Assembly (NCBI GenBank): GCA_016125185.1 | Contig: WGMG01000006.1 | Coordinates: forward strand, 62,001-126,000 | Origin: Armatimonadota bacterium | Lineage (GTDB): Bacteria > Armatimonadota > Fimbriimonadia > Fimbriimonadales > Fimbriimonadaceae | DNA length: 64,000 nt | Direction: 5' to 3' | Shown: piece after piece, positions 1 through 64,000 of the stretch | Layout: every line of letters starts with the position of its first letter | How positions within the stretch are numbered: the first letter of the stretch is position 1 | The notes under the pieces: generated by a model | The model's database searches: none | Seen by the model: the letters and a program-made list of their open reading frames with translations, nothing else | What the model was told of the DNA's origin: nothing | Translations under genes and position numbers: made by a program

Positions 1-46
1 CAAGTTTTGTATCGGAAGCCTGAGAGTCTTCTTTAGGTTTTTTTTC

Positions 47-81
47 GGTGAACCGTGAACCGTGAACCGTGAACCGCGAAC
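47..81. repeat. Heptamer tandem repeat
   Basis: Five consecutive 7-bp units: GGTGAAC, three copies of CGTGAAC, then CGCGAAC. They lie just downstream of the lnt stop codon. The array is too short and G+C-rich to be coding and no flanking duplication is visible. It is probably a short-sequence repeat of the kind that expands by slippage. Confidence 0.85.
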
Positions 82-92
82 CGCTTGGGCAA

Positions 93-1493
93 TTATAAGT
101 CGTAGATTAGCAGTTTGCGTTCGCCCTCGGGGATTTGGGCTCGGATTTGCCCGTGGGGATCGATGACCATCGTTCGGCCAAGACTGCCCACGCGAGTGAT
201 CCACTTTCCGGTTTCGACGGCTCGCCAACGGGCGGCGATGACCAGGCGCGGAATGGCGTTGGTGCCGATGTACCAATCGTCGAGCGACATGACGGCCAAA
301 AAGCTCGCATCGAGGTTTTGAAATTCCTTGGCGGAACCGGGGAAGAGAGCTTCAAAGCAGATGAGCGGGCCGACCGTGATGCCCTTTTTGACCTCGAGCG
401 TATGGCGCTCGCTTCCGGCGGCCAGATCGCCGGTCGGAAGTTGGAATCCGGCAGGGTAGGGAATGATGCCACGGAAGGGAACGTACTCGCCGAAAACCAC
501 GAGTCGCTTTTTGTCAGTGTAGCGGAAACCGTGACCGTCCCATAAGTAGGCACCCTGATAGCGTGGGCCGGTTCCGTGCTGAGTTCCGAATAGCACTTCC
601 AGGTTCGGATACAGCGAGAACGGCGTCTCGGGGGTGGTGCGGAAGGAGGCGATCCCCTCGGGAAGGATGAGAAGGTCGGCTTGTTGGGCCATCGCCTGTT
701 GGCTGAGGTCATCGACGGCCTCTCGCACTCGACTTGCTTCGGTATGTTGGTCACCATAGGCGAGGTCGGTGCCGAGTTGGCCAAGGGCCACGCGGAGGCC
801 AAGTTTCTGCTCGGACTTTGGCGTGCCCAGGTTGGCAAGAAGCACGGCGGCGGCGAAGCAACAGGCGAAGATGATCAGGGGACGGCGGAGTCGGGCGAAG
901 TCGGCGCGGAGTGATCGGATGAAGTCGAAACGAACGATCGTGAGGAATGAGTTGACGGCCAAGACCAGGAACATCGCGTACGAGGCCGTTTGGAGGCTCT
1001 TGGCCAGCACGGAGTAGGCAATGAGTGGTTCGCCGATTGGGCAGAACGGAAACTCTAGTTCAGGGATGTTCATCCGTGCCAGTTCGGTGACGGTTAGTAG
1101 AATGGCGAACGCAAGCGAGGACTGTAAGAAACCGATTCGGGCTCTCAGGACGCACGCAAGGCCATAGAAGGTGCCCCAGACGGTGCCGACGACGATGATG
1201 ACAAAGATGCTAACGAGAAGCGAATTGGTCCAACGGCCAACGAACTGGGCGAGCCAGTAGGTGTTCATCAGCGCGTAGAAATAGCCGAACGTCAGGCCAG
1301 CCACGAACGGCCGCTTGGAGTATTCGCGGAGCCAGTAGAGGAACGGCGCATAACAGAAAAACGCCAGCCAGGCCGTCCATGGTGAGCCGTACCAAAACAG
1401 GTGGATGAAGCTGAGGCCGAAGCCGAGAGCGAGGATGCGCAGGCTCCGTGTTCGGTCAAGAGTTGGGACTTCCTTATCGGCTTCCATCGGCAA
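93..1493 (-). CDS. lnt: Apolipoprotein N-acyltransferase
   Basis: Transfers the third acyl chain onto the N-terminal Cys of lipoproteins in the inner membrane, the last step of lipoprotein maturation in diderms. The first ~220 of 466 residues are a block of hydrophobic helices. The rest is a nitrilase-fold domain. The expected Glu-Lys-Cys triad is visible: Glu279 in LPEG, Lys328 before RLVVFGEYVP, and Cys379 in ICFEALFP. Length is slightly below the family norm (~500). The start overlaps the end of the upstream phosphatase gene by 20 bp, so the two are probably cotranscribed. Several lipoproteins in this window would be its substrates. Confidence 0.93.
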   Translation of the reverse strand: MPMEADKEVPTLDRTRSLRILALGFGLSFIHLFWYGSPWTAWLAFFCYAPFLYWLREYSKRPFVAGLTFGYFYALMNTYWLAQFVGRWTNSLLVSIFVIIVVGTVWGTFYGLACVLRARIGFLQSSLAFAILLTVTELARMNIPELEFPFCPIGEPLIAYSVLAKSLQTASYAMFLVLAVNSFLTIVRFDFIRSLRADFARLRRPLIIFACCFAAAVLLANLGTPKSEQKLGLRVALGQLGTDLAYGDQHTEASRVREAVDDLSQQAMAQQADLLILPEGIASFRTTPETPFSLYPNLEVLFGTQHGTGPRYQGAYLWDGHGFRYTDKKRLVVFGEYVPFRGIIPYPAGFQLPTGDLAAGSERHTLEVKKGITVGPLICFEALFPGSAKEFQNLDASFLAVMSLDDWYIGTNAIPRLVIAARWRAVETGKWITRVGSLGRTMVIDPHGQIRAQIPEGERKLLIYDL

Positions 1494-2112
1494 CCCCGCT
1501 CACCACGTCGATGCCTGCCAGGTGTGATACGTCGTTGTAGCGGATCAGACGCAGACCTCCGTCGGGTCGAGGTTCGAGCTCGTTGATGCAAGCGTTGCTG
1601 AACCGGAAAGCGTTGGAAAGCGAGACATCTCCACTTAAGAACATCGCCAGAAGGAGCGAACAAGTTCCCCCGTGGGCGACGATTGCGGTGTCGATCTTGC
1701 GCTTTTGGACGTCATCGACAACCGACTTGACTCGGTTCCAGACGTCGACGAACGATTCGCCACCGGGAGGCGTGATCTCGTTTCGCGTGACGCCTTTGAA
1801 GTCGGCCTCGAAGCCGAAGCGGATGCCGATCTCGGCGAACGGCTGTCCCTCCCACTCACCAAATCCGCGCTCGCGGAGTTCGGGCAGAATCTCGACGGGA
1901 ACCTTGGTGTTTCGGGCGATTTCGTCGGCGGTTTGAGAAGCTCGCTGAAGGTCAGAGGTCAGAAGACGCCGAATTGGCAAGTCGAGAAAAGCCTTGCCTG
2001 TGCGGATCGCCTGTTCGCGCCCAGTGGCGTCGAGAGGGATGTCGGTGTGGCCCTGCGCCCGCTTTTGAACATTCCAGTCGGTCTGCCCGTGGCGAACCAG
2101 AAAAAGGCGCAT
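1474..2112 (-). CDS. Histidine phosphatase family protein
   Basis: 212-residue phosphoglycerate-mutase-like phosphatase. The phospho-accepting motif RHG is at residues 7-9 (LVRHGQTDWN), and a second catalytic His lies in AHGGTCSLLL near residue 150. Small members act on sugar phosphates, alpha-ribazole phosphate or nucleotides. The substrate cannot be read from sequence. The ATG is preceded by TACACT with a 6-nt gap and no Shine-Dalgarno, suggesting an internal leaderless promoter. Downstream it overlaps lnt. Confidence 0.9.
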   Translation of the reverse strand: MRLFLVRHGQTDWNVQKRAQGHTDIPLDATGREQAIRTGKAFLDLPIRRLLTSDLQRASQTADEIARNTKVPVEILPELRERGFGEWEGQPFAEIGIRFGFEADFKGVTRNEITPPGGESFVDVWNRVKSVVDDVQKRKIDTAIVAHGGTCSLLLAMFLSGDVSLSNAFRFSNACINELEPRPDGGLRLIRYNDVSHLAGIDVVSGVADGSR

Positions 2113-2131
2113 CTGTTTAGTGTACTCGGCT

Positions 2132-3037
2132 TCAGATTTGCCACGGCTTGAGTTCGCCGTGCTCGTTGCCTTGGGCGTCGATGCGGAGCGAGCCGATGCG
2201 GAGGACCGGAACTGGGACAGGAGGAATCGCGGTGCATCGAACGAACGCCTTCATCTTATCGAAATCGATGCGCTCGAGCATGCCGAAGCCGAAGTCCTCG
2301 CCACCTTTTTTGGCGAACGAACAGAGGGCGCCTTCGTAGAGGTCGGGGGCGGCGAGATGGACGCGGGAGGTGTGGGTAAAGTCCATCGCCCGCGAAATCT
2401 TCCACTCTTCGAATTCGTTTTCGGCAACGACGAACAAGGAGCTTCCGATGACCTCGACGTAGGCTTCTTCGAGGTTGAGCTTCGTGCGCTGTTGATGCGA
2501 CAGCGTGTACCCACTGCCGAGGCGGCTACCTTCTAGACTGCATTCGGCGAGGTCGACGACATGGGCTTCGGATCTTTCCAAAAGGTCGAGCCAGCGGGCC
2601 TTTCGTTGAGCGATCTGCACAAGGTTGGGAAAGGATTTGTCGAGGCCGACGAGGACCTGGCCGTTCGGAATGGCGTCGCGAAGCGGCTCGGGGATCAGGA
2701 CTTCATCGGGCTGAACGTGGTGGAGGACCAGTTGGAGAGTTTGGCGGAGGAGCGGCGTGACGCGATAGACGAAAAGCTGGATGAGCAGGTCTCGATCGGA
2801 GTGGGTGAGGGCTTCGACGAGGGCGGCGAACAGCACATGCGGCGCGCGGGTGGCATCGAGCGAGCCGTAGAAGCGTTGATAGGCGGGCTTGTCTCCTCGG
2901 AACAGCGAGACGAGCCCCGGTTGGGCAAAGGCGGCGTCGCTGGGGTCGAGACAGAGGAAGTCTCTATCCCCCCGATTTTCCTTGACCCACGTGCGCCAAG
3001 AAACGCTCGGATGGCCTACCAGCACCGTGCGTTTCAT
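2132..3037 (-). CDS. Conserved-looking hypothetical protein
   Basis: 301 residues, soluble, with no signal peptide and no family I recognise. The N-terminus (MKRTVLVGHPSVSW) looks like a beta-strand/turn start. The C-terminal third is beta-rich and Pro/Val-rich (IPPVPVPVLRIG). Codon use resembles the neighbours. It starts the leftward group with the histidine phosphatase (19-bp gap) and lnt. The ATG follows TACAAT by 7 nt, a likely leaderless promoter. Confidence 0.75.
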   Translation of the reverse strand: MKRTVLVGHPSVSWRTWVKENRGDRDFLCLDPSDAAFAQPGLVSLFRGDKPAYQRFYGSLDATRAPHVLFAALVEALTHSDRDLLIQLFVYRVTPLLRQTLQLVLHHVQPDEVLIPEPLRDAIPNGQVLVGLDKSFPNLVQIAQRKARWLDLLERSEAHVVDLAECSLEGSRLGSGYTLSHQQRTKLNLEEAYVEVIGSSLFVVAENEFEEWKISRAMDFTHTSRVHLAAPDLYEGALCSFAKKGGEDFGFGMLERIDFDKMKAFVRCTAIPPVPVPVLRIGSLRIDAQGNEHGELKPWQI

Positions 3038-3050
3038 CTGAACGATTGTA

Positions 3051-3995
3051 CTAGAGACCTTTGACCGGTTCCATTGCTATGTGACCGAGATAGGCGGCGA
3101 TGTTCGAGGATCGAATCACGCTGATTTCGGTCCAGTACTTCAGGTCCTTATTGGCCGAGAGGTCGATATTGTACTCGGGAGTGTCGGCATCATCTGCACT
3201 GGTTTTGGTAGCCTTAGCTGAACTCGCGTAGTTTCGATTTTTGAGCTTCGGCTGGTCCTGTTCGATGCTCGTCCAATCCATCAGCGGGCGGAGGCTGAAT
3301 CCGCCGATGTTGGGAATGCCGATCTGCTGTATGTCGAGGTGGGTGCGCTTGTCCTTCTCGTCGACGGAAGATTCGCCGACCTTATAGGTGACGCCTTCGA
3401 CGGTGGCCGTCGTGCCTGGCTTGGCCGAGAAACTGCCCACATAGTCGATCACTCGAATATTGAGGCGGATGTTGGCGAACCTGCCGACCGGCTTTCCGAT
3501 CAGTTGGATGGTGCGAAGTGTGTTGTTGACGACATAGGCTTGGGATCGCTTGGAGGTGCCGAGACTGAACTGCACGAGCGGCTTGTCGGACGTGCTCGAT
3601 GGCGTATCACGCACAAGCGTGCCCTCCATCACCATTGCGACATCGCCCACTTCGAGAGTGTCGAGCAGCTTAGAATTGGCGGGAATGTCGTCGGCGGTGG
3701 TGGGTTTGCCGTTGGGGAGCCAAGCCGTGCATTGGCCCGACGCCTCTTTGCGAATGAGCTCGACGACCTGAATGCTCCCGGGGTTCTTGACCACGGCTTC
3801 GTACGCCTTATCGGAGACGCCGAAGTCGTTGAGGAGAAACAGACCATACGGGTCCGATCCAGATGACTCAAGAATCTGATCCTTCCGGTCCAGCGGCGAC
3901 TGCGATGCCGGCACGATCTGGATCGGGATGGAGTCCGACTTGGTGGCATGAAGCGCAAAGGCGGCAAACACGGCGCACGTGAGCATGATACACAT
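3051..3995 (-). CDS. Secreted hypothetical protein
   Basis: 314 residues with an N-terminal signal sequence (MLTCAVFAAFALHATKSDS). The mature part is hydrophilic and beta-rich, with no motif I can name. A second ATG at 3986 (Met4) is equally plausible: it directly begins the signal peptide and has TACCAT 7 nt upstream. Its first bases lie opposite the PrpB-like gene's promoter region, so the two genes diverge from a very short shared region. Confidence 0.72.
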   Translation of the reverse strand: MCIMLTCAVFAAFALHATKSDSIPIQIVPASQSPLDRKDQILESSGSDPYGLFLLNDFGVSDKAYEAVVKNPGSIQVVELIRKEASGQCTAWLPNGKPTTADDIPANSKLLDTLEVGDVAMVMEGTLVRDTPSSTSDKPLVQFSLGTSKRSQAYVVNNTLRTIQLIGKPVGRFANIRLNIRVIDYVGSFSAKPGTTATVEGVTYKVGESSVDEKDKRTHLDIQQIGIPNIGGFSLRPLMDWTSIEQDQPKLKNRNYASSAKATKTSADDADTPEYNIDLSANKDLKYWTEISVIRSSNIAAYLGHIAMEPVKGL

Positions 3996-4062
3996 GGTAC
4001 TACGATTTGTTGGGGTTGTGGTTCGTCGCGGATGCCAGGTTCACCAAAGGTATTATCCAGCT

Positions 4063-4941
4063 ATGATTCAGCCTCCTCTTCGTTCGCCCGGACAAGCACT
4101 TCGGGACCAAATGAAGGAAGGAATCGTGGTCATGCCGGGGGCGTTTTCGGCGCTGACGGCACTAGCCGCGTACAAGCAGGGCGCGAAGGCGGTCTACCTG
4201 AGCGGAGGCGCTATTACCAACAATTTGTTAGGGGTTCCCGATATTGCGCTGACAACCCTGAATGAGATGTCGGGCGTGGCGGCGCAGGCTTGCCAGGTCG
4301 CGCCGGTGCCGATCATTTGCGATGCCGACACGGGGTTCGGGGAGACGTGGAACACGGTTCGAACCGTCATCGAAATGGAGCGAGCCGGACTGGCGGGCAT
4401 CCATCTGGAGGACCAGGTGAGCCCCAAGCGGTGCGGGCACCTGGAAGGGAAGGAGGTGGTCCCCACCGACCATATGGAAACCAAGATTCGCGCGGCGGTT
4501 TCGGCCAAGCGCGACCCATCGTTTGTGATCATCGCGCGGACCGACGCCCGTGGGGTCGAGGGCATCGACGCGGCGATCGACCGGGCGAAAGCTTATGTGC
4601 AGGCGGGCGCCGATGCGATCTTTCCTGAGGGGCTTATTTCGGAAGCCGAGTTTGAAGCGTTTCGAAAGGGAGTCGAGGTTCCGTTGCTGGCGAATATGAC
4701 CGAATTCGGCAAGACGCCATTAATTACCGCTTCCCGGTTTGGGGAATTGGGATACCAGATGGTGATCTTCCCGGTAACGGCTTTGCGGGTGATGCTGAAG
4801 GCGGTCGAAGAGTTTTACGCAGAACTGTTGGAGACCGGGACTCAGGCCGGATGGATGGACAAGATGCGCACCCGAGCCCAGTTGTACGAGACGATCGACT
4901 ACGGCGACTACACGGCGCAGGATGCCGAGTGGAAGCACTGA
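4063..4941 (+). CDS. prpB: Isocitrate lyase / PEP mutase family (2-methylisocitrate lyase-like)
   Basis: 292-residue TIM-barrel lyase. It carries the catalytic KRCGH segment (PKRCGHLEGK), the metal-binding DADTGFG stretch and the ARTDAR strand typical of PrpB, which splits 2-methylisocitrate into pyruvate and succinate in propionate catabolism. Close relatives (PEP mutase, oxaloacetate decarboxylase) cannot be fully excluded. An upstream ATG at 3979 adds 28 unconserved residues. I prefer 4063 because TATTAT ends 6 nt before it. The citrate synthase at 18.4 kb could supply a methylcitrate-cycle partner, but the genes are not linked. Confidence 0.85.
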   Translation: MIQPPLRSPGQALRDQMKEGIVVMPGAFSALTALAAYKQGAKAVYLSGGAITNNLLGVPDIALTTLNEMSGVAAQACQVAPVPIICDADTGFGETWNTVRTVIEMERAGLAGIHLEDQVSPKRCGHLEGKEVVPTDHMETKIRAAVSAKRDPSFVIIARTDARGVEGIDAAIDRAKAYVQAGADAIFPEGLISEAEFEAFRKGVEVPLLANMTEFGKTPLITASRFGELGYQMVIFPVTALRVMLKAVEEFYAELLETGTQAGWMDKMRTRAQLYETIDYGDYTAQDAEWKH

Positions 4942-5011
4942 TCTTTTGAGCTAACTCACCGAGTTTGCTCGTTAACCTATTTTACGCCAATCGCCGTACA
5001 ATAGTGTCAGG

Positions 5012-5446
5012 ATGCGCAGGACCGAAAAGGCCGCTAAGTGGGTGATTCGAGCGCTTTTGGGTTCGCCACTTTTCCTCATTTTTGGGGCCTTTGGCTTTCT
5101 TGCCATCGATGGTGGACATCCTCTTTACTTGGTCCTAATTCTCGCCGCGGTGGTAGCAGTTTGCTTGGTCTTGCACCATGCGGAGGTGAACTACGGCATT
5201 GGCTGGCCCAGCCTTGTGCGCATTTTGCAGTCGGCTCTCGTTCTCTTTGTTGCCTACTCTGTTTGCCTCTTGCTCTTTCTGGGTTGGCGTGGCTTTGGGA
5301 GCCCAGAATATATAGATTGGGCAATCTATCTATTCAAGTTTCTTATGCCGATCCTTGCCTTGATTTTGCCCTCCCTCCTCTTCTTTGCCCCCGGTAAGAG
5401 TCTGTTTGGACGGTGGGCGCGTCCTGGCGAGTACGACGGAGACTAA
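5012..5446 (+). CDS. Integral membrane protein, unknown
   Basis: 144 residues with about four hydrophobic helices separated by short loops and a charged C-terminus. No family recognised. TACAAT sits 9 nt before the ATG (4997-5002). The stop overlaps the convergent amidase stop by 4 bp. Confidence 0.65.
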   Translation: MRRTEKAAKWVIRALLGSPLFLIFGAFGFLAIDGGHPLYLVLILAAVVAVCLVLHHAEVNYGIGWPSLVRILQSALVLFVAYSVCLLLFLGWRGFGSPEYIDWAIYLFKFLMPILALILPSLLFFAPGKSLFGRWARPGEYDGD

Positions 5447-7113
5447 GCCAGTTGCGACAAATCGGGTCGCTTGCGGTACACGCTCGTCGATTGCTGGATC
5501 ATGTTTGCGACGGAGAGGATCGTGCCTTCGTCGTACAGGCGTCCGATGAGCGAGATGCCGGTCGGTCGGCCCTGATTGTCGAGACCCATCGGGACAAATA
5601 GCTGAGGGTGGCCGGTGAGGTTGGTCGTGACAAGGACGTCACCGGCGCGCTCTGGTCCGATGACGAGATCGAAGTCGCCAAACTCCTCCTCGAAGCGTTG
5701 CATCAGCTTAGTGCGGGCGCGCATAGCCTGGATGTAGTCCACGCCACTGAGCATCGATGACGCGCGGAAGATCGGTGGCCAAAGGGAGCCTTTCATCGAG
5801 TCCACGCGTCCATCGCGAGTGATCTCGTCGAATGCGGCGGCGGCCTCGATGGAAAGGACTTCGCTGACGCCATCCGTCGGAGGCGAGAATTTGACCGGGC
5901 TCAATTTCGCCCCAAATCCACGCAAGATTTCGCCCGCAACGCCGATTTCTTTGGACACGTCGTCCGAATCAAATCCTTCGGAGGTGACGACGCCAATCTT
6001 GAGGCGGCGGAAGTCAGCGGATGGCCGATAGGAAAACGGATAGTCCACGGACATCGGGTCACGGTGATCGGCGCCATGAATCGCGGCGAGCACGAGGGCA
6101 CAGTCCTCGGCGGTGCGGCAAAGCGTGCCGACCTTGTCCATCGTCCAACTGAGGGCCATCGCACCCCAGCGACTTGTTCGTCCAAAGGTCGGACGCAGAC
6201 CGGTGACACGGCACCGCTGGGAAGGCGAGATGACCGAGCCAAGCGTTTCGGTGCCAATCGAGAAGGCGAAGAGTCCGGCGGCGGTGCCCGCGGCCGAACC
6301 CGCGGATGAGCCAGACGATCCCTGCTTGGGATTCCAGGGGTTGAGGGTCTGACCGCCAAACCAGATGTCGCCGTAAGCCAATGCGCCGAGGCTGGTTTTA
6401 GCGACGAGGATCGCACCTGCAGCGGTCAGCTTTTCGACGACCGCGCTATTGTAGGTCAGGATCTGGTTTCGATACGGTTCTGCGCCCCAGGTCGTCGGAT
6501 ATTCCTTGGCGGCAAAGAGGTCCTTCAGGCCGTAGGGAATGCCGTGCAAAGGTCCGCGATACTTGCCCTTGGCGATTTCGGCGTCGGCATCGATGGCTTG
6601 CTGGCGGGCCAAGTCTTCGGTGAGGGTGATGACGTTGTGGAGCAGCGGCCCGTACCGCTTGAGGCGGGTCAGATAGACCTCGGTGAGTTCGGTTGATTTG
6701 AGCTTTTTGTTGCGAATCAGGTTGCTGAGTTCGACGACCGTCATGAAGGCGAGGTCTTCATCGCTGGAAGGTCGGGTTTCGCTTTTGGGCTTGGTGGTGC
6801 GGATGTCGCTTCGGTAGCCCGCCTTTGGTTTCTTGCCTTGGGGAACGAAGTTAAAGGCGGGAGCAACATCGTTGCTGAGTCCGGCCTTGCGAATCTTGTC
6901 GAGCCCTTCGCGCGAGCCTGCAAGCGTGCGCAGAACAACTTTGCGCTGGTCGTCGGTCAGGGTGATTCCAGCCAGTTTTTCCGCGCCCTTAATGTCATCA
7001 ATGGTGTACGTGGCCCGGTCGGCATTCTGCGCCAGTACCTGAAACGGCGCAAAGGCCGCCACCAGCGACCCTGTCAGAAAATGCTTGCGAGAAATACCGG
7101 CATCGAACCCCAT
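5443..7113 (-). CDS. Amidase signature family protein, exported
   Basis: 556-residue amidase of the GatA/Ser-cisSer-Lys type. Visible residues are the catalytic Lys in PYGLKDLF, the Gly/Ser-rich GSSGSSAGSAAG stretch with the cis-Ser, and the nucleophile segment in GTETLGSVISPS. The N-terminus has a twin-arginine-like SRKHFLTG followed by a hydrophobic segment and AQ, so the protein is probably exported. That excludes a role as tRNA amidotransferase subunit; there is no gatB/gatC nearby. ATG 7113 is preferred over 7122 because TAGAAT lies 7 nt upstream of it. Confidence 0.88.
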   Translation of the reverse strand: MGFDAGISRKHFLTGSLVAAFAPFQVLAQNADRATYTIDDIKGAEKLAGITLTDDQRKVVLRTLAGSREGLDKIRKAGLSNDVAPAFNFVPQGKKPKAGYRSDIRTTKPKSETRPSSDEDLAFMTVVELSNLIRNKKLKSTELTEVYLTRLKRYGPLLHNVITLTEDLARQQAIDADAEIAKGKYRGPLHGIPYGLKDLFAAKEYPTTWGAEPYRNQILTYNSAVVEKLTAAGAILVAKTSLGALAYGDIWFGGQTLNPWNPKQGSSGSSAGSAAGTAAGLFAFSIGTETLGSVISPSQRCRVTGLRPTFGRTSRWGAMALSWTMDKVGTLCRTAEDCALVLAAIHGADHRDPMSVDYPFSYRPSADFRRLKIGVVTSEGFDSDDVSKEIGVAGEILRGFGAKLSPVKFSPPTDGVSEVLSIEAAAAFDEITRDGRVDSMKGSLWPPIFRASSMLSGVDYIQAMRARTKLMQRFEEEFGDFDLVIGPERAGDVLVTTNLTGHPQLFVPMGLDNQGRPTGISLIGRLYDEGTILSVANMIQQSTSVYRKRPDLSQLA

Positions 7114-7136
7114 GGGGACCATTCTACTACCCAGTC

Positions 7137-7185
7137 AGGAGTTGGCAGTTTGGAGTTGCCAGAATTTGATTCCACACTGCCAACT
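7137..7185. repeat. Intergenic repeat and inverted repeat (copy A)
   Basis: Three heptamers of pattern NNNAGTT (AGGAGTT, GGCAGTT, TGGAGTT) followed by GCCAG. AGTTGGCAGT (7140-7149) is perfectly inverted as ACTGCCAACT (7176-7185), giving a 10-bp stem with a 26-nt loop between the glycosidase stop and the amidase start. A related copy lies at 10995-11013. Confidence 0.7.
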
Positions 7186-7206
7186 ATTGATCAACCGAAC
7201 CGAGAA

Positions 7207-8817
7207 CTACTCGTTCGCCCAAGAATTGATGAGCCACCAGTTGGCTTGGTCGTGAGGCATGAACTTGGGATGGGTTAGGGTCTCGAACGACGGCATATAG
7301 CCCAGGGAACCATCGCCGTAATGCTTGATGCGGAGAATGACTTCTTCGACGTGTCGGCGGGCGGCACGGCACCTGTACACATCGGCCATCGATCCGCACG
7401 AATTGATGTGGTTTGCCGAAGCGACCTTTTCCAAATCCTCGAAGATCTGGCGGCACGGCGAAAGGTGCGTGATGGCTTCGCCAGGTTTGCGGTCGGCATA
7501 GGCTTGATGGGCGAGTTCGGCGTAATGGACGAACTCAACCGACTTGCGGATGAGTTGGCAGACGCCGCGCTGGTCGGCTGAGGAGGCGAACGGTAGAGCG
7601 CGCTCGGAAAGCTCTAGAGCAGCTTTGCCCTTTGGGCCGTAGAGGTCGTCTCGATTTCGCAGCCAAAGCAGGAACGGGTTTCCGTAGAGGAAAAGGCGGC
7701 ACTTGATGGACGAGCGGATGCCGGAAAAGCCCCAGATGCCCCCGAGGGCGGGCAGTTCGCACCCGATGAGGCGGGCCCACTCTTCGTGGTTTTCGCCATG
7801 TGTGAGGTATTGCCGAACAAAGCCGTCGGCCTCGATGATGGAAGCGTATTCCTGTATCGATTCCGCTAAGGTGGCATCTGGATTCACCTGCGCTTGGTCC
7901 TGGCCAGCAACGGCGTTCGCGAGGATATGACCGCTGGCTTCGATGGCGGGCAAGATGGTGTTGTAGTTGCCGAACAGTCCGCACTCCCACGTGGTGACGC
8001 AAACGCCTTCGGCATCCAGCCGAGCAGCGGCTTCGGCGTGCTCGCGAACGTTTCGCTCGCTCTGGGGAAGGTGGCACCAGATGGAATTATAAGTGTGGAG
8101 CGTGGGGCTGAAAACGGTGCGGAAGCCTTTGTCGCGGAAAAGCTTCGAGGTGTGTTCCGGCGAGGAGAAGTACTGCCAGTCGAAGATCATGGTCTCTTTT
8201 GGCAGGCAATCGAGCGCTTCGGGGTGGTCGAAGAACATGTCGCCCCACACTGCGGGTGTGCGACCAAGGCTGGAGACGTACTCTGCCAATGGTCCGAAAT
8301 GGCGACCGTAGAGCTCGGCCTTCCCGTCCTTGATGCCGGACTTCTCATACTCCTCAACGCGAGCGAGGGAGTTTTGGCCCCGACCCAATTGTTGGGTTTC
8401 GTCGCCGCCGATATGGACGATTTCGGAATTGAAAACCTCTACCGTATCGTCGATTAGCTTACGACACAGGGACAGAAATTCTTCGTTGGTTGGGTCGGCT
8501 TGCATGCCCTTGAACCGCTCGCAAGCAAAGCGCTGACCTTCCTCGGTGTAAAGGAACCCTTCGAAGTGGCCAAGGAGGTTGATGAACGGAATAATCTGGA
8601 GATCAGGGAATTCGGATTGAAGGTCGCGAATGGTTTCGGGTCGAAGCGATTCCTTACCTGCGGCCCAGGGAGCCGATGGGTAAGCGAACCGGTGCTCTAG
8701 GTAGAGTCCGAGGGCGTTGTAACCGTTCTCGACGGAAAGCTTGCAAAGTTTGTGGAGGTAGGCGTGAGTGGGAGCTTGCTCGCGGGCAAGGTCGTAGGTC
8801 CACATGCGAAGGCGCAT
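7207..8817 (-). CDS. Glycoside hydrolase family 20-like protein
   Basis: 536 residues. The motif HIGGDET matches the H-x-G-G-D-E signature of GH20 beta-N-acetylhexosaminidases, where the Asp-Glu pair carries substrate-assisted catalysis. The preceding strand IIPFINLLGH and the later WGDMFFDHPEAL fit the barrel. No signal peptide is seen, so the enzyme is probably cytoplasmic. The C-terminal ~180 residues are helical and unfamiliar. An alternative start is Met5. The neighbouring alpha/beta hydrolase (24-bp gap) may be cotranscribed. Confidence 0.8.
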   Translation of the reverse strand: MRLRMWTYDLAREQAPTHAYLHKLCKLSVENGYNALGLYLEHRFAYPSAPWAAGKESLRPETIRDLQSEFPDLQIIPFINLLGHFEGFLYTEEGQRFACERFKGMQADPTNEEFLSLCRKLIDDTVEVFNSEIVHIGGDETQQLGRGQNSLARVEEYEKSGIKDGKAELYGRHFGPLAEYVSSLGRTPAVWGDMFFDHPEALDCLPKETMIFDWQYFSSPEHTSKLFRDKGFRTVFSPTLHTYNSIWCHLPQSERNVREHAEAAARLDAEGVCVTTWECGLFGNYNTILPAIEASGHILANAVAGQDQAQVNPDATLAESIQEYASIIEADGFVRQYLTHGENHEEWARLIGCELPALGGIWGFSGIRSSIKCRLFLYGNPFLLWLRNRDDLYGPKGKAALELSERALPFASSADQRGVCQLIRKSVEFVHYAELAHQAYADRKPGEAITHLSPCRQIFEDLEKVASANHINSCGSMADVYRCRAARRHVEEVILRIKHYGDGSLGYMPSFETLTHPKFMPHDQANWWLINSWANE

Positions 8818-8840
8818 AGGGAAATAGGGTACCGCCGCGG

Positions 8841-9749
8841 CTAGCGAAAAGTGATGACCGCTTCGCCTTTGGTTTCGGCCGCGAGCAAATGCGACTTGAG
8901 CCAGCGCATCTGCCGCTGATCGTCTTTGGTGTACGCGTCAAAAAAGGCGAGGGTTGATTCCTGAACGATTCGGACGTGCAATGAGTTCGGACGACCGGCT
9001 CCTGGCCAACTGAAGTCGCCGGTTATTCCCCCGAAATTGTGGCTGGCGTCCTGAATCCACACCAGAAATTTGTCGCCAGCGGGCGACAGTTTGAACGGCT
9101 CCTGGCGGGCTTCGGGGTGGGCTTTGACCTCTTCGGTGTCAACCGGTGTGAAGTCTTTGGTGCCGCCAATGACCATCAAGGGACGGTGGAAGCTCTTCCA
9201 ATCTTGGGCATCGCGCCCGCCCGCACCCTGGGGGGAGATACTGCAAAATGCCGTTGGAATCGGAGAGGAGAGGTTCTTCTTTTGCACCAGCATTCCCCCG
9301 AGCATTTGGGTGGTGTGGGCACCGAACGAGTGCCCGGCTTGGACGATGCGTTTGGCATCCAGCCTTCCGTTCAGTTCGGGAATCCACTTCTTGATTCCTC
9401 GGCAAACCTCGTATATGAATTCGCAGTCTCGCACCCGGGAGCGATAGTCGGGCATTTGGCGCTTCATCGGCGGAATGGGGCGCACGCCGGGCGGCAGGTT
9501 GTGGAACGAGTCGCGGTGACGGGGTTGGAAGACCGCATAGCCGTGGTCGGCCCAATAGTCGACCAGGGGGCTCATCGAGTCTTCGCTTCCGATGATATCG
9601 TGAGAGAGGACAATGATGGGAAGGTGGGTACCTTCGCGCGGGAACGTGACTCGCACAGCGACCGAGCGATCCTGCTTGGGATCACGCCATACGTACGACT
9701 TTTGCACCAGATTATTTGCCTGTAGCAAGAGCAAAGGCAGGGCAACCAC
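8841..9749 (-). CDS. Alpha/beta hydrolase (dienelactone hydrolase / PAF-acetylhydrolase-like)
   Basis: 302 residues. The nucleophile elbow is GHSFGAHT, the acid is probably Asp in GGTKDFTP, and the His is in DASHNFGG. VLSHDIIGSEDS forms the oxyanion-hole region. The GTG start gives an N-terminal hydrophobic stretch (MVALPLLLLQAN) that looks like a short signal peptide. Esterase or lipase activity is likely; the substrate is unknown. It lies 24 bp upstream of the GH20-like gene. Confidence 0.82.
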   Translation of the reverse strand: MVALPLLLLQANNLVQKSYVWRDPKQDRSVAVRVTFPREGTHLPIIVLSHDIIGSEDSMSPLVDYWADHGYAVFQPRHRDSFHNLPPGVRPIPPMKRQMPDYRSRVRDCEFIYEVCRGIKKWIPELNGRLDAKRIVQAGHSFGAHTTQMLGGMLVQKKNLSSPIPTAFCSISPQGAGGRDAQDWKSFHRPLMVIGGTKDFTPVDTEEVKAHPEARQEPFKLSPAGDKFLVWIQDASHNFGGITGDFSWPGAGRPNSLHVRIVQESTLAFFDAYTKDDQRQMRWLKSHLLAAETKGEAVITFR

Positions 9750-9778
9750 ACCCTACTTACGTGTGAGCCCCTTCGATT

Positions 9779-9802
9779 GTTCAAACTATTTCTGCTTTGA
9801 AC
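9779..9802. other. Inverted repeat in intergenic gap
   Basis: GTTCAAA (9779-9785) and TTTGAAC (9796-9802) form a 7-bp inverted repeat in the AT-rich gap between hemW and the hydrolase. It could be a weak terminator for hemW or a protein-binding site. Its half-site GTTCAA also occurs in the TetR operator at 40.5 kb, which may be chance. Confidence 0.4.
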
Positions 9803-9869
9803 TATCTTTATTCTCGTTTCATTCTCTGCTGAAATCTGGCTATGCCATATCAGTAAAAGAATCCGGGTC

Positions 9870-10982
9870 CTACAAATCTATCAGTTCCAGCGCAACTTCA
9901 CTACAAAAATGTCGGCCTTCGGACGAAAGTTGGACGCGGTCATGGTCGGCAACGATCCAACCGAGGTTGAGCAATTTGGGCAAGCGTGCGTCGTCAACCT
10001 CAGTGATCGAGATGCCCTCGTTGAGTCGAAGACCGAGCATGACCTTCTCGATCTTGCGGGTTTCGGGGCTGAGGTCTTCAGACTCGAAGAAGATCGGCTG
10101 TCCATTCTCGACCGCCTCGCAGTAGCGGTCGGGGTGCTTGAGGTTGGTGTATCGGCGCGAAACTCCGTCGAGCGTGATGCAACCGACGGCGCCGGGTCCG
10201 TAGCCCGCGTAGTCCTCGCCGTACCAGTAGCAGAGGTTATGGCGGCACTCTCGTCCGGGTTTGGCAAAGTTCGAGATTTCATACTGCATGAGCCCGACTT
10301 CTTGGGTGCGCCGAAGGCATTCCTCATACATCTCGCGCTGGATTTCGTCGTCGGGCAAGTCTAGTTCGCCACGAAGGTTCTTCTTGTAGAAGGCGGTGTT
10401 AGGCTCGATAGTGAGGCAGTAAAGGCTTAAGTGATCGGGCTGGAGGGACAAGGCTTTGTCGAGGTTGCGATCCCATCCGATTCGACTTTGGGATGGGAGG
10501 GCAAACATCATGTCCAGGTTGAGATTATCGAACCCGGCGGAGCGGGCGGCTTGGACGGCGCGTTCGATTTCGCTCGCTTTGTGGATGCGGTCGAGACGGA
10601 TGAGATCGTCGTCGAGAAAGCTTTGTGCGCCAAGCGAGAGGCGGTTGAAGCCAGCGGCGACCATGGCCTCGAATTTTTCGGCATCGACGGTGCCGGGGTT
10701 TGCCTCGCTGGTGATTTCGCATCCGTCGATGGGCGGATGCACCTCGCGTACAGCATCGAGGATGCGGATGAGCTGGCTCGACGAAAGGAATGTCGGGGTT
10801 CCGCCGCCGAAGAAGATGGTCTTGGCTGGAGTGCCGCGAAGAGGCGACCGCTGGATCTCGGCAACGATTGAGGCGACGGTTCGCTCGACGATGGGGCCAT
10901 CCATCGCGTAGCTGTTGAAGTCGCAGTATCCACACTTGCTGGGGCAAAACGGGGTGTGGATGTAGACGGCGAGGGGCGTTAT
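9870..10982 (-). CDS. hemW: Radical SAM coproporphyrinogen-oxidase-like haem chaperone HemW
   Basis: 370 residues if read from an ATA codon at 10982. The [4Fe-4S] motif (PFCPSKCGYCDFNSY) lies at residues 12-21 of that reading, followed by FFGGGTPTFL, EANPGTVD and the GAQSF segment typical of HemW. The first conventional start (ATG 10904) falls after the cluster cysteines and would remove them. An in-frame TAA lies about 13 codons upstream of the ATA, and no ATG, GTG or TTG falls between. From the ATA the N-terminus (MTPLAVYIHTPFC) matches the family exactly. This is either ATA initiation or a start-codon lesion. Confidence 0.87.
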   Translation of the reverse strand: MTPLAVYIHTPFCPSKCGYCDFNSYAMDGPIVERTVASIVAEIQRSPLRGTPAKTIFFGGGTPTFLSSSQLIRILDAVREVHPPIDGCEITSEANPGTVDAEKFEAMVAAGFNRLSLGAQSFLDDDLIRLDRIHKASEIERAVQAARSAGFDNLNLDMMFALPSQSRIGWDRNLDKALSLQPDHLSLYCLTIEPNTAFYKKNLRGELDLPDDEIQREMYEECLRRTQEVGLMQYEISNFAKPGRECRHNLCYWYGEDYAGYGPGAVGCITLDGVSRRYTNLKHPDRYCEAVENGQPIFFESEDLSPETRKIEKVMLGLRLNEGISITEVDDARLPKLLNLGWIVADHDRVQLSSEGRHFCSEVALELIDL

Positions 10983-10994
10983 GAGTTGGGGGGC

Positions 10995-11013
10995 GGCAGT
11001 TTGCAGTTGACAG
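10995..11013. repeat. Intergenic repeat (copy B)
   Basis: GGCAGTT-TGCAGTT-GACAG matches 17 of 19 positions of the element at 7144-7162 and shares its 7-bp period. It lies immediately upstream of the unusual hemW start. Confidence 0.6.
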
Positions 11014-11129
11014 ATAGTTTACTAGTTAGGGCGGGAAGCAGAAGAAGCGAGAGAAGAGGAAGAAGAGCGAACGCTAGTACGGTCTTCTTCCGAGACTTGT
11101 CACTTCGAAAAGCAGGCCCGTTGTATCTG

Positions 11130-12032
11130 CTAGTTCGGCTTCCACGGATCAGGTTGGTGGACCCACGAATTGAGGAACTTGCCAACTTTGCCCAGGGATT
11201 CGGCGCTGCACTTGTCCGGCGTGTCGCGGAGCGTGTGCCACGGGTCATAGGTGAAATCGATAAAGTCTACAGTCGGGATTCCGGCATCCAGGAATGACAA
11301 GTGGTCGTCGTAGATCTCGCCCTGCTGTTCCATCGGGAAAGTCTTGGACATGCCGATGTCCTTCGCATGTCGATACAGCGCGAGAGTGAGCTTGCGGGCG
11401 CGGTTGTAGCTGTTCGGCTCGACCGGAATCTGGAGGTCGGCGTCGCCGATCATGTCGATCAGGATTCCGTAGTCGGGCTTGTGCTTCGGCAAGTGCTGAG
11501 CGAAGTAGGTCGCGCCGAGGAACATCTCGTCGAGACCGGGGCCGAGGTCCTCGCCATCGACGAAGAGGTAGCAGATACCAAGTGACTTGGGCACATCGTG
11601 GGTGTGTCGCATCAACTCCAGCAGGACGGCGGTGCCCGAAGCACCATCGTTCGCGCCGGGGATCGGCTTTGCGCGGTTGGCTTCCTCAATCTCTTGGTCG
11701 GCGGTTGGACGAGTGTCCCAGTGGGTGAGGAGGACGACGCGCGTAGTAGCGTTCTCCCAGTTTTGGTAGCCGATCACGTTCCACATTTGGCGGCGAGAAT
11801 TGTCGCGTGACCATACGTGGCCAAACGGCTGAAGCTCCGCGGAATCGCAATCCTTCTTGACTTCATCGAGGATTATATCGCGGCACTTGACGTGTGCGGA
11901 GGTGTTGGGCACTCGGGGGCCGAGGTCACATTGTTTCGTGAGCCACTTCCATGCGGCGGCTTGGTCGAAGGTAGTTTTGGGTTCCTGGCGGCCTAGGAGA
12001 AGAGCGGCTAAAGCGATTGATGTGAAAGCCAT
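11130..12032 (-). CDS. M28 family peptidase / glutaminyl-peptide cyclotransferase-like
   Basis: 300 residues with a short N-terminal hydrophobic export signal. Zn-ligand motifs of the M28 fold are visible: THWDTRP, GANDGASGTAVLLEL, FVDGEDLG, DMIGD, and a C-terminal WHTLRDT His. Spacing resembles secreted glutaminyl cyclases as much as aminopeptidases. The start overlaps the 3' end of the upstream gene by 25 bp, suggesting coupling. Confidence 0.85.
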   Translation of the reverse strand: MAFTSIALAALLLGRQEPKTTFDQAAAWKWLTKQCDLGPRVPNTSAHVKCRDIILDEVKKDCDSAELQPFGHVWSRDNSRRQMWNVIGYQNWENATTRVVLLTHWDTRPTADQEIEEANRAKPIPGANDGASGTAVLLELMRHTHDVPKSLGICYLFVDGEDLGPGLDEMFLGATYFAQHLPKHKPDYGILIDMIGDADLQIPVEPNSYNRARKLTLALYRHAKDIGMSKTFPMEQQGEIYDDHLSFLDAGIPTVDFIDFTYDPWHTLRDTPDKCSAESLGKVGKFLNSWVHQPDPWKPN

Positions 12033-12601
12033 CTTAATGTAGAAGTTTGGACGCTTTTACCCTTAAGAAGTTTCTCAATCGAGGGGGAAATTACTTTTTC
12101 CGGCTTTGTGAAGTTCCACACAGAGTAGTAACAAAGTCCTCCTCTAGCCAAGCTGGCCGGCATAGAGACGGTGTACGTTTTGGCGGGATCGAGATTGGTC
12201 CCGGCGACGTTCGCGCTTAAGATTTTGGGCCGGCTGGCTCTGGCGGTTTGGAAGGTGACTTCGGTCCCGCTGAGGAACAGCATGTCTGGCGAAGACTCGG
12301 GATAGAACGAAATGCTTTTCTCAAATGCTTCGTTCAATTGCTTGCCGGTGAGGGTGACGAGCCACAACTCGTCGGTGGGAAATTGGAAGGAGGAGGCTAG
12401 GTCCTTGGTGTCCTTGGAGACCGAGAGGAAGCCGGATGCCACGAAGGCGATGTCTGCGCCGGAGGCGGAGCGGAAGATATCGGCGATCGATTGGCCGACC
12501 TGGGTTTCTTGGGCGGACGGGCCGTTGGCGGACGCAACCTGAGCCATCGCACTGACTGCGATTAAAATTCCGGTACCGAGGGATATGAATTTCGTAACCA
12601 T
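12008..12601 (-). CDS. Secreted protein resembling the 5'-nucleotidase C-terminal domain
   Basis: 197 residues with a signal peptide (to about AQVASA). The mature part follows the substrate-binding domain of UshA-type nucleotidases: ADIAFVASGFL, LWLVTLTGKQLNEAFE, FLSGTEVTF, and a C-terminal LDPAKTYTVSMPASLARGG. The metallophosphatase domain that normally precedes it is absent. It is thus a stand-alone domain of unknown role, upstream of and overlapping the M28 peptidase gene. Confidence 0.7.
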   Translation of the reverse strand: MVTKFISLGTGILIAVSAMAQVASANGPSAQETQVGQSIADIFRSASGADIAFVASGFLSVSKDTKDLASSFQFPTDELWLVTLTGKQLNEAFEKSISFYPESSPDMLFLSGTEVTFQTARASRPKILSANVAGTNLDPAKTYTVSMPASLARGGLCYYSVWNFTKPEKVISPSIEKLLKGKSVQTSTLRWLSHQSL

Positions 12602-12655
12602 CGAAGCGACCCAACCTTACGTTTCTTGGTTTATTTTTCTTATCGGCGAAGTTCG

Positions 12656-12696
12656 GGAAAAATAAAGAGATCAGGATGCTCGTCCACCCTGATCTC
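12656..12696 (-). terminator. Rho-independent terminator of rplK
   Basis: On the minus strand GAGATCAGG (12696-12688) pairs with CCTGATCTC (12675-12667) and is followed by TTTATTTTT. It closes the monocistronic rplK transcript. Confidence 0.88.
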
Positions 12697-12722
12697 CTCC
12701 TTGAGGACTATATTATAAGCGA

Positions 12723-13148
12723 TTATTCTTCGATTCGTACGCCCATCGAGCGTGCAGAGCCTGCGATAATTCGCATCGCCATTTCCTCGTCGTCGGTATT
12801 GAGGTCAGCCATTTTGGCCTTTGCGACCTCGCGAAGCTTATCCTTGGTGAGGACGCCAGCCTTGTCCGTTTTTGGGTTAGCTGCACCGGTGGTGATACCA
12901 GCGGCTCGCTTGATAAGGTCGGTAGCCAGAGGCTGCTTGACGACAAAGCTGTAAGATCGGTCCTCAAAAACGGTGATTTCAACCGGAAGGACGAAGCCCA
13001 TCTGAGGGGCCGTCATTTCGTTGAACTTCTTGAGGAATTCCATCATGTTGATGCCGGCCTGACCAAGTGCAGGACCGACAGGGGGCGAGGGCGTGCCCTT
13101 GCCCGCTGGAATATTGAGTTTGATGTTTCCAGTGACTTTCTTTGGCAT
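12723..13148 (-). CDS. rplK: 50S ribosomal protein L11
   Basis: 141 residues. It has the N-terminal [29 protein letters not shown] segment and a C-terminal rRNA-binding domain ending [12 protein letters not shown]. It binds the GTPase-associated centre of 23S rRNA. TGGAG lies about 9 nt before the ATG, a clear Shine-Dalgarno. The usual partners nusG, secE and rplA are absent on both sides. The gene is followed by its own terminator. Confidence 0.97.
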
Positions 13149-13258
13149 GGTTGTTAATCTCCAGTCAAATTCTTTTCACCCATGCACGAGAGGGAAGCAT
13201 CGTTTGGGCGTAAACGAACAGTATACCTTGGCGAATTGCCCGGATTCGAGGGTGCAGA

Positions 13259-13783
13259 TCAGGGCTTATCGAGGCCAAAAGGCATGTTTTTGACGCGGTT
13301 AATTTCTTGGAGCGGAAGCGCGCTGACGTGAAAGTCCATGAAAGCGACGTCTCGCCGGTCGCCGGCCAAGGGGATTGGCGAGATAAAGAGCCAAGTGTTG
13401 GCGGGATCTTGGAGCTTTTGCAGGGTGACACTCGAGACATTGTTGTTCCACTCCAATTCGCTCGATAAGTTGAAGAGCTTGTCTCCACTGAAGTACCCCT
13501 TGATCTTCTCGGTGACCTCGGTCGAGGTGGAGAATGGCGGCATCCGGTCGTTGGTGTCCGAAAGGTAGAGCGAGACGGCTTGGGCGATCAGCTTCGCGTC
13601 AGATTCGGACCGCATAGTGTCGACCTCGTGTCGAGCCTTGGAGAAGACGGGGATGAGCAAGGCGCCGATGCCGCAACCGCACAGCGCGAGGGTGCCGAAT
13701 ACGATGACGAACCATACGCCGATGGGAAGCTGTTTCCGGTCTTTCGGGGAATTCTGGGGGGGCGGCAGTTCGCTCACAGTCAA
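13259..13783 (-). CDS. Pseudopilin-like membrane-anchored protein
   Basis: 174 residues: a Pro-rich cytoplasmic N-terminus, one membrane helix (residues ~21-48), then a periplasmic domain. IAQAVSLYLSDTNDRMPP and the C-terminal VAFMDFHVSAL resemble the pilin-G-like proteins of Planctomycetes and Armatimonadota, where the latter motif is FxDGHV. No classical prepilin cleavage site is evident. The start is TTG 13783 or GTG 13777. Confidence 0.6.
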   Translation of the reverse strand: MTVSELPPPQNSPKDRKQLPIGVWFVIVFGTLALCGCGIGALLIPVFSKARHEVDTMRSESDAKLIAQAVSLYLSDTNDRMPPFSTSTEVTEKIKGYFSGDKLFNLSSELEWNNNVSSVTLQKLQDPANTWLFISPIPLAGDRRDVAFMDFHVSALPLQEINRVKNMPFGLDKP

Positions 13784-13816
13784 TTAATGAATATGACAGA
13801 AACCCGGTGCGTCTTA

Positions 13817-13842
13817 GAGTCTGGCAGGTGCTGCACAGACTC
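13817..13842. other. Hairpin in AT-rich intergenic region
   Basis: GAGTCTG (13817-13823) and CAGACTC (13836-13842) form a 7-bp stem. It lies between the divergent pseudopilin-like and TPR-like genes and could be an operator or leader structure. Confidence 0.4.
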
Positions 13843-13929
13843 AGTCAAAGGGACTTTTCGCAAAAATTTGTAAAAAGGGCCGAAATTTTGTAAGTTATTG
13901 AGAGGAACCCTTCGTCTACACCAAGTAGA

Positions 13930-14745
13930 GTGAGCGACCGCATGAAGTTCACGCCGCAGTTCATCCAGCCGGAAAAGGAACCGGTCGTCGATACCATCGA
14001 CGGAAAGTTCGTGTCTCCCACGGACGAAGACGCGGCCGCGCGTGAGTTCTTCCCTGAAATGGTTCACGACTACCGGCAGACGGCCAAGCTGACGTACCCG
14101 CGAATCTTGGACAAAGAGGGCCACGAGTACTACGAAGACATCATTGCGACCTTCAACAAGAAGACGGATCGCGAGCCGTCGGCCGTGGTCGAGATGGAGC
14201 AAACGCTTCGGGCGCGATACGGACGCCATTTCCCAGCCGAAAACTTCAGCCTGATTGGACGATATCTGCGCAACGAGCCGTTGGACGCCCTCATCGCCGA
14301 GCGCGAAAAGCTAATCGAAGACTTTTCGATGTTCATCGCCGGCGAGCAACTGCCGAACATCTGCCCGTTGGACCGTCTTTTCCGACCTGGCGAGGCCAAT
14401 TTCAGCCTTTCGATCTTCTGGTTCAACCTCGCCGAGTTGTATGGTTACGACCATAACGCGGAGAAGGGCCTTGAGGCCATCGGCCAGGCAATCCAAGAAT
14501 TCACCGAATACGCCCAGCACCAATATCCCTATCAGGACGAACCGATGCGAGAATCGGACGTCATCATGCTGATTTCGCGGTTGGTGACTCGGGCAAGCTA
14601 CCTCGACATGATGGGCGAGCCGAAAGCCGCCGACGAGTCGTTGGCTCACGCTGAGTCTATCGACCCAAAGATTTACGCCGAAGTTCTCGGCAGGCTGTCT
14701 AAACAGCCACATCTCGAAGCGTTCATCGAACGTATTCGTCAATAA
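13930..14745 (+). CDS. TPR-like helical protein, unknown
   Basis: 271 residues, soluble and mostly helical. Two C-terminal segments have tetratricopeptide-like spacing (WFNLAELYGYDHNAEKGLEA near residue 160 and RASYLDMMGEPKAADESLAHA near residue 225). No DNA-binding domain is seen. GTG 13930 has a TACACC 7 nt upstream; ATG 13942 is an alternative. It is followed after 15 bp by the small secreted protein and then the sigma factor, all co-directional. This suggests one transcript and a regulatory role. Confidence 0.72.
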   Translation: MSDRMKFTPQFIQPEKEPVVDTIDGKFVSPTDEDAAAREFFPEMVHDYRQTAKLTYPRILDKEGHEYYEDIIATFNKKTDREPSAVVEMEQTLRARYGRHFPAENFSLIGRYLRNEPLDALIAEREKLIEDFSMFIAGEQLPNICPLDRLFRPGEANFSLSIFWFNLAELYGYDHNAEKGLEAIGQAIQEFTEYAQHQYPYQDEPMRESDVIMLISRLVTRASYLDMMGEPKAADESLAHAESIDPKIYAEVLGRLSKQPHLEAFIERIRQ

Positions 14746-14760
14746 CACAGAAGGAAAACC

Positions 14761-14970
14761 ATGAGAAAAATTGCATCGACTCTCTTCCTCAGCATCGCCT
14801 TTGCGATCGCCGTCATGGCGATGCCGGGCAAAGCTCAAACCTCGACCCATAACGGTCCAGTTATGCTCGCCGATTCCGAAGGACACGGCGGCGGACGCGC
14901 GGACTCGGAAGGGCACGGCGGCGGAACGGGACATCACCGGGTCGACCAGACCACGGTCTATTCAGCATAA
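14761..14970 (+). CDS. Small secreted His/Gly-rich protein with a duplicated motif
   Basis: 69 residues. AAGGAAAA lies just before the ATG. A signal peptide ends near GKA-Q (residues 1-25). The mature ~44 residues contain ADSEGHGGG twice in near-perfect tandem, then TGHHRVDQTTVYSA. The short secreted form with repeats is typical of a peptide precursor or a metal-binding peptide. Encoded between a TPR-like protein and a sigma factor. No homologue recognised. Confidence 0.75.
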   Translation: MRKIASTLFLSIAFAIAVMAMPGKAQTSTHNGPVMLADSEGHGGGRADSEGHGGGTGHHRVDQTTVYSA

Positions 14971-15003
14971 CGAACCAGAAGACGTTACGAAGAGGAGGCT
15001 TGT

Positions 15004-15663
15004 ATGGACCAACTAACTAACTTTGATTTCGAGAGGATGATCGAAAAGGCGAAGAGTGGAGATATCGATGCTCTCTACTCCCTATTCGCCAAGGCTCACG
15101 TGGCCGCCCTCGCGATCGCGGTGAGCGTGGTGAAGAACCGCACCGAGGCCGAGGACGTCATTCAGGACGCCTTCCACAAGATTCTTCGAAATATCGACAG
15201 CGCCTCGACCATTTGGCCTAAGTTCCGAAGCTGGATGCTAATGATCGTGAAGAATGAAGCGATAGACCATTCGCGCAAGTTGAAGAGACTCGTTCCGATC
15301 GAAGAATGGGTTGAGATTCCGGACGGTGAACAGGCTCGACAAGAAGAGACCGACCGAGTTGACGAACAGGCCTTTGAACTGGTTCAACAGTACCGCTCGA
15401 AGCTGATGCCCCGCCTAAAGAGACAGCAGCCCATCATCCTGAGGGAGATCGCGGTGCGAGTGGACAAGGGCGTCGAATTCAAGGAAGCCTGCAACAGCGT
15501 TTCCAGACTGGTGGTCAACAACCGCAAGTCCTGCCTCTCGCCTGGCGCAGTGCAAGCCGAGTGGTTCCGGGTCTTCCGAATGCTGAAGCAGATTCTGGAG
15601 GAGGACAAGGTCCGACTCGAAGCCGCCAAGCCGCTGATGATCCTGATCGGTAAAGGACTCTAG
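15004..15663 (+). CDS. ECF-like RNA polymerase sigma factor
   Basis: 219 residues. Region 2 is clear (residues ~10-95): ALYSLFAKAHVAALAIAVSVV, then the core motif TEAEDVIQDAFHKIL and FRSWMLMIVKNEAIDHSRK. The C-terminal half (SKLMPRLKRQQPIILREIAV…) is helical but matches region 4 only poorly, so its promoter recognition may be unusual. AGAGGAGG before the ATG is the strongest Shine-Dalgarno of this stretch. Third gene of the TPR / peptide / sigma unit. Confidence 0.82.
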   Translation: MDQLTNFDFERMIEKAKSGDIDALYSLFAKAHVAALAIAVSVVKNRTEAEDVIQDAFHKILRNIDSASTIWPKFRSWMLMIVKNEAIDHSRKLKRLVPIEEWVEIPDGEQARQEETDRVDEQAFELVQQYRSKLMPRLKRQQPIILREIAVRVDKGVEFKEACNSVSRLVVNNRKSCLSPGAVQAEWFRVFRMLKQILEEDKVRLEAAKPLMILIGKGL

Positions 15664-15670
15664 TCCGTCT

Positions 15671-15919
15671 TCAGTGAAAAATCGCCTCAGCCATTTTGGT
15701 TGAGGCAATTTTTGTGGCCGAATAACGGAGTTTTTGCCACAGGTAGAGAAGGACGATCAGGGCTACGGCTACTGCTACTGCCATGATGTTCTCCCACGCC
15801 ATTGCTTCACTTAGGCTAAAGTCTCTCCGGAGCATTGGCCGGCCGCACTTCGGGCAGGTTTTGGCGGGTTCGCCGCGGTAGTCGCAATATCGGCACGATG
15901 CCTTGCGGTCACTCCCGAT
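15671..15919 (-). CDS. Possible zinc-ribbon membrane protein without canonical start
   Basis: An open frame encodes CRYC-(10 residues)-CPKCG, then a hydrophobic helix (IMAVAVAVALIVLLYLW) and a basic tail, ending at TGA 15673-15671. No ATG, GTG or TTG precedes the first Cys pair. An in-frame TAG occurs ~8 codons before the ATC at 15919. It begins where the AhpD-like gene ends, offset by +1 at GAG TGA C. It could be expressed from a rare start (ATC), by +1 frameshifting, or be a decayed gene. The regular CxxC pair plus membrane helix argues it was once real. Confidence 0.4.
   Translation of the reverse strand: MGSDRKASCRYCDYRGEPAKTCPKCGRPMLRRDFSLSEAMAWENIMAVAVAVALIVLLYLWQKLRYSATKIASTKMAEAIFH
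15677..15713 (+). terminator. Terminator after the sigma factor gene
   Basis: AAAAATCGCCTCA pairs with TGAGGCAATTTTT (GCCTCA 15684-15689 with TGAGGC 15701-15706; inner CC/GG also pairs), followed by T-rich sequence. It ends the rightward TPR / peptide / sigma transcript 13 bp after the stop. Confidence 0.82.
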
Positions 15920-16343
15920 AGATCGGCTTGAGGTCGAATCCTACTCCGATCCGGTTCCACGCGTTCATGGTCGCGACCACGAGCGTAATAGCGACGATTT
16001 CCTCTTCTGAGAAATATTTGGTCAGGTTCTCGTAAGCCTCAGCAGTGTCGTATCGGTCAGCGAGGCCGGTCAGCACTTCCGCCCATGCCAACGCTGCGCA
16101 TTCGTCGTCGCTGAACAGTTCCGATTCTTCCCAAACTGGCAGACAGTCCAATCTTTGTTGGCTCTCGCCCGCTTCCCTCGATTCGTTTGCATGCTTGTCC
16201 ACGCAGTATGCGCACCCATTGATTTGGGAGACGCGAAGCTCCAGCAAAGCTCGAAGGGAAGTATCGATAGCGTCGAGATGCTTACCAACCGAGGCCAGGC
16301 CCCGGATGGCATCTGGATTGATGGCGCGATAGTCGGCACGCAT
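15909..16343 (-). CDS. Carboxymuconolactone decarboxylase / AhpD-like protein
   Basis: 144 residues. The redox-active motif NGCAYCVDKHANE (Cys-x-x-Cys with His two residues on) and the preceding LLELRVSQI helix are diagnostic of the AhpD-like fold. Such proteins act as peroxidase-coupled thiol reductants. The ATG is preceded by TAGAAT with exactly 6 nt and no Shine-Dalgarno. The stop TGA is followed by C and by an open +1 frame encoding a zinc-ribbon segment. Confidence 0.87.
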   Translation of the reverse strand: MRADYRAINPDAIRGLASVGKHLDAIDTSLRALLELRVSQINGCAYCVDKHANESREAGESQQRLDCLPVWEESELFSDDECAALAWAEVLTGLADRYDTAEAYENLTKYFSEEEIVAITLVVATMNAWNRIGVGFDLKPIYRE

Positions 16344-16373
16344 AGAATGATTCTACGGGATTAAGCGAATCAT

Positions 16374-17321
16374 TTAGCCAGCCGGACCGGGAGGATCGAG
16401 ACTTGGCTCTAGATGCGCCTTCTCACCAAGGAATCCTAACACCAGAGCGGCCAAAATAACGACGGCACCGATGACCGTATTTTGTGAAGGAATCTTGTGA
16501 TCGACGGCCCAACTGAGCAGGGTGGCGATCGGCGGTTGAACCGCTATCGCGACCACTAACAAGGTCAACGGGGAAGTCTCGACGATGCGATACCAAATCG
16601 TGAAGGTCACGATTCCTGAGATCAGGATCAGGTAGAGCATCGGATAGAAGGTGCCGAATGAAAAGGCGGGCACGGTAAGCGGCAGGGAAGAGCCGAGAAC
16701 TGCGGCGGCTAGCCAAAATGCGGCGGCACCGCCCCACATCTGACCTACGAGGACGGAAACGCCGGAGGTGCGACGCGAAATCCGCGCGGCGATGATCCCC
16801 ATAAAGCACTCGATGATGACTCCCGAGCCGAACATCAGGTTGCCCTTCGTGTGCCCTAGCATGTCGGGAATCTTGAACCCGACAGCCACGATATAGGCGC
16901 CCACAAATGAGAGCAAAATGGCCGACCATCGTCGTGGCGACATTGCCTCGTCCTTCAACAGAAAGAACGACATGATAGCGGTCCAAAGCGGCGAGGTGGT
17001 GAGGAGCACGGTGCCTTCGACCTCGCTGGTCAGTCCCATCGAAGAGTAATACAGCAGGTGCGCCGGGCCAAAAAATAGAAAGCCGATCAGCAGTGACTTT
17101 GCCCAGTCCCTTTTCGGCATCGATTTGTATCCGCTGAACCGGCGAAAGTCGGGCGACAGAAGCAGAGCTGAAAGTAGGAGCGCAAGGGAGAGCCATCGCA
17201 CGCAGCCGATGCCGAGCGGTGAGAAGCCGGTCTCACGAGCACGACCAATCATCAGGTTGACGGGCGCCCAGAGGACGTGCAGCACCAAAACGATGTCTAG
17301 TATTCGGCGAGAGTCCTTCAA
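16374..17321 (-). CDS. EamA/DMT family transporter
   Basis: 315 residues, ten hydrophobic helices in two EamA repeats (residues ~5-140 and ~155-295). The repeats each end in a strongly hydrophobic helix (e.g. AILLSFVGAYIVAVGF). Family members export amino acids or metabolites; substrate unknown. TTG start overlaps the TGA of the upstream M23 peptidase (TTGA), so translation is probably coupled. Confidence 0.88.
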   Translation of the reverse strand: MKDSRRILDIVLVLHVLWAPVNLMIGRARETGFSPLGIGCVRWLSLALLLSALLLSPDFRRFSGYKSMPKRDWAKSLLIGFLFFGPAHLLYYSSMGLTSEVEGTVLLTTSPLWTAIMSFFLLKDEAMSPRRWSAILLSFVGAYIVAVGFKIPDMLGHTKGNLMFGSGVIIECFMGIIAARISRRTSGVSVLVGQMWGGAAAFWLAAAVLGSSLPLTVPAFSFGTFYPMLYLILISGIVTFTIWYRIVETSPLTLLVVAIAVQPPIATLLSWAVDHKIPSQNTVIGAVVILAALVLGFLGEKAHLEPSLDPPGPAG

Positions 17322-18157
17322 TTATCCGGTTGGACTATTTTGGTGACGACGGTTTGGTCGCCTTCTCGGCGAAAGTAGATCGACGCCGGTCGATCGGTGG
17401 GCCAAGAATCGACGTCGATTTGATCGACAAGGTCCTGGGGAAACTTGAACGTGACGAAGCTGGGGGACTTGGTGGTGATCACTCGTCCATTATCGTACTG
17501 CTTCGCGGTCAGCATTCCGTAGAAGGAGCCGGTCAAATGCACCCAATTTCGCTTGCAGACCTCGTAGCGTTCCTGCCCGCTTTCGGGAGCAGCTTCCAAG
17601 TTGCGGATGATACGAACCGGCCAGGCGGTTTTCATCGCGGCTTTGAGGGATGGATAAGGGTTGCGAATGCCTTTGGGCGAGAATAACTCGAAGTGCAGAT
17701 GCGGGCCGGTGGCATCGCCCGAGTCGCCGACGTATCCGATCAGTTGTCCCGATTGGACGTGGTCGCCGAATCGCAAGTTCGGTGCAAACATAAAGTCGAA
17801 GTTATCTTTGCCGTCGTTGGTGCCGGGCGTATCGTCGTTAAGGTGGGTTCCCAGGACCTTCCATCCATCGGAGCCATAAATCCAAAACGTGTGAACTTTG
17901 AAACCGACCACGCCGGAAATGGGTGCGACGATCGGCGTCATTTTTCGGGCACGGATGTCGATGGCGGTGTGGTGGAAGCCGCTTCGCTGAGTGTTGTAAT
18001 CGTCGTTGTATGAACACGATCCGATCAGCGGAAAGACCATCGGCAGGTGTACCCGTGCGAGCGGAAGATTGTGGTTCACGAACGGCGCGACGGGAGGCGG
18101 AAATTTTCCGTAAGCGGCCCACGTTTGGGCAGTAGCAAAGATAAAAGCGCCAATCAT
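17318..18157 (-). CDS. M23 family (LytM-type) metallopeptidase, exported
   Basis: 279 residues with an N-terminal signal segment. Zn-site motifs: HHTAIDIRA (His…Asp) and GPHLHFEL (HxH), with GDSGDATG just before, as in LytM/endopeptidases that cut peptidoglycan cross-links. The C-terminal ~100 residues are extra. A near-ideal Shine-Dalgarno (AAGGAGG) precedes the ATG. The 5' leader is long and structured (see 18165-18295), suggesting riboregulation. First gene of a unit with the EamA transporter. Confidence 0.9.
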   Translation of the reverse strand: MIGAFIFATAQTWAAYGKFPPPVAPFVNHNLPLARVHLPMVFPLIGSCSYNDDYNTQRSGFHHTAIDIRARKMTPIVAPISGVVGFKVHTFWIYGSDGWKVLGTHLNDDTPGTNDGKDNFDFMFAPNLRFGDHVQSGQLIGYVGDSGDATGPHLHFELFSPKGIRNPYPSLKAAMKTAWPVRIIRNLEAAPESGQERYEVCKRNWVHLTGSFYGMLTAKQYDNGRVITTKSPSFVTFKFPQDLVDQIDVDSWPTDRPASIYFRREGDQTVVTKIVQPDN

Positions 18158-18164
18158 CCATCTC

Positions 18165-18295
18165 CTCCTTGAGTGGTTTGCTCAGGTGGGTTGATCCCCG
18201 CTTCCGCGAATCGAAAGCGGACCTCTTTTTAGAGCAAACCCCACTTTGAGCGGTTCGGTCGCAGGAATCGACCGAATACTCGTATTATCGGCTTC
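18165..18295 (-). ncRNA. Structured 5' leader of the M23 peptidase gene (riboswitch candidate)
   Basis: On the minus strand, after a GATAAT (18289-18284), the leader holds a CGGTCG…CGACCG hairpin followed by AACCGCTC. Next come GGTTTGCTC (18240-18232) pairing perfectly with GAGCAAACC (18183-18175), and an enclosed CCGCTT…AAGCGG stem and GGGGATCAACCCACC. The pairing ends just before the Shine-Dalgarno. The GAACCGC…GGGG arrangement and the M23 target recall c-di-AMP (ydaO/yuaA) riboswitches. The conserved 3' strand of that class is not convincingly present, so the class is unassigned. Confidence 0.5.
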
Positions 18296-18430
18296 GAAAC
18301 GAGCCGCCCTTATGATTTTACGACACTTTCATGCACGCGTGTTCCCTTGTTTGGACCCTTAAAGAAAGCTTCTCCCAAACCCTCGAGGCGATGGTGGGTA
18401 GACTGGGGTCTCATCGAGAGTGAATTTGGA

Positions 18431-19585
18431 ATGAGTGACAGTGTTGCCGACAAATATCCTAACTACAGCCCGGGCCTAGAAGGCGTCATCGCCGGCATTA
18501 GCAGCATCTCCGATATCGATAGCGACCGAAGCAGTCTTCAGTACCGCGGATACGATGTCCACGACCTCGCGGAGAAGGGAAGTTATGAGGAAGTCGCTTT
18601 CCTGTTGCTGTACAAGAAGCTGCCGACCCAGGCCGAGCTCGATGGATTCAAGGGAGTGTTGGCCGCTGAGCGAGAGATTCCCGAATACATCTACGATATT
18701 CTCGCCAAGCTTCCCAAGAACACCCACCCCATGGACATGGTTCGCACCGCCTACTCGGCGCTTGCACCATCCGATCCGGACTACACCAAGCCGTCTACCG
18801 ACCACGAAGCCAATGTCCGCAAGGCGGTTCGCATCATTGCAAAGGCTTCGACAATCGTGGGCAATGGCCACCGAATTCGTCAGGGTTTGAGCCCGCTGAA
18901 GCCGAATGCTTCGCACGGCATCGCCGAAAACTTTCTCCACCTGTTCAGCGGCGAGACCCCAGTTCCGAAGACGGTTGAAGTCATGGACGCATCGCTCTGT
19001 CTTTACGCCGAACACGGTTTCAACGCTTCGACGTTTGCCAATCGAGTCACCGTTTCGACGCTGAGCGACCTGTATTCCGGCGTCGTGACTGGCATCGGTA
19101 CTCTCCGAGGTCCGCTGCATGGCGGCGCGAACGAGGAAGCCATGCACATGATTCTCGAAATTGGTGAGCCAAGCAAGGCTCAAGCTTGGATCGATGACGC
19201 TATCGCCAACAAGAAAAAGATTATGGGCTTTGGCCACCGCGAGTACAAGAATGGCGACAGCCGCGCATTCTACATGTCGAAGGTTGCCAAGGAACTCGGC
19301 GTCGAGAAGGGGAACACCAAGTTCAGCGAGATCGCCGATATTTTGGAAACGACGATGCGCGAGAAGAAGGGAATCTTCCCGAATGTGGACTTCCCTTCGG
19401 CTTACGCTTACTACCTTTTGGGGATTCCGATCGACCTTTATACGCCGCTCTTCGTGGTAGCACGGCTGGCCGGATACACGTCCCACGCGATCGAACAGCT
19501 CGATGGCAATCGCCTCATCCGTCCGAAGTGCATCTACGACGGCGCGAAGAATCTCGAGTACGTTCCTATTAGTCAGCGACAATAA
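18431..19585 (+). CDS. gltA: Citrate synthase (possibly 2-methylcitrate synthase)
   Basis: 384 residues from ATG 18431; a TTG further up (18347) adds 28 unconserved residues. Catalytic segments: first His in LHGGANEEAM, second His in GFGHREYKNGD, Asp in FPNVDFPSAY. SSLQYRGYDVHDLAEK and PLFVVARLAGY are also family signatures. It condenses acetyl-CoA (or propionyl-CoA) with oxaloacetate. The short form is shared with methylcitrate synthases, so the PrpB-like enzyme at 4 kb leaves that role open. A long frame on the opposite strand is a shadow. Confidence 0.93.
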   Translation: MSDSVADKYPNYSPGLEGVIAGISSISDIDSDRSSLQYRGYDVHDLAEKGSYEEVAFLLLYKKLPTQAELDGFKGVLAAEREIPEYIYDILAKLPKNTHPMDMVRTAYSALAPSDPDYTKPSTDHEANVRKAVRIIAKASTIVGNGHRIRQGLSPLKPNASHGIAENFLHLFSGETPVPKTVEVMDASLCLYAEHGFNASTFANRVTVSTLSDLYSGVVTGIGTLRGPLHGGANEEAMHMILEIGEPSKAQAWIDDAIANKKKIMGFGHREYKNGDSRAFYMSKVAKELGVEKGNTKFSEIADILETTMREKKGIFPNVDFPSAYAYYLLGIPIDLYTPLFVVARLAGYTSHAIEQLDGNRLIRPKCIYDGAKNLEYVPISQRQ

Positions 19586-19587
19586 CA

Positions 19588-20022
19588 ATGAGTCGATGCG
19601 GCGCGGGTCTGGTTCCTTCAAAATCACCAAACCCGCGCTGGATGCTAGCCATCGTGGGCCTCTCTTTGGTCGGGTGCCGGCCTACCTACTCAGTTCGAGA
19701 TATTCACGGCGCATGGACCGGCGATAAGCAGGCTCCAGGCTACGATTCCATGCTCATCTTTGCAACCGACGGAACCTACTCCCTCAGTTACCACCAAGAT
19801 AAAGATAACTATCGCTACATGGGCACTTTTCAGGTGAAGGGCGATCAGATTCAGCTTCAACAGCAACGCGTAGTGCATGGCAAAGACGACCATCAGGAGG
19901 CCAAATCCTGGTCCAGCCAGCTTGTCTGGCTATCGGACGACCATATCGAGCTTTACACAGACGGGCATTCGGAAAAGTACACCCGCTTCGTGCCCAAAAA
20001 CGGCAAGAGCCCCACACTGTGA
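19588..20022 (+). CDS. Small lipoprotein, unknown
   Basis: 144 residues with a lipoprotein signal (hydrophobic stretch then lipobox LVGC, Cys near residue 30). The mature domain has a lipocalin-like flavour (IHGAWTGDK…GTYSLSY…YMGTFQVKGDQIQL). It begins 2 bp after the citrate synthase stop and is probably cotranscribed. A later Met at residue 19 would also give a good signal. A 6-bp hairpin (20006-20028) overlaps the stop. Confidence 0.7.
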   Translation: MSRCGAGLVPSKSPNPRWMLAIVGLSLVGCRPTYSVRDIHGAWTGDKQAPGYDSMLIFATDGTYSLSYHQDKDNYRYMGTFQVKGDQIQLQQQRVVHGKDDHQEAKSWSSQLVWLSDDHIELYTDGHSEKYTRFVPKNGKSPTL

Positions 20023-20052
20023 GGCTCTGTCGGTATGGTTGGGATGGTAGGT

Positions 20053-21771
20053 TTAGGATCGTCCCCAAAGAGCTTTGACTTCGCTGAGAGTCAATCGGTA
20101 GTCGCTCCACGGGAAGTATCCGTTCACGTTGTTGCTGTCGTCGGTGTATACGCCGGTCTCGGTTCGCGGATCAGTATAGTATCCGCCCCACCAGTAGATT
20201 CGTCCGAGGTGCGAAGACAAGGTGCCGGCCATGTCCTGGTTGTACAGTTCGGTTCGGATTGCGGCGAGGATGCTCTCTCGGCTAGCCGGAAGCTGGGTGA
20301 GCGGAGTGAGGTAGCCACCCTGCATCATGTAGCTGCGGGAAAAGCTTCGGAGCTGATCCATGGTCATGCCTTGGTAGTTCGGCAGGGAACCGTTTTCAAG
20401 AGTCGCCGTTGGATCGAGTTTGATTCCACCGCTTTGAGCTCCAGTGAAGTAACACTCCGTGACGTCGACGATGTTACTGTTGCCCGGCATCTGGAGGTTG
20501 GCCACCAACTCCACCTGCTTATTCAATTCGGCAACCCATCGCTTGGCGTATTCTTGAGGGGTTTCCCATCGGCCCATGGAGGCGTTGATCGGGCTGCTGG
20601 TCAACTGATCGTCAGCGTTAGGGCTGCTGTAGGGGTTGAGGGCCGTGAATCGCCAGCGATAGATGGGCGAGTTAAAGTGCAACGCTCGTCGACCGCAGTA
20701 GGTCGGCCAGTTCTTGCCCTGCATCTCTTTCGAATAGGATGAGATTTCGTTGAGAGCCGGCGCCAAGTTGCCGCCCCATTGGATGTTGCGAAGCTGTCCC
20801 TTGACGTAGTTGATGTGGTAGCTGTCTACGTTCTCCGAGAACATAGAGAAGGCGGGCATCGTGATCGGGTTGGTCCCGAAGGTGTCCGGCACACCGTAAT
20901 TCGTCTTATATGACTTATAAGGTTGGTAGTCGATGCCAGCCATAGTGGCTTCGAGGACCGAACCAACGCCTTGCCATGAGCCAACGGCTCCGTCGATCGA
21001 ACCGCCCGGGTGTCCACCAGCGGGTTCATTGCCCATCTGGAAGCCCATTCGAGCCACGAAATTCTCGGTCATGTCTCCTGTGCCGGTTCGAGCTCGAACC
21101 ACCGTGGCCGCGTAGTCGTTGACGTCGTATACGAAGTTCTGAACGTGGTTGCGCAGATATGGATAGTACTGTGTGTAGGGTCGCCACCAGTCTCGCTTGG
21201 CTGGGTCTCCAGTTTGGATCGGCGTGCTCAACGTGCTTCCCCATGGATTGACGGTGATGTTGCTCCAGGAGTCGGCAGTGGCATTGGAAGGAGCGACGCC
21301 CGGAGTCACGTTCCACAGCAGATTGAGTCCGTTGCTGAGGTCCGTCCCACGGAACATAATTCGGCTGATGATTGCGCTGTAGTCTCTTGCGGCATTTCCG
21401 TGCCCCTTCGGATTGAAGGGATCGGGGAATCGGTTACTCAAGTTGGCAGTCACACGAACCCATGTATTCTTCGGCAGAAGGTCGGTCATCTCATACAAAT
21501 CGGTCCACAAATGGTTTGCCGGGTCGCTCCATGTTCGTCCGGTCGTTACCTGAGCCACGCCGGTTCCAGTCATGACTGCGGTGGAGTTGTTCCAGCGGGC
21601 GCTGGCCTTGCCATCGTTGAACACGAAGTTCTTGTAGTCCGATGATGTCTGATAACCAAAGAGGTCGGGTGCCGGAGCATTGAATCCGAACCGTTGCGCA
21701 TACCACGCTTCCGTTTGTGCCATTGCGACCCCACTGATTAAGAGCATCGCCGCTGCCGAGAGAGACTTCAT
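20053..21771 (-). CDS. Large secreted protein, unknown (glycosidase-like features)
   Basis: 572 residues starting with a clear signal peptide (MKSLSAAAMLLISGVAMAQ). Mature protein is Trp/Tyr/Asn-rich. It includes MGFQMGNEPAGGHPGG, reminiscent of the Asn-Glu-Pro motif holding the acid/base Glu of clan-A glycoside hydrolases, plus a C-terminal IYWWGGYYTDP. I cannot assign a family. The frame stays open 182 codons upstream, but that part is antisense to purD and low complexity, so I start at 21771. Confidence 0.75.
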   Translation of the reverse strand: MKSLSAAAMLLISGVAMAQTEAWYAQRFGFNAPAPDLFGYQTSSDYKNFVFNDGKASARWNNSTAVMTGTGVAQVTTGRTWSDPANHLWTDLYEMTDLLPKNTWVRVTANLSNRFPDPFNPKGHGNAARDYSAIISRIMFRGTDLSNGLNLLWNVTPGVAPSNATADSWSNITVNPWGSTLSTPIQTGDPAKRDWWRPYTQYYPYLRNHVQNFVYDVNDYAATVVRARTGTGDMTENFVARMGFQMGNEPAGGHPGGSIDGAVGSWQGVGSVLEATMAGIDYQPYKSYKTNYGVPDTFGTNPITMPAFSMFSENVDSYHINYVKGQLRNIQWGGNLAPALNEISSYSKEMQGKNWPTYCGRRALHFNSPIYRWRFTALNPYSSPNADDQLTSSPINASMGRWETPQEYAKRWVAELNKQVELVANLQMPGNSNIVDVTECYFTGAQSGGIKLDPTATLENGSLPNYQGMTMDQLRSFSRSYMMQGGYLTPLTQLPASRESILAAIRTELYNQDMAGTLSSHLGRIYWWGGYYTDPRTETGVYTDDSNNVNGYFPWSDYRLTLSEVKALWGRS

Positions 21772-22006
21772 GCCTGGGAAATGCCTTATCCCCGCAAACA
21801 ACGAATCAAGAAGATTGCTAGGTCTGGCCTCTGGGGTTCCAAAACCGCTCCTTTTACGGGGTTCGTTGGCACAAGGGCTACGATTTGAGCCTGAGTCCTG
21901 GTGTTTCCTTTGTGTGGAAAACTTAAACACCTTGTGAGGTTTCCAGCTTAAATACTGTACAAAGCACCCCGGTTTTTTTGCGAATTCTGATCGGTAAACT
22001 GTTTTC
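21772..22006. other. Intergenic region between the secreted protein and purD
   Basis: 235 bp without a gene. It contains a hairpin with GGTGTTT (21900-21906) and AAACACC (21925-21931) and the purD -10 TAAACT (21995-22000). The long leader of the leftward gene matches no riboswitch I can name. Confidence 0.5.
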
Positions 22007-23242
22007 GTGCGAATACTCGTAATCGGCAGCGGCGGACGGGAACATGCTCTTGCTTGGAAGCTAGCCGAAGAAGCCGAAGTGATCTGCGCCCCCGGGAATG
22101 CCGGTATCACCGAGGACGTAGAGTGTGCGAACGTCTCGACCATGGATTTCGCGTCGATCCTTGGGCTGGTGAGAGACCGCGCCGTCGACCTGGTGGTTGT
22201 CGGTCCAGAAGATCCCCTCGTGATGGGGCTAGCCGATGCCCTGCGAGACCAAGGGATTCCCACTTTTGGGCCTGGTCGAGCGGCAGCCCAGTTGGAGGGG
22301 TCGAAGGCATTTTCCAAAGCAATGATGATGCGCGCCGGAGTTCCGACGGCGGGCTACCAAACCTTTATCGATGGGACGGCGGCAAAAGAGTATTGCCGGC
22401 GGATGTTCGGCGAGGAGCGGCAAGTGGCACTGAAGGCCAGCGGTAACGCCCTGGGCAAAGGCGTCATCGTTTGTTCCATGCTAGAACAGGCACTGGAGGG
22501 TGTCGATCAATTGCGAGCCCTGGGCGAGGCGGGTCGAACGCTGGTCATCGAAGAACGTCTGATCGGTCGCGAGTTTAGTTTGCTGACGCTGGTTTCGGAC
22601 GACGGCATCCACAGCCTGCCGATCGCCCAAGACTACAAGCGCGTGTTTGACGGCGACGAAGGGTCGAATACAGGCGGAATGGGCTCATACTCGCCGCTCG
22701 ATTGGGTTGAGCCAGGGCTGGTCGAGCAGGTTGAGAAGGAAGTGGTTTTGCCCGTGGTGAAAGCTCTCCAGGAAGACAAAATTTCGTATCGTGGCGTGCT
22801 GTTCAGCGGTTTGATGGTGACAGCGGACGGTCCAAAGTGCATTGAATACAATGTGCGTTTTGGCGACCCGGAAACGCAAACCGTTTTGCGGCGTCTTGGG
22901 CCAGGATTATCCGAAGCTCTTTTTGCCTGCGCCCAGGGCGCGCCGATTCCGGCGATACCGGTCTTGCCAGACAAAGCCATCACCGTAGTCTTGGCTAGCG
23001 GTGGATATCCGGGTGAATACGCGAAGGGCAAACCAATCGAGATTGGCAAACTTGATCCGGCAGTCAAGGTTTTTCATGCAGGTACGGCGAAGAAGGATGG
23101 CCAACTGGTGACCAATGGAGGGCGTGTGCTAGGAGTTTCGGCTGTGGGGGCCACGGCCGAAGTGGCTCGGAGCCTGGCATACGAAGCCATCGGAAAAATA
23201 TCCTTCGATGGAATGCACTTCCGAAAGGATATTGGAGCGTAG
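22007..23242 (+). CDS. purD: Phosphoribosylamine-glycine ligase
   Basis: 411 residues. The ATP-grasp enzyme joins 5-phosphoribosylamine and glycine in purine synthesis. Motifs: N-terminal IGSGGREHALAWKL, VVGPEDPLVMGLADAL, KASGNALGKGVIV, TGGMGSYSP and EYNVRFGDPETQ. The GTG start follows TAAACT by 6 nt, with no Shine-Dalgarno, a likely leaderless promoter. It heads a group with the proteasome-like and rqcH genes (8-bp gap, then 4-bp overlap). Confidence 0.96.
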   Translation: MRILVIGSGGREHALAWKLAEEAEVICAPGNAGITEDVECANVSTMDFASILGLVRDRAVDLVVVGPEDPLVMGLADALRDQGIPTFGPGRAAAQLEGSKAFSKAMMMRAGVPTAGYQTFIDGTAAKEYCRRMFGEERQVALKASGNALGKGVIVCSMLEQALEGVDQLRALGEAGRTLVIEERLIGREFSLLTLVSDDGIHSLPIAQDYKRVFDGDEGSNTGGMGSYSPLDWVEPGLVEQVEKEVVLPVVKALQEDKISYRGVLFSGLMVTADGPKCIEYNVRFGDPETQTVLRRLGPGLSEALFACAQGAPIPAIPVLPDKAITVVLASGGYPGEYAKGKPIEIGKLDPAVKVFHAGTAKKDGQLVTNGGRVLGVSAVGATAEVARSLAYEAIGKISFDGMHFRKDIGA

Positions 23243-23250
23243 AAGGAATC

Positions 23251-23916
23251 ATGCTTAACCCCTATGACTGGCAGGAGGCGATGAACAATCGCGTTTCCTA
23301 CATCGTTAATCGCATCGAAAAGGGAGCGCCGGTCCTCGCCGTCAGCCTGGAAGCGGGCATCCTGCTCTTCACATATCGACGACAAAGCCCGAAGATTTTT
23401 GAAATCTACGATCGATTGGGCTTCGCCGGTTTGGGGCAGCAGTCGGATATCGAGTCGATCCGTGTGATGGCGGTTGAATTCGCCCATCGAGAGGGCTTCT
23501 CGCGCAGTGAGCAGGATGTGACTGTTCAACGCGTGGTGACGGCGGTGAGCGGGCCGGTTAAGAAGTCTTTCGCCGATTTCTCCTATTCGCCAACGCTTGC
23601 TATGTCGCTTTTTGCCGAACTTGGTTCGACTCCCGAACTAGATTCGTTTTACGTCGTCGACTTTGACGGCGACTACCATCTGCACAAACACTCGGTGGTG
23701 CTGAGTGGACGAAACCAACTAAAGAAGGCACTGCATGAACAGGTTCCCGTCAAAACAACAGTTGAAAAAGCGATCCCGAAGCTCCAGGAACTGTGGGGAG
23801 AAATTGCCAGCTTCGACGGTGAAGAGGAAGTCATTTTGGATGGAATGACGCCAGAGGTGCTGTTGATGGAGAGGAATTCGCTTCGGGAAAACGTTTTTCG
23901 AGAAATCCAGGTTTGA
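23251..23916 (+). CDS. prcA: Proteasome alpha-subunit homologue
   Basis: 221 residues aligning by eye with actinobacterial 20S proteasome alpha subunits. The N-terminal PYDWQEAMNNRVSYI corresponds to PYxxxxEAMxxR. GAPVLAVSLEAGILLF is the core strand pair, SPKIFEIYDRLGFAGLG matches KIxExYDRxGFAxxG, followed by FAHREG…DVT. A C-terminal ~60-residue extension is divergent. Alpha subunits lack the Thr nucleophile, and none is seen. No beta subunit, Pup or ATPase is in the window. AAGGAATC precedes the ATG, and the stop overlaps rqcH. A different Ntn-fold role cannot be excluded. Confidence 0.78.
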   Translation: MLNPYDWQEAMNNRVSYIVNRIEKGAPVLAVSLEAGILLFTYRRQSPKIFEIYDRLGFAGLGQQSDIESIRVMAVEFAHREGFSRSEQDVTVQRVVTAVSGPVKKSFADFSYSPTLAMSLFAELGSTPELDSFYVVDFDGDYHLHKHSVVLSGRNQLKKALHEQVPVKTTVEKAIPKLQELWGEIASFDGEEEVILDGMTPEVLLMERNSLRENVFREIQV

Positions 23917-25439
23917 AGCGAATTCAGTTTGAGGCGATCACTCTTGCGGCAGTCTGTACGGACCTAGCAAAATGTCTGGGTTCCAAAGTTCAGGCCGTTC
24001 GACAGCCGAACGAAAATGAGATTGTCATCGAACTGTATGGAAGGGGTGAAGTTCGTCACCTGTTGATCTGTGGACACCCGGAGTTCTTTCGCGTCCATTT
24101 TGTTTCCCGTCGCCCCACCACCCTGCCATCTCCGCCGCAGTTCTGCACGGCATTGCGGACGAATCTCGTGGGTCTGCATTTAGAGTCGGTGACGATGGTG
24201 AAGAGTGACCGACTGCTTTGCCTCGACTTCGAGGGTTGGAAGTTGTACGCAGAACTCATGGGCAAGCACTCCAACGTCATCTTAGTCAACGAAAATAATA
24301 CGGTGCTGGGAGCCATGAAGTGGGTGGGACGATCGAAGTCCAAACGTCCAATTCAGCCACAACAGAAGTATGAACTTCCGCCTGTACTTCGCGATCGGCC
24401 AGACCTGAGCGAATTCGCCGGACCTCCCACGGGAGTTGAGCCGCGCCAAGTGGTTGCGGAACCTTCTGCATGGAAACCAGGATTGTCCATGTCGGCCGGT
24501 GCCTACCCATTCGATCTCTCTGCTACCTATTCGGACTGGGTTCCGGCTGAGTCCATCAGTCGAGCCCTGGAAGATTTCTACCTAGTCGAGGTTCAGCGGC
24601 AGGAGATCGAAAGCAAGCGGAGTTGGCTTTCGTCGCAGGTCGAACGCGTTTTACTGGCTCGTGAGGTTGCGCTTGCTAGTCTGTTGGAGGCGAGAGAAGC
24701 GGGCGGCAAGGCGGCCAAATGGCAGCGTTACGGAGAACTATTGCTCGCCTACGCGGGCATGGTCGGAGAAGGATCGGAGACGACCGATCTCTTCGATTAC
24801 GACGGTTCCCCACTGACCATCAAGCTCGATCCTGGACTCGACGCTAAAGACAACGCGCTTCGCTATTTCGAAAAGGCGAAGAAGGCAAAAGGGCGGCAAG
24901 GCTTGGTGAGCGAGCAAATCGAGCGAATCGAGGCGAGCGCAGCGGCTTTGCGGAAGACATTGGCTGAGATTGAAGAGGCTCATTCAGTCCAAATCCTTGA
25001 AGGAATCGAGGAGGAGGTGCGGAAGAATCGGTGGCTCCACGAACAACCGGTTGCAAAGGGCGGTACCGCCGAACGCCCCTATGAGGGGCACAAAATCCGT
25101 GAAATCCTGGGCCCAAGCAACTACCGAATCCTGTATGGTGATACCGCCGAAGCGAACGACTACCTGACTCTGAGGGTAGCCAAGAGCAATGACTATTGGC
25201 TCCACGTTCGGGGTCACACCTCGGCACATGTGGTAATCCAAACCCACAACCAGCCCGACAAGGTGGGTAGGGAAGTCCTTTTGGCGGCGGCCAAGATCGC
25301 AGTTCAGCACTCGAACCAAAAGCACGCGGGCTACGTTCCGGTGGACTATACGCTCAAGAAATATGTACGGAAACTGAAGGGTGCGCCGAAGGGCACGGCG
25401 CTTTATGTCAACGAGAAAACCCTTCATGTCGAAGGTTAG
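23913..25439 (+). CDS. rqcH: RqcH / NFACT-family ribosome quality control factor
   Basis: 508 residues in NFACT order: NFACT-N (1-~180) with the conserved Asp-Arg of SDRLLCLDF that bacterial RqcH needs for tRNA binding; a helical/coiled-coil middle (~205-360); and NFACT-R (~385-508) with NDYWLHVRGHTSAHVVIQ and YVNEKTLHVEG. RqcH tags stalled nascent chains on 60S/50S-type obstructed subunits with alanine for proteolysis. TTG overlaps the TGA of the proteasome-like gene (TTGA), so translation is coupled. Confidence 0.9.
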   Translation: MKRIQFEAITLAAVCTDLAKCLGSKVQAVRQPNENEIVIELYGRGEVRHLLICGHPEFFRVHFVSRRPTTLPSPPQFCTALRTNLVGLHLESVTMVKSDRLLCLDFEGWKLYAELMGKHSNVILVNENNTVLGAMKWVGRSKSKRPIQPQQKYELPPVLRDRPDLSEFAGPPTGVEPRQVVAEPSAWKPGLSMSAGAYPFDLSATYSDWVPAESISRALEDFYLVEVQRQEIESKRSWLSSQVERVLLAREVALASLLEAREAGGKAAKWQRYGELLLAYAGMVGEGSETTDLFDYDGSPLTIKLDPGLDAKDNALRYFEKAKKAKGRQGLVSEQIERIEASAAALRKTLAEIEEAHSVQILEGIEEEVRKNRWLHEQPVAKGGTAERPYEGHKIREILGPSNYRILYGDTAEANDYLTLRVAKSNDYWLHVRGHTSAHVVIQTHNQPDKVGREVLLAAAKIAVQHSNQKHAGYVPVDYTLKKYVRKLKGAPKGTALYVNEKTLHVEG

Positions 25440-25487
25440 CGGAACCTTTTTGGAAGTATTATCCTATGGGCTCTCGCCGAGAAGCAT

Positions 25488-25850
25488 ATGAAATCCAAGA
25501 CCATTCGATTTGTTGCCGCCGCCGCTTTGTTCGCCACGCTTGTCGCTTGCGGCGAAGGGCTATTGGGAACCTCTTTCACGCCGGCTATCGCGAGCCTTAA
25601 TCCGACTTCCGGTGCGGTGGGAAGTTCGGTCTCCATTTTTGGAACGTTCCTCAGTACGGAAGAGCATGTGCCCTACAATGTGACTTTCAACGGCACGGCC
25701 GTGACGAGCGCAACCTATGTCAATGACACGGAAATCACGGTCGTGGTACCGACCGGCGCAACGACCGGTCCAGTTGTAGTTACGAATCCGAACGGCACGA
25801 ATCCGCTGGCCTCAAACTCGATCACTTTCACGGTGACGACTTCGAACTAA
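25488..25850 (+). CDS. IPT/TIG-domain lipoprotein
   Basis: 120 residues: lipoprotein signal with lipobox LVAC (Cys21), then one IPT/TIG Ig-like domain (ASLNPTSGAVGSSVSIFG … GPVVVTNPNGT). Single-domain cell-surface adhesive or structural role; function unknown. TATTAT at 25457-25462 gives a short leader, and GAGAAG precedes the ATG. Confidence 0.8.
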   Translation: MKSKTIRFVAAAALFATLVACGEGLLGTSFTPAIASLNPTSGAVGSSVSIFGTFLSTEEHVPYNVTFNGTAVTSATYVNDTEITVVVPTGATTGPVVVTNPNGTNPLASNSITFTVTTSN

Positions 25851-26473
25851 ACTCGCTCAACGTGAAAGCGGTCGGCATCGAGTCCTCTTAGCATCACATC
25901 GATCTCTGCGGCGTTTTCGATCGTGTGATCAAGCCAACGTTCGAGGTCGGCGGTTTGCATGATCGAAGGCATCCATGGCTTGTAGCGAAGGATCAATGGG
26001 TTGGGATACGTGGTGACAATCGCACACGAAGCGATCTCCGACCCGTTTGGGTCGATCCAATCATCCCAGATTCCGGCGAAGTAGAAGAGCGGCATGGACG
26101 GCACAGTGAAACGGTACTTTGCCCGTGTACTGACACCGAGGTATTGCGGATCAAGAGGATCGACTCCCACCGAATCCACTTCGTCGCGCCACTCGAAGAA
26201 CGCCGTTGCGGGGAGCAGGCAACGACGCCGCCAGATGGACGTTTTGAATGCGCTCTGGTCAAACAGTCGCTCCCTTCGGGCGTGTAGCATGGAGCCGCCA
26301 AAATCTTCTTTGGCCCAGCTCGGCGTGAGTCCCCAACGCAGCAACTTCATTTCGCCGTGTTGGCAAATGGCGGGGACGAAGGTCGTGGGTGCGATTTCGT
26401 CGCCGAGGAAGCTCTTCTCCATTTCCTCGAAGATCGGTTTGCCCGATCCCTTCAGCGTGTATCGCGTGGGCAC
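25847..26473 (-). CDS. SRAP (HMCES/YedK-like) protein with degenerate active site
   Basis: 208 residues from GTG 26473, which follows TATCCT by exactly 6 nt. SRAP features: LLRWGLTPSWAKED, HARRERL, CLLPATAFFEWRD (Glu region), and a C-terminal WMPSIM…ERWLD. Canonical members begin Met-Cys-Gly-Arg and use Cys2 to cross-link abasic DNA. This one begins Met-Pro-Thr-Arg, so Cys2 is missing, and the His of the usual HDRMP motif is not visible (YKPWMP). An ATG 10 codons earlier would not restore it. Probably non-catalytic or repurposed. Confidence 0.75.
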   Translation of the reverse strand: MPTRYTLKGSGKPIFEEMEKSFLGDEIAPTTFVPAICQHGEMKLLRWGLTPSWAKEDFGGSMLHARRERLFDQSAFKTSIWRRRCLLPATAFFEWRDEVDSVGVDPLDPQYLGVSTRAKYRFTVPSMPLFYFAGIWDDWIDPNGSEIASCAIVTTYPNPLILRYKPWMPSIMQTADLERWLDHTIENAAEIDVMLRGLDADRFHVERV

Positions 26474-26504
26474 CCCACTAGGATACTGGGTACTTGGCCA
26501 CAAA

Positions 26505-26551
26505 CAAGAAAGTCCCCTTGATCGGCATTTGCGACCAAGGGGACCTTTTTT
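26505..26551. terminator. Bidirectional-looking terminator after the chemoreceptor gene
   Basis: GTCCCCTTG (26512-26520) pairs with CAAGGGGAC (26536-26544). The leftward reading continues TTTCTTGTTT and the rightward reading TTTTTT. It ends the leftward peroxidase-chemoreceptor transcript 7 bp after the stop. Confidence 0.85.
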
Positions 26552-26557
26552 GTGAAC

Positions 26558-28498
26558 CTATGCAGCGAGACGCACGGGCGGCTCTTGCTCTGTTGCGTTC
26601 GACGAAACGTGGGTGAGTTCCGACGCCTGTTGAAGCAGGCTCTCGGCGGCCTCTGAAATGAGGACCGTGACGTGGTTCTGATCCGCGACCTTGGTGAGAA
26701 CGTCGGCGGCCTGTTGGCTCAGATCGCTGGACGCAAGGCTTAATGTTCGGCTCGCGGCAATGGCTCGCTCGGCCGAATCGCGAATCTGCTCGGTTGAGGC
26801 ACCGAGCGAAGCAACGGACATACCGACGGCTTCGACCTGGCTCCGCACCGAACTTGCTTCGTTGGCTACCACTTCGGCTGACTTCTGAATGGTGACCAAG
26901 GCTTCCGATGCCTGGAGGCTCTCGCTTTCCGTTGCCGAAGCCTCAGCCTGCGCAACCTCGATCGCCTCTATGGCGACAGAAACCTCTTGGTTAATTGCCT
27001 TGACCAGGACCGAAATCTCACGACTGGAAGCCGAAGACGACTCGGCAAGCTTGCGAACCTCGTCTGCGACGACAGAGAATCCTCGTCCGTGTTCACCGGC
27101 TCGGGCGGCTTCGATGGCGGCGTTAAGCGCCAAAAGATTGGTCTGAGCCGCGATATTCTCGATCATATCGGTGATCTTGTCGATCGACTCGCTCTTCTTG
27201 CCCAGTTCCAGCACACGCTCAGCGGTGTCTTGAACCTGCTCTCGCAGAGCTGCAAGGCGCTTGATGGCGCGTTCCAATGTTTCGGAACCCGTTTCGGACT
27301 GCTTTTGAGCGATCTCGGCCGCCGCGTCTAGCTGTCGAGCCGACTCGCTAAGGCTGTCAAGCGCCGTGGCGGCAAGTCCAGACTCAACCTGGCCTTGCTC
27401 GGCTTGCTTAATCTGCTCTTCGCTAACTGCAGAGACGAGCATAGAGGCTTCATTGGAAGATTCGGAAACTTCTCGAACACGCTCGATGCTGGATGCAATC
27501 GAGTCGGAAAGTTCCTTTGATGCTCCGGCCGACTGGTGCAGGCTTTGGCCGGTGGCAGTCAGAAGGTGGGCACCCTGGTTGAGCTCGCGATTGATTCGCT
27601 GAGATTCTTCGAGGGCAAGTTCCTGCTCGATGGCGGCTTCTTCCAACTCGGCTTGTCGCTCGGCTCGGCGCTGTTCCATTTCTTTCTGCGCGAGTTTAGT
27701 CGCGGAGACGGACTTTCGCCATTTGAATCCAATCCAGATTCCGAACAGGATGGTCAGGAAGGTAAGGGCGGAAAGGCCCTTTCCATAAACCGCAGCGGCG
27801 TCTTTCGCCTGTTTGTCGGCTGTGCCGGTGTCCTTGTCCAATTTGCCGAGGATCGAAGGCACGTCGAGGTTGCGTTCGGACTTAAAGACGCCATCAAGCT
27901 CAGTTCGGGCTTGCAAGGCAGTTCGCGAGTGCATGACGATTAGTCGGATCGGGCTAAATGCGTCATCTTTCGTCGACATGACCTTTGCCTTTAGGCTCGG
28001 CATCAGCTTTTCGGCTTGAGCCTTGGCTACGTCGAGTCCGTTTGCCGAATAGTTCAGGATCGCAATGACCATCGATCGCGCTTCGGGATCGTTGGTATCG
28101 TTGCCGATGATCGGTAAATACTCCAACGAGTTGCGCAGGACCGAATTCTGCTGCTTGAAATCGTCGAGATTGTTGGCTCGCGGGTCAAGGATATTGCCAT
28201 AGGCTTCGGCATCCTTGGACAGTTCGGGACTGAACTTGGTCTGAGCTTTGATTTTCTGAGCGGTTGCCTTGATGTCGTTGAACGTGGCAACGATCGGATC
28301 GTAGTTGGTGACCAATCCAAATCGGGCCGCCAACATTTCGCGTTGGAGCTTGGTTTCGAGGTTTTCGGCGTGCTTAATCGATTCGCCGATGGCGCGATAG
28401 TCAGCCTCGTGCGAGGGCTTAGCATGCTGGTAGGTGAGAGCGATGAGTCCAACGCCGCCAGCGATAGCGACGCCGATCAAAATCGGTTTGAGGTTCAT
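26558..28498 (-). CDS. Methyl-accepting chemotaxis protein
   Basis: 646 residues. TM1 (~5-25), a helical periplasmic sensor (~30-240; DAHL-like), TM2 (~243-262), no obvious HAMP, then a long cytoplasmic coiled coil. The signalling tip [39 protein letters not shown] is intact. ATG overlaps the TGA of the upstream di-haem peroxidase gene, so sensor and peroxidase are coexpressed. The ligand may be redox- or peroxide-related (inference from context). Confidence 0.93.
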
Positions 28499-29556
28499 TT
28501 CGCGGTCTCCGGCTGCTCTCCGGTGAGAGACTTCAGGAATTCGACGATGTCGCCAACGTCGTTCTTGTCCATCACCCGGCCAAGCTGGTAGTAGCCCATA
28601 AGCTGTACGGCCATGTCGAGCGAATCGACTGAGCCGTCATGAAAGTAAGGATGCGTGAGTTCGACATTGCGGAGCGTGGGTACCCGGAAAACGCCTTTGT
28701 CCTTTTCTCGCTTGGTGACGGCGAATCGGCCGGCATCGGCGTCCGTGATATCTTTGCGGGCGGCAAAGTAGTCGTCCATTTCGCCAAGCTTGGCAAACAT
28801 GTTTCCGCCTACGTTTTCGCCTTGATGACACGATGAGCAGCCGATCTTCTTGAAGGTTTCGTAGCCGCGAATCGCTGCTGGGCTAAGGGCGGTCTTATCT
28901 CCCTTCAGGTATCGGTCGAAGGGGGCGTTAAGTGTCGTTAAGGATCGCTCGAAGTTTGCAATCGCAGTGCGAACCGCGTCCTCGGTGATGCCAGTCCCAA
29001 ATGCCTTCTTGAACTCGTCCACCATGGCGGGGTCGCTGTTCAACTTGCCGATGATCTCCTTCCAATTGGAACCCATCTCCTTCGGGTGGTGTGTGGGACC
29101 GTTGACCTGAGCCTCAAGGCTAGGGGCGCGGCCATCCCAGAACTGGATGAAATTGTGGCCTGAATTGAGCACGGTCGGGGCATTGATACCTCCGATCGCA
29201 CCATTGATGCCGGTTGAGTGCGACTTCTGGTCGCAACCTCCTGTGGAAAGGCCGTGGCAGGACGCACACGCAACGGTGTTGTCCTTCGAAAGACGCTTAT
29301 CAAGAAATAGCTTTTTACCGAGCTCAACCTGATCTTTGTTGAGACCCTTAATTTCGCTGATCGGACGAATTGGCTGATCGCCAAAATCCTCATCGGAAGC
29401 CTGTGTTGTCGCCGTCGACACGCTTGGAACGGTGGAATCGAGGACGATTCCGCACCCAAAACATGCGAGCGCGACAATGAAGACTGCTCCCGACCGGACC
29501 GTCCGAGCAGACACATGTGACTTGTGAAAACTCATAGAACCGATACCCCTGGTCAT
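28495..29556 (-). CDS. Di-haem cytochrome c peroxidase family lipoprotein
   Basis: 353 residues with a lipoprotein signal (lipobox CFGC). Two haem-c sites, CASCH and CSSCH, and the MauG/CcpA signature around [30 protein letters not shown]. Periplasmic reduction of H2O2 by cytochrome c is the usual role. Met8 (29535) is an alternative start giving a tighter signal peptide. Stop overlaps the chemoreceptor start. Confidence 0.9.
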
Positions 29557-29661
29557 TCGCGGATGACCACTATTCGTTATCGGAACCGACGAAAGTACTT
29601 CTTAGTAATTTCTAACACTATCCCAAATAAATGGGACAGACTGTTCGGAAATATAAGCGGC

Positions 29662-30960
29662 TTAGGTTGCGGCGGTGCGGACAGCTTCCAACGTGTACGC
29701 CGCGTTCCGAAGGTGATGGTCCAGTGAAAAGACATGCTCGATCTCTTCAGCGGATAGGTTGGCTTTCACGTCTTCATCATCGATGACTGACTGCTTGAAG
29801 TCATGGCCTTCCCATGCCTTTGCCGCATTGCGCTGAGCCACTTTATACGCCGCTGCACGGCTGAGACCCTTTCCTACTAGCGCAACCATCAGGTGCTCAC
29901 TGAAGACGAGATCGCCCATCTTTCGCAGATTGGCGCTCATGGTATCCGGGAAGACGACGAGCCCGCTTAGAATTCGGGTGAGGCGGTTGAGCATGAAATC
30001 GGCCAGGTGGCAGGAATCGGGGAAGATGATGCGCTCCAAAGACGAGTTGGTGAGGTCTCGCTCGTGCCAAGTGGCCACGCTTTCTAGCATCGCATGGGCG
30101 TTGCCACGAAGCAGGCGCGCTAGGCCGCACACCGTCTCGCTGTTCCAAGGATTGCGCTTGTGGGGCATCGCGCTGCTGCCGGTCTGACCAGCGGCAAAGG
30201 CCTCTTGGACTTCTAGTATCTCGGTTCGCTGGAGGTTTCGAAGCTCGGTCGCGATTCGCTCCAATCCGGCCCCCATAAGGGCGAGCGTGTTGAGGAAATT
30301 GGCGTGCTTATCGCGGTTGATGATCTGGGTGGACGCCGGTTCAGGAAGCAAGTCCAGCTTCTCAAGGACGGACTTCTCCATCGGAGGATCGACGACGGCA
30401 TGGATGCCCACCGCGCCGCTGATCTTTCCGTAACGTAGCTCTTCGCGGCAGGTTTTCAGGCGGCCGATGTTGCGGTCGAGCTCAGCCATCCAGTTCGAAA
30501 CCTTGAACCCAAAAGTGATTGGCTCGGCGTGAATGCCGTGGGTTCGGCCAATTTCGGGCGTGGAAATGTGCTTTTCGGCGAGTTGATTGAGCACATCGCG
30601 AAGCTCGTGAGCCGAGGAGATGAGCACATCGCACGAGTCGCGGAGCATCATGCCAAGGGCGGTGTCGATCACGTCGTAGCTCGTGACGCCGTAGTGAATC
30701 CACCGTCCAGCAGGTCCAACGTTCTCTTCCAAACATCGAACGAAGGCCACGAGATCGTGTCGGGTTTCCTTCTCCAACTCGTCGCATCGGTCGAGTGTGA
30801 ACGTCGATTTCGAGCAGATTTCTCCTAGGTCGGCTTCAGGAATGACCCCGGCCTCACCCCAACCCAGGCAGATGGCGATCTCGACCTGTTTCCACTGTTC
30901 GTACTTGGCTTGTCGCGACCAAATTTGGTCCATTGCGGCGGTGGAATACCGGTCAATCAT
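29662..30960 (-). CDS. purB: Adenylosuccinate lyase
   Basis: 432 residues. The fumarase-superfamily signature GSSAMPHKRNP is present (catalytic Ser loop), with GRTHGIHAEP (His) and HYGVTSYDVIDT. It catalyses two steps of purine synthesis. No other pur gene is adjacent; purD is 8 kb away. Immediately upstream are CTATAG and GGGGA, so the start could be leaderless or weakly Shine-Dalgarno-led. Confidence 0.96.
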   Translation of the reverse strand: MIDRYSTAAMDQIWSRQAKYEQWKQVEIAICLGWGEAGVIPEADLGEICSKSTFTLDRCDELEKETRHDLVAFVRCLEENVGPAGRWIHYGVTSYDVIDTALGMMLRDSCDVLISSAHELRDVLNQLAEKHISTPEIGRTHGIHAEPITFGFKVSNWMAELDRNIGRLKTCREELRYGKISGAVGIHAVVDPPMEKSVLEKLDLLPEPASTQIINRDKHANFLNTLALMGAGLERIATELRNLQRTEILEVQEAFAAGQTGSSAMPHKRNPWNSETVCGLARLLRGNAHAMLESVATWHERDLTNSSLERIIFPDSCHLADFMLNRLTRILSGLVVFPDTMSANLRKMGDLVFSEHLMVALVGKGLSRAAAYKVAQRNAAKAWEGHDFKQSVIDDEDVKANLSAEEIEHVFSLDHHLRNAAYTLEAVRTAAT

Positions 30961-31047
30961 CGTCCCCTATAGGGTACCAGAGGCCCCCGGCTTTTCATCG
31001 TTGACGGCGTTGTCGTGCTAAAGTGTGGGTAGGAGCGTGGTTTCGCA

Positions 31048-31941
31048 TTGAGGAACATTGTTCTGCCGCTTGGGGCGATCATTATGGTCGGAGCCGTGTG
31101 TAGCGGCTTCTTCATGAGTGTGCGTAACGGCTCGGATAAAGATTCTGGCGGGACCTTGAGCCGCCGCATGGGACTCGGAACCGGCACCTGGCCGCCCTCT
31201 TATCCGGCGCTGATGTCCGATGGTACTTCACTTTCGATCGATGGCGTCCAAGCCCTCACAGTGGGTGAACAAGAGCGCAATAAGACCGGCATCGGACTCT
31301 ATTCGATCTCGCGAGCCGACAAGAAAGACACGCTTTCTTTTGCGGTCGACGGCAACACAGTGACCCACACGGCTTACTCCATCCACGAGGTCACGTGGTG
31401 CCAGGCAAAGACTGCTTACTTCTTTGTCCAGAGCGAAAAGGATTCTGACGGCGGCGAGAAAGCGGCAATTTGGCAATGGAATCGAGAGAAAGGATTTCAG
31501 CAGATTTCGAAGCCGCACGGACCGCTGACCGATCTGACGGTTTCGCTCGACGGTGCGGTGGTCATGGCGCGAGCCGAGGGCGAAAGCTATATGGGCATGG
31601 CGATGTCCGAAGACTTTCTCCTGGTTTCGACGCGGAGCCGCCATGAGAAAGTCGTGACCTATCCCGATCAGAGCACGGGCGCGACGCCGCTATCCATGGA
31701 CGAAGTGCTGATCGACGGGCACAACAAATACGGCAATCAGACTTACAGATGGAACCTTGGCGATGACGTCAAGCCGCTGGTTCATGATGCCAGTATTGTG
31801 AGCGTGGCGACAGCGGCAGGGAGGCTGTTTGGCATCCACAAGAAGGCGAAGGGATTCGAGATAGTGGAGATGAACGACAAGATGGACGGCTGGACCAACG
31901 TCTACAGTCTGCCAAAGAGCCTCGAGCCCAAGGCAAACTAA
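31048..31941 (+). CDS. Membrane-anchored/secreted hypothetical protein
   Basis: 297 residues. The TTG start gives an N-terminal hydrophobic segment (IVLPLGAIIMVGAVCSGFFM) that is a signal anchor or signal peptide. The rest is beta-rich with repeating strand patterns (SFAVDGNTVTHTAYSI, GEKAAIWQWNREKGF, LTVSLDGAVVMAR) like a small beta-propeller. No family recognised. TAGGAG lies ~12 nt upstream. Converges on the next gene with a 6-bp gap. Confidence 0.68.
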   Translation: MRNIVLPLGAIIMVGAVCSGFFMSVRNGSDKDSGGTLSRRMGLGTGTWPPSYPALMSDGTSLSIDGVQALTVGEQERNKTGIGLYSISRADKKDTLSFAVDGNTVTHTAYSIHEVTWCQAKTAYFFVQSEKDSDGGEKAAIWQWNREKGFQQISKPHGPLTDLTVSLDGAVVMARAEGESYMGMAMSEDFLLVSTRSRHEKVVTYPDQSTGATPLSMDEVLIDGHNKYGNQTYRWNLGDDVKPLVHDASIVSVATAAGRLFGIHKKAKGFEIVEMNDKMDGWTNVYSLPKSLEPKAN

Positions 31942-31947
31942 AGGGAC

Positions 31948-32817
31948 CTAAATCGGCGGAGCTGGAGTCGTCTCCGGGACCAAGTCGTGATCCATCGGCT
32001 GCATGTGGTAGCCGCTGTCGCCAGTATGGTACTGCCACCAACTGTGGAGGTGGGCCGATTGTCCCTGCTTGGCCGCGGTGGCCGGAAACCACAGGTTCAG
32101 CACGGCATGCTGGCCGTGATCCACTCGAACTCCAGGTGGGACCTTATCGGCCTCGGTTTGGTTGAGCCAGGTCCGCTCGATGTCGAAATTAAGTGAATTG
32201 AATTTACTGGTGTTGTAGAAGGTGTATTGCACGATCCAGCCATCGGGAGCTGGGTATAGATCCACCGTATAGCGGTAAGACGTGCCACCCAACGAAGACA
32301 TCAACAAGAATAGCGCTAGCCAGACTGCGCAAAAGATTCCGGCAGCTAGCAACTGCATTTTGGAACGAGCGCCTGAGGACGTGGTTCCCGTGGGCTCGAC
32401 CGGCTTCCCTAAGTGATGGAAAATCTCGGCGCGAAGATCGTCCCATCCGGCAAAGTTGTCTCCCAGGATCATCGACTTGTCTTTAGCCTTCAGGGAATAC
32501 CGATTGTAAGTTCCGCCACGGCCTGACGTCCTCCCGAGGAATACTAGATCTTCGACATCGCTCCAGGCGATTCCAACATTTAGTTTGCCGAAAGCAGTGA
32601 ACTGCCTAACGCCTTGCTCACTTGTCTCCACGCGGGACAAATAGGTTATGACACAGAGGCCGATGCCACAAATCGCCATCCACGCGACGATCAGGGGCGA
32701 AATCGACTGGCTCGAACTAAAGGTTTTCGGAAATAGGGCGAGCAGGATACCGAGGATCACAAAGAGTCCTCCGAGCAGATAGCCGGTAGGTGACCCTGTT
32801 CGATACACCCGCTTCAT
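31948..32817 (-). CDS. Membrane protein, unknown
   Basis: 289 residues from ATG 32817, chosen because TAGAAT lies 7 nt upstream. Two N-terminal helices (~10-55), a cytoplasmic PH-like/beta segment with VEDLVFLGRTSGRG, another helix (~155-178: LLAAGIFCAVWLALFLLMSS), then a His-rich extracytoplasmic tail. The N-terminal half resembles bacterial PH-domain membrane proteins. Function unknown. Confidence 0.65.
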   Translation of the reverse strand: MKRVYRTGSPTGYLLGGLFVILGILLALFPKTFSSSQSISPLIVAWMAICGIGLCVITYLSRVETSEQGVRQFTAFGKLNVGIAWSDVEDLVFLGRTSGRGGTYNRYSLKAKDKSMILGDNFAGWDDLRAEIFHHLGKPVEPTGTTSSGARSKMQLLAAGIFCAVWLALFLLMSSLGGTSYRYTVDLYPAPDGWIVQYTFYNTSKFNSLNFDIERTWLNQTEADKVPPGVRVDHGQHAVLNLWFPATAAKQGQSAHLHSWWQYHTGDSGYHMQPMDHDLVPETTPAPPI

Positions 32818-32923
32818 AAGCTCCATTCTACGCTGAAGAGAGACATGTTGCCCTCGCACTCCTTCTGGTTCTCGGTCAGCAATTTCGCGAAACCAATAGC
32901 CACCTAGTAACATAGAAGAGACT

Positions 32924-34105
32924 ATGATTCTTCGCCCCGATTCGCGCGGACGGTTCGGCAGCTTCGGCGGGCGCTATGTGCCCGAAACCCTGATGCCAGC
33001 CCTCGAACAGCTTGAGAAAGAGTTCGATGCCGCTTGGGCGGACGAGTCTTTCCGCGCCGAGTACATGCGGCTATTGACTGAATATGTCGGTCGCCCTTCA
33101 GCTCTGACGGAGGCGCGCAACCTCAGCGAAGACACCGGTTTCCACGTGACCATCAAGCGGGAAGACCTCAACCACACTGGCGCCCACAAGATCAACAACG
33201 CGATCGGCCAAGCTCTCTTGGCGGTTAGAATGGGCAAAAAACGCATCATCGCCGAGACCGGAGCTGGTCAGCATGGCGTCGCCTCGGCGACCGCCTGCGC
33301 TCTGCTCGGTTTGCAGTGCGAGGTGTACATGGGCGAGGAAGACATCAAGCGTCAGGAATTAAATGTCTTTCGCATGAAGCTGTTGGGTGCCAAGGTGCAT
33401 TCGGTTTCGAGTGGCACCAAGACACTGAAGGATGCGCTGAACGAAGCGATGCGGGACTGGGTCACGAACGTCGAGTCGACCCACTATATCATCGGCACGG
33501 CGGCCGGGCCGCACCCCTATCCGTACATGGTTCGTGAGTTCCATCGGGTTATCGGCGAGGAGGCCCGTTCTCAGTATGTGGAGCGATACGGGGTAACACC
33601 TGACGCGATCATTGCGTGCGTGGGCGGTGGAAGCAACGCCATCGGGTTCTTCGTCGGCTTTTATGGAGATGACAATGTTCGCATGATTGGCGTCGAAGCC
33701 GGTGGACACGGCCTATCCAGCGGCGAGCACGCCGCGCCTCTGACCGCTGGTTCACCCGGCGTGCTTCATGGCAGCTATAGCTACCTAATGCAGGACGAAA
33801 ATGGTCAGGTTATTGGCACGCACTCTGTGTCGGCGGGCTTGGACTACCCCGGCGTTGGGGCCGAACACTCGTACCTGAAGGATTTGGGCCGAGCCGAATA
33901 CGTTGCGGTGACGGATGACGAAGCTCTCGACGCGCTTCAGTGGTGCGCAAGACGAGAGGGCCTGATTCCGGCGCTGGAGAGCGCACATGCGTTCGCGGCG
34001 CTGAAGATTCCCGGTCTGATCAAACCCGGCTCGCGGGTGATCGTGAACATGAGCGGCCGGGGCGACAAAGACATGGTCACCGTCGCCAACATCCTGAAGC
34101 TGTAG
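32924..34105 (+). CDS. trpB: Tryptophan synthase beta chain
   Basis: 393 residues, normal length for TrpB1. [19 protein letters not shown] at the N-terminus, PLP-binding Lys in [10 protein letters not shown], phosphate loop GGGSNAIG and C-terminal MSGRGDKD. It joins indole and serine. trpA and other trp genes are not adjacent. GAAGAG lies before the ATG. It converges on a lipoprotein gene with 1 bp between. Confidence 0.97.
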
Positions 34106-34106
34106 T

Positions 34107-34700
34107 CTAGGGCTTGTTTTTGGCTTCGTTTGAAGCGGGAGTTGCCGGAGCGACGCCGACCTTCTGCGACAAAAAGTCGGCGATCGACTGAAAGCCGGAC
34201 TTCTTGGCATATTCCAGCAGTTTGGCTTCGTAGGTTTTGCCGATCGCTTCGTTTGCCGAAACGAGCTTATTGACCCTCGCCTCAATTTCCGCCGATTGGC
34301 TCTTTTGGTACTGGGCCATGCCGTCCAAAACCTGACCCTCGTTGTCGTGCTCCTGGGTTCGCCACTCGACCATCAGGTTTTGAAACTCTTTGAATTTGTC
34401 CGGCGGCTGGATCGCCTTGAGAGAATCCACATACTGGCTCTTCTTGTCGTATAGGTCTCGCATGGCCTTCAGCAGTTCGTCGGCTCCGCCGCTTTGGCCG
34501 ATCTTTTGGATTTCAGCTTGCCCCTTCGATTCGATGTCTTCGTACTGCTTGGAAAGCTGCTCCATTTTCTGCAAGTACTGCTCGTCGTTCAACTGCTTAA
34601 TATCGGTGATCTGGGTTCCGGCCTTGCACCCGGCGGCGATGATCAGTAGGCCGACGCATCGGTAGATCGTCTGTCGGACGGTCGGATTATCGATATTCAA
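34107..34700 (-). CDS. Coiled-coil lipoprotein, unknown
   Basis: 197 residues from TTG 34700. A short signal (RQTIYRCVGLLIIAAGC, Cys ~24 residues in) makes it a lipoprotein. The mature part is a long helical coiled coil (QYLQKMEQLSKQYEDIES…). The frame stays open to 34784, overlapping the GH172-like gene, but that part is not signal-like. A 7-codon ORF (34720-34697) with TATCCT 7 nt upstream ends TGA overlapping this TTG, possibly coupling translation. Confidence 0.65.
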   Translation of the reverse strand: MNIDNPTVRQTIYRCVGLLIIAAGCKAGTQITDIKQLNDEQYLQKMEQLSKQYEDIESKGQAEIQKIGQSGGADELLKAMRDLYDKKSQYVDSLKAIQPPDKFKEFQNLMVEWRTQEHDNEGQVLDGMAQYQKSQSAEIEARVNKLVSANEAIGKTYEAKLLEYAKKSGFQSIADFLSQKVGVAPATPASNEAKNKP

Positions 34701-34720
34701 AGGGCGGCCTCTCCATTCAT
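34697..34720 (-). CDS. Seven-codon upstream ORF
   Basis: ATG AAT GGA GAG GCC GCC CTT TGA. Its stop overlaps the TTG start of the lipoprotein gene (TTGA), and TATCCT ends 7 nt before its ATG, the spacing seen at other leaderless starts here. It could be a coupling leader peptide. Short ORFs arise easily by chance. Confidence 0.3.
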   Translation of the reverse strand: MNGEAAL

Positions 34721-34758
34721 CTCTTTCAGGATAGATTCTTTTCGACGCGAATTGAAAG

Positions 34759-36363
34759 TCATCCTTTTCCCCCTCGGATGGCATCAGACATCTTTTGCAG
34801 TTCGGGAATGTTCATGATCGGCTTCGCGGCGGCGCTTGGATTGGGTGGACGATTGTGAGTTGCCCCCGGACGAGCGTAGAAGAAAGTCACGGCCGAATAG
34901 CCGAGAAGATTCCACTTCTCTCGCATATCCACGCCGAAGCTGGACTCCATGTCGAAGCGGAGACGCGAGTTGAAAGGAATGGCATCGAGGCTCCGCTCAC
35001 GGGTGAGCACGTTGTATCCGAGGGTGTGCCCATCCAACCCCCCGACCTTCACATTGTTGAGGAATGGATGCCAGAAATGATCGTCCAGGGTTGGCAGCAC
35101 GCCGCCGGCCCAGCCGTAATAGTCTTCGGTTCCAGTTCCAAAGAGGGTGGGAAAGCCTTTATCGTAGGCGTCATCCACATACACCTTTTCGTCCCCTTCA
35201 CCCCACCACGAATCCTTGCGAATATTCAGCACCGTGAAGGCATCGCCAACGTAAACGCCCTTGCCGTGGATATCGACGAAGTTCCAATCCTGAAAAGGAG
35301 TCCCAGGGACGATGTCGTCGGGCCGCCATCGAGCGCAAAAGTGCATGCTCGAATCGTTCCATGTCCACTTCTTGGTCTTCCATTCGACGCCGACACTCTG
35401 AGGTTCTTTTCCGAAGTTGTAGATCCGCAGGGTTGCCGACTTGTGATAGGGCATCACCCAGTCGGCCTCCATGATCGTGCCCATGCCGACTCCACGGTTC
35501 ATGGTTCCAAGTGGGTTGAACGCATCCGCTGAACAGAAAAAGTCGCCGAGAGGGCACCATACCGTTTCCTCTCCATCGAACGAGATGGATAGCACGAGTG
35601 GCCGCTGGCCCCTTGCGTCGAATGGGTTCCGAAAATCGAGCGAGTGAATGTCAAAGCCCAAATGACTGATCGCATTGGAGCCCGCTGGAAGGTCAATCTG
35701 CTTGAATTGCCCTGCTGCGATGGGGTTGCCTCCGTCAATACTTCTGACCGAAGAGATCGAATAGATGTGCTTATCCGCAAATTTGAGGCGGTCGTAAGAC
35801 TTTGGCGGGACAAATGACTCGACCTTGGTTCCCGGCGGATACGCTCGGTAGCTGACGATGTTGTAGAACGGCTTGTCCGTCATCGTCACCTTCACACTTT
35901 TGGCGAAAGGGATCGGAAGATAGCAATCGCCTGCGCGGGCGGTGGGTTGGGCGAAGGGACGGGGAATACTTCCTTTGCCCTGGACCAACTTGATGAATGA
36001 CTCATCGATGACCGGCTTCGTGTTGCCATCCAGGTAGATGCGCACGTTCGGTCCCACGTGGTTGTTGAAGTCGTAGTAGAAGAACGGGGTCCACATCTTG
36101 GTGATGCACCCCGGACCCTGGCGCTCCATCACGACATATTCGTCGCCCTCCTTGCGGATGTAGCCAGTTCCGTCGCTGTCAGCAAACCAGCCCGGTTCGC
36201 CCCTTTTCACCGAAGCGCGGTTGTAGCTTGACGCCTGCAGGCTCTCGTACGGCGGGTTGGGAAAGCGGGCCAGACGGTCGCGATCGACCATCTCGGCGAG
36301 CAGACTCTGAAGCGTGATCGTCGGAGCCCCGAGGGCGGTGAAGGCGAACAGAAGTCCTATCAC
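34759..36363 (-). CDS. DUF2961 / GH172-like secreted protein
   Basis: 534 residues with a signal peptide. GPGCITKMWTPFFYY, VRIYLDG, YLPIPFAKSVKVTM and WGEGDEKVYVD…FPTLFGTGTEDYYG are the recurring blocks of DUF2961. Some members are difructose-anhydride-forming fructofuranosidases (GH172), using acids in the jelly-roll. Substrate here unknown. GTG start with AATAAT exactly 6 nt upstream, inside the end of the preceding small gene. Confidence 0.83.
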   Translation of the reverse strand: MIGLLFAFTALGAPTITLQSLLAEMVDRDRLARFPNPPYESLQASSYNRASVKRGEPGWFADSDGTGYIRKEGDEYVVMERQGPGCITKMWTPFFYYDFNNHVGPNVRIYLDGNTKPVIDESFIKLVQGKGSIPRPFAQPTARAGDCYLPIPFAKSVKVTMTDKPFYNIVSYRAYPPGTKVESFVPPKSYDRLKFADKHIYSISSVRSIDGGNPIAAGQFKQIDLPAGSNAISHLGFDIHSLDFRNPFDARGQRPLVLSISFDGEETVWCPLGDFFCSADAFNPLGTMNRGVGMGTIMEADWVMPYHKSATLRIYNFGKEPQSVGVEWKTKKWTWNDSSMHFCARWRPDDIVPGTPFQDWNFVDIHGKGVYVGDAFTVLNIRKDSWWGEGDEKVYVDDAYDKGFPTLFGTGTEDYYGWAGGVLPTLDDHFWHPFLNNVKVGGLDGHTLGYNVLTRERSLDAIPFNSRLRFDMESSFGVDMREKWNLLGYSAVTFFYARPGATHNRPPNPSAAAKPIMNIPELQKMSDAIRGGKG

Positions 36364-36370
36364 GACTCCA

Positions 36371-36580
36371 TTATTTCACGTTCCCGTTATCTCCTTCCGA
36401 TCCGTTGAGCATCTGGCAGAGAGACTGAGCTTCGGACATGCTCAGACCATCGATCCAGGTCGAGAATTGATCGTCCTGGTCGATGATCCGGTAGCCGCAA
36501 AACACGCTGTAGGCAACGTAGAACCGCATCTGTTTGAGAGTACGGGCGGCAGGAGGTCGGTGGCGGGCGCGTGATGACAT
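36371..36580 (-). CDS. Small hypothetical protein
   Basis: 69 residues, basic N-terminus then RFYVAYSVFCGYRIIDQDDQFSTWIDGLSMSEAQSLCQML. Soluble; no family recognised. Divergent from the LexA-like repressor with a 79-bp shared region containing palindromes, so likely controlled by it. Its 3' end carries the next gene's promoter. Confidence 0.6.
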   Translation of the reverse strand: MSSRARHRPPAARTLKQMRFYVAYSVFCGYRIIDQDDQFSTWIDGLSMSEAQSLCQMLNGSEGDNGNVK

Positions 36581-36596
36581 ATCAGATTTCTGATTA

Positions 36597-36610
36597 TAAC
36601 ATTTTTGTTA
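36597..36610. promoter_or_regulatory. Palindromic operator candidate TAACA-N4-TGTTA
   Basis: Perfect 14-bp palindrome TAACATTTTTGTTA in the divergent region between the small gene and the LexA-like repressor gene, upstream of the latter's -35. GTTAC recurs at 36607 and 36618. Probably the repressor's own binding site. Confidence 0.5.
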
Positions 36611-36623
36611 CAAATGTGTTACC

Positions 36624-36651
36624 TTGAAAACAAAATTGTGTATCCTATGAT
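36624..36651 (+). promoter_or_regulatory. Promoter of the LexA-like gene
   Basis: TTGAAA (36624-36629), 16-bp spacer, TATGAT (36646-36651), then 8 nt to the ATG. TTGTAGGA intervenes; the mRNA would have almost no leader. Confidence 0.65.
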
Positions 36652-36659
36652 TTGTAGGA

Positions 36660-37310
36660 ATGAATTCGCGACCAACTGCCGGTGAACTGAAAGCGATCCG
36701 CAAGCGCCTGCATCTCACGCAGGAGGAGCTGGCGGTGCGGCTGGGCATTTCGCGAAATCGTTGGTCGCGGTACGAGTACGGCCATAGTCGTATTCCGCTC
36801 GATTTGGCCGAAAAGCTAGCGGCTCTTCATAGTGAAGAGCAGACCACGCCTAGCGATATGACCCATGCGTCCCTTCTCTTCGGATTTATGTCCCAAGTGC
36901 CGGTGGTCGGGCGAGCCTCGGCTGGGGTGGGTGAGACCAACGTCGATTCTGACCTCGAACCAGTATGGGTTCCACAATCGCTCGCTCGCCTAGGTGGAAT
37001 CGGATTTCGCATCGACGGTGACTCGATGATGCCCGCCCTTCAACCGGGCGATGTGGCTGTCTTTCGGGCCAGTAGTACGCCCAGGCGTGGCTTTACCTTT
37101 CTTGTCCGCAATCCAAGCCACGAATTTCGGTGCAAGAACCTCGAATGGCGTAACAACGAATGGACGTTGGTATCCCTCAACCAGTCGTATCCCGACGAGG
37201 GGCTTGGCGCGTCCCAGGTCCTCGGTATCCTCGTGGGGTGGTATCGGTCGGTTGGCACCTACGAGAAGCTCGAAGCCGACCCGCACGGATTAAGACTTGA
37301 ACCTTTTTAG
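36660..37310 (+). CDS. LexA-like self-cleaving repressor (XRE-S24)
   Basis: 216 residues. Residues ~8-55 are a Cro/CI-type HTH (LTQEELAVRLGISRNRWSRYEYG). The C-terminal S24 domain has the Ala-Gly cleavage site in VVGRASAGVG, nucleophile Ser in GDSMMPAL, and a Lys in RCKNLEW. This fits a phage-CI/LexA type repressor inactivated by self-cleavage after DNA damage. No phage genes surround it. Palindromes flank the gene at 36597 and 37333. Confidence 0.85.
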   Translation: MNSRPTAGELKAIRKRLHLTQEELAVRLGISRNRWSRYEYGHSRIPLDLAEKLAALHSEEQTTPSDMTHASLLFGFMSQVPVVGRASAGVGETNVDSDLEPVWVPQSLARLGGIGFRIDGDSMMPALQPGDVAVFRASSTPRRGFTFLVRNPSHEFRCKNLEWRNNEWTLVSLNQSYPDEGLGASQVLGILVGWYRSVGTYEKLEADPHGLRLEPF

Positions 37311-37332
37311 GGCCAAACGCCACCAAAAGGCC

Positions 37333-37355
37333 CATTACATTCGTACACTGTAATG
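37333..37355. promoter_or_regulatory. Palindromic operator candidate CATTACA-N9-TGTAATG
   Basis: A 23-bp site with perfect 7-bp arms ending 3 bp before the ATG of the next gene, overlapping its probable promoter. The arms share TTACA/TAACA character with the site at 36597. Confidence 0.55.
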
Positions 37356-37357
37356 TT

Positions 37358-37699
37358 ATGGCTTTCGGATTTCCTGCGCGATACGAGTCCACATTCTCCA
37401 ACGTTCCGCCAGGAACAGACATCCGGCGAGCCGTCGGAAGCGCCCTTGCCAAGATGGGCTGGAAGCCGACGAGCGAAGGCAACGGCTACCGTGCCTCGAC
37501 CACCTTTAGCATGGCCTCCTGGGGTGAGAGAATCACGGTTCAGTTCCTTCCAGGCGACCGATCGTTCAAGATCCGTAGCCAGTGCTCGTTCTTTTTGGCT
37601 GTGCTTGATTGGGGCAAGAACCAGAAGAACGTCGAGAAATTCTTGGACGAGCTTCCCCGGCATTACATCTCCCTCCCGGCTACGGCTTCGTTGGCGTAA
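37358..37699 (+). CDS. Hypothetical protein downstream of the LexA-like gene
   Basis: 113 residues, soluble alpha/beta (SALAKMGWKPTSEGNGYRAS, ERITVQFLPGDRSFKIRSQC, KNVEKFLDELPRHY). No family recognised. The palindrome covering its start suggests control by the neighbouring repressor. Confidence 0.65.
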   Translation: MAFGFPARYESTFSNVPPGTDIRRAVGSALAKMGWKPTSEGNGYRASTTFSMASWGERITVQFLPGDRSFKIRSQCSFFLAVLDWGKNQKNVEKFLDELPRHYISLPATASLA

Positions 37700-37781
37700 C
37701 GGAACCAAATCTTTCCACATCGCCGTTACCTAGTTGACGGTTCTCCGTCCTATAGATGAGCTTCCCAAGCTCGGGTTGGTT

Positions 37782-39476
37782 ATGACTTCGCTTCTCGTAC
37801 TCTTGTCTGGCCTGCAAGGGCAAACCGCTTCGATTACGAATTCGACCCTTCTCGCGTCGCCGCTTTTGGCTGCCGTTTCCTACCTCGAAACCGGTGAACT
37901 CAGCGCTAAGGTCGTGATCGTCGATGAACTGAAGCAGGTTCCCGTCGCCTTTACCGACTTCTCGGTCATCGGTCCTGATCCAGGAACGATCCGCGCCGTC
38001 CGGACGGACGGCAATGGTGAGATCGATGTGAAACTCGAACCCGGCCTCTACGCTTTCGAATCCAGGGATCCGATCGACTTCAAGGGACAGAAATACACGT
38101 GGTCTACGTCGTTCGAAATCTCGGCCAATGAGCGAACCAAACTGACCCTCACTCACACCGATGCAATCATCGAAAAGCCGAAGGTCGAACCCAAACCGAA
38201 GGTCGATAAGTCGACCGCCGAGACGAAACTCTACCAGCGCTACCGCAGTTCGGTGGTGACGGTCGAATGCGACAGCGGAAGCGGATCGGGATTCGTTATC
38301 GACGCCGACCGAGGGTTGATCATGACGACCTACCACGTGGCCGGTGGCAGTAGCTTTCTTAGTGTCCGCTTCTCTCGCCAAAACCATTACGAAGCCCGCT
38401 TCGTGGCCGCCGACCCGAGTGCCGACGTCGCGATTATTCGCGTGAACCCGGAGGTTCTCAACTATATTCCCGCCGTTCCGTTAGTCCAGGGCCGACATGT
38501 CGGCATCGAAGGCCAGCGCATCGTGGCGATGGGGAGTCCGGTGTTCCAACAAACTACCATCACGCAGGGCATCATCTCGAAGGTCGAGGACGACGCGTTG
38601 CTTTCGGATGTGAAGCTAAGCCGAGGTAACTCAGGTGGGCCGATCCTCAATTTGGAAGGTGAAGCCATTGGCGTGGCGACCTACGGCGATGCGGCGAAGC
38701 CGGGCGATGCGGGCGTGTCGGGAATCGTCTCTATCCGCAAAGCCGACCATCTGCTGAGCACGATTCAGAACCTTACGTCCGCGACACTTCCGCCAGCCGA
38801 CAAGCTACCGGATAACTCTCCGGTGACCATCCCAGCCGACATGTTGGAGCGGATATCGCAGTCGATCAAGGGCGGAGAGCCTTTCCTCAAGTCGCCGAAG
38901 AACTTTAGGACCTACATCAAGACTCCGTTCGACGCCAACCTGAACGCGGTGCGATACAAGAATTTCCTCAAACAAAAGATTGCGCGACGATATGGCGGTA
39001 AGGTTCCTGCCGACCAGGACTTAGAGATGGGGCCGTTGTACTTTTGGAACAAGTACGTTGGCAATCAGTTCGAGCCGGTCGTGTCGATCGAGGTGATTCC
39101 GTGGCCGCAGGAAACGAGCGCGAGCTTTCTGACGCGGGTGGCGGCGTTCGCCCTCGGTACCCACTCGAAGACGCAAAAGGAGATGCGGGATGACTTCACC
39201 AAGATGGTTCTGTATCGCAACGGCGTCGAAGTCACACCCATTCTGCGCAAGCGCATCCGCGATACGGAGATTTACGATACGCAGGACATGGTCATGCGCG
39301 ACACGGCTCTTTCCGGCTTTTACACATACCAGCCGCAGGTGTTTACACCCGGCTCAAAGCTGGAACTGCACGTTTGGAAGAACGCGGACAAGAAGCCGAC
39401 GGTCATCCGAATTCCCAGTAGCTACCAGGACCGAATCTGGAATCAATTCCGGGATTGGTCGAGATTGGGTGGCTAG
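37782..39476 (+). CDS. Secreted trypsin-like (S1C/HtrA-type) serine protease
   Basis: 564 residues from ATG 37782, which begins the signal peptide (MTSLLVLLSGLQGQTAS); TTG 37734 adds 16 residues. A beta-rich N-terminal region (~20-160), then the protease: His in TTYHVAGG, Asp in SADVAIIRV, Ser in RGNSGGPIL. No PDZ domain seen; the C-terminal ~200 residues are unique. Probably periplasmic quality control or processing. Confidence 0.85.
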   Translation: MTSLLVLLSGLQGQTASITNSTLLASPLLAAVSYLETGELSAKVVIVDELKQVPVAFTDFSVIGPDPGTIRAVRTDGNGEIDVKLEPGLYAFESRDPIDFKGQKYTWSTSFEISANERTKLTLTHTDAIIEKPKVEPKPKVDKSTAETKLYQRYRSSVVTVECDSGSGSGFVIDADRGLIMTTYHVAGGSSFLSVRFSRQNHYEARFVAADPSADVAIIRVNPEVLNYIPAVPLVQGRHVGIEGQRIVAMGSPVFQQTTITQGIISKVEDDALLSDVKLSRGNSGGPILNLEGEAIGVATYGDAAKPGDAGVSGIVSIRKADHLLSTIQNLTSATLPPADKLPDNSPVTIPADMLERISQSIKGGEPFLKSPKNFRTYIKTPFDANLNAVRYKNFLKQKIARRYGGKVPADQDLEMGPLYFWNKYVGNQFEPVVSIEVIPWPQETSASFLTRVAAFALGTHSKTQKEMRDDFTKMVLYRNGVEVTPILRKRIRDTEIYDTQDMVMRDTALSGFYTYQPQVFTPGSKLELHVWKNADKKPTVIRIPSSYQDRIWNQFRDWSRLGG

Positions 39477-39509
39477 TCGCCCACCTTCGGCTATAGTAGA
39501 AAAGTACCG

Positions 39510-40481
39510 ATGATGACGTCGCCGAGCCTGAATTCCCTGGCCGAAGCAAAGCAACTCCCCGCCTGGAGTTCTTGGAAAGATGGCACTCCCGCCGGATACT
39601 TTGGCTTGGAAGACGCCGACAGCGCGGCCACCTTCTTTCGCGAAAACGGCTTTGTGGTGATCGAGGGTGGATTTTCGCCCTCCGAAATCGAAGCTTTGCG
39701 CGAAGAGGCGACGAGCATCTGCCGCGGGGATCGCGGCGAAGTTCGCGGCATGCCTCCGCTGACTGGCGACGAAACCGACGAAGAAATTCTGCGCCAAGTC
39801 CTTTGTATCCACTTTCCACACAAGATCAGTGACCTCATGTTTGAGACGCTGAAGGCGAAGGCATTTGTAGAGGTATTAACAAGAATTATTGGTCCAAACG
39901 TCAAGTGCATGCAATCGATGCTCTTCATCAAGGCCGCAGGGAAACCCGGACAAGCGTGGCACCAAGATGAGGTGTACATTCCCACTCGCGACCGAACCTT
40001 GACCGGCGGTTGGATTGCGATGGACGATGCGACCGTGGAGAATGGGTGCCTGTGGGTGATCCCCGGCTCGCACCAGACGGGCACGATGTACTTCCAGGAG
40101 TGGCATGGGGACGACCGCTTCGACTGCTCGCACGAGGCGCAGGGCTTTCCCTATACCAATGACGACGCGGTCCCGGTCGAAGTGAAGGCGGGCTCGGTCG
40201 TGTTCTTCAACGGCTACCTCCTCCATCGATCCTTGCCGAATTACGCGTCGACCGGGTTCCGCCGGAGCCTGGTGAACCACTACATGAGTGCCGAATCACT
40301 GTTGCCGTGGCACTGGGGCGGCGAGATGGATGGGCCTGTTTCCCAACTCGATAGCCGCGACATTGTGATGATCGCAGGCGAGGACCCGTACCGCTTCCGA
40401 GGCTATAAGAACATCCACGGCGTGCACATCCGACCCGATGGTCAGGGCGGGTGCGGGAGCTATCAGTACAACAAGAAATAG
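39510..40481 (+). CDS. Phytanoyl-CoA dioxygenase family protein
   Basis: 323 residues, Fe(II)/2-oxoglutarate oxygenase fold. HQDEVY supplies the His-x-Asp ligands; the distal His is in YLLHRSLPN, with Arg in TGFRRSLVNHYM for 2-oxoglutarate. ENGCLWVIPGSH is the typical strand. Substrate unknown. TATAGT lies 12 nt before the ATG. It precedes the TetR operon by 55 bp. Confidence 0.9.
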   Translation: MMTSPSLNSLAEAKQLPAWSSWKDGTPAGYFGLEDADSAATFFRENGFVVIEGGFSPSEIEALREEATSICRGDRGEVRGMPPLTGDETDEEILRQVLCIHFPHKISDLMFETLKAKAFVEVLTRIIGPNVKCMQSMLFIKAAGKPGQAWHQDEVYIPTRDRTLTGGWIAMDDATVENGCLWVIPGSHQTGTMYFQEWHGDDRFDCSHEAQGFPYTNDDAVPVEVKAGSVVFFNGYLLHRSLPNYASTGFRRSLVNHYMSAESLLPWHWGGEMDGPVSQLDSRDIVMIAGEDPYRFRGYKNIHGVHIRPDGQGGCGSYQYNKK

Positions 40482-40514
40482 CCGATTGGCCTAGTCTTCC
40501 GATCCTGATTGTGA

Positions 40515-40556
40515 TATAGTTTGAACAAGTGTTCAAATGATTGAACAATCGGTCAA
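40515..40556 (+). promoter_or_regulatory. TetR-operon promoter with two tandem palindromes
   Basis: TATAGT (40515-40520) is followed at once by the perfect palindrome TTGAACAAGTGTTCAA (40521-40536), ending at the ATG. An imperfect second copy, TTGAACAATCGGTCAA, lies at 40541-40556 inside the first codons. The repeat spacing is 20 bp, about two helical turns. Binding here would block initiation, indicating autoregulation. Confidence 0.75.
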
Positions 40557-41133
40557 TAAGTCGGCCCGTCGAACCAATGACCCGGTTGCGACGAGGGCGA
40601 AGATACTGGAGACGAGCATTCGGCTCTTTAACGAGTATGGGTACCACTCGGTGTCGTTTGCGCAGATCGCGAAAGCGACGGGATTCCCCAAGAGCTTGGT
40701 GGCGTACCACTTCGGCACGAAGGAGGAGCTTTGGGGGGCGGTGACGGCGCACATGATGAAGCCTGCGGCTGAGGCAATGGATCTCTTTCTCGCCGGAAAG
40801 CTGACGGTCGGCGAACTGCTGACCATGCGTTTGCAGATGCTGGCGGCTTCTCCTCAGCGCGCAAGATTCGTCGCCTGGACCAGTCTTTCCAACATCGATA
40901 TTCCACTGCCTCTTCGCGAACGCCGGGACCTCATGCGCAAGCGCATCGTAGACATCGACGCCGAAACGGTCCGGCGATGCCTGATGGCGCTCGCCCTGAT
41001 GGATGGCTGGTTCCTCAATCGTTCCAGCTACGCCCTCTTGATTGGGGAAGAGGCTGTCGACTCGGTCACGACCGAAAGGTTAAAGATTGAGATCGAAAAA
41101 TTGATCGGATTGCCATTGGAGTCTGAAGCATGA
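40537..41133 (+). CDS. TetR/AcrR family regulator (CecR-like)
   Basis: 198 residues. HTH at ~18-65: ILETSIRLFNEYGYHSVSFAQIAKATGFPKSLVAYHFGTKEELW. The C-terminal domain is a ligand pocket of unknown specificity. It is first in a four-gene operon (4-10 bp overlaps) with an HlyD-type adaptor, ABC ATPase and permease. That order matches Escherichia coli cecR-ybhGFSR, with a single permease here. The promoter palindromes support autoregulation. Confidence 0.9.
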   Translation: MIEQSVNKSARRTNDPVATRAKILETSIRLFNEYGYHSVSFAQIAKATGFPKSLVAYHFGTKEELWGAVTAHMMKPAAEAMDLFLAGKLTVGELLTMRLQMLAASPQRARFVAWTSLSNIDIPLPLRERRDLMRKRIVDIDAETVRRCLMALALMDGWFLNRSSYALLIGEEAVDSVTTERLKIEIEKLIGLPLESEA

Positions 41134-42572
41134 AGAAATTTGCTCCGCTTATCATCATCGCCGTCGTGACCATCGGCGGGTACTTCATCGACCAAAGCCG
41201 TCGAGCGCGCGACAGTCAGGTTTCTGGCTTTTTTGAAACCCAGCCAATTAGGGTGGCTTCGCGAGTCGGCGGACGAGTGGCGAAGATTCTGGTGAAGGAA
41301 GGGGATGAGGCGAAGACGGGCCAAACCTTGATCGAGTTAGAAGCCGACCCTAACGTGGCCAGTAAAGACGCCCTGGCCGCCAACGCTCAGCAACTGGAGG
41401 AGCAGTACCAGAAGATCGCGGCGGGGAGCCGACCAGAAGAGATCGAGCGACAGGCGGCGGCGGTGGACCAGGCGAGAGCGGCGCTGGAGAAGCTTAAGAA
41501 CGGCGCGCTGCCTGAGGAAAAGCAGCAGGCGAGAGACCGAGCGGCGCAAGCCAAGAGCCAATACGACAAGGCTCTGCATGGCAGTCGTCCCGAAGAGGTT
41601 CGGCAGGCGCGGGCCGTCATGAATCAGGCTCTGGCCAAGTACCAGCAGGCCCAGCGTGGACTGACACAAGAGGAACGAGCCCAGCTTCAGGCGAGACTCG
41701 ACGCGGCCAGAACGGCGGAGAGCCTTGCGAAGAAGGAACTCGATCGGTACACGAAACTCCAATCGGAGGGGGCAGCTTCGGTGCAGGTTTTGCAGGCCAA
41801 GCAAGCGGCACACGATCAGGCGGTTAGCCAGCGTCGGGATGCGGAAGAGGCGGTGCGGCGTGCCAATCTAGGCACTCCGAAAGAGGAGCTTGAGCAAGCG
41901 CATCAGGCCTATCTGCAAGCCAAGGCGCAGTTCGACATGGTGCAAGCCGGGCCGAGGGCCGAGGACATCGCGGCAGCCAAGAAGGAATATGACGCGGCGC
42001 AGTCGCAACTGGACCTGGTCCTCCGAGGAGCAAGAGTCGAGGACATCGCGGCGGCCAAGGCAAGACTGGATGCCGAGTCGGCGACGCTGGCTCTGCTGAA
42101 GGCGGGTAACCGGAAGGAAGACATCGCGGCGGCAAAGGCGGCTTGGCAAGCGGCTCAAGCTCAGTTGGTCAGTAGCGAGGCGGTTGTGGGCGAGCGGAAG
42201 ATCATCGCACCGAAAGGCGGATTGATCGAGCGAATCGACATTGCCGACGGCGATTTGGTCGCGGCGGGAGCTCCGGTCGTTGAGATGAGTGACCCCGACG
42301 ACATCTGGATCCGCGTGTACCTGCCCGAAGCTCAATTGGCCAAAGTCAAAGTTGGCGACGATGCAACGCTCTTGATCGATGGCATCGCCGATCCGCTTGA
42401 AGCGACAGTGGACGCCATCTCGCACCAAGGCGAGTTCACACCCGCCAATCTTCAGACTCCAAACGAGCGTGGCAAGCAGGTCTTTGGTATTCGTCTTCGG
42501 CTGAAGAAAGCCGATCCACGAGTGCGAGCCGGCATGTACGCCACCGCGAAAAGGATCGGGCAATGGCCATAG
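41130..42572 (+). CDS. HlyD/YbhG-type efflux adaptor with expanded coiled-coil hairpin
   Basis: 480 residues. N-terminal membrane anchor (~6-20), biotinyl-lipoyl half (GRVAKILVKEGDEAKTGQTL), long hairpin (~85-350), second lipoyl half and beta-barrel (IWIRVYLPEAQLAKVKVGD). The hairpin is built of 26-residue repeats beginning Gly-x-x-x-Glu-Glu/Asp: Gly at 99, 125, 151, 177 going up and 248, 274, 300, 326 coming back. The tip carries LQSEGAASVQVLQ, the usual outer-membrane-channel contact. ATG overlaps the TetR stop. Confidence 0.92.
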   Translation: MKKFAPLIIIAVVTIGGYFIDQSRRARDSQVSGFFETQPIRVASRVGGRVAKILVKEGDEAKTGQTLIELEADPNVASKDALAANAQQLEEQYQKIAAGSRPEEIERQAAAVDQARAALEKLKNGALPEEKQQARDRAAQAKSQYDKALHGSRPEEVRQARAVMNQALAKYQQAQRGLTQEERAQLQARLDAARTAESLAKKELDRYTKLQSEGAASVQVLQAKQAAHDQAVSQRRDAEEAVRRANLGTPKEELEQAHQAYLQAKAQFDMVQAGPRAEDIAAAKKEYDAAQSQLDLVLRGARVEDIAAAKARLDAESATLALLKAGNRKEDIAAAKAAWQAAQAQLVSSEAVVGERKIIAPKGGLIERIDIADGDLVAAGAPVVEMSDPDDIWIRVYLPEAQLAKVKVGDDATLLIDGIADPLEATVDAISHQGEFTPANLQTPNERGKQVFGIRLRLKKADPRVRAGMYATAKRIGQWP

Positions 42573-43507
42573 AAACGGTCGTCAAGACCGATAAACTCAC
42601 CCGAAAGTTTGGTGACTTTACCGCCGTCGACGAGGTCAGTATCGAGGTCACGAAGGGAAGCATTTTTGGCTTCCTCGGCCCGAACGGAAGCGGCAAAACC
42701 ACCCTCATCCGTATGCTGTGCGGGGTTTTGGAACCGACCTCTGGCGATGCAACCGTCAATGGCTTCGACGTGCTGACCCAACCCGAGGAAGTCAAGCGCT
42801 CGATCGGCTACATGAGCCAGTCGTTCAGCCTCTACCGCGACCTTGACGTGGAAGAAAACCTCGAATTCTTCGGCGGAATTTATGGCCTCGACCGTAAGCG
42901 GTTGGCCAAAAGAAAGCAGGAGGTCATCGACTTGACCGGGCTGGGGCCATACAAAGACCGTCCAAGCGGACAGCTTTCGGGCGGCTGGAAGCAACGCCTC
43001 GCCCTTGCGGCGGCATTAATCCATGAGCCTCAGCTTGTCTTCCTCGACGAACCGACGGCGGGCATCGACCCGGTCGCACGGCGGTCTCTGTGGGACCTGC
43101 TCTTCGTTCTCGCCAGCCAAGGGATCACCTTCTTTGTAACCACCCACTACATGGATGAAGCGGAGCGATGCGGGCAGATCGGCTACATCTACCTTAGCCG
43201 CCTGATGGTGATGGGGAGCCCCGAGGAACTGAAAGTCCTGCCTGCGGTAACTCCAAAAGGAACGCGAAGAATCTCGATCTCAGTGGACCATGCTCCGCAG
43301 GCGATGGTGGCTTTGCGATCGATGCCGGGAATTCTGGATTCGACGTTGGTGGAAGCAGAAATCCATGTCGTCCTGAAAGAGGATGTGCCGGATTCGGCCG
43401 TGAAGAAGTGCATCGAAGCCGCCGGGTTCGCTGTCAAGCAGATTCGGCCCGTCGAGCCCTCACTTGAAGACGTTTTCGTCACCTTAACAAGGAGCCTTTC
43501 CTCGTGA
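42563..43507 (+). CDS. ABC transporter ATP-binding protein
   Basis: 314 residues. Walker A GPNGSGKTT (39-47), signature LSGGW (138-142), Walker B LVFLDEP (158-164), His switch in TTHYMDEAE. One nucleotide-binding domain, whereas YbhF has two. C-terminal ~90 residues are the regulatory tail typical of DrrA/CcmA-like ATPases. Overlaps the adaptor by 10 bp and the permease by 4 bp. Confidence 0.94.
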   Translation: MAIETVVKTDKLTRKFGDFTAVDEVSIEVTKGSIFGFLGPNGSGKTTLIRMLCGVLEPTSGDATVNGFDVLTQPEEVKRSIGYMSQSFSLYRDLDVEENLEFFGGIYGLDRKRLAKRKQEVIDLTGLGPYKDRPSGQLSGGWKQRLALAAALIHEPQLVFLDEPTAGIDPVARRSLWDLLFVLASQGITFFVTTHYMDEAERCGQIGYIYLSRLMVMGSPEELKVLPAVTPKGTRRISISVDHAPQAMVALRSMPGILDSTLVEAEIHVVLKEDVPDSAVKKCIEAAGFAVKQIRPVEPSLEDVFVTLTRSLSS

Positions 43508-44595
43508 AGAAGCCGGGGGCATTCTATGGACTGAAGAGCATCGTGGTCAAGGAATGGATGCATCTCAAGCGTGATCGAACGACTCTGGTTATCGCCCTGC
43601 TCATGCCGATGCTCCAGCTCACCATTTTTGGTTATGCGATCGATTTCGACGTACGCCATATTCCTACCGCCGTGGTTGATCTCGACCGAAGTCGCGAGTC
43701 ACGAACCTATCTGTCAAAACTAGCGGCGACCGGCTATCTCGACATCGTGAGCCGACCAAATTCGGCGGATCAGGCGGCGGACATGGTTCGAGCTGGCGAC
43801 GTAAAAGTTGTCGTCACTATTCTGTCGGGCTTCAGCCGGGAGACTTTGGCGGGCCGACCCGGACCAGTGGGAGTGATGGTCGATGGTTCCGACAGTCAGG
43901 TGGCTATTCGGGCGCGATCGGCGTTCATGTCAGGTTCTCCTGCGGCGACGAGTGGTGTCGATCCACGATTGACGGTTTTGTATAATCCCACGAGCCGAAC
44001 CGCAACATTTATGATCCCAGGGTTGATGGCGGTCATCCTTCAAATGGTCAGCGTCACTCTGACCGCGTTTAGCATTGTGCGCGAGAAGGAAAACGGAACG
44101 CTCGAACAACTGATGGTCACTCCGGTCAGCCGTCTTGGGCTGATGGTAGGGAAGATTCTGCCCTATCTGGGCTTGGCCATGGTCGAGCTTGGAGTGGTGC
44201 TCGTGGCGGCGAACATCGTCTTCGATGTGCCGTCAAAGGGGAGCCTGATCGCTCTCACGGTCATGACGCTGCCGTTTGTTTTTGCGTCGCTGGCCATCGG
44301 CCTCCTCATCAGCACCGTGAGCAAGACCCAGGCCCAAGCCCTTCAGCTTGTCCAGCTCACTCTGCTCCCGAGCATTTTGTTGTCGGGCTACGTCGCACCC
44401 CGAGACACGATGCCGGGTTGGCTCTACTTCGTCAGCGCGTTCTTTCCCGCCACCCACTATGTGCAAATCACGCGGGGAATCATGGTTCGCGGTGCGTACT
44501 TCATGGACCTTCTGACGCCCTTTTTCGCCCTGATTTTGTTGGCGATGGTGCTGGTGCTGATCTCGGCCCGGCAGTTCCGAAAGAGCCTGAACTAG
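43504..44595 (+). CDS. ABC-2 type permease (YbhS/YbhR-like)
   Basis: 363 residues. TM1 near residues 25-45, a large extracytoplasmic loop (~46-175), then five helices with the ABC-2 signature MIPGLMAVILQMVSVTLTAFSIVREKENGTLEQLMVTP. GTG start overlaps the ATPase stop. With one permease gene, the transporter would be a homodimer. Confidence 0.93.
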   Translation: MKKPGAFYGLKSIVVKEWMHLKRDRTTLVIALLMPMLQLTIFGYAIDFDVRHIPTAVVDLDRSRESRTYLSKLAATGYLDIVSRPNSADQAADMVRAGDVKVVVTILSGFSRETLAGRPGPVGVMVDGSDSQVAIRARSAFMSGSPAATSGVDPRLTVLYNPTSRTATFMIPGLMAVILQMVSVTLTAFSIVREKENGTLEQLMVTPVSRLGLMVGKILPYLGLAMVELGVVLVAANIVFDVPSKGSLIALTVMTLPFVFASLAIGLLISTVSKTQAQALQLVQLTLLPSILLSGYVAPRDTMPGWLYFVSAFFPATHYVQITRGIMVRGAYFMDLLTPFFALILLAMVLVLISARQFRKSLN

Positions 44596-45029
44596 AAGAA
44601 GTCACGCAACCCGTGGGTTTGTTGCCACACCAATACGTCCACGCCCATTCGGGCGACGTCTTCCTTATACCGGCCCATCTTCGCATATTCGAGATAGGTG
44701 ACGATCCACAGCGGCCAAAGGCAGAAAAGCCCGACCCAAAACGTGATGACGCAGAGCTTTCGAGATTCGGCAAACCGCCTCGCCAATTCGTTGAGGTCTG
44801 GGGTGGGCATATATCCAGGTCCCATTCTCGGTTGCGGCTGAGTGTAGAACGCCTGGGTAGGGTTCGGCATTGGCGTCGGCTGCTGCGGGGGCATTGACGG
44901 TTGTTGGCTGAAAGTCTGCCGAAATTGGTGGCCGCACCCTGGACAGGCAACGGCGTTCAGCTCGTTCTGCCGACGGCATTCGGGACAAACTTTGTAGCCT
45001 TGCGGCTGAAACCCCCCACCAGGATTCAT
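44592..45029 (-). CDS. Zinc-ribbon membrane protein, unknown
   Basis: 145 residues. CPEC-(10)-CPGCG at residues ~15-32 forms a zinc ribbon; a Pro/Gln-rich linker follows, then a helical region with a hydrophobic segment (CVITFWVGLFCLWPLWIVTYL). The ATG follows TAAACT by exactly 6 nt. Convergent with the permease, stops overlapping 4 bp. Confidence 0.72.
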   Translation of the reverse strand: MNPGGGFQPQGYKVCPECRRQNELNAVACPGCGHQFRQTFSQQPSMPPQQPTPMPNPTQAFYTQPQPRMGPGYMPTPDLNELARRFAESRKLCVITFWVGLFCLWPLWIVTYLEYAKMGRYKEDVARMGVDVLVWQQTHGLRDFF

Positions 45030-45117
45030 TGGGTCAGTTTAGCATCGGAATGGATCAAATTCAATCCCGCTCGAATAAAGGCACTCGGGCCGATTCGAGT
45101 ATCATTTACGTTGCACT

Positions 45118-45205
45118 GGAGAGATGGCAGAGTGGTCGATTGCACCTGTCTTGAAAACAGGCAAACCGCAAGGTTTCAGGAGTTCGAATCTCCTTCTCTC
45201 CTCCA
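45118..45205 (+). tRNA. tRNA-Ser (UGA)
   Basis: Acceptor GGAGAGA/TCTCTCC, anticodon loop CTTGAAA with anticodon TGA, a long variable arm (AAACC-gcaa-GGTTT), T arm AGGAG-TTCGAAT-CTCCT and encoded CCA. The base before CCA is T; most bacterial tRNA-Ser have G there. Confidence 0.95.
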
Positions 45206-45290
45206 TTAAATTCAAAATGCCACCTTCTTGGTTGTATTTAAGGTTGTAAGGGTAAAAATCACGGCTAGCGAACCCTTTCTCGTGGCCTTC

Positions 45291-45318
45291 CGCCTCCCGA
45301 ACGACCATCCGGGAGGCG
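45291..45318. terminator. Strong hairpin after the aldo/keto reductase gene
   Basis: CGCCTCCCG (45291-45299) and CGGGAGGCG (45310-45318) form a perfect 9-bp stem, 10 bp past the leftward gene's stop. Neither side has a T-run, so it may be a protecting 3' hairpin rather than an intrinsic terminator. Confidence 0.5.
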
Positions 45319-45328
45319 ATATTGAAAA

Positions 45329-46312
45329 TTACCAGGCGTAGTGCTCAGGCGAGGTCTTGAACGCCGGGAAGATCGCGTCGATCTTCTCGTTCAACTCGGA
45401 CGTGATCTCGATTTCGAGCGCTCGGAGAGAACCGTCGAGTTGTTCGATGGTTCGCGGACCGATGATCGGCGCCGTGACGAACGACTTCGAGAGGGTCCAA
45501 GCCAGGGCGACATCCGCCGGCTTCTCGCCGATCGATTCGCACAGGTCCTCCCACTTGGTCAGGGCGTCGCGATGCTTTTCGATGGTGGCTTTGGCGTGGT
45601 CGTTGTGTCGTCGAGCTCCGTCGGTGGTCTTGATGACGCCGCCCAGGATTCCTCCGGCCAGCGGTGACCACGGAATGACGCCCACACCATAGGCTTCGGC
45701 GGCGGGACCGACTTCCATCTCGATTTCGCGCTGAAGGAGCGAGTACTTCGACTGCTCGGTGACGAGACCGAGGGTGTTGCGCTTGGCGGCAGCTTCATTC
45801 GCCTGGACGATGTGCCATCCCGCAAAGTTGGACGAGCCGACATACAGAATCTTGCCCTGAGTCTTGAGTATTTCAAAGGCTTCCCAAATCTCTTCCCACG
45901 GCGCAGCGCGGTAGATGTGGTGCATCTGGTAGACGTCGATGTAGTCCGTCTTCATGCGCTTCAGCGAGCCTTCGCAAGCTCGGCGGATATGCAGGGCCGT
46001 CACCCGATTGGTGTTGGGCCAGTCCGTCAGTTCGTCCTTGCCCATGTCGCCGTAGAGCTTGGTGGCGATGACCACGCGCTCGCGGCGGTTGCCGCCCTGG
46101 GCGAACCAGTCACCGATGATCTGCTCAGTGATGCCCTCGCCGCGTTGCCAACCGTAGACGTCGGCGGTGTCGAAGAAATTGATGCGGTGCTCGAGCGCTC
46201 GATCCATGATGGCAAAGCTCTCTTCCTTGGTGGCATGAGGGCCAAAGTTCATGGTGCCGAGGCAGAGTCGAGAAACCTGAAGGCCGGTTCGGCCGAGGGA
46301 GGCGTACTTCAT
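45329..46312 (-). CDS. Aldo/keto reductase
   Basis: 327 residues, (beta/alpha)8 NADPH oxidoreductase. Catalytic tetrad visible: Asp and Tyr in FFDTADVYG, Lys in VIATKLYG, His in DVYQMHH. C-terminal VTAPIIGPRTIEQL binds the cofactor. Closest in pattern to AKR11/YajO-like enzymes; substrate unknown. ATG follows TAGAAC by 6 nt. Confidence 0.92.
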   Translation of the reverse strand: MKYASLGRTGLQVSRLCLGTMNFGPHATKEESFAIMDRALEHRINFFDTADVYGWQRGEGITEQIIGDWFAQGGNRRERVVIATKLYGDMGKDELTDWPNTNRVTALHIRRACEGSLKRMKTDYIDVYQMHHIYRAAPWEEIWEAFEILKTQGKILYVGSSNFAGWHIVQANEAAAKRNTLGLVTEQSKYSLLQREIEMEVGPAAEAYGVGVIPWSPLAGGILGGVIKTTDGARRHNDHAKATIEKHRDALTKWEDLCESIGEKPADVALAWTLSKSFVTAPIIGPRTIEQLDGSLRALEIEITSELNEKIDAIFPAFKTSPEHYAW

Positions 46313-46374
46313 GGGTGTGTTCTACCCGTTCTACGAGCCAAAGGGCAAAATGATTCGATTAAGATGAGCCGGTC

Positions 46375-47013
46375 TCAGGTCTTACGCTTGACGGTGAACT
46401 TGACCTTGAACTGTCCTTGAGCGATATATCCCTCCGAAGACTTCAGCGAGAAATCCTTGGTCGAGTAAACGCTCGTCACCTTCATCGTTCCGCTGGGGTC
46501 GCTCATCGGGGTCAATGTCAAATTCCAATCCACTGTGACCGTGCCGGCCTTCTCGTCGGAACTGGTTAATCGCCCGGTTCCGTCGAACACGATGTCTTTC
46601 TTCTCGTTCTGCCAATGCACTTTTACAACCTGATCCTTGGCGATGTCCTCGCTGGTGGTCATTCCTGCCGCGCCGAGGAAGATGAAGAACTCCTCGCCGT
46701 TGGTGATCGTGGCTTTGTCAGGCATCCCGCTTTTGCCAACCGGCGTCGTTAGCGTTGGCAGGCCATCGGTCGGCGGATTGCCGTTGGCGGTCATGGTTAA
46801 GGCTTTGTAGAGTACGGTCGCGCCCGACTCGGTGACTTCCTGAACCGTCGTTTCGATGTCGGATGCGAACGACCCGCCCGAGTTGGGAAGTTCGAGTTCG
46901 CAATGGTAGCTAGCGACATCTTTCGCGGTGTACTTTCGCTGGAACTTCCAGCCGTCGAGAGAGGGCGAAGGTTGGGCCGCAAGGGCGGCGAGAATGAAAG
47001 GGGCAAAAACCAT
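46375..47013 (-). CDS. Secreted hypothetical protein
   Basis: 212 residues: short signal (MVFAPFILAALAAQ), then beta-rich DUF-like domain with many Thr/Lys strands (KVTSVYSTKDFSLKSSEGYIA). A family of similar 'DUF6263-like' surface proteins exists, but I cannot assign it. TATAAT lies ~17 nt upstream with AAAGG before the ATG. Confidence 0.68.
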   Translation of the reverse strand: MVFAPFILAALAAQPSPSLDGWKFQRKYTAKDVASYHCELELPNSGGSFASDIETTVQEVTESGATVLYKALTMTANGNPPTDGLPTLTTPVGKSGMPDKATITNGEEFFIFLGAAGMTTSEDIAKDQVVKVHWQNEKKDIVFDGTGRLTSSDEKAGTVTVDWNLTLTPMSDPSGTMKVTSVYSTKDFSLKSSEGYIAQGQFKVKFTVKRKT

Positions 47014-47064
47014 GTGGACGCCTTTGACCCATTATATGCGAAGTCGGAGGGCCGTGCAGTTCGG

Positions 47065-47070
47065 TATAAT
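47065..47070 (+). promoter_or_regulatory. -10 element of tRNA-Arg
   Basis: TATAAT 11 bp before the tRNA 5' end; no clear -35. Confidence 0.55.
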
Positions 47071-47081
47071 ACTTTCTTCAC

Positions 47082-47157
47082 GCGCTCGTAGCTCAGTGGA
47101 TAGAGCATCAGCTTGCGGAGCTGGGGGTCGGAGGTTCGAGTCCTCTCGAGCGCGCCA
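47082..47157 (+). tRNA. tRNA-Arg (GCG)
   Basis: 76 nt. Acceptor GCGCTCG/CGAGCGC, D arm GCTC…GAGC, anticodon loop TTGCGGA (anticodon GCG), T arm GGAGG-TTCGAGT-CCTCT, G73 and encoded CCA. GCG is uncommon; most bacteria read CGN with an inosine-modified ACG. Confidence 0.93.
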
Positions 47158-47201
47158 AATTTTCTACCTATTTTGTACCCTCTACGGGTATAAAGTATAT
47201 A

Positions 47202-47597
47202 TTGAAAACGAATTCCCTCGATCCTGATCGGTTGGGAACGATAGCGAGCACAATCTGCGCTATCCATTGCGCGATTACCGGCATCGCAGTTAGCGTCCTG
47301 TCCATAATTGGCTTTACCATGCTCCAGTCGCCTTACTTGGAGTGGGGCTTTTTGGGCATGGCGTTAGTCTTCGGTTGCTGGGCGGCGTGGCGAGGCTTTG
47401 CGAAGCACCATTCTTGGATGCCAGTCTTCATTTTCTTGGTAGGGTTTGTTCTGCTGGGTGGCTCGCACTTGGTCGTCGCCCATCGAGCGGATGGCACGCC
47501 AAGCGGCTACGCCGAGCTATTTTCGGTGCTCGGTGGTGTTTGCCTCGTAAGTTTCCACTACATCAACCGCCTGCACATGAAGTCGTGCGAGCGATAA
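47202..47597 (+). CDS. MerC-domain membrane protein
   Basis: 131 residues, four helices. The N-terminal CAIHC in the first helix is the metal-binding Cys pair of MerC-type proteins, which import or handle mercury and other thiol-reactive metals. No mer regulon nearby. TTG start follows TATAAA by 7 nt. Converges on proline dehydrogenase (2-bp gap). Confidence 0.82.
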   Translation: MKTNSLDPDRLGTIASTICAIHCAITGIAVSVLSIIGFTMLQSPYLEWGFLGMALVFGCWAAWRGFAKHHSWMPVFIFLVGFVLLGGSHLVVAHRADGTPSGYAELFSVLGGVCLVSFHYINRLHMKSCER

Positions 47598-47599
47598 CA

Positions 47600-48553
47600 T
47601 TACTTCTTCAGTAGGTTCTTCAAAATGAAGAAGGCATTCGCTGGTCGTTCGGCCAGGCGGCGTGTAAAGTACGGGTACCACTGGTCGCCATAGGGAACAT
47701 AGATACGCACGTTGTAGCCCTCAGCCACGAGGCTGGACTGCAGATCTCGGCGGATGCCGAGAAGCATCTGGAATTCGAAGCCCGACTTGTCGATATTGTT
47801 CGATTCGACGTACTGCTTGAGCTCTAAGATGATCTTTTCATCCTGAGTGGCAATAGCAGGATAGGTGCCCTTGTCGAGGAATCGCTTGGCCTGGGCTACA
47901 TATTGTTCGTCGACTTTCGCCTTGTCTTGGTAGGCCACTGCCGCTGGCTCCAGGTACGCGCCCTTCACCAATCGGGTGCGAATCTTTTTCTCGATCATAA
48001 GATCGACGTCGTCGTCATTGCGATGCAGATAGCTCTGGAGAACGGTGCCGGTGTTGGGCAACTCCTGGTGCACGCGAGTGACGATGTCCACCGTTCGCTC
48101 GGTATAGTCCGACGACTCCATGTCGATACGGACAAAGTTGTCCAGCTCAACTGCTCGCTCCACCACCTTTCGGTAGTTGGCCTCGGCAAAGTCGCTGCCC
48201 TGATCGAGTCCACATTGCGTGAGTTTGATCGAAATGTTCATCGGCTCTGTGCCGGAGTGGTTGGTGCGCCACGCGCGAACCTTGTCCGACTGGTCGATGC
48301 GGTCGAGCATCTGGGCGTACATTTGGCAGGATGCCAACGCTTCCGACTCCGAATGGGCGTTCTCTCCCAGGTAGTCGAGCGTAATCCTAGGGCCGGCCGA
48401 GAGAATCTGCTCCGTCTCGGTGATGGCTTGTTCGAGGGTATCTCCGGCGATGAAACGGCTGACGAGAGGACGGAAAAGAAACGACTTCTTAACCAGAGAC
48501 TCGACCGGCTTGAGGCTAGAGGTCTTGAGAACGAAATTTCGAGCAAGCGACAT
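47600..48553 (-). CDS. putB: Proline dehydrogenase
   Basis: 317 residues from ATG 48553; the frame is open 78 codons further, into dusB. FAD-dependent barrel with TRLVKGAYLEPAAVA, SYLHRNDDD and the C-terminal YGDQWYPYFTRRLAERPAN that binds proline. Monofunctional; the P5C dehydrogenase partner is not in the window. Confidence 0.93.
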   Translation of the reverse strand: MSLARNFVLKTSSLKPVESLVKKSFLFRPLVSRFIAGDTLEQAITETEQILSAGPRITLDYLGENAHSESEALASCQMYAQMLDRIDQSDKVRAWRTNHSGTEPMNISIKLTQCGLDQGSDFAEANYRKVVERAVELDNFVRIDMESSDYTERTVDIVTRVHQELPNTGTVLQSYLHRNDDDVDLMIEKKIRTRLVKGAYLEPAAVAYQDKAKVDEQYVAQAKRFLDKGTYPAIATQDEKIILELKQYVESNNIDKSGFEFQMLLGIRRDLQSSLVAEGYNVRIYVPYGDQWYPYFTRRLAERPANAFFILKNLLKK

Positions 48554-48632
48554 CGCGTGCGGAGAGTTTACTTTTTTGAGAGCGCCCTTTGGGAGGGAGA
48601 TTCCCCCATCCCGATAACAATGCCAGCGAGCA

Positions 48633-49655
48633 TTAGGCGGGAACGGCTTGTAGGCCTTCGAAGATTCGGATAAGGTCCTCGACTTTATTCGCTTGGTAAA
48701 GCTCCGACCGGATTTGTGCGGCCCCCGGAATGCCCTTGATGTACATCGGCAATTGCCCGCGCAACGAGCGAATCGCTCGCCCCTCATTCAGCAAGAAATC
48801 AGGATGCTCTTTGGCCTCTTCATAGCTCGAAAGCTCGCATTCGTAGGCAACCTGCAGGCGAGCGTGGAGCAGCGCCGTGTCGATTCGCTCTTGGAGCGTC
48901 GGCTCTTTCGGCTCCGGTAGGCCTTGCATCGCCGCGGAAATCTTGCCGAGCGCCCATGGATTTGAGATCGCCGCACGGCCCACCATGACGCCGTCGCATC
49001 CGGTCTCGCGCATCATCGTGAGTGCGTCTTCCGCCGTTTTGACATCGCCATTGCCGACGAGCGGCACCGAAACCGACTCGCGAAGGCGCTTGATCAGGTC
49101 CCAGTCAGCTTGGCCATCGAACCCCTGCTTGGCAAAACGAGCATGAAGCGTCAGCATCTGGGCGCCGGCATCCTGAAACCGACGGGCAAGATCGGGCGCG
49201 GCAAATAGGGAATAGTCCCACCCGGCGCGGACCTTGACTGTCACCGGTACCTTCACGGCCTGCACAACGGCCTTCACGATCGACTCGGCGGTGTCGGGGT
49301 CCTTCAGGAGTGCGGCTCCTGAGCCGGTTTTGCAAACCTTCGGCACCCAACATCCCATGTTGATGTCCACCAAGTCGGCTCCCATATCCTCGGCAATACG
49401 GGCGGTATCGGCCATGACGTCGGGCTCCGCCCCGAAAATCTGGATGCCCAGCGGACGTTCGTCGGGGTGGATCTGCATCTTCTTGAACGTTTTCACCGCC
49501 CCGTAGCGGATGGCCATCGCGCTTACGAACTCGGTGAAAACCAGTCCCGGATTGCCGATTCGCTTGGCGATGATGCGCATCGGCAGGGAAGTGACGTCCT
49601 CCATCGGCGCTAGGATGAGCGGCGGATCGATCTTGATGGAGCCTACGGAGAACAC
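48633..49655 (-). CDS. dusB: tRNA-dihydrouridine synthase
   Basis: 340 residues. FMN barrel: LAPMEDVTSLPMR, DINMGCWVPKVCKTGSGAAL (catalytic Cys region), VKVRAGWD, VGNGDVKTAEDA and GVMVGRAAISNPW. The usual MGCP is MGCW here. GTG start follows TATCCT by exactly 6 nt. Confidence 0.94.
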   Translation of the reverse strand: MFSVGSIKIDPPLILAPMEDVTSLPMRIIAKRIGNPGLVFTEFVSAMAIRYGAVKTFKKMQIHPDERPLGIQIFGAEPDVMADTARIAEDMGADLVDINMGCWVPKVCKTGSGAALLKDPDTAESIVKAVVQAVKVPVTVKVRAGWDYSLFAAPDLARRFQDAGAQMLTLHARFAKQGFDGQADWDLIKRLRESVSVPLVGNGDVKTAEDALTMMRETGCDGVMVGRAAISNPWALGKISAAMQGLPEPKEPTLQERIDTALLHARLQVAYECELSSYEEAKEHPDFLLNEGRAIRSLRGQLPMYIKGIPGAAQIRSELYQANKVEDLIRIFEGLQAVPA

Positions 49656-49726
49656 CCTAATAGGATACTTGGACTATTTGCAAAAGCCGGTGATCATTGA
49701 CAGGTACAGGTCCATTACGAAAGGAC

Positions 49727-49732
49727 TATAAT
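49727..49732 (+). promoter_or_regulatory. Leaderless-type -10 of the PEP-CTERM protease gene
   Basis: Perfect TATAAT ending 6 nt before the ATG, so transcription would begin at or near the start codon. A TTGACA at 49697 is 24 bp away, too far to be its -35. Confidence 0.6.
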
Positions 49733-49738
49733 GCCCGT

Positions 49739-50527
49739 ATGCGTTTGCTTACTGTTCTCGGCGGTGTTCTATTGCCGCTTTCCGTGTTGGCGGTTGTCCC
49801 CGGTACCTCGTCGGATACCAACACTTCAGATTTTCAGTCCGTTGGCCGAATCGGTGGCGCTTCTGGTGTGCTCGTCGGCGCTGACCTCGTTCTGACAGCC
49901 AAACATGTTGGCTCGGGGGCGTTTACGCTTCCTGGCTACGGCACGTTCAATGTCATCGCTAACTCGACGGTAAACGATCCGAATGCGGACTTGACTCTTT
50001 TTCGAATCGACACCGGGGGCATGTCGCTTCCGTACACGACGATCGACGTGAGCGCGATGAATTTTGGCGACGCGGTTACGATGGTTGGCTACGGCAGTTC
50101 TGGCATGACCAATGGCGCAGGCACTGGGTACGACATCAACCTCAGCAGTGGAATCCGCCGCAAAGCCGTCGGCAACTACGAGTTCACGGATTACATCGAT
50201 GAGCCGGGCTACCAGGCCGGATACTCGTTAATCGCGCCGCTTCGCCACGATGGGCAGGCCGCATTGGCTGGTGGCGACTCTGGCGGCGGTTGGTTCCGCA
50301 ATGGTTATCTTGTTGGCACCAACGCGTTCATCGGCACGTACGGAAACTGGAGCAATTACATCTTCAGCACCAGCAACACCGACTTCTTTGTGTCGGGTGC
50401 GATTTCTCTGTCGGACAACGTGCAGTTCCTGCGTGACAATAACGTCACGTTTGTTCCCGAGCCTGCTTCGTTCGCCGCGATGGCGCTCGGTTTGGCTGGC
50501 TTGGCGATTCGCCGCAAGCGAGCCTAA
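49739..50527 (+). CDS. PEP-CTERM-anchored trypsin-like protease
   Basis: 262 residues. Signal peptide (~1-18), a chymotrypsin-like domain with His in TAKHVG, Asp in ADLTLFRI and Ser in GGDSGGGWF, then the sorting tail VPEPASFAAMALGLAGLAIRRKRA (PEP, helix, basic end). PEP-CTERM tails are processed by exosortase in exopolysaccharide-producing diderms. Exosortase is not in the window. Confidence 0.9.
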   Translation: MRLLTVLGGVLLPLSVLAVVPGTSSDTNTSDFQSVGRIGGASGVLVGADLVLTAKHVGSGAFTLPGYGTFNVIANSTVNDPNADLTLFRIDTGGMSLPYTTIDVSAMNFGDAVTMVGYGSSGMTNGAGTGYDINLSSGIRRKAVGNYEFTDYIDEPGYQAGYSLIAPLRHDGQAALAGGDSGGGWFRNGYLVGTNAFIGTYGNWSNYIFSTSNTDFFVSGAISLSDNVQFLRDNNVTFVPEPASFAAMALGLAGLAIRRKRA

Positions 50528-50535
50528 GGTCGATT

Positions 50536-50570
50536 CATGAAAAAGGGGCCAACATGGCCCCTTTTTCATG
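50536..50570. terminator. Bidirectional terminator
   Basis: Perfect 15-bp stem: CATGAAAAAGGGGCC and GGCCCCTTTTTCATG around AACAT. It serves the PEP-CTERM gene and overlaps the stop of the convergent PAP2 gene. Confidence 0.93.
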
Positions 50571-51102
50571 CCTTCTTGGAAGGACCGCCCTTGGTGACCA
50601 GATCAATAATGATGGTCGCCAAACAGCCGCCGATGATGCCTGCACAGATGCCACCGGCGACATCGGTTGGCCAGTGCACCCCGCGATAAATTCGGCTAAG
50701 TCCAACCCCAAACGCCCAAACATAGGCGAGAATAACACCCCACCACCTGCCTTGCCGACTGGCGAGAATGGCGAGGGCGGTTGCCACGGCAAAGGCCGTG
50801 GCTGTATGCGCCGACGGAAAAGACGAATGGTAGATCGGCTCCTGCACGACGGCGAACGGCAGGTTGCTTGGCCTTTCGCGAGGCATCAATCCTTTGAAGG
50901 TGTGAGCGATAGCCGTCCCGCCGAGGATCGCCGCCAGGCCCATCGAAAAGGCATAGATTCGCGCCTCCTTCTTCAATAAAAGCACGATCGCGACAATGGC
51001 GACGCAGGAACCGAGTCCCGAGTAGCTGAGGGCGGCGAAGAAAACGTCGCACAAGGGGTTCCGCCATCCGAGATTGATTGAGCGGAAGAGGTCGAGATCC
51101 AC
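50566..51102 (-). CDS. PAP2 superfamily membrane phosphatase
   Basis: 178 residues, five to six helices. Motifs: KGLMPRERPSN, SFPSAHTATAF and SRIYRGVHWPTDVAGG, the three phosphatase motifs. Likely a lipid phosphatase such as undecaprenyl-diphosphate or phosphatidate phosphatase. GTG starts 1 nt after the HAD stop. Confidence 0.9.
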   Translation of the reverse strand: MDLDLFRSINLGWRNPLCDVFFAALSYSGLGSCVAIVAIVLLLKKEARIYAFSMGLAAILGGTAIAHTFKGLMPRERPSNLPFAVVQEPIYHSSFPSAHTATAFAVATALAILASRQGRWWGVILAYVWAFGVGLSRIYRGVHWPTDVAGGICAGIIGGCLATIIIDLVTKGGPSKKA

Positions 51103-51103
51103 G

Positions 51104-51883
51104 CTAACCTTCCAGAAGGGGCAGAAGCTCGGTCAGTTCGGAGATGATCAGATTGGGCATCGGGCCTTCGGTTGGAATCGCTTCCGGTTTGCCGGTTTTC
51201 GAGCTCGGAGGAACATCCGAATCGCGGCGGATCCACGCCGTCGCCCAGCCATAGTCGATAGCCGGTTTGATATCGTGTCCGAAGGAGTTGCCCACCATCA
51301 GGAGTTGGTCCGGCGTGCAGTCCACCGCCTTGGCCGCCAACTCAAAGACGTTGCGATGGGGCTTGCCGAGACGCATTTCTCCTTCGATGAAAATGTTCGA
51401 GAAATATGGCCGAATCCCTAACGTATCGATCTCCATGTTTTGAATGTCGGCTGGCCCATTGGTGATCAGGCCGAGGGGATATTTGCCATATAGGTGGTCG
51501 ATGATGACATAGCTGTCTTCAAACAAATGAAGGTTTCGATCGCGTTCGATCATGTAGGCCTGGCTGAGAGATTTGGCCAATTCCATGTCATCGACTCCTA
51601 TCGAAAGCAACGTCAATTGCATCTGATGAGTTCGCGTCACCGTGCCAGACGTCAAATATTCGTGATAGAGCTTGGTCTGCTCCTTCAGTTCGGGGCTGAA
51701 TTGCCGAAAGGTCTCGCCCCACGCGAGCACCATTTCTTCCGGCGATTTACCCGGAACTGGATTCTGCTCAAAAGCGGACTTCAGGCCGGCTTTGCTGGCA
51801 TTCCAGTAACCGCATAGGGTGTCGTCGAGATCGAAGTAAACCGCTTTGACTTGAGAAAATCGATCCTTGAGCGCCTGATCCAC
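51104..51883 (-). CDS. HAD family hydrolase
   Basis: 259 residues from GTG 51883; an ATG at 51955 would add 24 unconserved residues inside ygfZ. HAD motif I is VKAVYFDLDDTLCG, motif II LGLITNGP, motif III LRLGKPHRNVF, and IV GNSFGHDIKPAIDYG. Resembles YjjG-type nucleotide or 2-haloacid-type phosphatases. Confidence 0.88.
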   Translation of the reverse strand: MDQALKDRFSQVKAVYFDLDDTLCGYWNASKAGLKSAFEQNPVPGKSPEEMVLAWGETFRQFSPELKEQTKLYHEYLTSGTVTRTHQMQLTLLSIGVDDMELAKSLSQAYMIERDRNLHLFEDSYVIIDHLYGKYPLGLITNGPADIQNMEIDTLGIRPYFSNIFIEGEMRLGKPHRNVFELAAKAVDCTPDQLLMVGNSFGHDIKPAIDYGWATAWIRRDSDVPPSSKTGKPEAIPTEGPMPNLIISELTELLPLLEG

Positions 51884-51891
51884 TTCCTTTA

Positions 51892-52686
51892 TTATGGCTT
51901 GAATCGGTCGAGGGCTGGAGTCGTTCCGTTCTTTGCGAAGGCACCGACCAGCCATCCAGCTTGCGGATGCAGGGCCGAGCGGGTGACGGTACCGACCTTA
52001 TTACCATCGGTATCGACGAGGTCTGATCCCTTCGCCATCTCCTCCAGCGATTGATAAACCGCCCACGTTTTGTTGGTGTGGCCCCGGCTGTGAATGCGGT
52101 GATTGACCTCCTGGCCCGTATAGCAACCCTTCGTGTAGCTCATCACCATTTGCTCGAATTTGGGACCCATTTCGGCCGGAAAGTTGGACTCATCGATGTC
52201 GAGCCCCCAAAGCGGCAGGCTCGCCTCTAGCGACGCGAGTTCCAAAACTTCGAGGCTCATCGTGCGGCCCTGGCAAGGACCGACCACATCGTGCCCTGGC
52301 CAAAGGGTGCGTTTGGCCGGAAGACCTTTTCCGCCGAGGAGTACGTGAAAGAGCGGTTCATCCAGAACTCTAGCGGTGCAGTCTTCGAGGATGACCATCT
52401 GCTCGACTCGTTGGAGGATTGCTGGTACGCAAGGGGCGGGGACGATCATCCAACCTTTGCCGTCTACAAGATGCAAGTCGCCGGTAGCCAAGATTTGGCC
52501 GGTTGGTTTGCACAGACAAAAGGAGATAGGGCGATTTTCGGCTAACTCCCGCATATCGTTAGTGATCTGCCCTTGGAGCCATTCGCGCCATTCGGTCCCG
52601 TCGAACTCGACGAGCGCGCAGTTCTCCAGCCTAAAGACTCCCCCCTCATGACGAAGCAGTTCATAATCGGAGGAGGTCTGGTTCAT
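51892..52686 (-). CDS. ygfZ: Folate-binding protein YgfZ/GcvT-like
   Basis: 264 residues. The diagnostic KGCYTGQEVNHRIHSRG motif is present. YgfZ uses tetrahydrofolate and supports maintenance of certain Fe-S enzymes. First gene of a unit with HAD and PAP2. Many Fe-S enzymes (HemW here) could need it. Confidence 0.93.
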   Translation of the reverse strand: MNQTSSDYELLRHEGGVFRLENCALVEFDGTEWREWLQGQITNDMRELAENRPISFCLCKPTGQILATGDLHLVDGKGWMIVPAPCVPAILQRVEQMVILEDCTARVLDEPLFHVLLGGKGLPAKRTLWPGHDVVGPCQGRTMSLEVLELASLEASLPLWGLDIDESNFPAEMGPKFEQMVMSYTKGCYTGQEVNHRIHSRGHTNKTWAVYQSLEEMAKGSDLVDTDGNKVGTVTRSALHPQAGWLVGAFAKNGTTPALDRFKP

Positions 52687-52732
52687 ACCAAGACGGTTCT
52701 ACGTCGAAACAGAACGAGGCGTTGGTGAGCAC

Positions 52733-53536
52733 ATGGCAAATCCCTGGCTTTTGGGCGGAATCGCGGTCCTTTTTGGGATCGGAGCCTCAATGGTGCGTGA
52801 GTTCGAGGGAGCGGCGGCACGGGAGATCGCGGGCAAATTGGAAGGCGACCATAAAAAGGTCTCGCTTCATGTGACCTACCCCGGTTTACTGAGCCCGGCG
52901 CTAGGCGAAGTTGGCACGGCTACGATTCGTGCCTCACAATTCCGATGTGAAGGGCTGCCACTGTTCACAGAGCCGACGAGGAGCCGCAAGGGGTCGATCA
53001 AGCATCTGCAGTTGGATTTATCCGACTTCTACCTGCGCGACCTTCGGTGCAACCGGTTTACTGCCGACATTCCCGGATGCCGGTTCGACTTTGCCTTGGC
53101 CGCCTCGCAGAAAAAGATCCGACTTAGTAAAAGTGGTTTAGGGATTGGAACAGTGGAGCTTTTGGTGGAGGACCTCGCTCCGTACATCCTCAAGAAGTAT
53201 CGCGAGATCAAGGCGGTCGAAGTCTCGACGGACGGAAAATGGGTGAGGGTGAAAGGTTCAGGTGACTTCCTCGTTCTCAAAGCTGACTTTGACGTGAAGG
53301 CGCACTTGACGACGAACGGGGGTCAGCTATTGCTCAGTGACGCAATCATTCGGATCGACAATAAGTCGACTGATGCGGATAGTGAAGCCGCTCTCATGAA
53401 CACACTTAACCCTGTGATCGACTTTGCGAAAGACCTTGACCTTTACGACGCGGTGTTTGCCCGAAAGGTTGAAATTCAGGGCAATAAGATTCTAGTGACC
53501 GGCGACGTAAAAATTCCCGACTTGCCCAAGGAATAG
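52733..53536 (+). CDS. DUF2993 (LmeA-like) protein
   Basis: 267 residues with an N-terminal membrane anchor. The tandem beta-strand pattern (HLQLDLSDFYLRDLRC, IGTVELLVEDLAPYIL, VRVKGSGDFLVLKADFDVKAHLT) fits DUF2993, a lipid-binding family. It probably acts at the envelope. No Shine-Dalgarno seen. Confidence 0.72.
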   Translation: MANPWLLGGIAVLFGIGASMVREFEGAAAREIAGKLEGDHKKVSLHVTYPGLLSPALGEVGTATIRASQFRCEGLPLFTEPTRSRKGSIKHLQLDLSDFYLRDLRCNRFTADIPGCRFDFALAASQKKIRLSKSGLGIGTVELLVEDLAPYILKKYREIKAVEVSTDGKWVRVKGSGDFLVLKADFDVKAHLTTNGGQLLLSDAIIRIDNKSTDADSEAALMNTLNPVIDFAKDLDLYDAVFARKVEIQGNKILVTGDVKIPDLPKE

Positions 53537-53950
53537 CTACTCGATTTCGAGTGACCCAAAGCGCTTTTCGGTGGAATCCGACTTTGCGGACAGCAAACTG
53601 AACGCCTTTTCGATTCTTTTTCGCTCGCGGTCGGCGACTTCCTTTTTACTGGGCTCTTTCTGGGAAAAATCGTCTACATGACTTAGTAGCAGTTGATACT
53701 GAGTCTTTAGCTGAGCGTAGGAAGCGTTGCTAGAAATACCCAAGACTGTCACCGCTTCGGCCTCGGTCATTGCGGCGATTTGGTCGGTTGCCACCTGTTG
53801 CTCGGATTTCTTGAGCGTAATACCTTCTTCTAAGGCTTGGTCGAGTTCTTTGACTGCCTTTTCCTCGACTGATTCTTTGCCGAAAACAGCGTCGTGGGCC
53901 TTCGTTGCGTAGGCTCTTCCCAGGTTAATGACTCGATCCAACTCGGACAT
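53537..53950 (-). CDS. Degenerate J-domain-like protein
   Basis: 137 residues. Residues ~65-130 match the J-domain frame: AVTVLGISSNASYAQLKTQYQLLL, then ERKRIEKAFSLLSAKSDSTEKRFGSLE (cf. NEAYEVLSDPEKRxxYD). The HPD tripeptide needed to stimulate DnaK is missing (HVDD instead). N-terminal half is helical/coiled. Eighteen bases downstream of the next (upstream) membrane coiled-coil gene. Confidence 0.55.
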   Translation of the reverse strand: MSELDRVINLGRAYATKAHDAVFGKESVEEKAVKELDQALEEGITLKKSEQQVATDQIAAMTEAEAVTVLGISSNASYAQLKTQYQLLLSHVDDFSQKEPSKKEVADRERKRIEKAFSLLSAKSDSTEKRFGSLEIE

Positions 53951-53968
53951 GAATATCTCTAAATTACC

Positions 53969-54604
53969 CTACGTATGCAAAACGTCCTGGGCTTCCAAAA
54001 CCGAGGACTGAATCGCGTCGAGCGCTCCCAGCGACGAACGAAGATCGGACGCCCGGTCCGTGGCGTTAGCGGATGCATTGCTGACGGCCAACTTGGCCTT
54101 CAACTCACTTAGTGAAGCCTTAGTGACTTCGATTTCGTTTTCAATTTTCTTGATGATCGTCCGAGCCTTTTGATATTCCTGGAGCTCACCTTGCTTGGAC
54201 TCCATCGCTTTTGCATAGCTCAGCTTTTCTTGAGGCGACTCTGCCTCATCGTGAAGTCGCTGTAAGCGGTCCATCTCGGACTGAATATTTGCATGACTAT
54301 CGATCGCCTTGCGTAGGCCGTCGCGGGTTTGCAAAGCCAGCACCACGCGCTCGTGGGTTGCATCGAGTTCATCGTTAACGGAACTAGACATCGCGTGTAC
54401 GGCGGGATCATCGGACGCCGTCACGATATTTCTAATCTCCCGGCGGAGCGAACGGATCGGACGGTAGAACGCCTGTGAGTCGAAGGACAGGGTAGGGAAG
54501 TCATCTTGACTGTTCGCTTCCCGAACGGATTTCGACGACGTGACGAACGCAACAACCAGGCCGATCATGAGGATAAGCATTACCACCAGGAGGAGCATTA
54601 CCAT
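53969..54604 (-). CDS. Membrane-anchored coiled-coil protein
   Basis: 211 residues from ATG 54604, which has AAGGA six nt upstream; the frame extends to 54736 into the previous gene. One N-terminal helix (LLLVVMLILMIGLVVAF), then a long coiled coil (~75-190). No family recognised. Probably cotranscribed with the J-like gene. Confidence 0.7.
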   Translation of the reverse strand: MVMLLLVVMLILMIGLVVAFVTSSKSVREANSQDDFPTLSFDSQAFYRPIRSLRREIRNIVTASDDPAVHAMSSSVNDELDATHERVVLALQTRDGLRKAIDSHANIQSEMDRLQRLHDEAESPQEKLSYAKAMESKQGELQEYQKARTIIKKIENEIEVTKASLSELKAKLAVSNASANATDRASDLRSSLGALDAIQSSVLEAQDVLHT

Positions 54605-54633
54605 GAGTGTCCTTATCAGTGTACGTTCCGGGC

Positions 54634-55506
54634 TCAGAATCGGACATGCAAAAAGATGGAAAAGTCGCGGAAATTTCGATCGGTGAGCCGGTAGGTTCCT
54701 TCCAGTTGGATTCCTTTTGCTGCGTTGTACACGCATCCTAATCGAGTAAAGGTTTCTCGGTCACCAAATACCTTCGAAACACCTGCAAAGGCAGAGTGCC
54801 GATGCCCCAGATCATAGGTGACCAAGAAGTCGCCGGCTTCCTTGTCTTTTGATGTTCCTTCGGGCTGCCGAAGTACAATGGCTTCTGTTCGGTATACGAA
54901 CTTTTGAGAGCGGCGATAGATGTCAACGCCAACCGCCTGTTTCCAGCCGTTACCGAGTCCCTCGGGTTTCTGCAGGGACTGGGTGAGCGCCATCGACGAA
55001 CTATTGACGCCCCAATGTCGGCCAACGGCGAAACTAAGTCCGAGCCCTCGGCCACCAATTCGTCCGACGACGCCATACTGCCGACCGTTTCCACCGTCAG
55101 CGATGGCGATCGCTAACGGAACGCCGCCAAGCGCGAGGTTAGAATCGATCCGCGCCGCCTGGACGGACTGGTGGAAGAACGCTCCCCCGCCAAAAGGGAC
55201 ATATTGCTTTCCTACTCTCCAAGATCCCGGATCCTCGACGTAGTATTCGTCGAAGGCGTCGTCGTCCGGGTCGTTCTTAATGGGTTGAACGCGCTCGGCA
55301 AAGACTACCCGCAGGCCGACGGGAAGGTACGTTTGGAGGGTGATGACCGAATGCCGCCCCAGCGGTGTATAGGTTCGACCGCCTAGCGAATATTCCTTCG
55401 ACGAAGCCATTCCTAGGCTCAGGTCCCCTCGGATTCGCACGTCGGGAGCCTGAGCCAAGGCGACGGAGGTGGTCAGACAGGCGAATCCGAGAGCGAGCGA
55501 CTTCAC
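54634..55506 (-). CDS. Outer-membrane beta-barrel protein
   Basis: 290 residues: signal peptide (to ALA), then alternating beta strands with aromatic girdles (e.g. LGLSFAVGRHWGVN, GDFLVTYDLGHRHSAFAGV) and a C-terminal FLHVRF, the Phe end recognised by the BAM machinery. A porin-like protein of unknown substrate. ATG overlaps the hisS stop by 4 bp. Confidence 0.75.
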   Translation of the reverse strand: MKSLALGFACLTTSVALAQAPDVRIRGDLSLGMASSKEYSLGGRTYTPLGRHSVITLQTYLPVGLRVVFAERVQPIKNDPDDDAFDEYYVEDPGSWRVGKQYVPFGGGAFFHQSVQAARIDSNLALGGVPLAIAIADGGNGRQYGVVGRIGGRGLGLSFAVGRHWGVNSSSMALTQSLQKPEGLGNGWKQAVGVDIYRRSQKFVYRTEAIVLRQPEGTSKDKEAGDFLVTYDLGHRHSAFAGVSKVFGDRETFTRLGCVYNAAKGIQLEGTYRLTDRNFRDFSIFLHVRF

Positions 55507-56744
55507 AGTAATCCTAGGACGTTTTCGACCGGCACTTCGGTTTGCTCGCCGGTCTCCATGTTCTTTAACGACACCGTTCTCTTTGCAAGTTCCGAATCGC
55601 CGATGATCGCGCAGAAGCGCGATTGGGAAGAATCGGCCTGCCGCATCTGGGATTTCATGCTTCGACTGTCGAGGTCAAGCAAAACGGTTTTGCCATTTGA
55701 ACGCAGGTTTCGCGTCAGTTCACGGACCATACTGCTAGCTTCATTCGTAGCTCGAACTACGAAGATGTCCGGCTTGTTGATCGGCACCTGAACTTGCTTT
55801 TCTTGAACCGCGAGAATAACACGCTCAACACCAATTCCGAATCCAACGCAGGGCGTCTGCGGACCGCCGATTTCCTTCACGAGATTGTCATAACGACCAC
55901 CCCCAAAGATCGAAAGACCCGGCAGATATTGAGAGACAAACTCGAACACCGTCTCTGTGTAGTAGTCCAGTCCGCGAACCGTCCCCGGAGAGACTTCGTA
56001 GGGAACTTCGGCTTCGTCGAGAAGCTGTTTCAGCGCTTCGAACCGCTCTCGGGAATCTGGCTCCAGGAATTCCAGGATTGGCCGTAGACCTTCCAGAGCC
56101 TTCTGCTGATCGGGATCCTTGGAGTCCAACATTCCCAAGGGATTCTTCCGAATTCGTTCGGAGACCTCCGTTGAAGCGTCTTTCAGATAACCATCAACGA
56201 ACTCCAAAATATGTTCGGAAAATTTGCTTCGACACTCGGTCCGACCAATAGAGTTAATGTAAATCGGTTCGTTTCCCAAACCAATGGCGCAAAGGAATCG
56301 ATAGGCGAGCTCGAGGATTTCCGCATCGGCTTCCGCACTATTTGCGCCGAGGAGTTCGGCTCCAAACTGGTGCAGTTCACGCAGGCGTCCTTTTTGGCTT
56401 CGGTTGTACCGGTAGCAGGGGGTCAAATAGTAAAAACGTGCGTGCGTTCCTTGCGGACAAAGGTTGTGTTCGACGACTGCTCGCATGACCGGAGCGGTGC
56501 CCTCGGGCTTCAGGGCAACATCCCGGCCACCCTTGTCTTGAAACTCGTACATCTCCTTCGAAACGATGTCGCTTTGCTCGCCGGCGGTGCGCTTGAACAA
56601 CGCCACGTCCTCGAAGACTGGTGTCCGAATTTCTCCGTAGCCGAAATGATGGGCAAGCTCTCGATAGATCGACTCGAGCCACTGCCAGGTAACGGCCTGG
56701 CCGGGCAAAACGTCTTCGGTTCCGCGAGGAGCTTGAATTCGCAT
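55503..56744 (-). CDS. hisS: Histidyl-tRNA synthetase
   Basis: 413 residues. Class II: motif 1 region IRTPVFEDVALFKR, motif 2 GTHARFYYLTPCYRYNRSQKGRLRE, histidine-A GTVRGLDYYTETVFEF and motif 3 VGFGIGVERVI. C-terminal anticodon-binding domain present (~325-413). Upstream AATAAA with 6 nt, and AAAGG, precede the ATG. Confidence 0.97.
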   Translation of the reverse strand: MRIQAPRGTEDVLPGQAVTWQWLESIYRELAHHFGYGEIRTPVFEDVALFKRTAGEQSDIVSKEMYEFQDKGGRDVALKPEGTAPVMRAVVEHNLCPQGTHARFYYLTPCYRYNRSQKGRLRELHQFGAELLGANSAEADAEILELAYRFLCAIGLGNEPIYINSIGRTECRSKFSEHILEFVDGYLKDASTEVSERIRKNPLGMLDSKDPDQQKALEGLRPILEFLEPDSRERFEALKQLLDEAEVPYEVSPGTVRGLDYYTETVFEFVSQYLPGLSIFGGGRYDNLVKEIGGPQTPCVGFGIGVERVILAVQEKQVQVPINKPDIFVVRATNEASSMVRELTRNLRSNGKTVLLDLDSRSMKSQMRQADSSQSRFCAIIGDSELAKRTVSLKNMETGEQTEVPVENVLGLL

Positions 56745-56764
56745 AGAACCTTTATTGTGACATC

Positions 56765-57256
56765 TCAGAGCTTGGGGCCAACCGCGCCGAGAATGCGGAG
56801 GAGGCAGTACACGGCAACAATGATGGGAAGACCCGAACCGAACCGAATGCCTTCAGTCCCATAGAGCACGACAAAGACAGCAGATGGGAGGCTGAGGAGG
56901 AAGTGAAGCCAGATCGCCCACTTCCGGCCCTGGCAGGTCGCGATGGCGAAGAAGAAGGTGAATATGAAATAGGCGACCGCCAAGACAATAAGAGCTATAC
57001 CAGTCGGTTGCGTCATGGTGTCGATCGTATGGCGAACCGACGGATCGGAGACCTTTTTGTACATCTCCTTCTTGATGTCGGGCGCAAGGCCGTAAACGAT
57101 GGCACCGAGCAGGGCAACGGCAGCAGTCGAGCAACATCCCCCGAAAACTTGCCAGATGCCAAGGATGATGTCGCCGGCGAAGGCGCGATTGCCGGAGCTT
57201 CGCCGAGAAACTGATCTGGAACTCGACCTCCTCCGCTTCGCCTTCTTTTTCGCCAC
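56765..57256 (-). CDS. Membrane protein, unknown
   Basis: 163 residues. A very basic Ser/Arg/Lys N-terminus (~1-25), then four hydrophobic helices in pairs. No family recognised. GTG start. Confidence 0.6.
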   Translation of the reverse strand: MAKKKAKRRRSSSRSVSRRSSGNRAFAGDIILGIWQVFGGCCSTAAVALLGAIVYGLAPDIKKEMYKKVSDPSVRHTIDTMTQPTGIALIVLAVAYFIFTFFFAIATCQGRKWAIWLHFLLSLPSAVFVVLYGTEGIRFGSGLPIIVAVYCLLRILGAVGPKL

Positions 57257-57325
57257 ATAGAAAATACGGGCAAGAGGTACCTATCGGATCGGGAATTGCC
57301 TGAAAATCCGTTCGTTCCTTTACCA

Positions 57326-59137
57326 ATGTCAAAACCGGGTTCTCCTCTCGTCGGAGCTAAGAAACAGGCCGCAAAACAATCCAGGTTTGGATTCGTTCTC
57401 CATTTAGTGGTGTTGATTGGTACATTGGTGGCGGGATTAGCCGTGGCGAATCCGATGCAGGAGCTTTCTCCACAAGATGTCTTTGACCGCATGGAGAGGA
57501 ACGCAAAGATCGCGCCAACCATTGCAAAGTATCTACCTGGTTGGTCTGCCTTCGTCCAACAAACCAAGTTGTACGTCGAGGCACATCGAGCGGAATTCTT
57601 CGACTTTGTCTCCAATGAGGAGAAGGAAATCGAGGCCGGAAAAGTTGGTCCGGCCAAACCCGTCAAGCCTCAACAGAAAGCTGGAATACCACAGAATCCC
57701 TTCTCTGCAAATGGATACCCCGCTGCGCTAAGTTCTACCAATTTTGTAAGAGCGATCGCTTTGGCGGGACAAGATGATTGCCCTGAAGACGGCCAAGTTC
57801 CGTTTCCTTCCTGTCCTGGCGAGCGAACAACCACAAAGGAACCGAGACTTTCGCCATTGACCCGGCTCTGCGCCCATGAACATCTGGGCCTTTTTGATGG
57901 GCAAATTGCGCTGGTTGCCAAGGCAATCGCTCTGTTGATTTCGGGAAAGCCCTCCGTTGTGGCCCACCCTTTCATGATGACTTTGAGCAAGATATCACCG
58001 GACGAGAAACTCGCATGGGCACAATGGGCGAATCCATTCAGTTGGAGGTCCTCGTCGTCAAGTGGATTGTCATTCAACCTAATTGAAGCCTTGCAGAAGA
58101 TTGACGAAGTTGTCGCAAGCGAACCAAAGTTGAAAGCCAAGCTTGATGAAGTCATCCGTATCCAAAAGGAGAGTGACGAAAAACGGAAACCTGGAAAAGG
58201 TTACGACCTTCACTATGCGCATCGTGCTCCGTTAGGCAACCAAATCATCGTTGCTGAAGCCCCCTTCGATCAAGGTGTTCTGGTTGGCTACTGCGATGGC
58301 GATGAAACACAGCGCAACCTCTTTAGGAAGTATTTTCCATGGAAGGCGGGGCAGATAGATCGACTGCTTTCAGCCGGAACGCTCATGGTGAAGCACGTTG
58401 AGTCTTTGGCAAATTCCTCGAGCGAGATTGAGTCTTATGTGCCAGGTTATGGAGCTCTTGTCAGGTCTGTTCTTGGGCAAGTGCAAGCAGATCAAGTCGA
58501 ATTTAACAGCTATGTGTCGAGAATTCAGAGCGGCCTCATACACTTCCACGTGAAGGGGAATCCAAGTAGTGAACTAGGGCTTGTACGCTCTTACAATCAT
58601 TACTTTCGAGCGCCAAGGTCGTGGGCTGGGCACTGGTTTCCGCTGGCAATGCTTTTGGCAAACCTTGATCTTCCTGAGATCGACTTTTACACCATCCCAA
58701 CATGGAAAGAGGCCTTCCTGTATCCCGACTCCACGATCGATTTGATCATCATGGCGAGAATGTTGTTCGAAATCCGCGACTATGGAACAAAGCTGACGGA
58801 CGTCGAAAAAAAGGAATCACTGACTAACTTCCTTCAATACTTTCGCGATCTGATGAGAGGACAAGAGACGGATCCAGAAGGAACGGCAGACAGGGTGATT
58901 CAGTTCATTCGCAGCGCCGAGGAATTCGCCTCCAAATGTCCACGCGTTCTTCGCGACAAGGCGACGAAGAGGCCAGCTGCACTTCAGGTGGTTACAAAGA
59001 TTTGGATTAATCCTCCCTTGGCCAAGGTTCTCCGAAAGCGATATCTATCTGGGGACAAGGCCAACCGTAAACTTCTGACCAACTACTTCACCCGCAAGGA
59101 ATTCGATCCCGGAAAGCCCTATCCCGGTATCGGTTAG
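57326..59137 (+). CDS. Large orphan protein with N-terminal membrane helix
   Basis: 603 residues (TTG 57296 would add 10). One N-terminal helix (~20-42), then a long mostly helical region without recognised motifs, apart from a short Cys/Pro-rich segment near residue 155. By eye its codon use is more AT-rich than the neighbours, which may indicate recent acquisition. Function unknown. Confidence 0.6.
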   Translation: MSKPGSPLVGAKKQAAKQSRFGFVLHLVVLIGTLVAGLAVANPMQELSPQDVFDRMERNAKIAPTIAKYLPGWSAFVQQTKLYVEAHRAEFFDFVSNEEKEIEAGKVGPAKPVKPQQKAGIPQNPFSANGYPAALSSTNFVRAIALAGQDDCPEDGQVPFPSCPGERTTTKEPRLSPLTRLCAHEHLGLFDGQIALVAKAIALLISGKPSVVAHPFMMTLSKISPDEKLAWAQWANPFSWRSSSSSGLSFNLIEALQKIDEVVASEPKLKAKLDEVIRIQKESDEKRKPGKGYDLHYAHRAPLGNQIIVAEAPFDQGVLVGYCDGDETQRNLFRKYFPWKAGQIDRLLSAGTLMVKHVESLANSSSEIESYVPGYGALVRSVLGQVQADQVEFNSYVSRIQSGLIHFHVKGNPSSELGLVRSYNHYFRAPRSWAGHWFPLAMLLANLDLPEIDFYTIPTWKEAFLYPDSTIDLIIMARMLFEIRDYGTKLTDVEKKESLTNFLQYFRDLMRGQETDPEGTADRVIQFIRSAEEFASKCPRVLRDKATKRPAALQVVTKIWINPPLAKVLRKRYLSGDKANRKLLTNYFTRKEFDPGKPYPGIG

Positions 59138-59161
59138 CTAGGTCTACAGTAAACTCCGGCC

Positions 59162-60142
59162 ATGCAGTATCGCGAGCTCGGCAAGACCGGCGTGAAAGTT
59201 TCCGAAGTGAGTTTGGGTTGTTGGACGATGGGTGGCCTCAACTGGGTCAATGGCAATCCGAACGGATGGGCAAACGTCGATGAAGACGAGATCACGGTTG
59301 CCATCAAGAAGGGTATCGATGCCGGCGTCAACCATTTCGACAACGCCGATGTCTACGGCAACGGCCGCGCCGAGCGTATGCTCCGACGCGTCCTCGACAA
59401 GCTCGGCGTTCCCAGCCACGACTTTGTCATCGCGACCAAAGTCGGCCACTTTCCCGGAACCGCTGAGAATGCCTACGAAGCCCTCCATGTGCGCCATCAG
59501 TGCGAGCAGTCGCTAAAGAACCTAAATCGCGAATACATCGATGTGTACTACTTCCACCACGGTTACTTTGGTGAATCGGACATGTACTTGGATGACGCCG
59601 TCGCCATGATGAACAAGCTGGTGGAGGAAGGGAAGGTCCGGATCAAGGGGCAATCTGCCTACAGTGCTGACGACTTTGAGCGAGTGACGCCAAAGGTCCA
59701 GCCCGCCGTTTTGCAAAGCTGGGCGCATGCCATGGACGACCAGTTTGTCCGCCCAGGCTCACGAGTGAGCGAACTGATGAAGAAGCACGACATGACGTTC
59801 GTGGCGTTCAGCCCGCTAGCCCAGGGGCTTCTTCTCGACAAGTTCGACCCAAAGAATCCTCCGCAGTTCGACGAAGGCGACCACCGCCGTGGAAGCAAGA
59901 ATTTCAGCTCTGAGCGACTGGAGGCCCTCAAGCCGAAGATGGCAAAGCTGAAGGAGCGATTTGGCGACTCGATCGAAGACCTCAGCGCCGTTGCCCAGCG
60001 GTACATCCTCAACATGCCGAACGTGGCGTGCACGATCCCGGGCTTCCGAAACGAGCGGCAGGTCGTGTGCAACCTCTCGGCGGATGGCCGCGAGCTTAGT
60101 CAGGCGGATATGGACTTCATCCGAGAAACGCTGGACGCTTAA
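59162..60142 (+). CDS. Aldo/keto reductase
   Basis: 326 residues. Tetrad: Asp/Tyr in FDNADVYGNG, Lys in VIATKVGHFPG, His in DVYYFHHGY; C-terminal CTIPGFRNERQV. ATG follows TAAACT by exactly 6 nt. Its stop overlaps the convergent GGDEF/EAL stop by 4 bp. Confidence 0.92.
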   Translation: MQYRELGKTGVKVSEVSLGCWTMGGLNWVNGNPNGWANVDEDEITVAIKKGIDAGVNHFDNADVYGNGRAERMLRRVLDKLGVPSHDFVIATKVGHFPGTAENAYEALHVRHQCEQSLKNLNREYIDVYYFHHGYFGESDMYLDDAVAMMNKLVEEGKVRIKGQSAYSADDFERVTPKVQPAVLQSWAHAMDDQFVRPGSRVSELMKKHDMTFVAFSPLAQGLLLDKFDPKNPPQFDEGDHRRGSKNFSSERLEALKPKMAKLKERFGDSIEDLSAVAQRYILNMPNVACTIPGFRNERQVVCNLSADGRELSQADMDFIRETLDA

Positions 60143-62667
60143 GCGGCCTTCTGGGCCTCGCCAACGGCGCGTGCAACCAGGTCTTCGAACGGCAACGGCC
60201 GAGCAAAGTAGAAGCCCTGGCTGTACTCCACGCCAAGGTTGGCGAGGAATACGTATTGGGCTTCGCTCTCGATGCCTTCTGCCACAATCTGCAGGTTCAA
60301 CGCACGGGCAAGCCGGACGATGGTGCCTAGCACCTCTTCTTGCTTGCGGTCGACGCCGATGCCATCCACAAACTTCTTATCGATCTTGAGGCAGTTGAAC
60401 GGCAGGCTGGCCAAGGTCGCGAGCGACGAGTAGCCGGTTCCAAAGTCATCGATGGCGAGCGAGAAGCCACGCTCCTGAAGCTGAGTCAGCATCGAGACGC
60501 ACTCGCCCGAGTCGTGCATGATCGACGATTCGGTGATCTCGATCAGCATGTTCTTCTGGCTGATGCCCCACTTGTCGAGGGCCGAATGGAAAACGTTCAG
60601 GGTCGACTGGTTCTTGAGTTGCCGCAGCGACATGTTGAGGCTGATCACGATCTTCGAATCTCTCGTTTGCTGGGCGAAACTTGCGATGGCGCGGGCGGCC
60701 TCATCGATGACGAAGTTTCCAAGGTCGTTGATGAAGTCGGACTCTTCGGCGATCGGGATAAACGTTCCTGGCGATACCGGACCGAATCGACTGGAGTTCC
60801 AGCGAAGCAGTGCTTCTGCCTTAACCAGCTTCTTCGTCTTGTTGCAGTAGATCGGCTGGAACATCAGATAGAATTCGCGGTCGATCAGTGCCTGGCGCAT
60901 CGCCGTTTCGAGTTCCACTCGCATCTTGGCCTTGAAGCTCATCTCCGGCTTGTAAGCCACCGGGTAGTTGGTGAGGTTCTTTCGGGCATTCTCGAGGGCG
61001 AGGTTGATCTTTCGAAGTAGGGTGGCGGCATTGTCACCATCAACCGAACTGACAAAGCCCATGCGACAAACCTTCGCGATTTCGACGCCGTCGATGTAGG
61101 TTGGCTTCTGGCAGATTTCGTCCACCCTTCCAACCAGCCAAGACATCGTCGAATCCTCGGGCACGATCACAACAAAGTCGTCTCCCGCAAGGTGGCCCAC
61201 AATTCCGTTCGTGCCTACGCCTTCGCTCAACTGCTGGCCGAATTCGTGCAGGAGCTTGTCGGCCACTTCGGCGCCCCACGACTCGTTCACGTTTCGGAAA
61301 TTGCCAATCTCGATGCCGATCACGCTGATCTGATGACTCTTTTCAAGCAGTTCATTCATGACGTCGTGGATTCGGGTTCGGTTGATCAGCCCAGTGATGG
61401 TGTCATAGTAGGCCAGCCGACGAATCTCATCGTTGCGCCGCTTCGGCTCGGTGACGTCGCGTACAAATCCGTGGATCGACACGCTGCCATCTGGCTCATA
61501 GTCAAAATCTAATTGCTCTTCGAACCAAAGCTCTTCTGTATCAGTATTGAGTCGATACTCGCTGGTGAGCGAAGAGAGTTTGCCGTCGAATGCGAAGCCG
61601 AGGAGTTTCTCCCAAACCAATCGGTCCTCAGGATTTCGCCGTTTGTCCCAAGCTTGCTCGAAAGACACGCCGTCCTTAGCCAAGTCGTTGGCAAGCCAAT
61701 CGAAGTGCGGTTCGTATTTCAGGCCAGCTTTCCAGATCATGCCTTCATTCGTCTTCCACGCTTTTCCGTTCCAGACCAAACATCCGGCGTTCGAAAGGGT
61801 GCTGATGAGCGAACCGCTGATTTCCTCGCTGGCATTCATGGCCTCGAGCAGTTCGGCTTCGGTCTTCGAGAGCTTCTTCCTCTGCTCGATCATTTCGGCC
61901 GTCAGCACGAGGTTATCGCGATGCGAAGCCCACAGGAAGGCGACCGAGAACAGGGCAAGCAAGACGGCCACGATTGCGGTGGCGTAGATTCCATACTCTA
62001 GTGCGCCAAACAGGGCATCTCGGTCGGCCTGAAATCCGCCAAACTGCATGTCGACAGCCAAAATGGCTTTGACCTTTCCGTCCTTGCCAACCAGGGGTCG
62101 GTACCCGGTAACGTACATGCCCATTGGGCCAGTTTTTGTCACCCGTTCGACGGTCGGAACGACCTTCTTGTTGGACTTGAATAGCTCCGCCGGATGCGTC
62201 TTTAAAATCTGATTGACGTCTTGCGTCGGTTGGAGCGGCACTGACTTACGATATTGGGTCGCATCCACCAAGTAGTAGGCGCTGTTCCCTCGAATTTCCA
62301 GCGTGTAAGCCCGCAAGGCGTTGGGATAGCTGTGCAGGAAGTTCTTGATCGTCTTTTGGGTCGATAGATACGCTTTTGACTTCTTCGATCCTGCCTTTGC
62401 GATTTCCTGCTGGGCGTCAGCGTCGAGGATGCGGGCGAGATAGGCAGATGCGTTGCGAACGTGCTCGACGCGGGTGTCGAACACTTGGTCGAGCGACTTC
62501 CGGTACATGATGTACGTGGAAATACTGCCGCCGACAAAGGAAACCAAAAGCACGAAAATCGCGACATTGAAGACCTGGCGACCCGAGGCGTCGTTCCGCC
62601 ACAGGCTGAAGCCTTTCTTTTTCCCGTATGTGAATCGCTTTTGTTTCTTGCGCCAAGGTGCCTGCAT
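60139..62667 (-). CDS. GGDEF/EAL protein with sensory N-terminus (probable c-di-GMP phosphodiesterase)
   Basis: 842 residues from ATG 62667; the frame continues to 62955 but overlaps flhA. TM1 (~31-54), periplasmic sensor, TM2 (~240-262), PAS (~290-400), GGDEF-like domain, EAL domain (~580-835). The GGDEF motif reads AGDDF, so cyclase activity is doubtful. EAL is intact: EALLRW, EITESS, DDFGTGYSS, KIDKKF, VAEGIE. Divergent from flhA, so linked to motility control. Confidence 0.93.
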   Translation of the reverse strand: MQAPWRKKQKRFTYGKKKGFSLWRNDASGRQVFNVAIFVLLVSFVGGSISTYIMYRKSLDQVFDTRVEHVRNASAYLARILDADAQQEIAKAGSKKSKAYLSTQKTIKNFLHSYPNALRAYTLEIRGNSAYYLVDATQYRKSVPLQPTQDVNQILKTHPAELFKSNKKVVPTVERVTKTGPMGMYVTGYRPLVGKDGKVKAILAVDMQFGGFQADRDALFGALEYGIYATAIVAVLLALFSVAFLWASHRDNLVLTAEMIEQRKKLSKTEAELLEAMNASEEISGSLISTLSNAGCLVWNGKAWKTNEGMIWKAGLKYEPHFDWLANDLAKDGVSFEQAWDKRRNPEDRLVWEKLLGFAFDGKLSSLTSEYRLNTDTEELWFEEQLDFDYEPDGSVSIHGFVRDVTEPKRRNDEIRRLAYYDTITGLINRTRIHDVMNELLEKSHQISVIGIEIGNFRNVNESWGAEVADKLLHEFGQQLSEGVGTNGIVGHLAGDDFVVIVPEDSTMSWLVGRVDEICQKPTYIDGVEIAKVCRMGFVSSVDGDNAATLLRKINLALENARKNLTNYPVAYKPEMSFKAKMRVELETAMRQALIDREFYLMFQPIYCNKTKKLVKAEALLRWNSSRFGPVSPGTFIPIAEESDFINDLGNFVIDEAARAIASFAQQTRDSKIVISLNMSLRQLKNQSTLNVFHSALDKWGISQKNMLIEITESSIMHDSGECVSMLTQLQERGFSLAIDDFGTGYSSLATLASLPFNCLKIDKKFVDGIGVDRKQEEVLGTIVRLARALNLQIVAEGIESEAQYVFLANLGVEYSQGFYFARPLPFEDLVARAVGEAQKAA

Positions 62668-62832
62668 AACCCTGAAGAAGCGGCGTTCCCAAACCGGCTT
62701 CCACAGACTCTTGTTCCACAGTCCAGCCCTGTTTATTGGGTACAAAGCACTCCTTAGCCGACTTTTGGGAGGAACCCGAGGAAATTGCCGGATTTGGCCT
62801 GAAGTTCTAGAGGTTTGGTGCCAAACATTCCA

Positions 62833-64000
62833 ATGAGCGCTCTTTGCGTCTCTGGGTTTATGCAAACGTTCGCCAAGATTCTTAAGCACACCGACGTCCT
62901 CCTCGGAGTCGGCCTCCTCTTGGTGGTTTCGATGCTCATTTTGCCGCTCCCACACTGGGCGGTGGACCTTGGTCTTGTCATGGCGATCGGGTCGTCGGTC
63001 ATGATCCTTTTGACCTCAGTCAACGTCTCCGATCCGCTTCAATTTTCCGTCTTCCCGTCGATGCTTGTCATCACGACGCTGTTCCGACTGGCGCTCAGTA
63101 TCGCCGCCACCAAACTCATTCTTGGCACCGGTCAGGCTGGCCATGTCATCGAGACGTTCGGTAACTTCGTCATGGGTGGCGACTTCGTGGTCGGCTTTGT
63201 CGCGTTCCTTATCTTGGTCGTCGTCCAGTTCGTCGTCATCACGAACGGTGCCGGACGCGTGTCAGAAGTCGTCGCGCGGTTCACCTTGGATGCGATGCCA
63301 GGTAAGCAGATGGCGATCGACGCCGATCTCGCCGCGGGCCTCATCGACGAAGAAATGGCCAAAGAGCGCCGCAAAAAGATCAAGCAGGAAGCGGACTTCT
63401 ACGGTGCGATGGACGGTGCCTCGAAGTTCGTGAAGGGCGATGCTATCGCCTCGATCCTCATCATCATTATCAACATCATCGGCGGCTTCGCGGTCGGCTT
63501 CTTCAAGGGCCAAAGCGATCCGTTGACGATCCTCAAAACGTATTCGCTACTCAGCGTGGGCGAAGGTCTGACCTCGCAGTTGCCCGCACTGCTCATCAGC
63601 TCTGCTAGCGGTCTTTTGGTCACTCGTGCCGGCCAGGATCGAACGATGGCGGGCGAAGTCGCTTCTCAGATTTTCAACCAGCCCAAGGCGCTCTTGGTTG
63701 GATCTGGCTCCATCGCGGCATTTGGTTTAGTGCCTGGCTTCCCGGCGACTCTGTTCTTCGGTGCCGGTGCCATCATGTTCGGTTTGTACCGCTTTGCCAT
63801 CAGCAATCCAGGCGTCTCAAAGATGTTTGATCCCGCTCCCGAGAAGCCGAAGCAGGAAGCGGCTCCCGCTCCGGCACCGACTGGACCGGAAGCGGTTCTG
63901 CCTTTGCTGGCCGTCGATCCCATCGAGATCGAAATAGGTTACGGCCTGACCAAACTGGCTGACCCCAAGGTCGGTGGTGACCTGTCCGATCGGATTGCCT
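62833..64000 (+). CDS. flhA: Flagellar biosynthesis protein FlhA (partial)
   Basis: Runs off the window end; 389 codons seen. N-terminal helices, then the FHIPEP loop (RLALSIAATKLILG), ARFTLDAMPGKQMAIDADL and FYGAMDGASKFVKGDAIA, and the start of the C-terminal domain (VDPIEIEIGYGL). Core of the flagellar export gate. Non-flagellar SctV is less likely from these motifs. ATG 62860 or GTG 62818 are alternative starts. Confidence 0.93.
   Translation, partial: MSALCVSGFMQTFAKILKHTDVLLGVGLLLVVSMLILPLPHWAVDLGLVMAIGSSVMILLTSVNVSDPLQFSVFPSMLVITTLFRLALSIAATKLILGTGQAGHVIETFGNFVMGGDFVVGFVAFLILVVVQFVVITNGAGRVSEVVARFTLDAMPGKQMAIDADLAAGLIDEEMAKERRKKIKQEADFYGAMDGASKFVKGDAIASILIIIINIIGGFAVGFFKGQSDPLTILKTYSLLSVGEGLTSQLPALLISSASGLLVTRAGQDRTMAGEVASQIFNQPKALLVGSGSIAAFGLVPGFPATLFFGAGAIMFGLYRFAISNPGVSKMFDPAPEKPKQEAAPAPAPTGPEAVLPLLAVDPIEIEIGYGLTKLADPKVGGDLSDRIA

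Follow-up and report, generated by a model that had tools for sequence, protein, structure and literature searches.

A proteasome alpha-subunit gene between purD and rqcH in Fimbriimonas probably belongs to a complete, dispersed Pup proteasome

The window analysed here, a 64,000-nt stretch of an Armatimonadota genome of the family Fimbriimonadaceae, carries a gene for a 20S proteasome alpha subunit, prcA, in a run with purD and rqcH (Table 1). Very probably, prcA is the ordinary alpha gene of a complete, dispersed Pup proteasome, and the run is a set of co-transcribed housekeeping genes that arose after a lineage-specific move. What looked like an orphan proteasome subunit is thereby accounted for, since the whole Pup proteasome is present at dispersed sites. 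PrcA would form alpha rings around PrcB beta rings, the Mpa/ARC ATPase would feed the 20S particle, and proteins tagged with Pup by PafA would be degraded as in the canonical system. The proteasome genes would have become dispersed in Fimbriimonadaceae, with prcA coming between purD and rqcH in one small Fimbriimonas clade. Transcription of the three genes as one unit is probable, as is translational coupling of prcA and rqcH in the sub-clade of the window. The neighbourhood would then reflect shared expression of housekeeping genes and would not require any handover from RqcH to the proteasome. For products tailed with alanine, ClpXP is most likely the main outlet, as it is in B. subtilis.

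Table 1. Genes of the purD-prcA-rqcH run in the window and Pup-proteasome genes at other sites of the same genome
Feature	Location	Strand	Basis or remark
purD (phosphoribosylamine-glycine ligase)	window, 22007..23242	+	Pfam GARS_N/A/C; opens the purD-prcA-rqcH run
prcA, 20S proteasome alpha subunit of the Pup (UBact) proteasome	window, 23251..23916	+	PF00227, TIGR03691, Mtb PrcA, AlphaFold/Foldseek
TTGA overlap, prcA stop TGA / rqcH start TTG	window, 23913..23916	+	read from sequence
rqcH (NFACT/Rqc2 family)	window, 23913..25439	+	PF05833, PF05670; B. subtilis RqcH alignment; D-R pair at residues 99-100
dop-pup-prcB cluster	contig C4, 351-353 kb		profile search
prcB	C4:351160-351717		TIGR03690, 127 bits
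pafA	C6:445390-446745		same contig as the window, 360 kb off
mpa	C1:662940-664418		third contig

Identity and fold of the alpha subunit

PrcA, encoded by an open reading frame of 221 aa whose 3' end reads CAG GTT TGA, scored above the cut-off of the Pfam Proteasome profile (PF00227; 26.0 bits, cut-off 22.4) and aligned with TIGR03691 (20S_bact_alpha) with an E-value of 1.3e-18. The latter score of 67 bits is under the curated equivalog cut-off of 139, which is a naming threshold and no biological feature. Judged by this score, the window's alpha subunit appears divergent. TIGR03691 was likewise the best-matching model for prcA orthologues from the canonical operons of outgroups. Mtb PrcA was retrieved with phmmer (E 3.5e-12). 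An AlphaFold2 model of the monomer, built from an alignment of 36 orthologues, reached a pLDDT of 90.8 and a pTM of 0.88, and its best Foldseek matches in the PDB were chains of Mtb PrcA (TM ~0.82 along the whole chain), with ~21% identity to actinobacterial PrcA in the Foldseek alignment. In the model, a helix at residues 4-22 precedes the first strand, as is typical of alpha subunits, and there is no N-terminal catalytic threonine. K48 corresponds to K52 of Mtb PrcA in the phmmer alignment and is invariant in all 36 PrcA sequences; this lysine presumably has a role in the docking of activator tails. HslV or Anbu misread as PrcA was ruled out, since the top profile was that of the bacterial alpha subunit and Foldseek led to Mtb PrcA. 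The proteasome-alpha homologue of the original prediction is thus a true PrcA by both profiles, by the match to the Mtb protein and by fold.

Partners at distant sites

Profile searches of the window's genome (a 4.52-Mb assembly in 13 contigs, 96% complete) detected a complete Pup-proteasome gene set spread over four sites. Besides prcA, prcB is the one further gene with a proteasome fold. Its product retains T1, D17 and K33, and a GTT is found at the predicted cleavage site as read from the sequence. Pup, encoded between dop and prcB, is a protein of 60 aa that belongs to the UBact family (PF20513; 76 bits, cut-off 35) and ends in GQ. PafA, Dop and Mpa/ARC were retrieved with TIGR03686, TIGR03688 and TIGR03689, all three with scores under the curated cut-offs. 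A search for prcB, pup and mpa/arc had been proposed as a check on the original prediction, which left it undecided whether the alpha homologue acts with distant partners or alone. All of these genes were found, together with dop and pafA, each at a distance from prcA. An orphan subunit is ruled out by these five genes, and the conservation of prcB and mpa in particular contradicts an alpha subunit that acts by itself. Since the partners are encoded in the genome, PrcB keeps its catalytic residues and PrcA folds like its Mtb counterpart, the window gene encodes a genuine Pup-proteasome alpha subunit, which is predicted to assemble into alpha rings.

The system resembles the actinobacterial Pup proteasome (Mycobacterium PrcA/PrcB, Mpa, Pup, PafA and Dop) in having all parts by profile search, in the fold of the PrcA monomer and in the catalytic residues of PrcB. 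It differs in gene arrangement, with four separate sites in place of a single locus, in the UBact type of its Pup and in an Mpa that lacks the GQYL tail. With the UBact conjugation systems of Gram-negative bacteria (PF20513, NCBIfam NF033388) it shares the UBact tag, the dop and prcB flanks and the GQ end, whereas in the window's family prcA lies outside the cluster. In the window's genome, UBact/pup (L034:5799-5981) and prcB (L034:5041-5802), both on the minus strand, overlap by 4 nt; the beta gene of this genome thus overlaps pup, and its alpha gene overlaps rqcH.

The Mpa/ARC proteins of Armatimonadota and Bipolaricaulota end without GQYL (L070:1890-3548, minus strand; L134, L138 and L148-L168). 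Instead, they carry recurring tails of the forms ..RRNII, ..RKNII and ..SVI, and the protein of the window's genome ends in ..RSYFEKSIV. In mycobacterial Mpa, the GQYL motif is needed for gate opening (PMC8142254). Gating could therefore differ in these proteins, and the recurring tail may be an alternative gate-opening motif.

Position of prcA among relatives

In 40 of the 80 loci with a PrcA relative, prcB was directly upstream of prcA, mostly with dop and in many cases with mpa and pafA around. These 40 loci come from outgroup Armatimonadota and from Bipolaricaulota/Acetothermia, in the canonical order (mpa)-dop-prcB-prcA-(pafA). In contrast, none of the 36 loci nearest to that of the window had prcB, dop, mpa or pafA near prcA in the locus DNA examined, gene orders in draft genomes being incomplete near contig ends. 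Considering that the outgroups keep the canonical order and the closest loci do not, prcA appears to have left the ancestral proteasome cluster in Fimbriimonadaceae. Several relatives, including the nearest species outside the clade with the run (G005), have prcA after a 5'-nucleotidase-C/peptidase-M28 pair. The record L112 (JADZEW010000018.1) is titled Methanoregulaceae archaeon isolate SJ84; it carries a prcA contig of Fimbriimonadaceae that matches G030:C18 in length and position, and the title looks wrong.

The purD-prcA-rqcH run

The original prediction held that the TGA of the proteasome-like gene overlaps the TTG of rqcH, and this was confirmed, the two genes having 4 nt (TTGA) in common. 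Such an overlap is nothing out of the ordinary for this genome, since 7 of the 59 same-strand neighbour pairs in ~107 kb of the genome could form a -4 overlap, and six of these 7 lie in the window. The gene directly upstream, purD, was unnamed in the original prediction. Only 8 nt separate its end from prcA, which makes the unit purD-prcA-rqcH.

Of the 20 species examined in the genus, seven have the run (the window's genome, G000, and G009, G002, G018, G015, G008 and G001). It was absent from the 13 other species and from all 36 other family and order relatives carrying prcA. In the RqcH tree the seven species form one clade (support 99/96, present in 98% of bootstrap trees); the pairing of prcA with rqcH therefore has a single, recent origin in a small Fimbriimonas clade and is close to lineage-private. 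Gene-order comparison thus bore out the original prediction in part: the pairing is not unique to the window's genome, and it is not conserved beyond one clade, let alone across the family. With the partners present, the monomer fold right and the pairing in more than one genome, none of the observations named as refuting that prediction was fully made, yet the pairing is nearly private to one lineage.

Within the clade, where PrcA identity falls to 66%, the TTGA overlap occurs in three species (G000, G009 and G002), and prcA and rqcH are separated by ~23-92 nt in the other four. The gap between purD and prcA is 7-8 nt in all seven. The genes flanking the run change on both sides between sub-clades, and the run itself is kept as a unit. 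This hints at some selection for it and supports joint transcription of the three genes, among which purD ranks equally with prcA and rqcH. An older purD-rqcH pair into which prcA was inserted has no support, purD not being found beside rqcH in the sister species G005 or in other relatives. Values of dS between the nearest relatives were saturated or nearly so, and dN/dS was therefore of no use.

Chance adjacency, with no shared expression and an incidental overlap, is unlikely. It would agree with the open prcA-rqcH gaps in four species, with the frequency of -4 overlaps in the genome and with promoter and terminator scans of the region, whose signals were no higher than those of shuffles. 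However, a chance arrangement would hardly keep three genes together while both flanks turn over, nor hold the purD-prcA gap so constant.

RqcH and the fate of tailed chains

RqcH, 508 aa from the TTG, matched NFACT_N with an E-value of 6e-68, contains NFACT-R and aligned with B. subtilis RqcH across both blocks (E 3e-51). Its residue 19 pairs with residue 17 of the B. subtilis protein, which makes the TTG start plausible. Like both NFACT domains, the D-R pair expected of an RqcH is present. D99/R100 corresponds to D97/R98, a conserved pair on which the selection of tRNA-Ala depends; substituting it abolishes RQC function (PMC8373112). ClpXP, tmRNA (tag ANNNFAFAA) and MutS2 were also found in the window's genome. 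The set resembles the RQC system of B. subtilis (RqcH/RqcP/MutS2 and ClpXP) in both NFACT domains, the D-R pair, MutS2, ClpXP and tmRNA. It differs in the length of RqcH (570 aa in B. subtilis), in the smaller inter-block segment and in RqcP: an S4 domain search of the 96% complete assembly retrieved no RqcP/Hsp15-like small S4 protein, only four proteins with frames of 206-420 aa that are rpsD-, rsuA-, rluD- and tyrS-like by size or sequence. In the window's family RqcH is short, with an inter-block segment of ~53 residues versus ~99 in B. subtilis. Among the order-level relatives in family f2, most rqcH open frames are ~570-620 aa.

The original prediction took the pairing as a pointer to a pathway from RqcH to the proteasome. 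In such a dedicated link, RqcH-tailed chains would reach the 20S proteasome by recognition of the Ala tail or by PafA pupylation of lysines that tail extension exposes, and the operon would fix the ratio of RqcH to PrcA. We regard this as quite improbable. The adjacency of prcA and rqcH does outlast the divergence of seven species despite changed outer flanks, three of them have the overlap, and almost every member of the order has RqcH together with Pup ligase, Mpa and PrcB; this co-occurrence, however, is so near to universal in the order that it discriminates nothing. The pairing has one recent origin and is missing from the 13 other species and from all further family and order members tested, and purD belongs to the run just as much as prcA and rqcH do. 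Adjacency by itself does not show that prcA and rqcH work together. Substrate choice in the Pup proteasome is made by PafA and Mpa, and the alpha subunit of a bacterial proteasome is not known to take part in it. With prcB, mpa and pafA encoded elsewhere and ClpXP present, a special route is not needed, and a dedicated one has no specific support here. Proteins with an Ala tail are reported to be degraded through ClpXP (PMC8373112, PMC13091356).

A wider version, in which RqcH-tailed chains throughout Fimbriimonadales would be pupylated by PafA and degraded by Mpa-20S, with the operon of one clade co-regulating both ends, has a very small probability. If true, the PafA/Mpa-20S route would parallel, in bacteria, the Ltn1-ubiquitin-proteasome branch of eukaryotic RQC. 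Both prcA and rqcH were detected in 55 of 61 Fimbriimonadales genomes, which makes this order a reasonable place to test whether a bacterial proteasome takes RQC products. A Pup proteasome and RqcH thus occur in the same cell, unlike in the surveyed Actinobacteriota, the bacteria classically associated with a proteasome, where rqcH was found in none of 3,213 genomes (PMC11633108).

That PrcA works outside the proteasome, as a new factor alone or with RqcH, is extremely improbable: its low identity to actinobacterial PrcA and its TIGR03691 score under the cut-off would fit, but it is the sole alpha homologue in a genome keeping prcB, mpa, dop, pup and pafA, its outgroup orthologues lie in the canonical operon, and between the window's genome and G009 it is better conserved (83%) than RqcH (67%) or PurD (70%).
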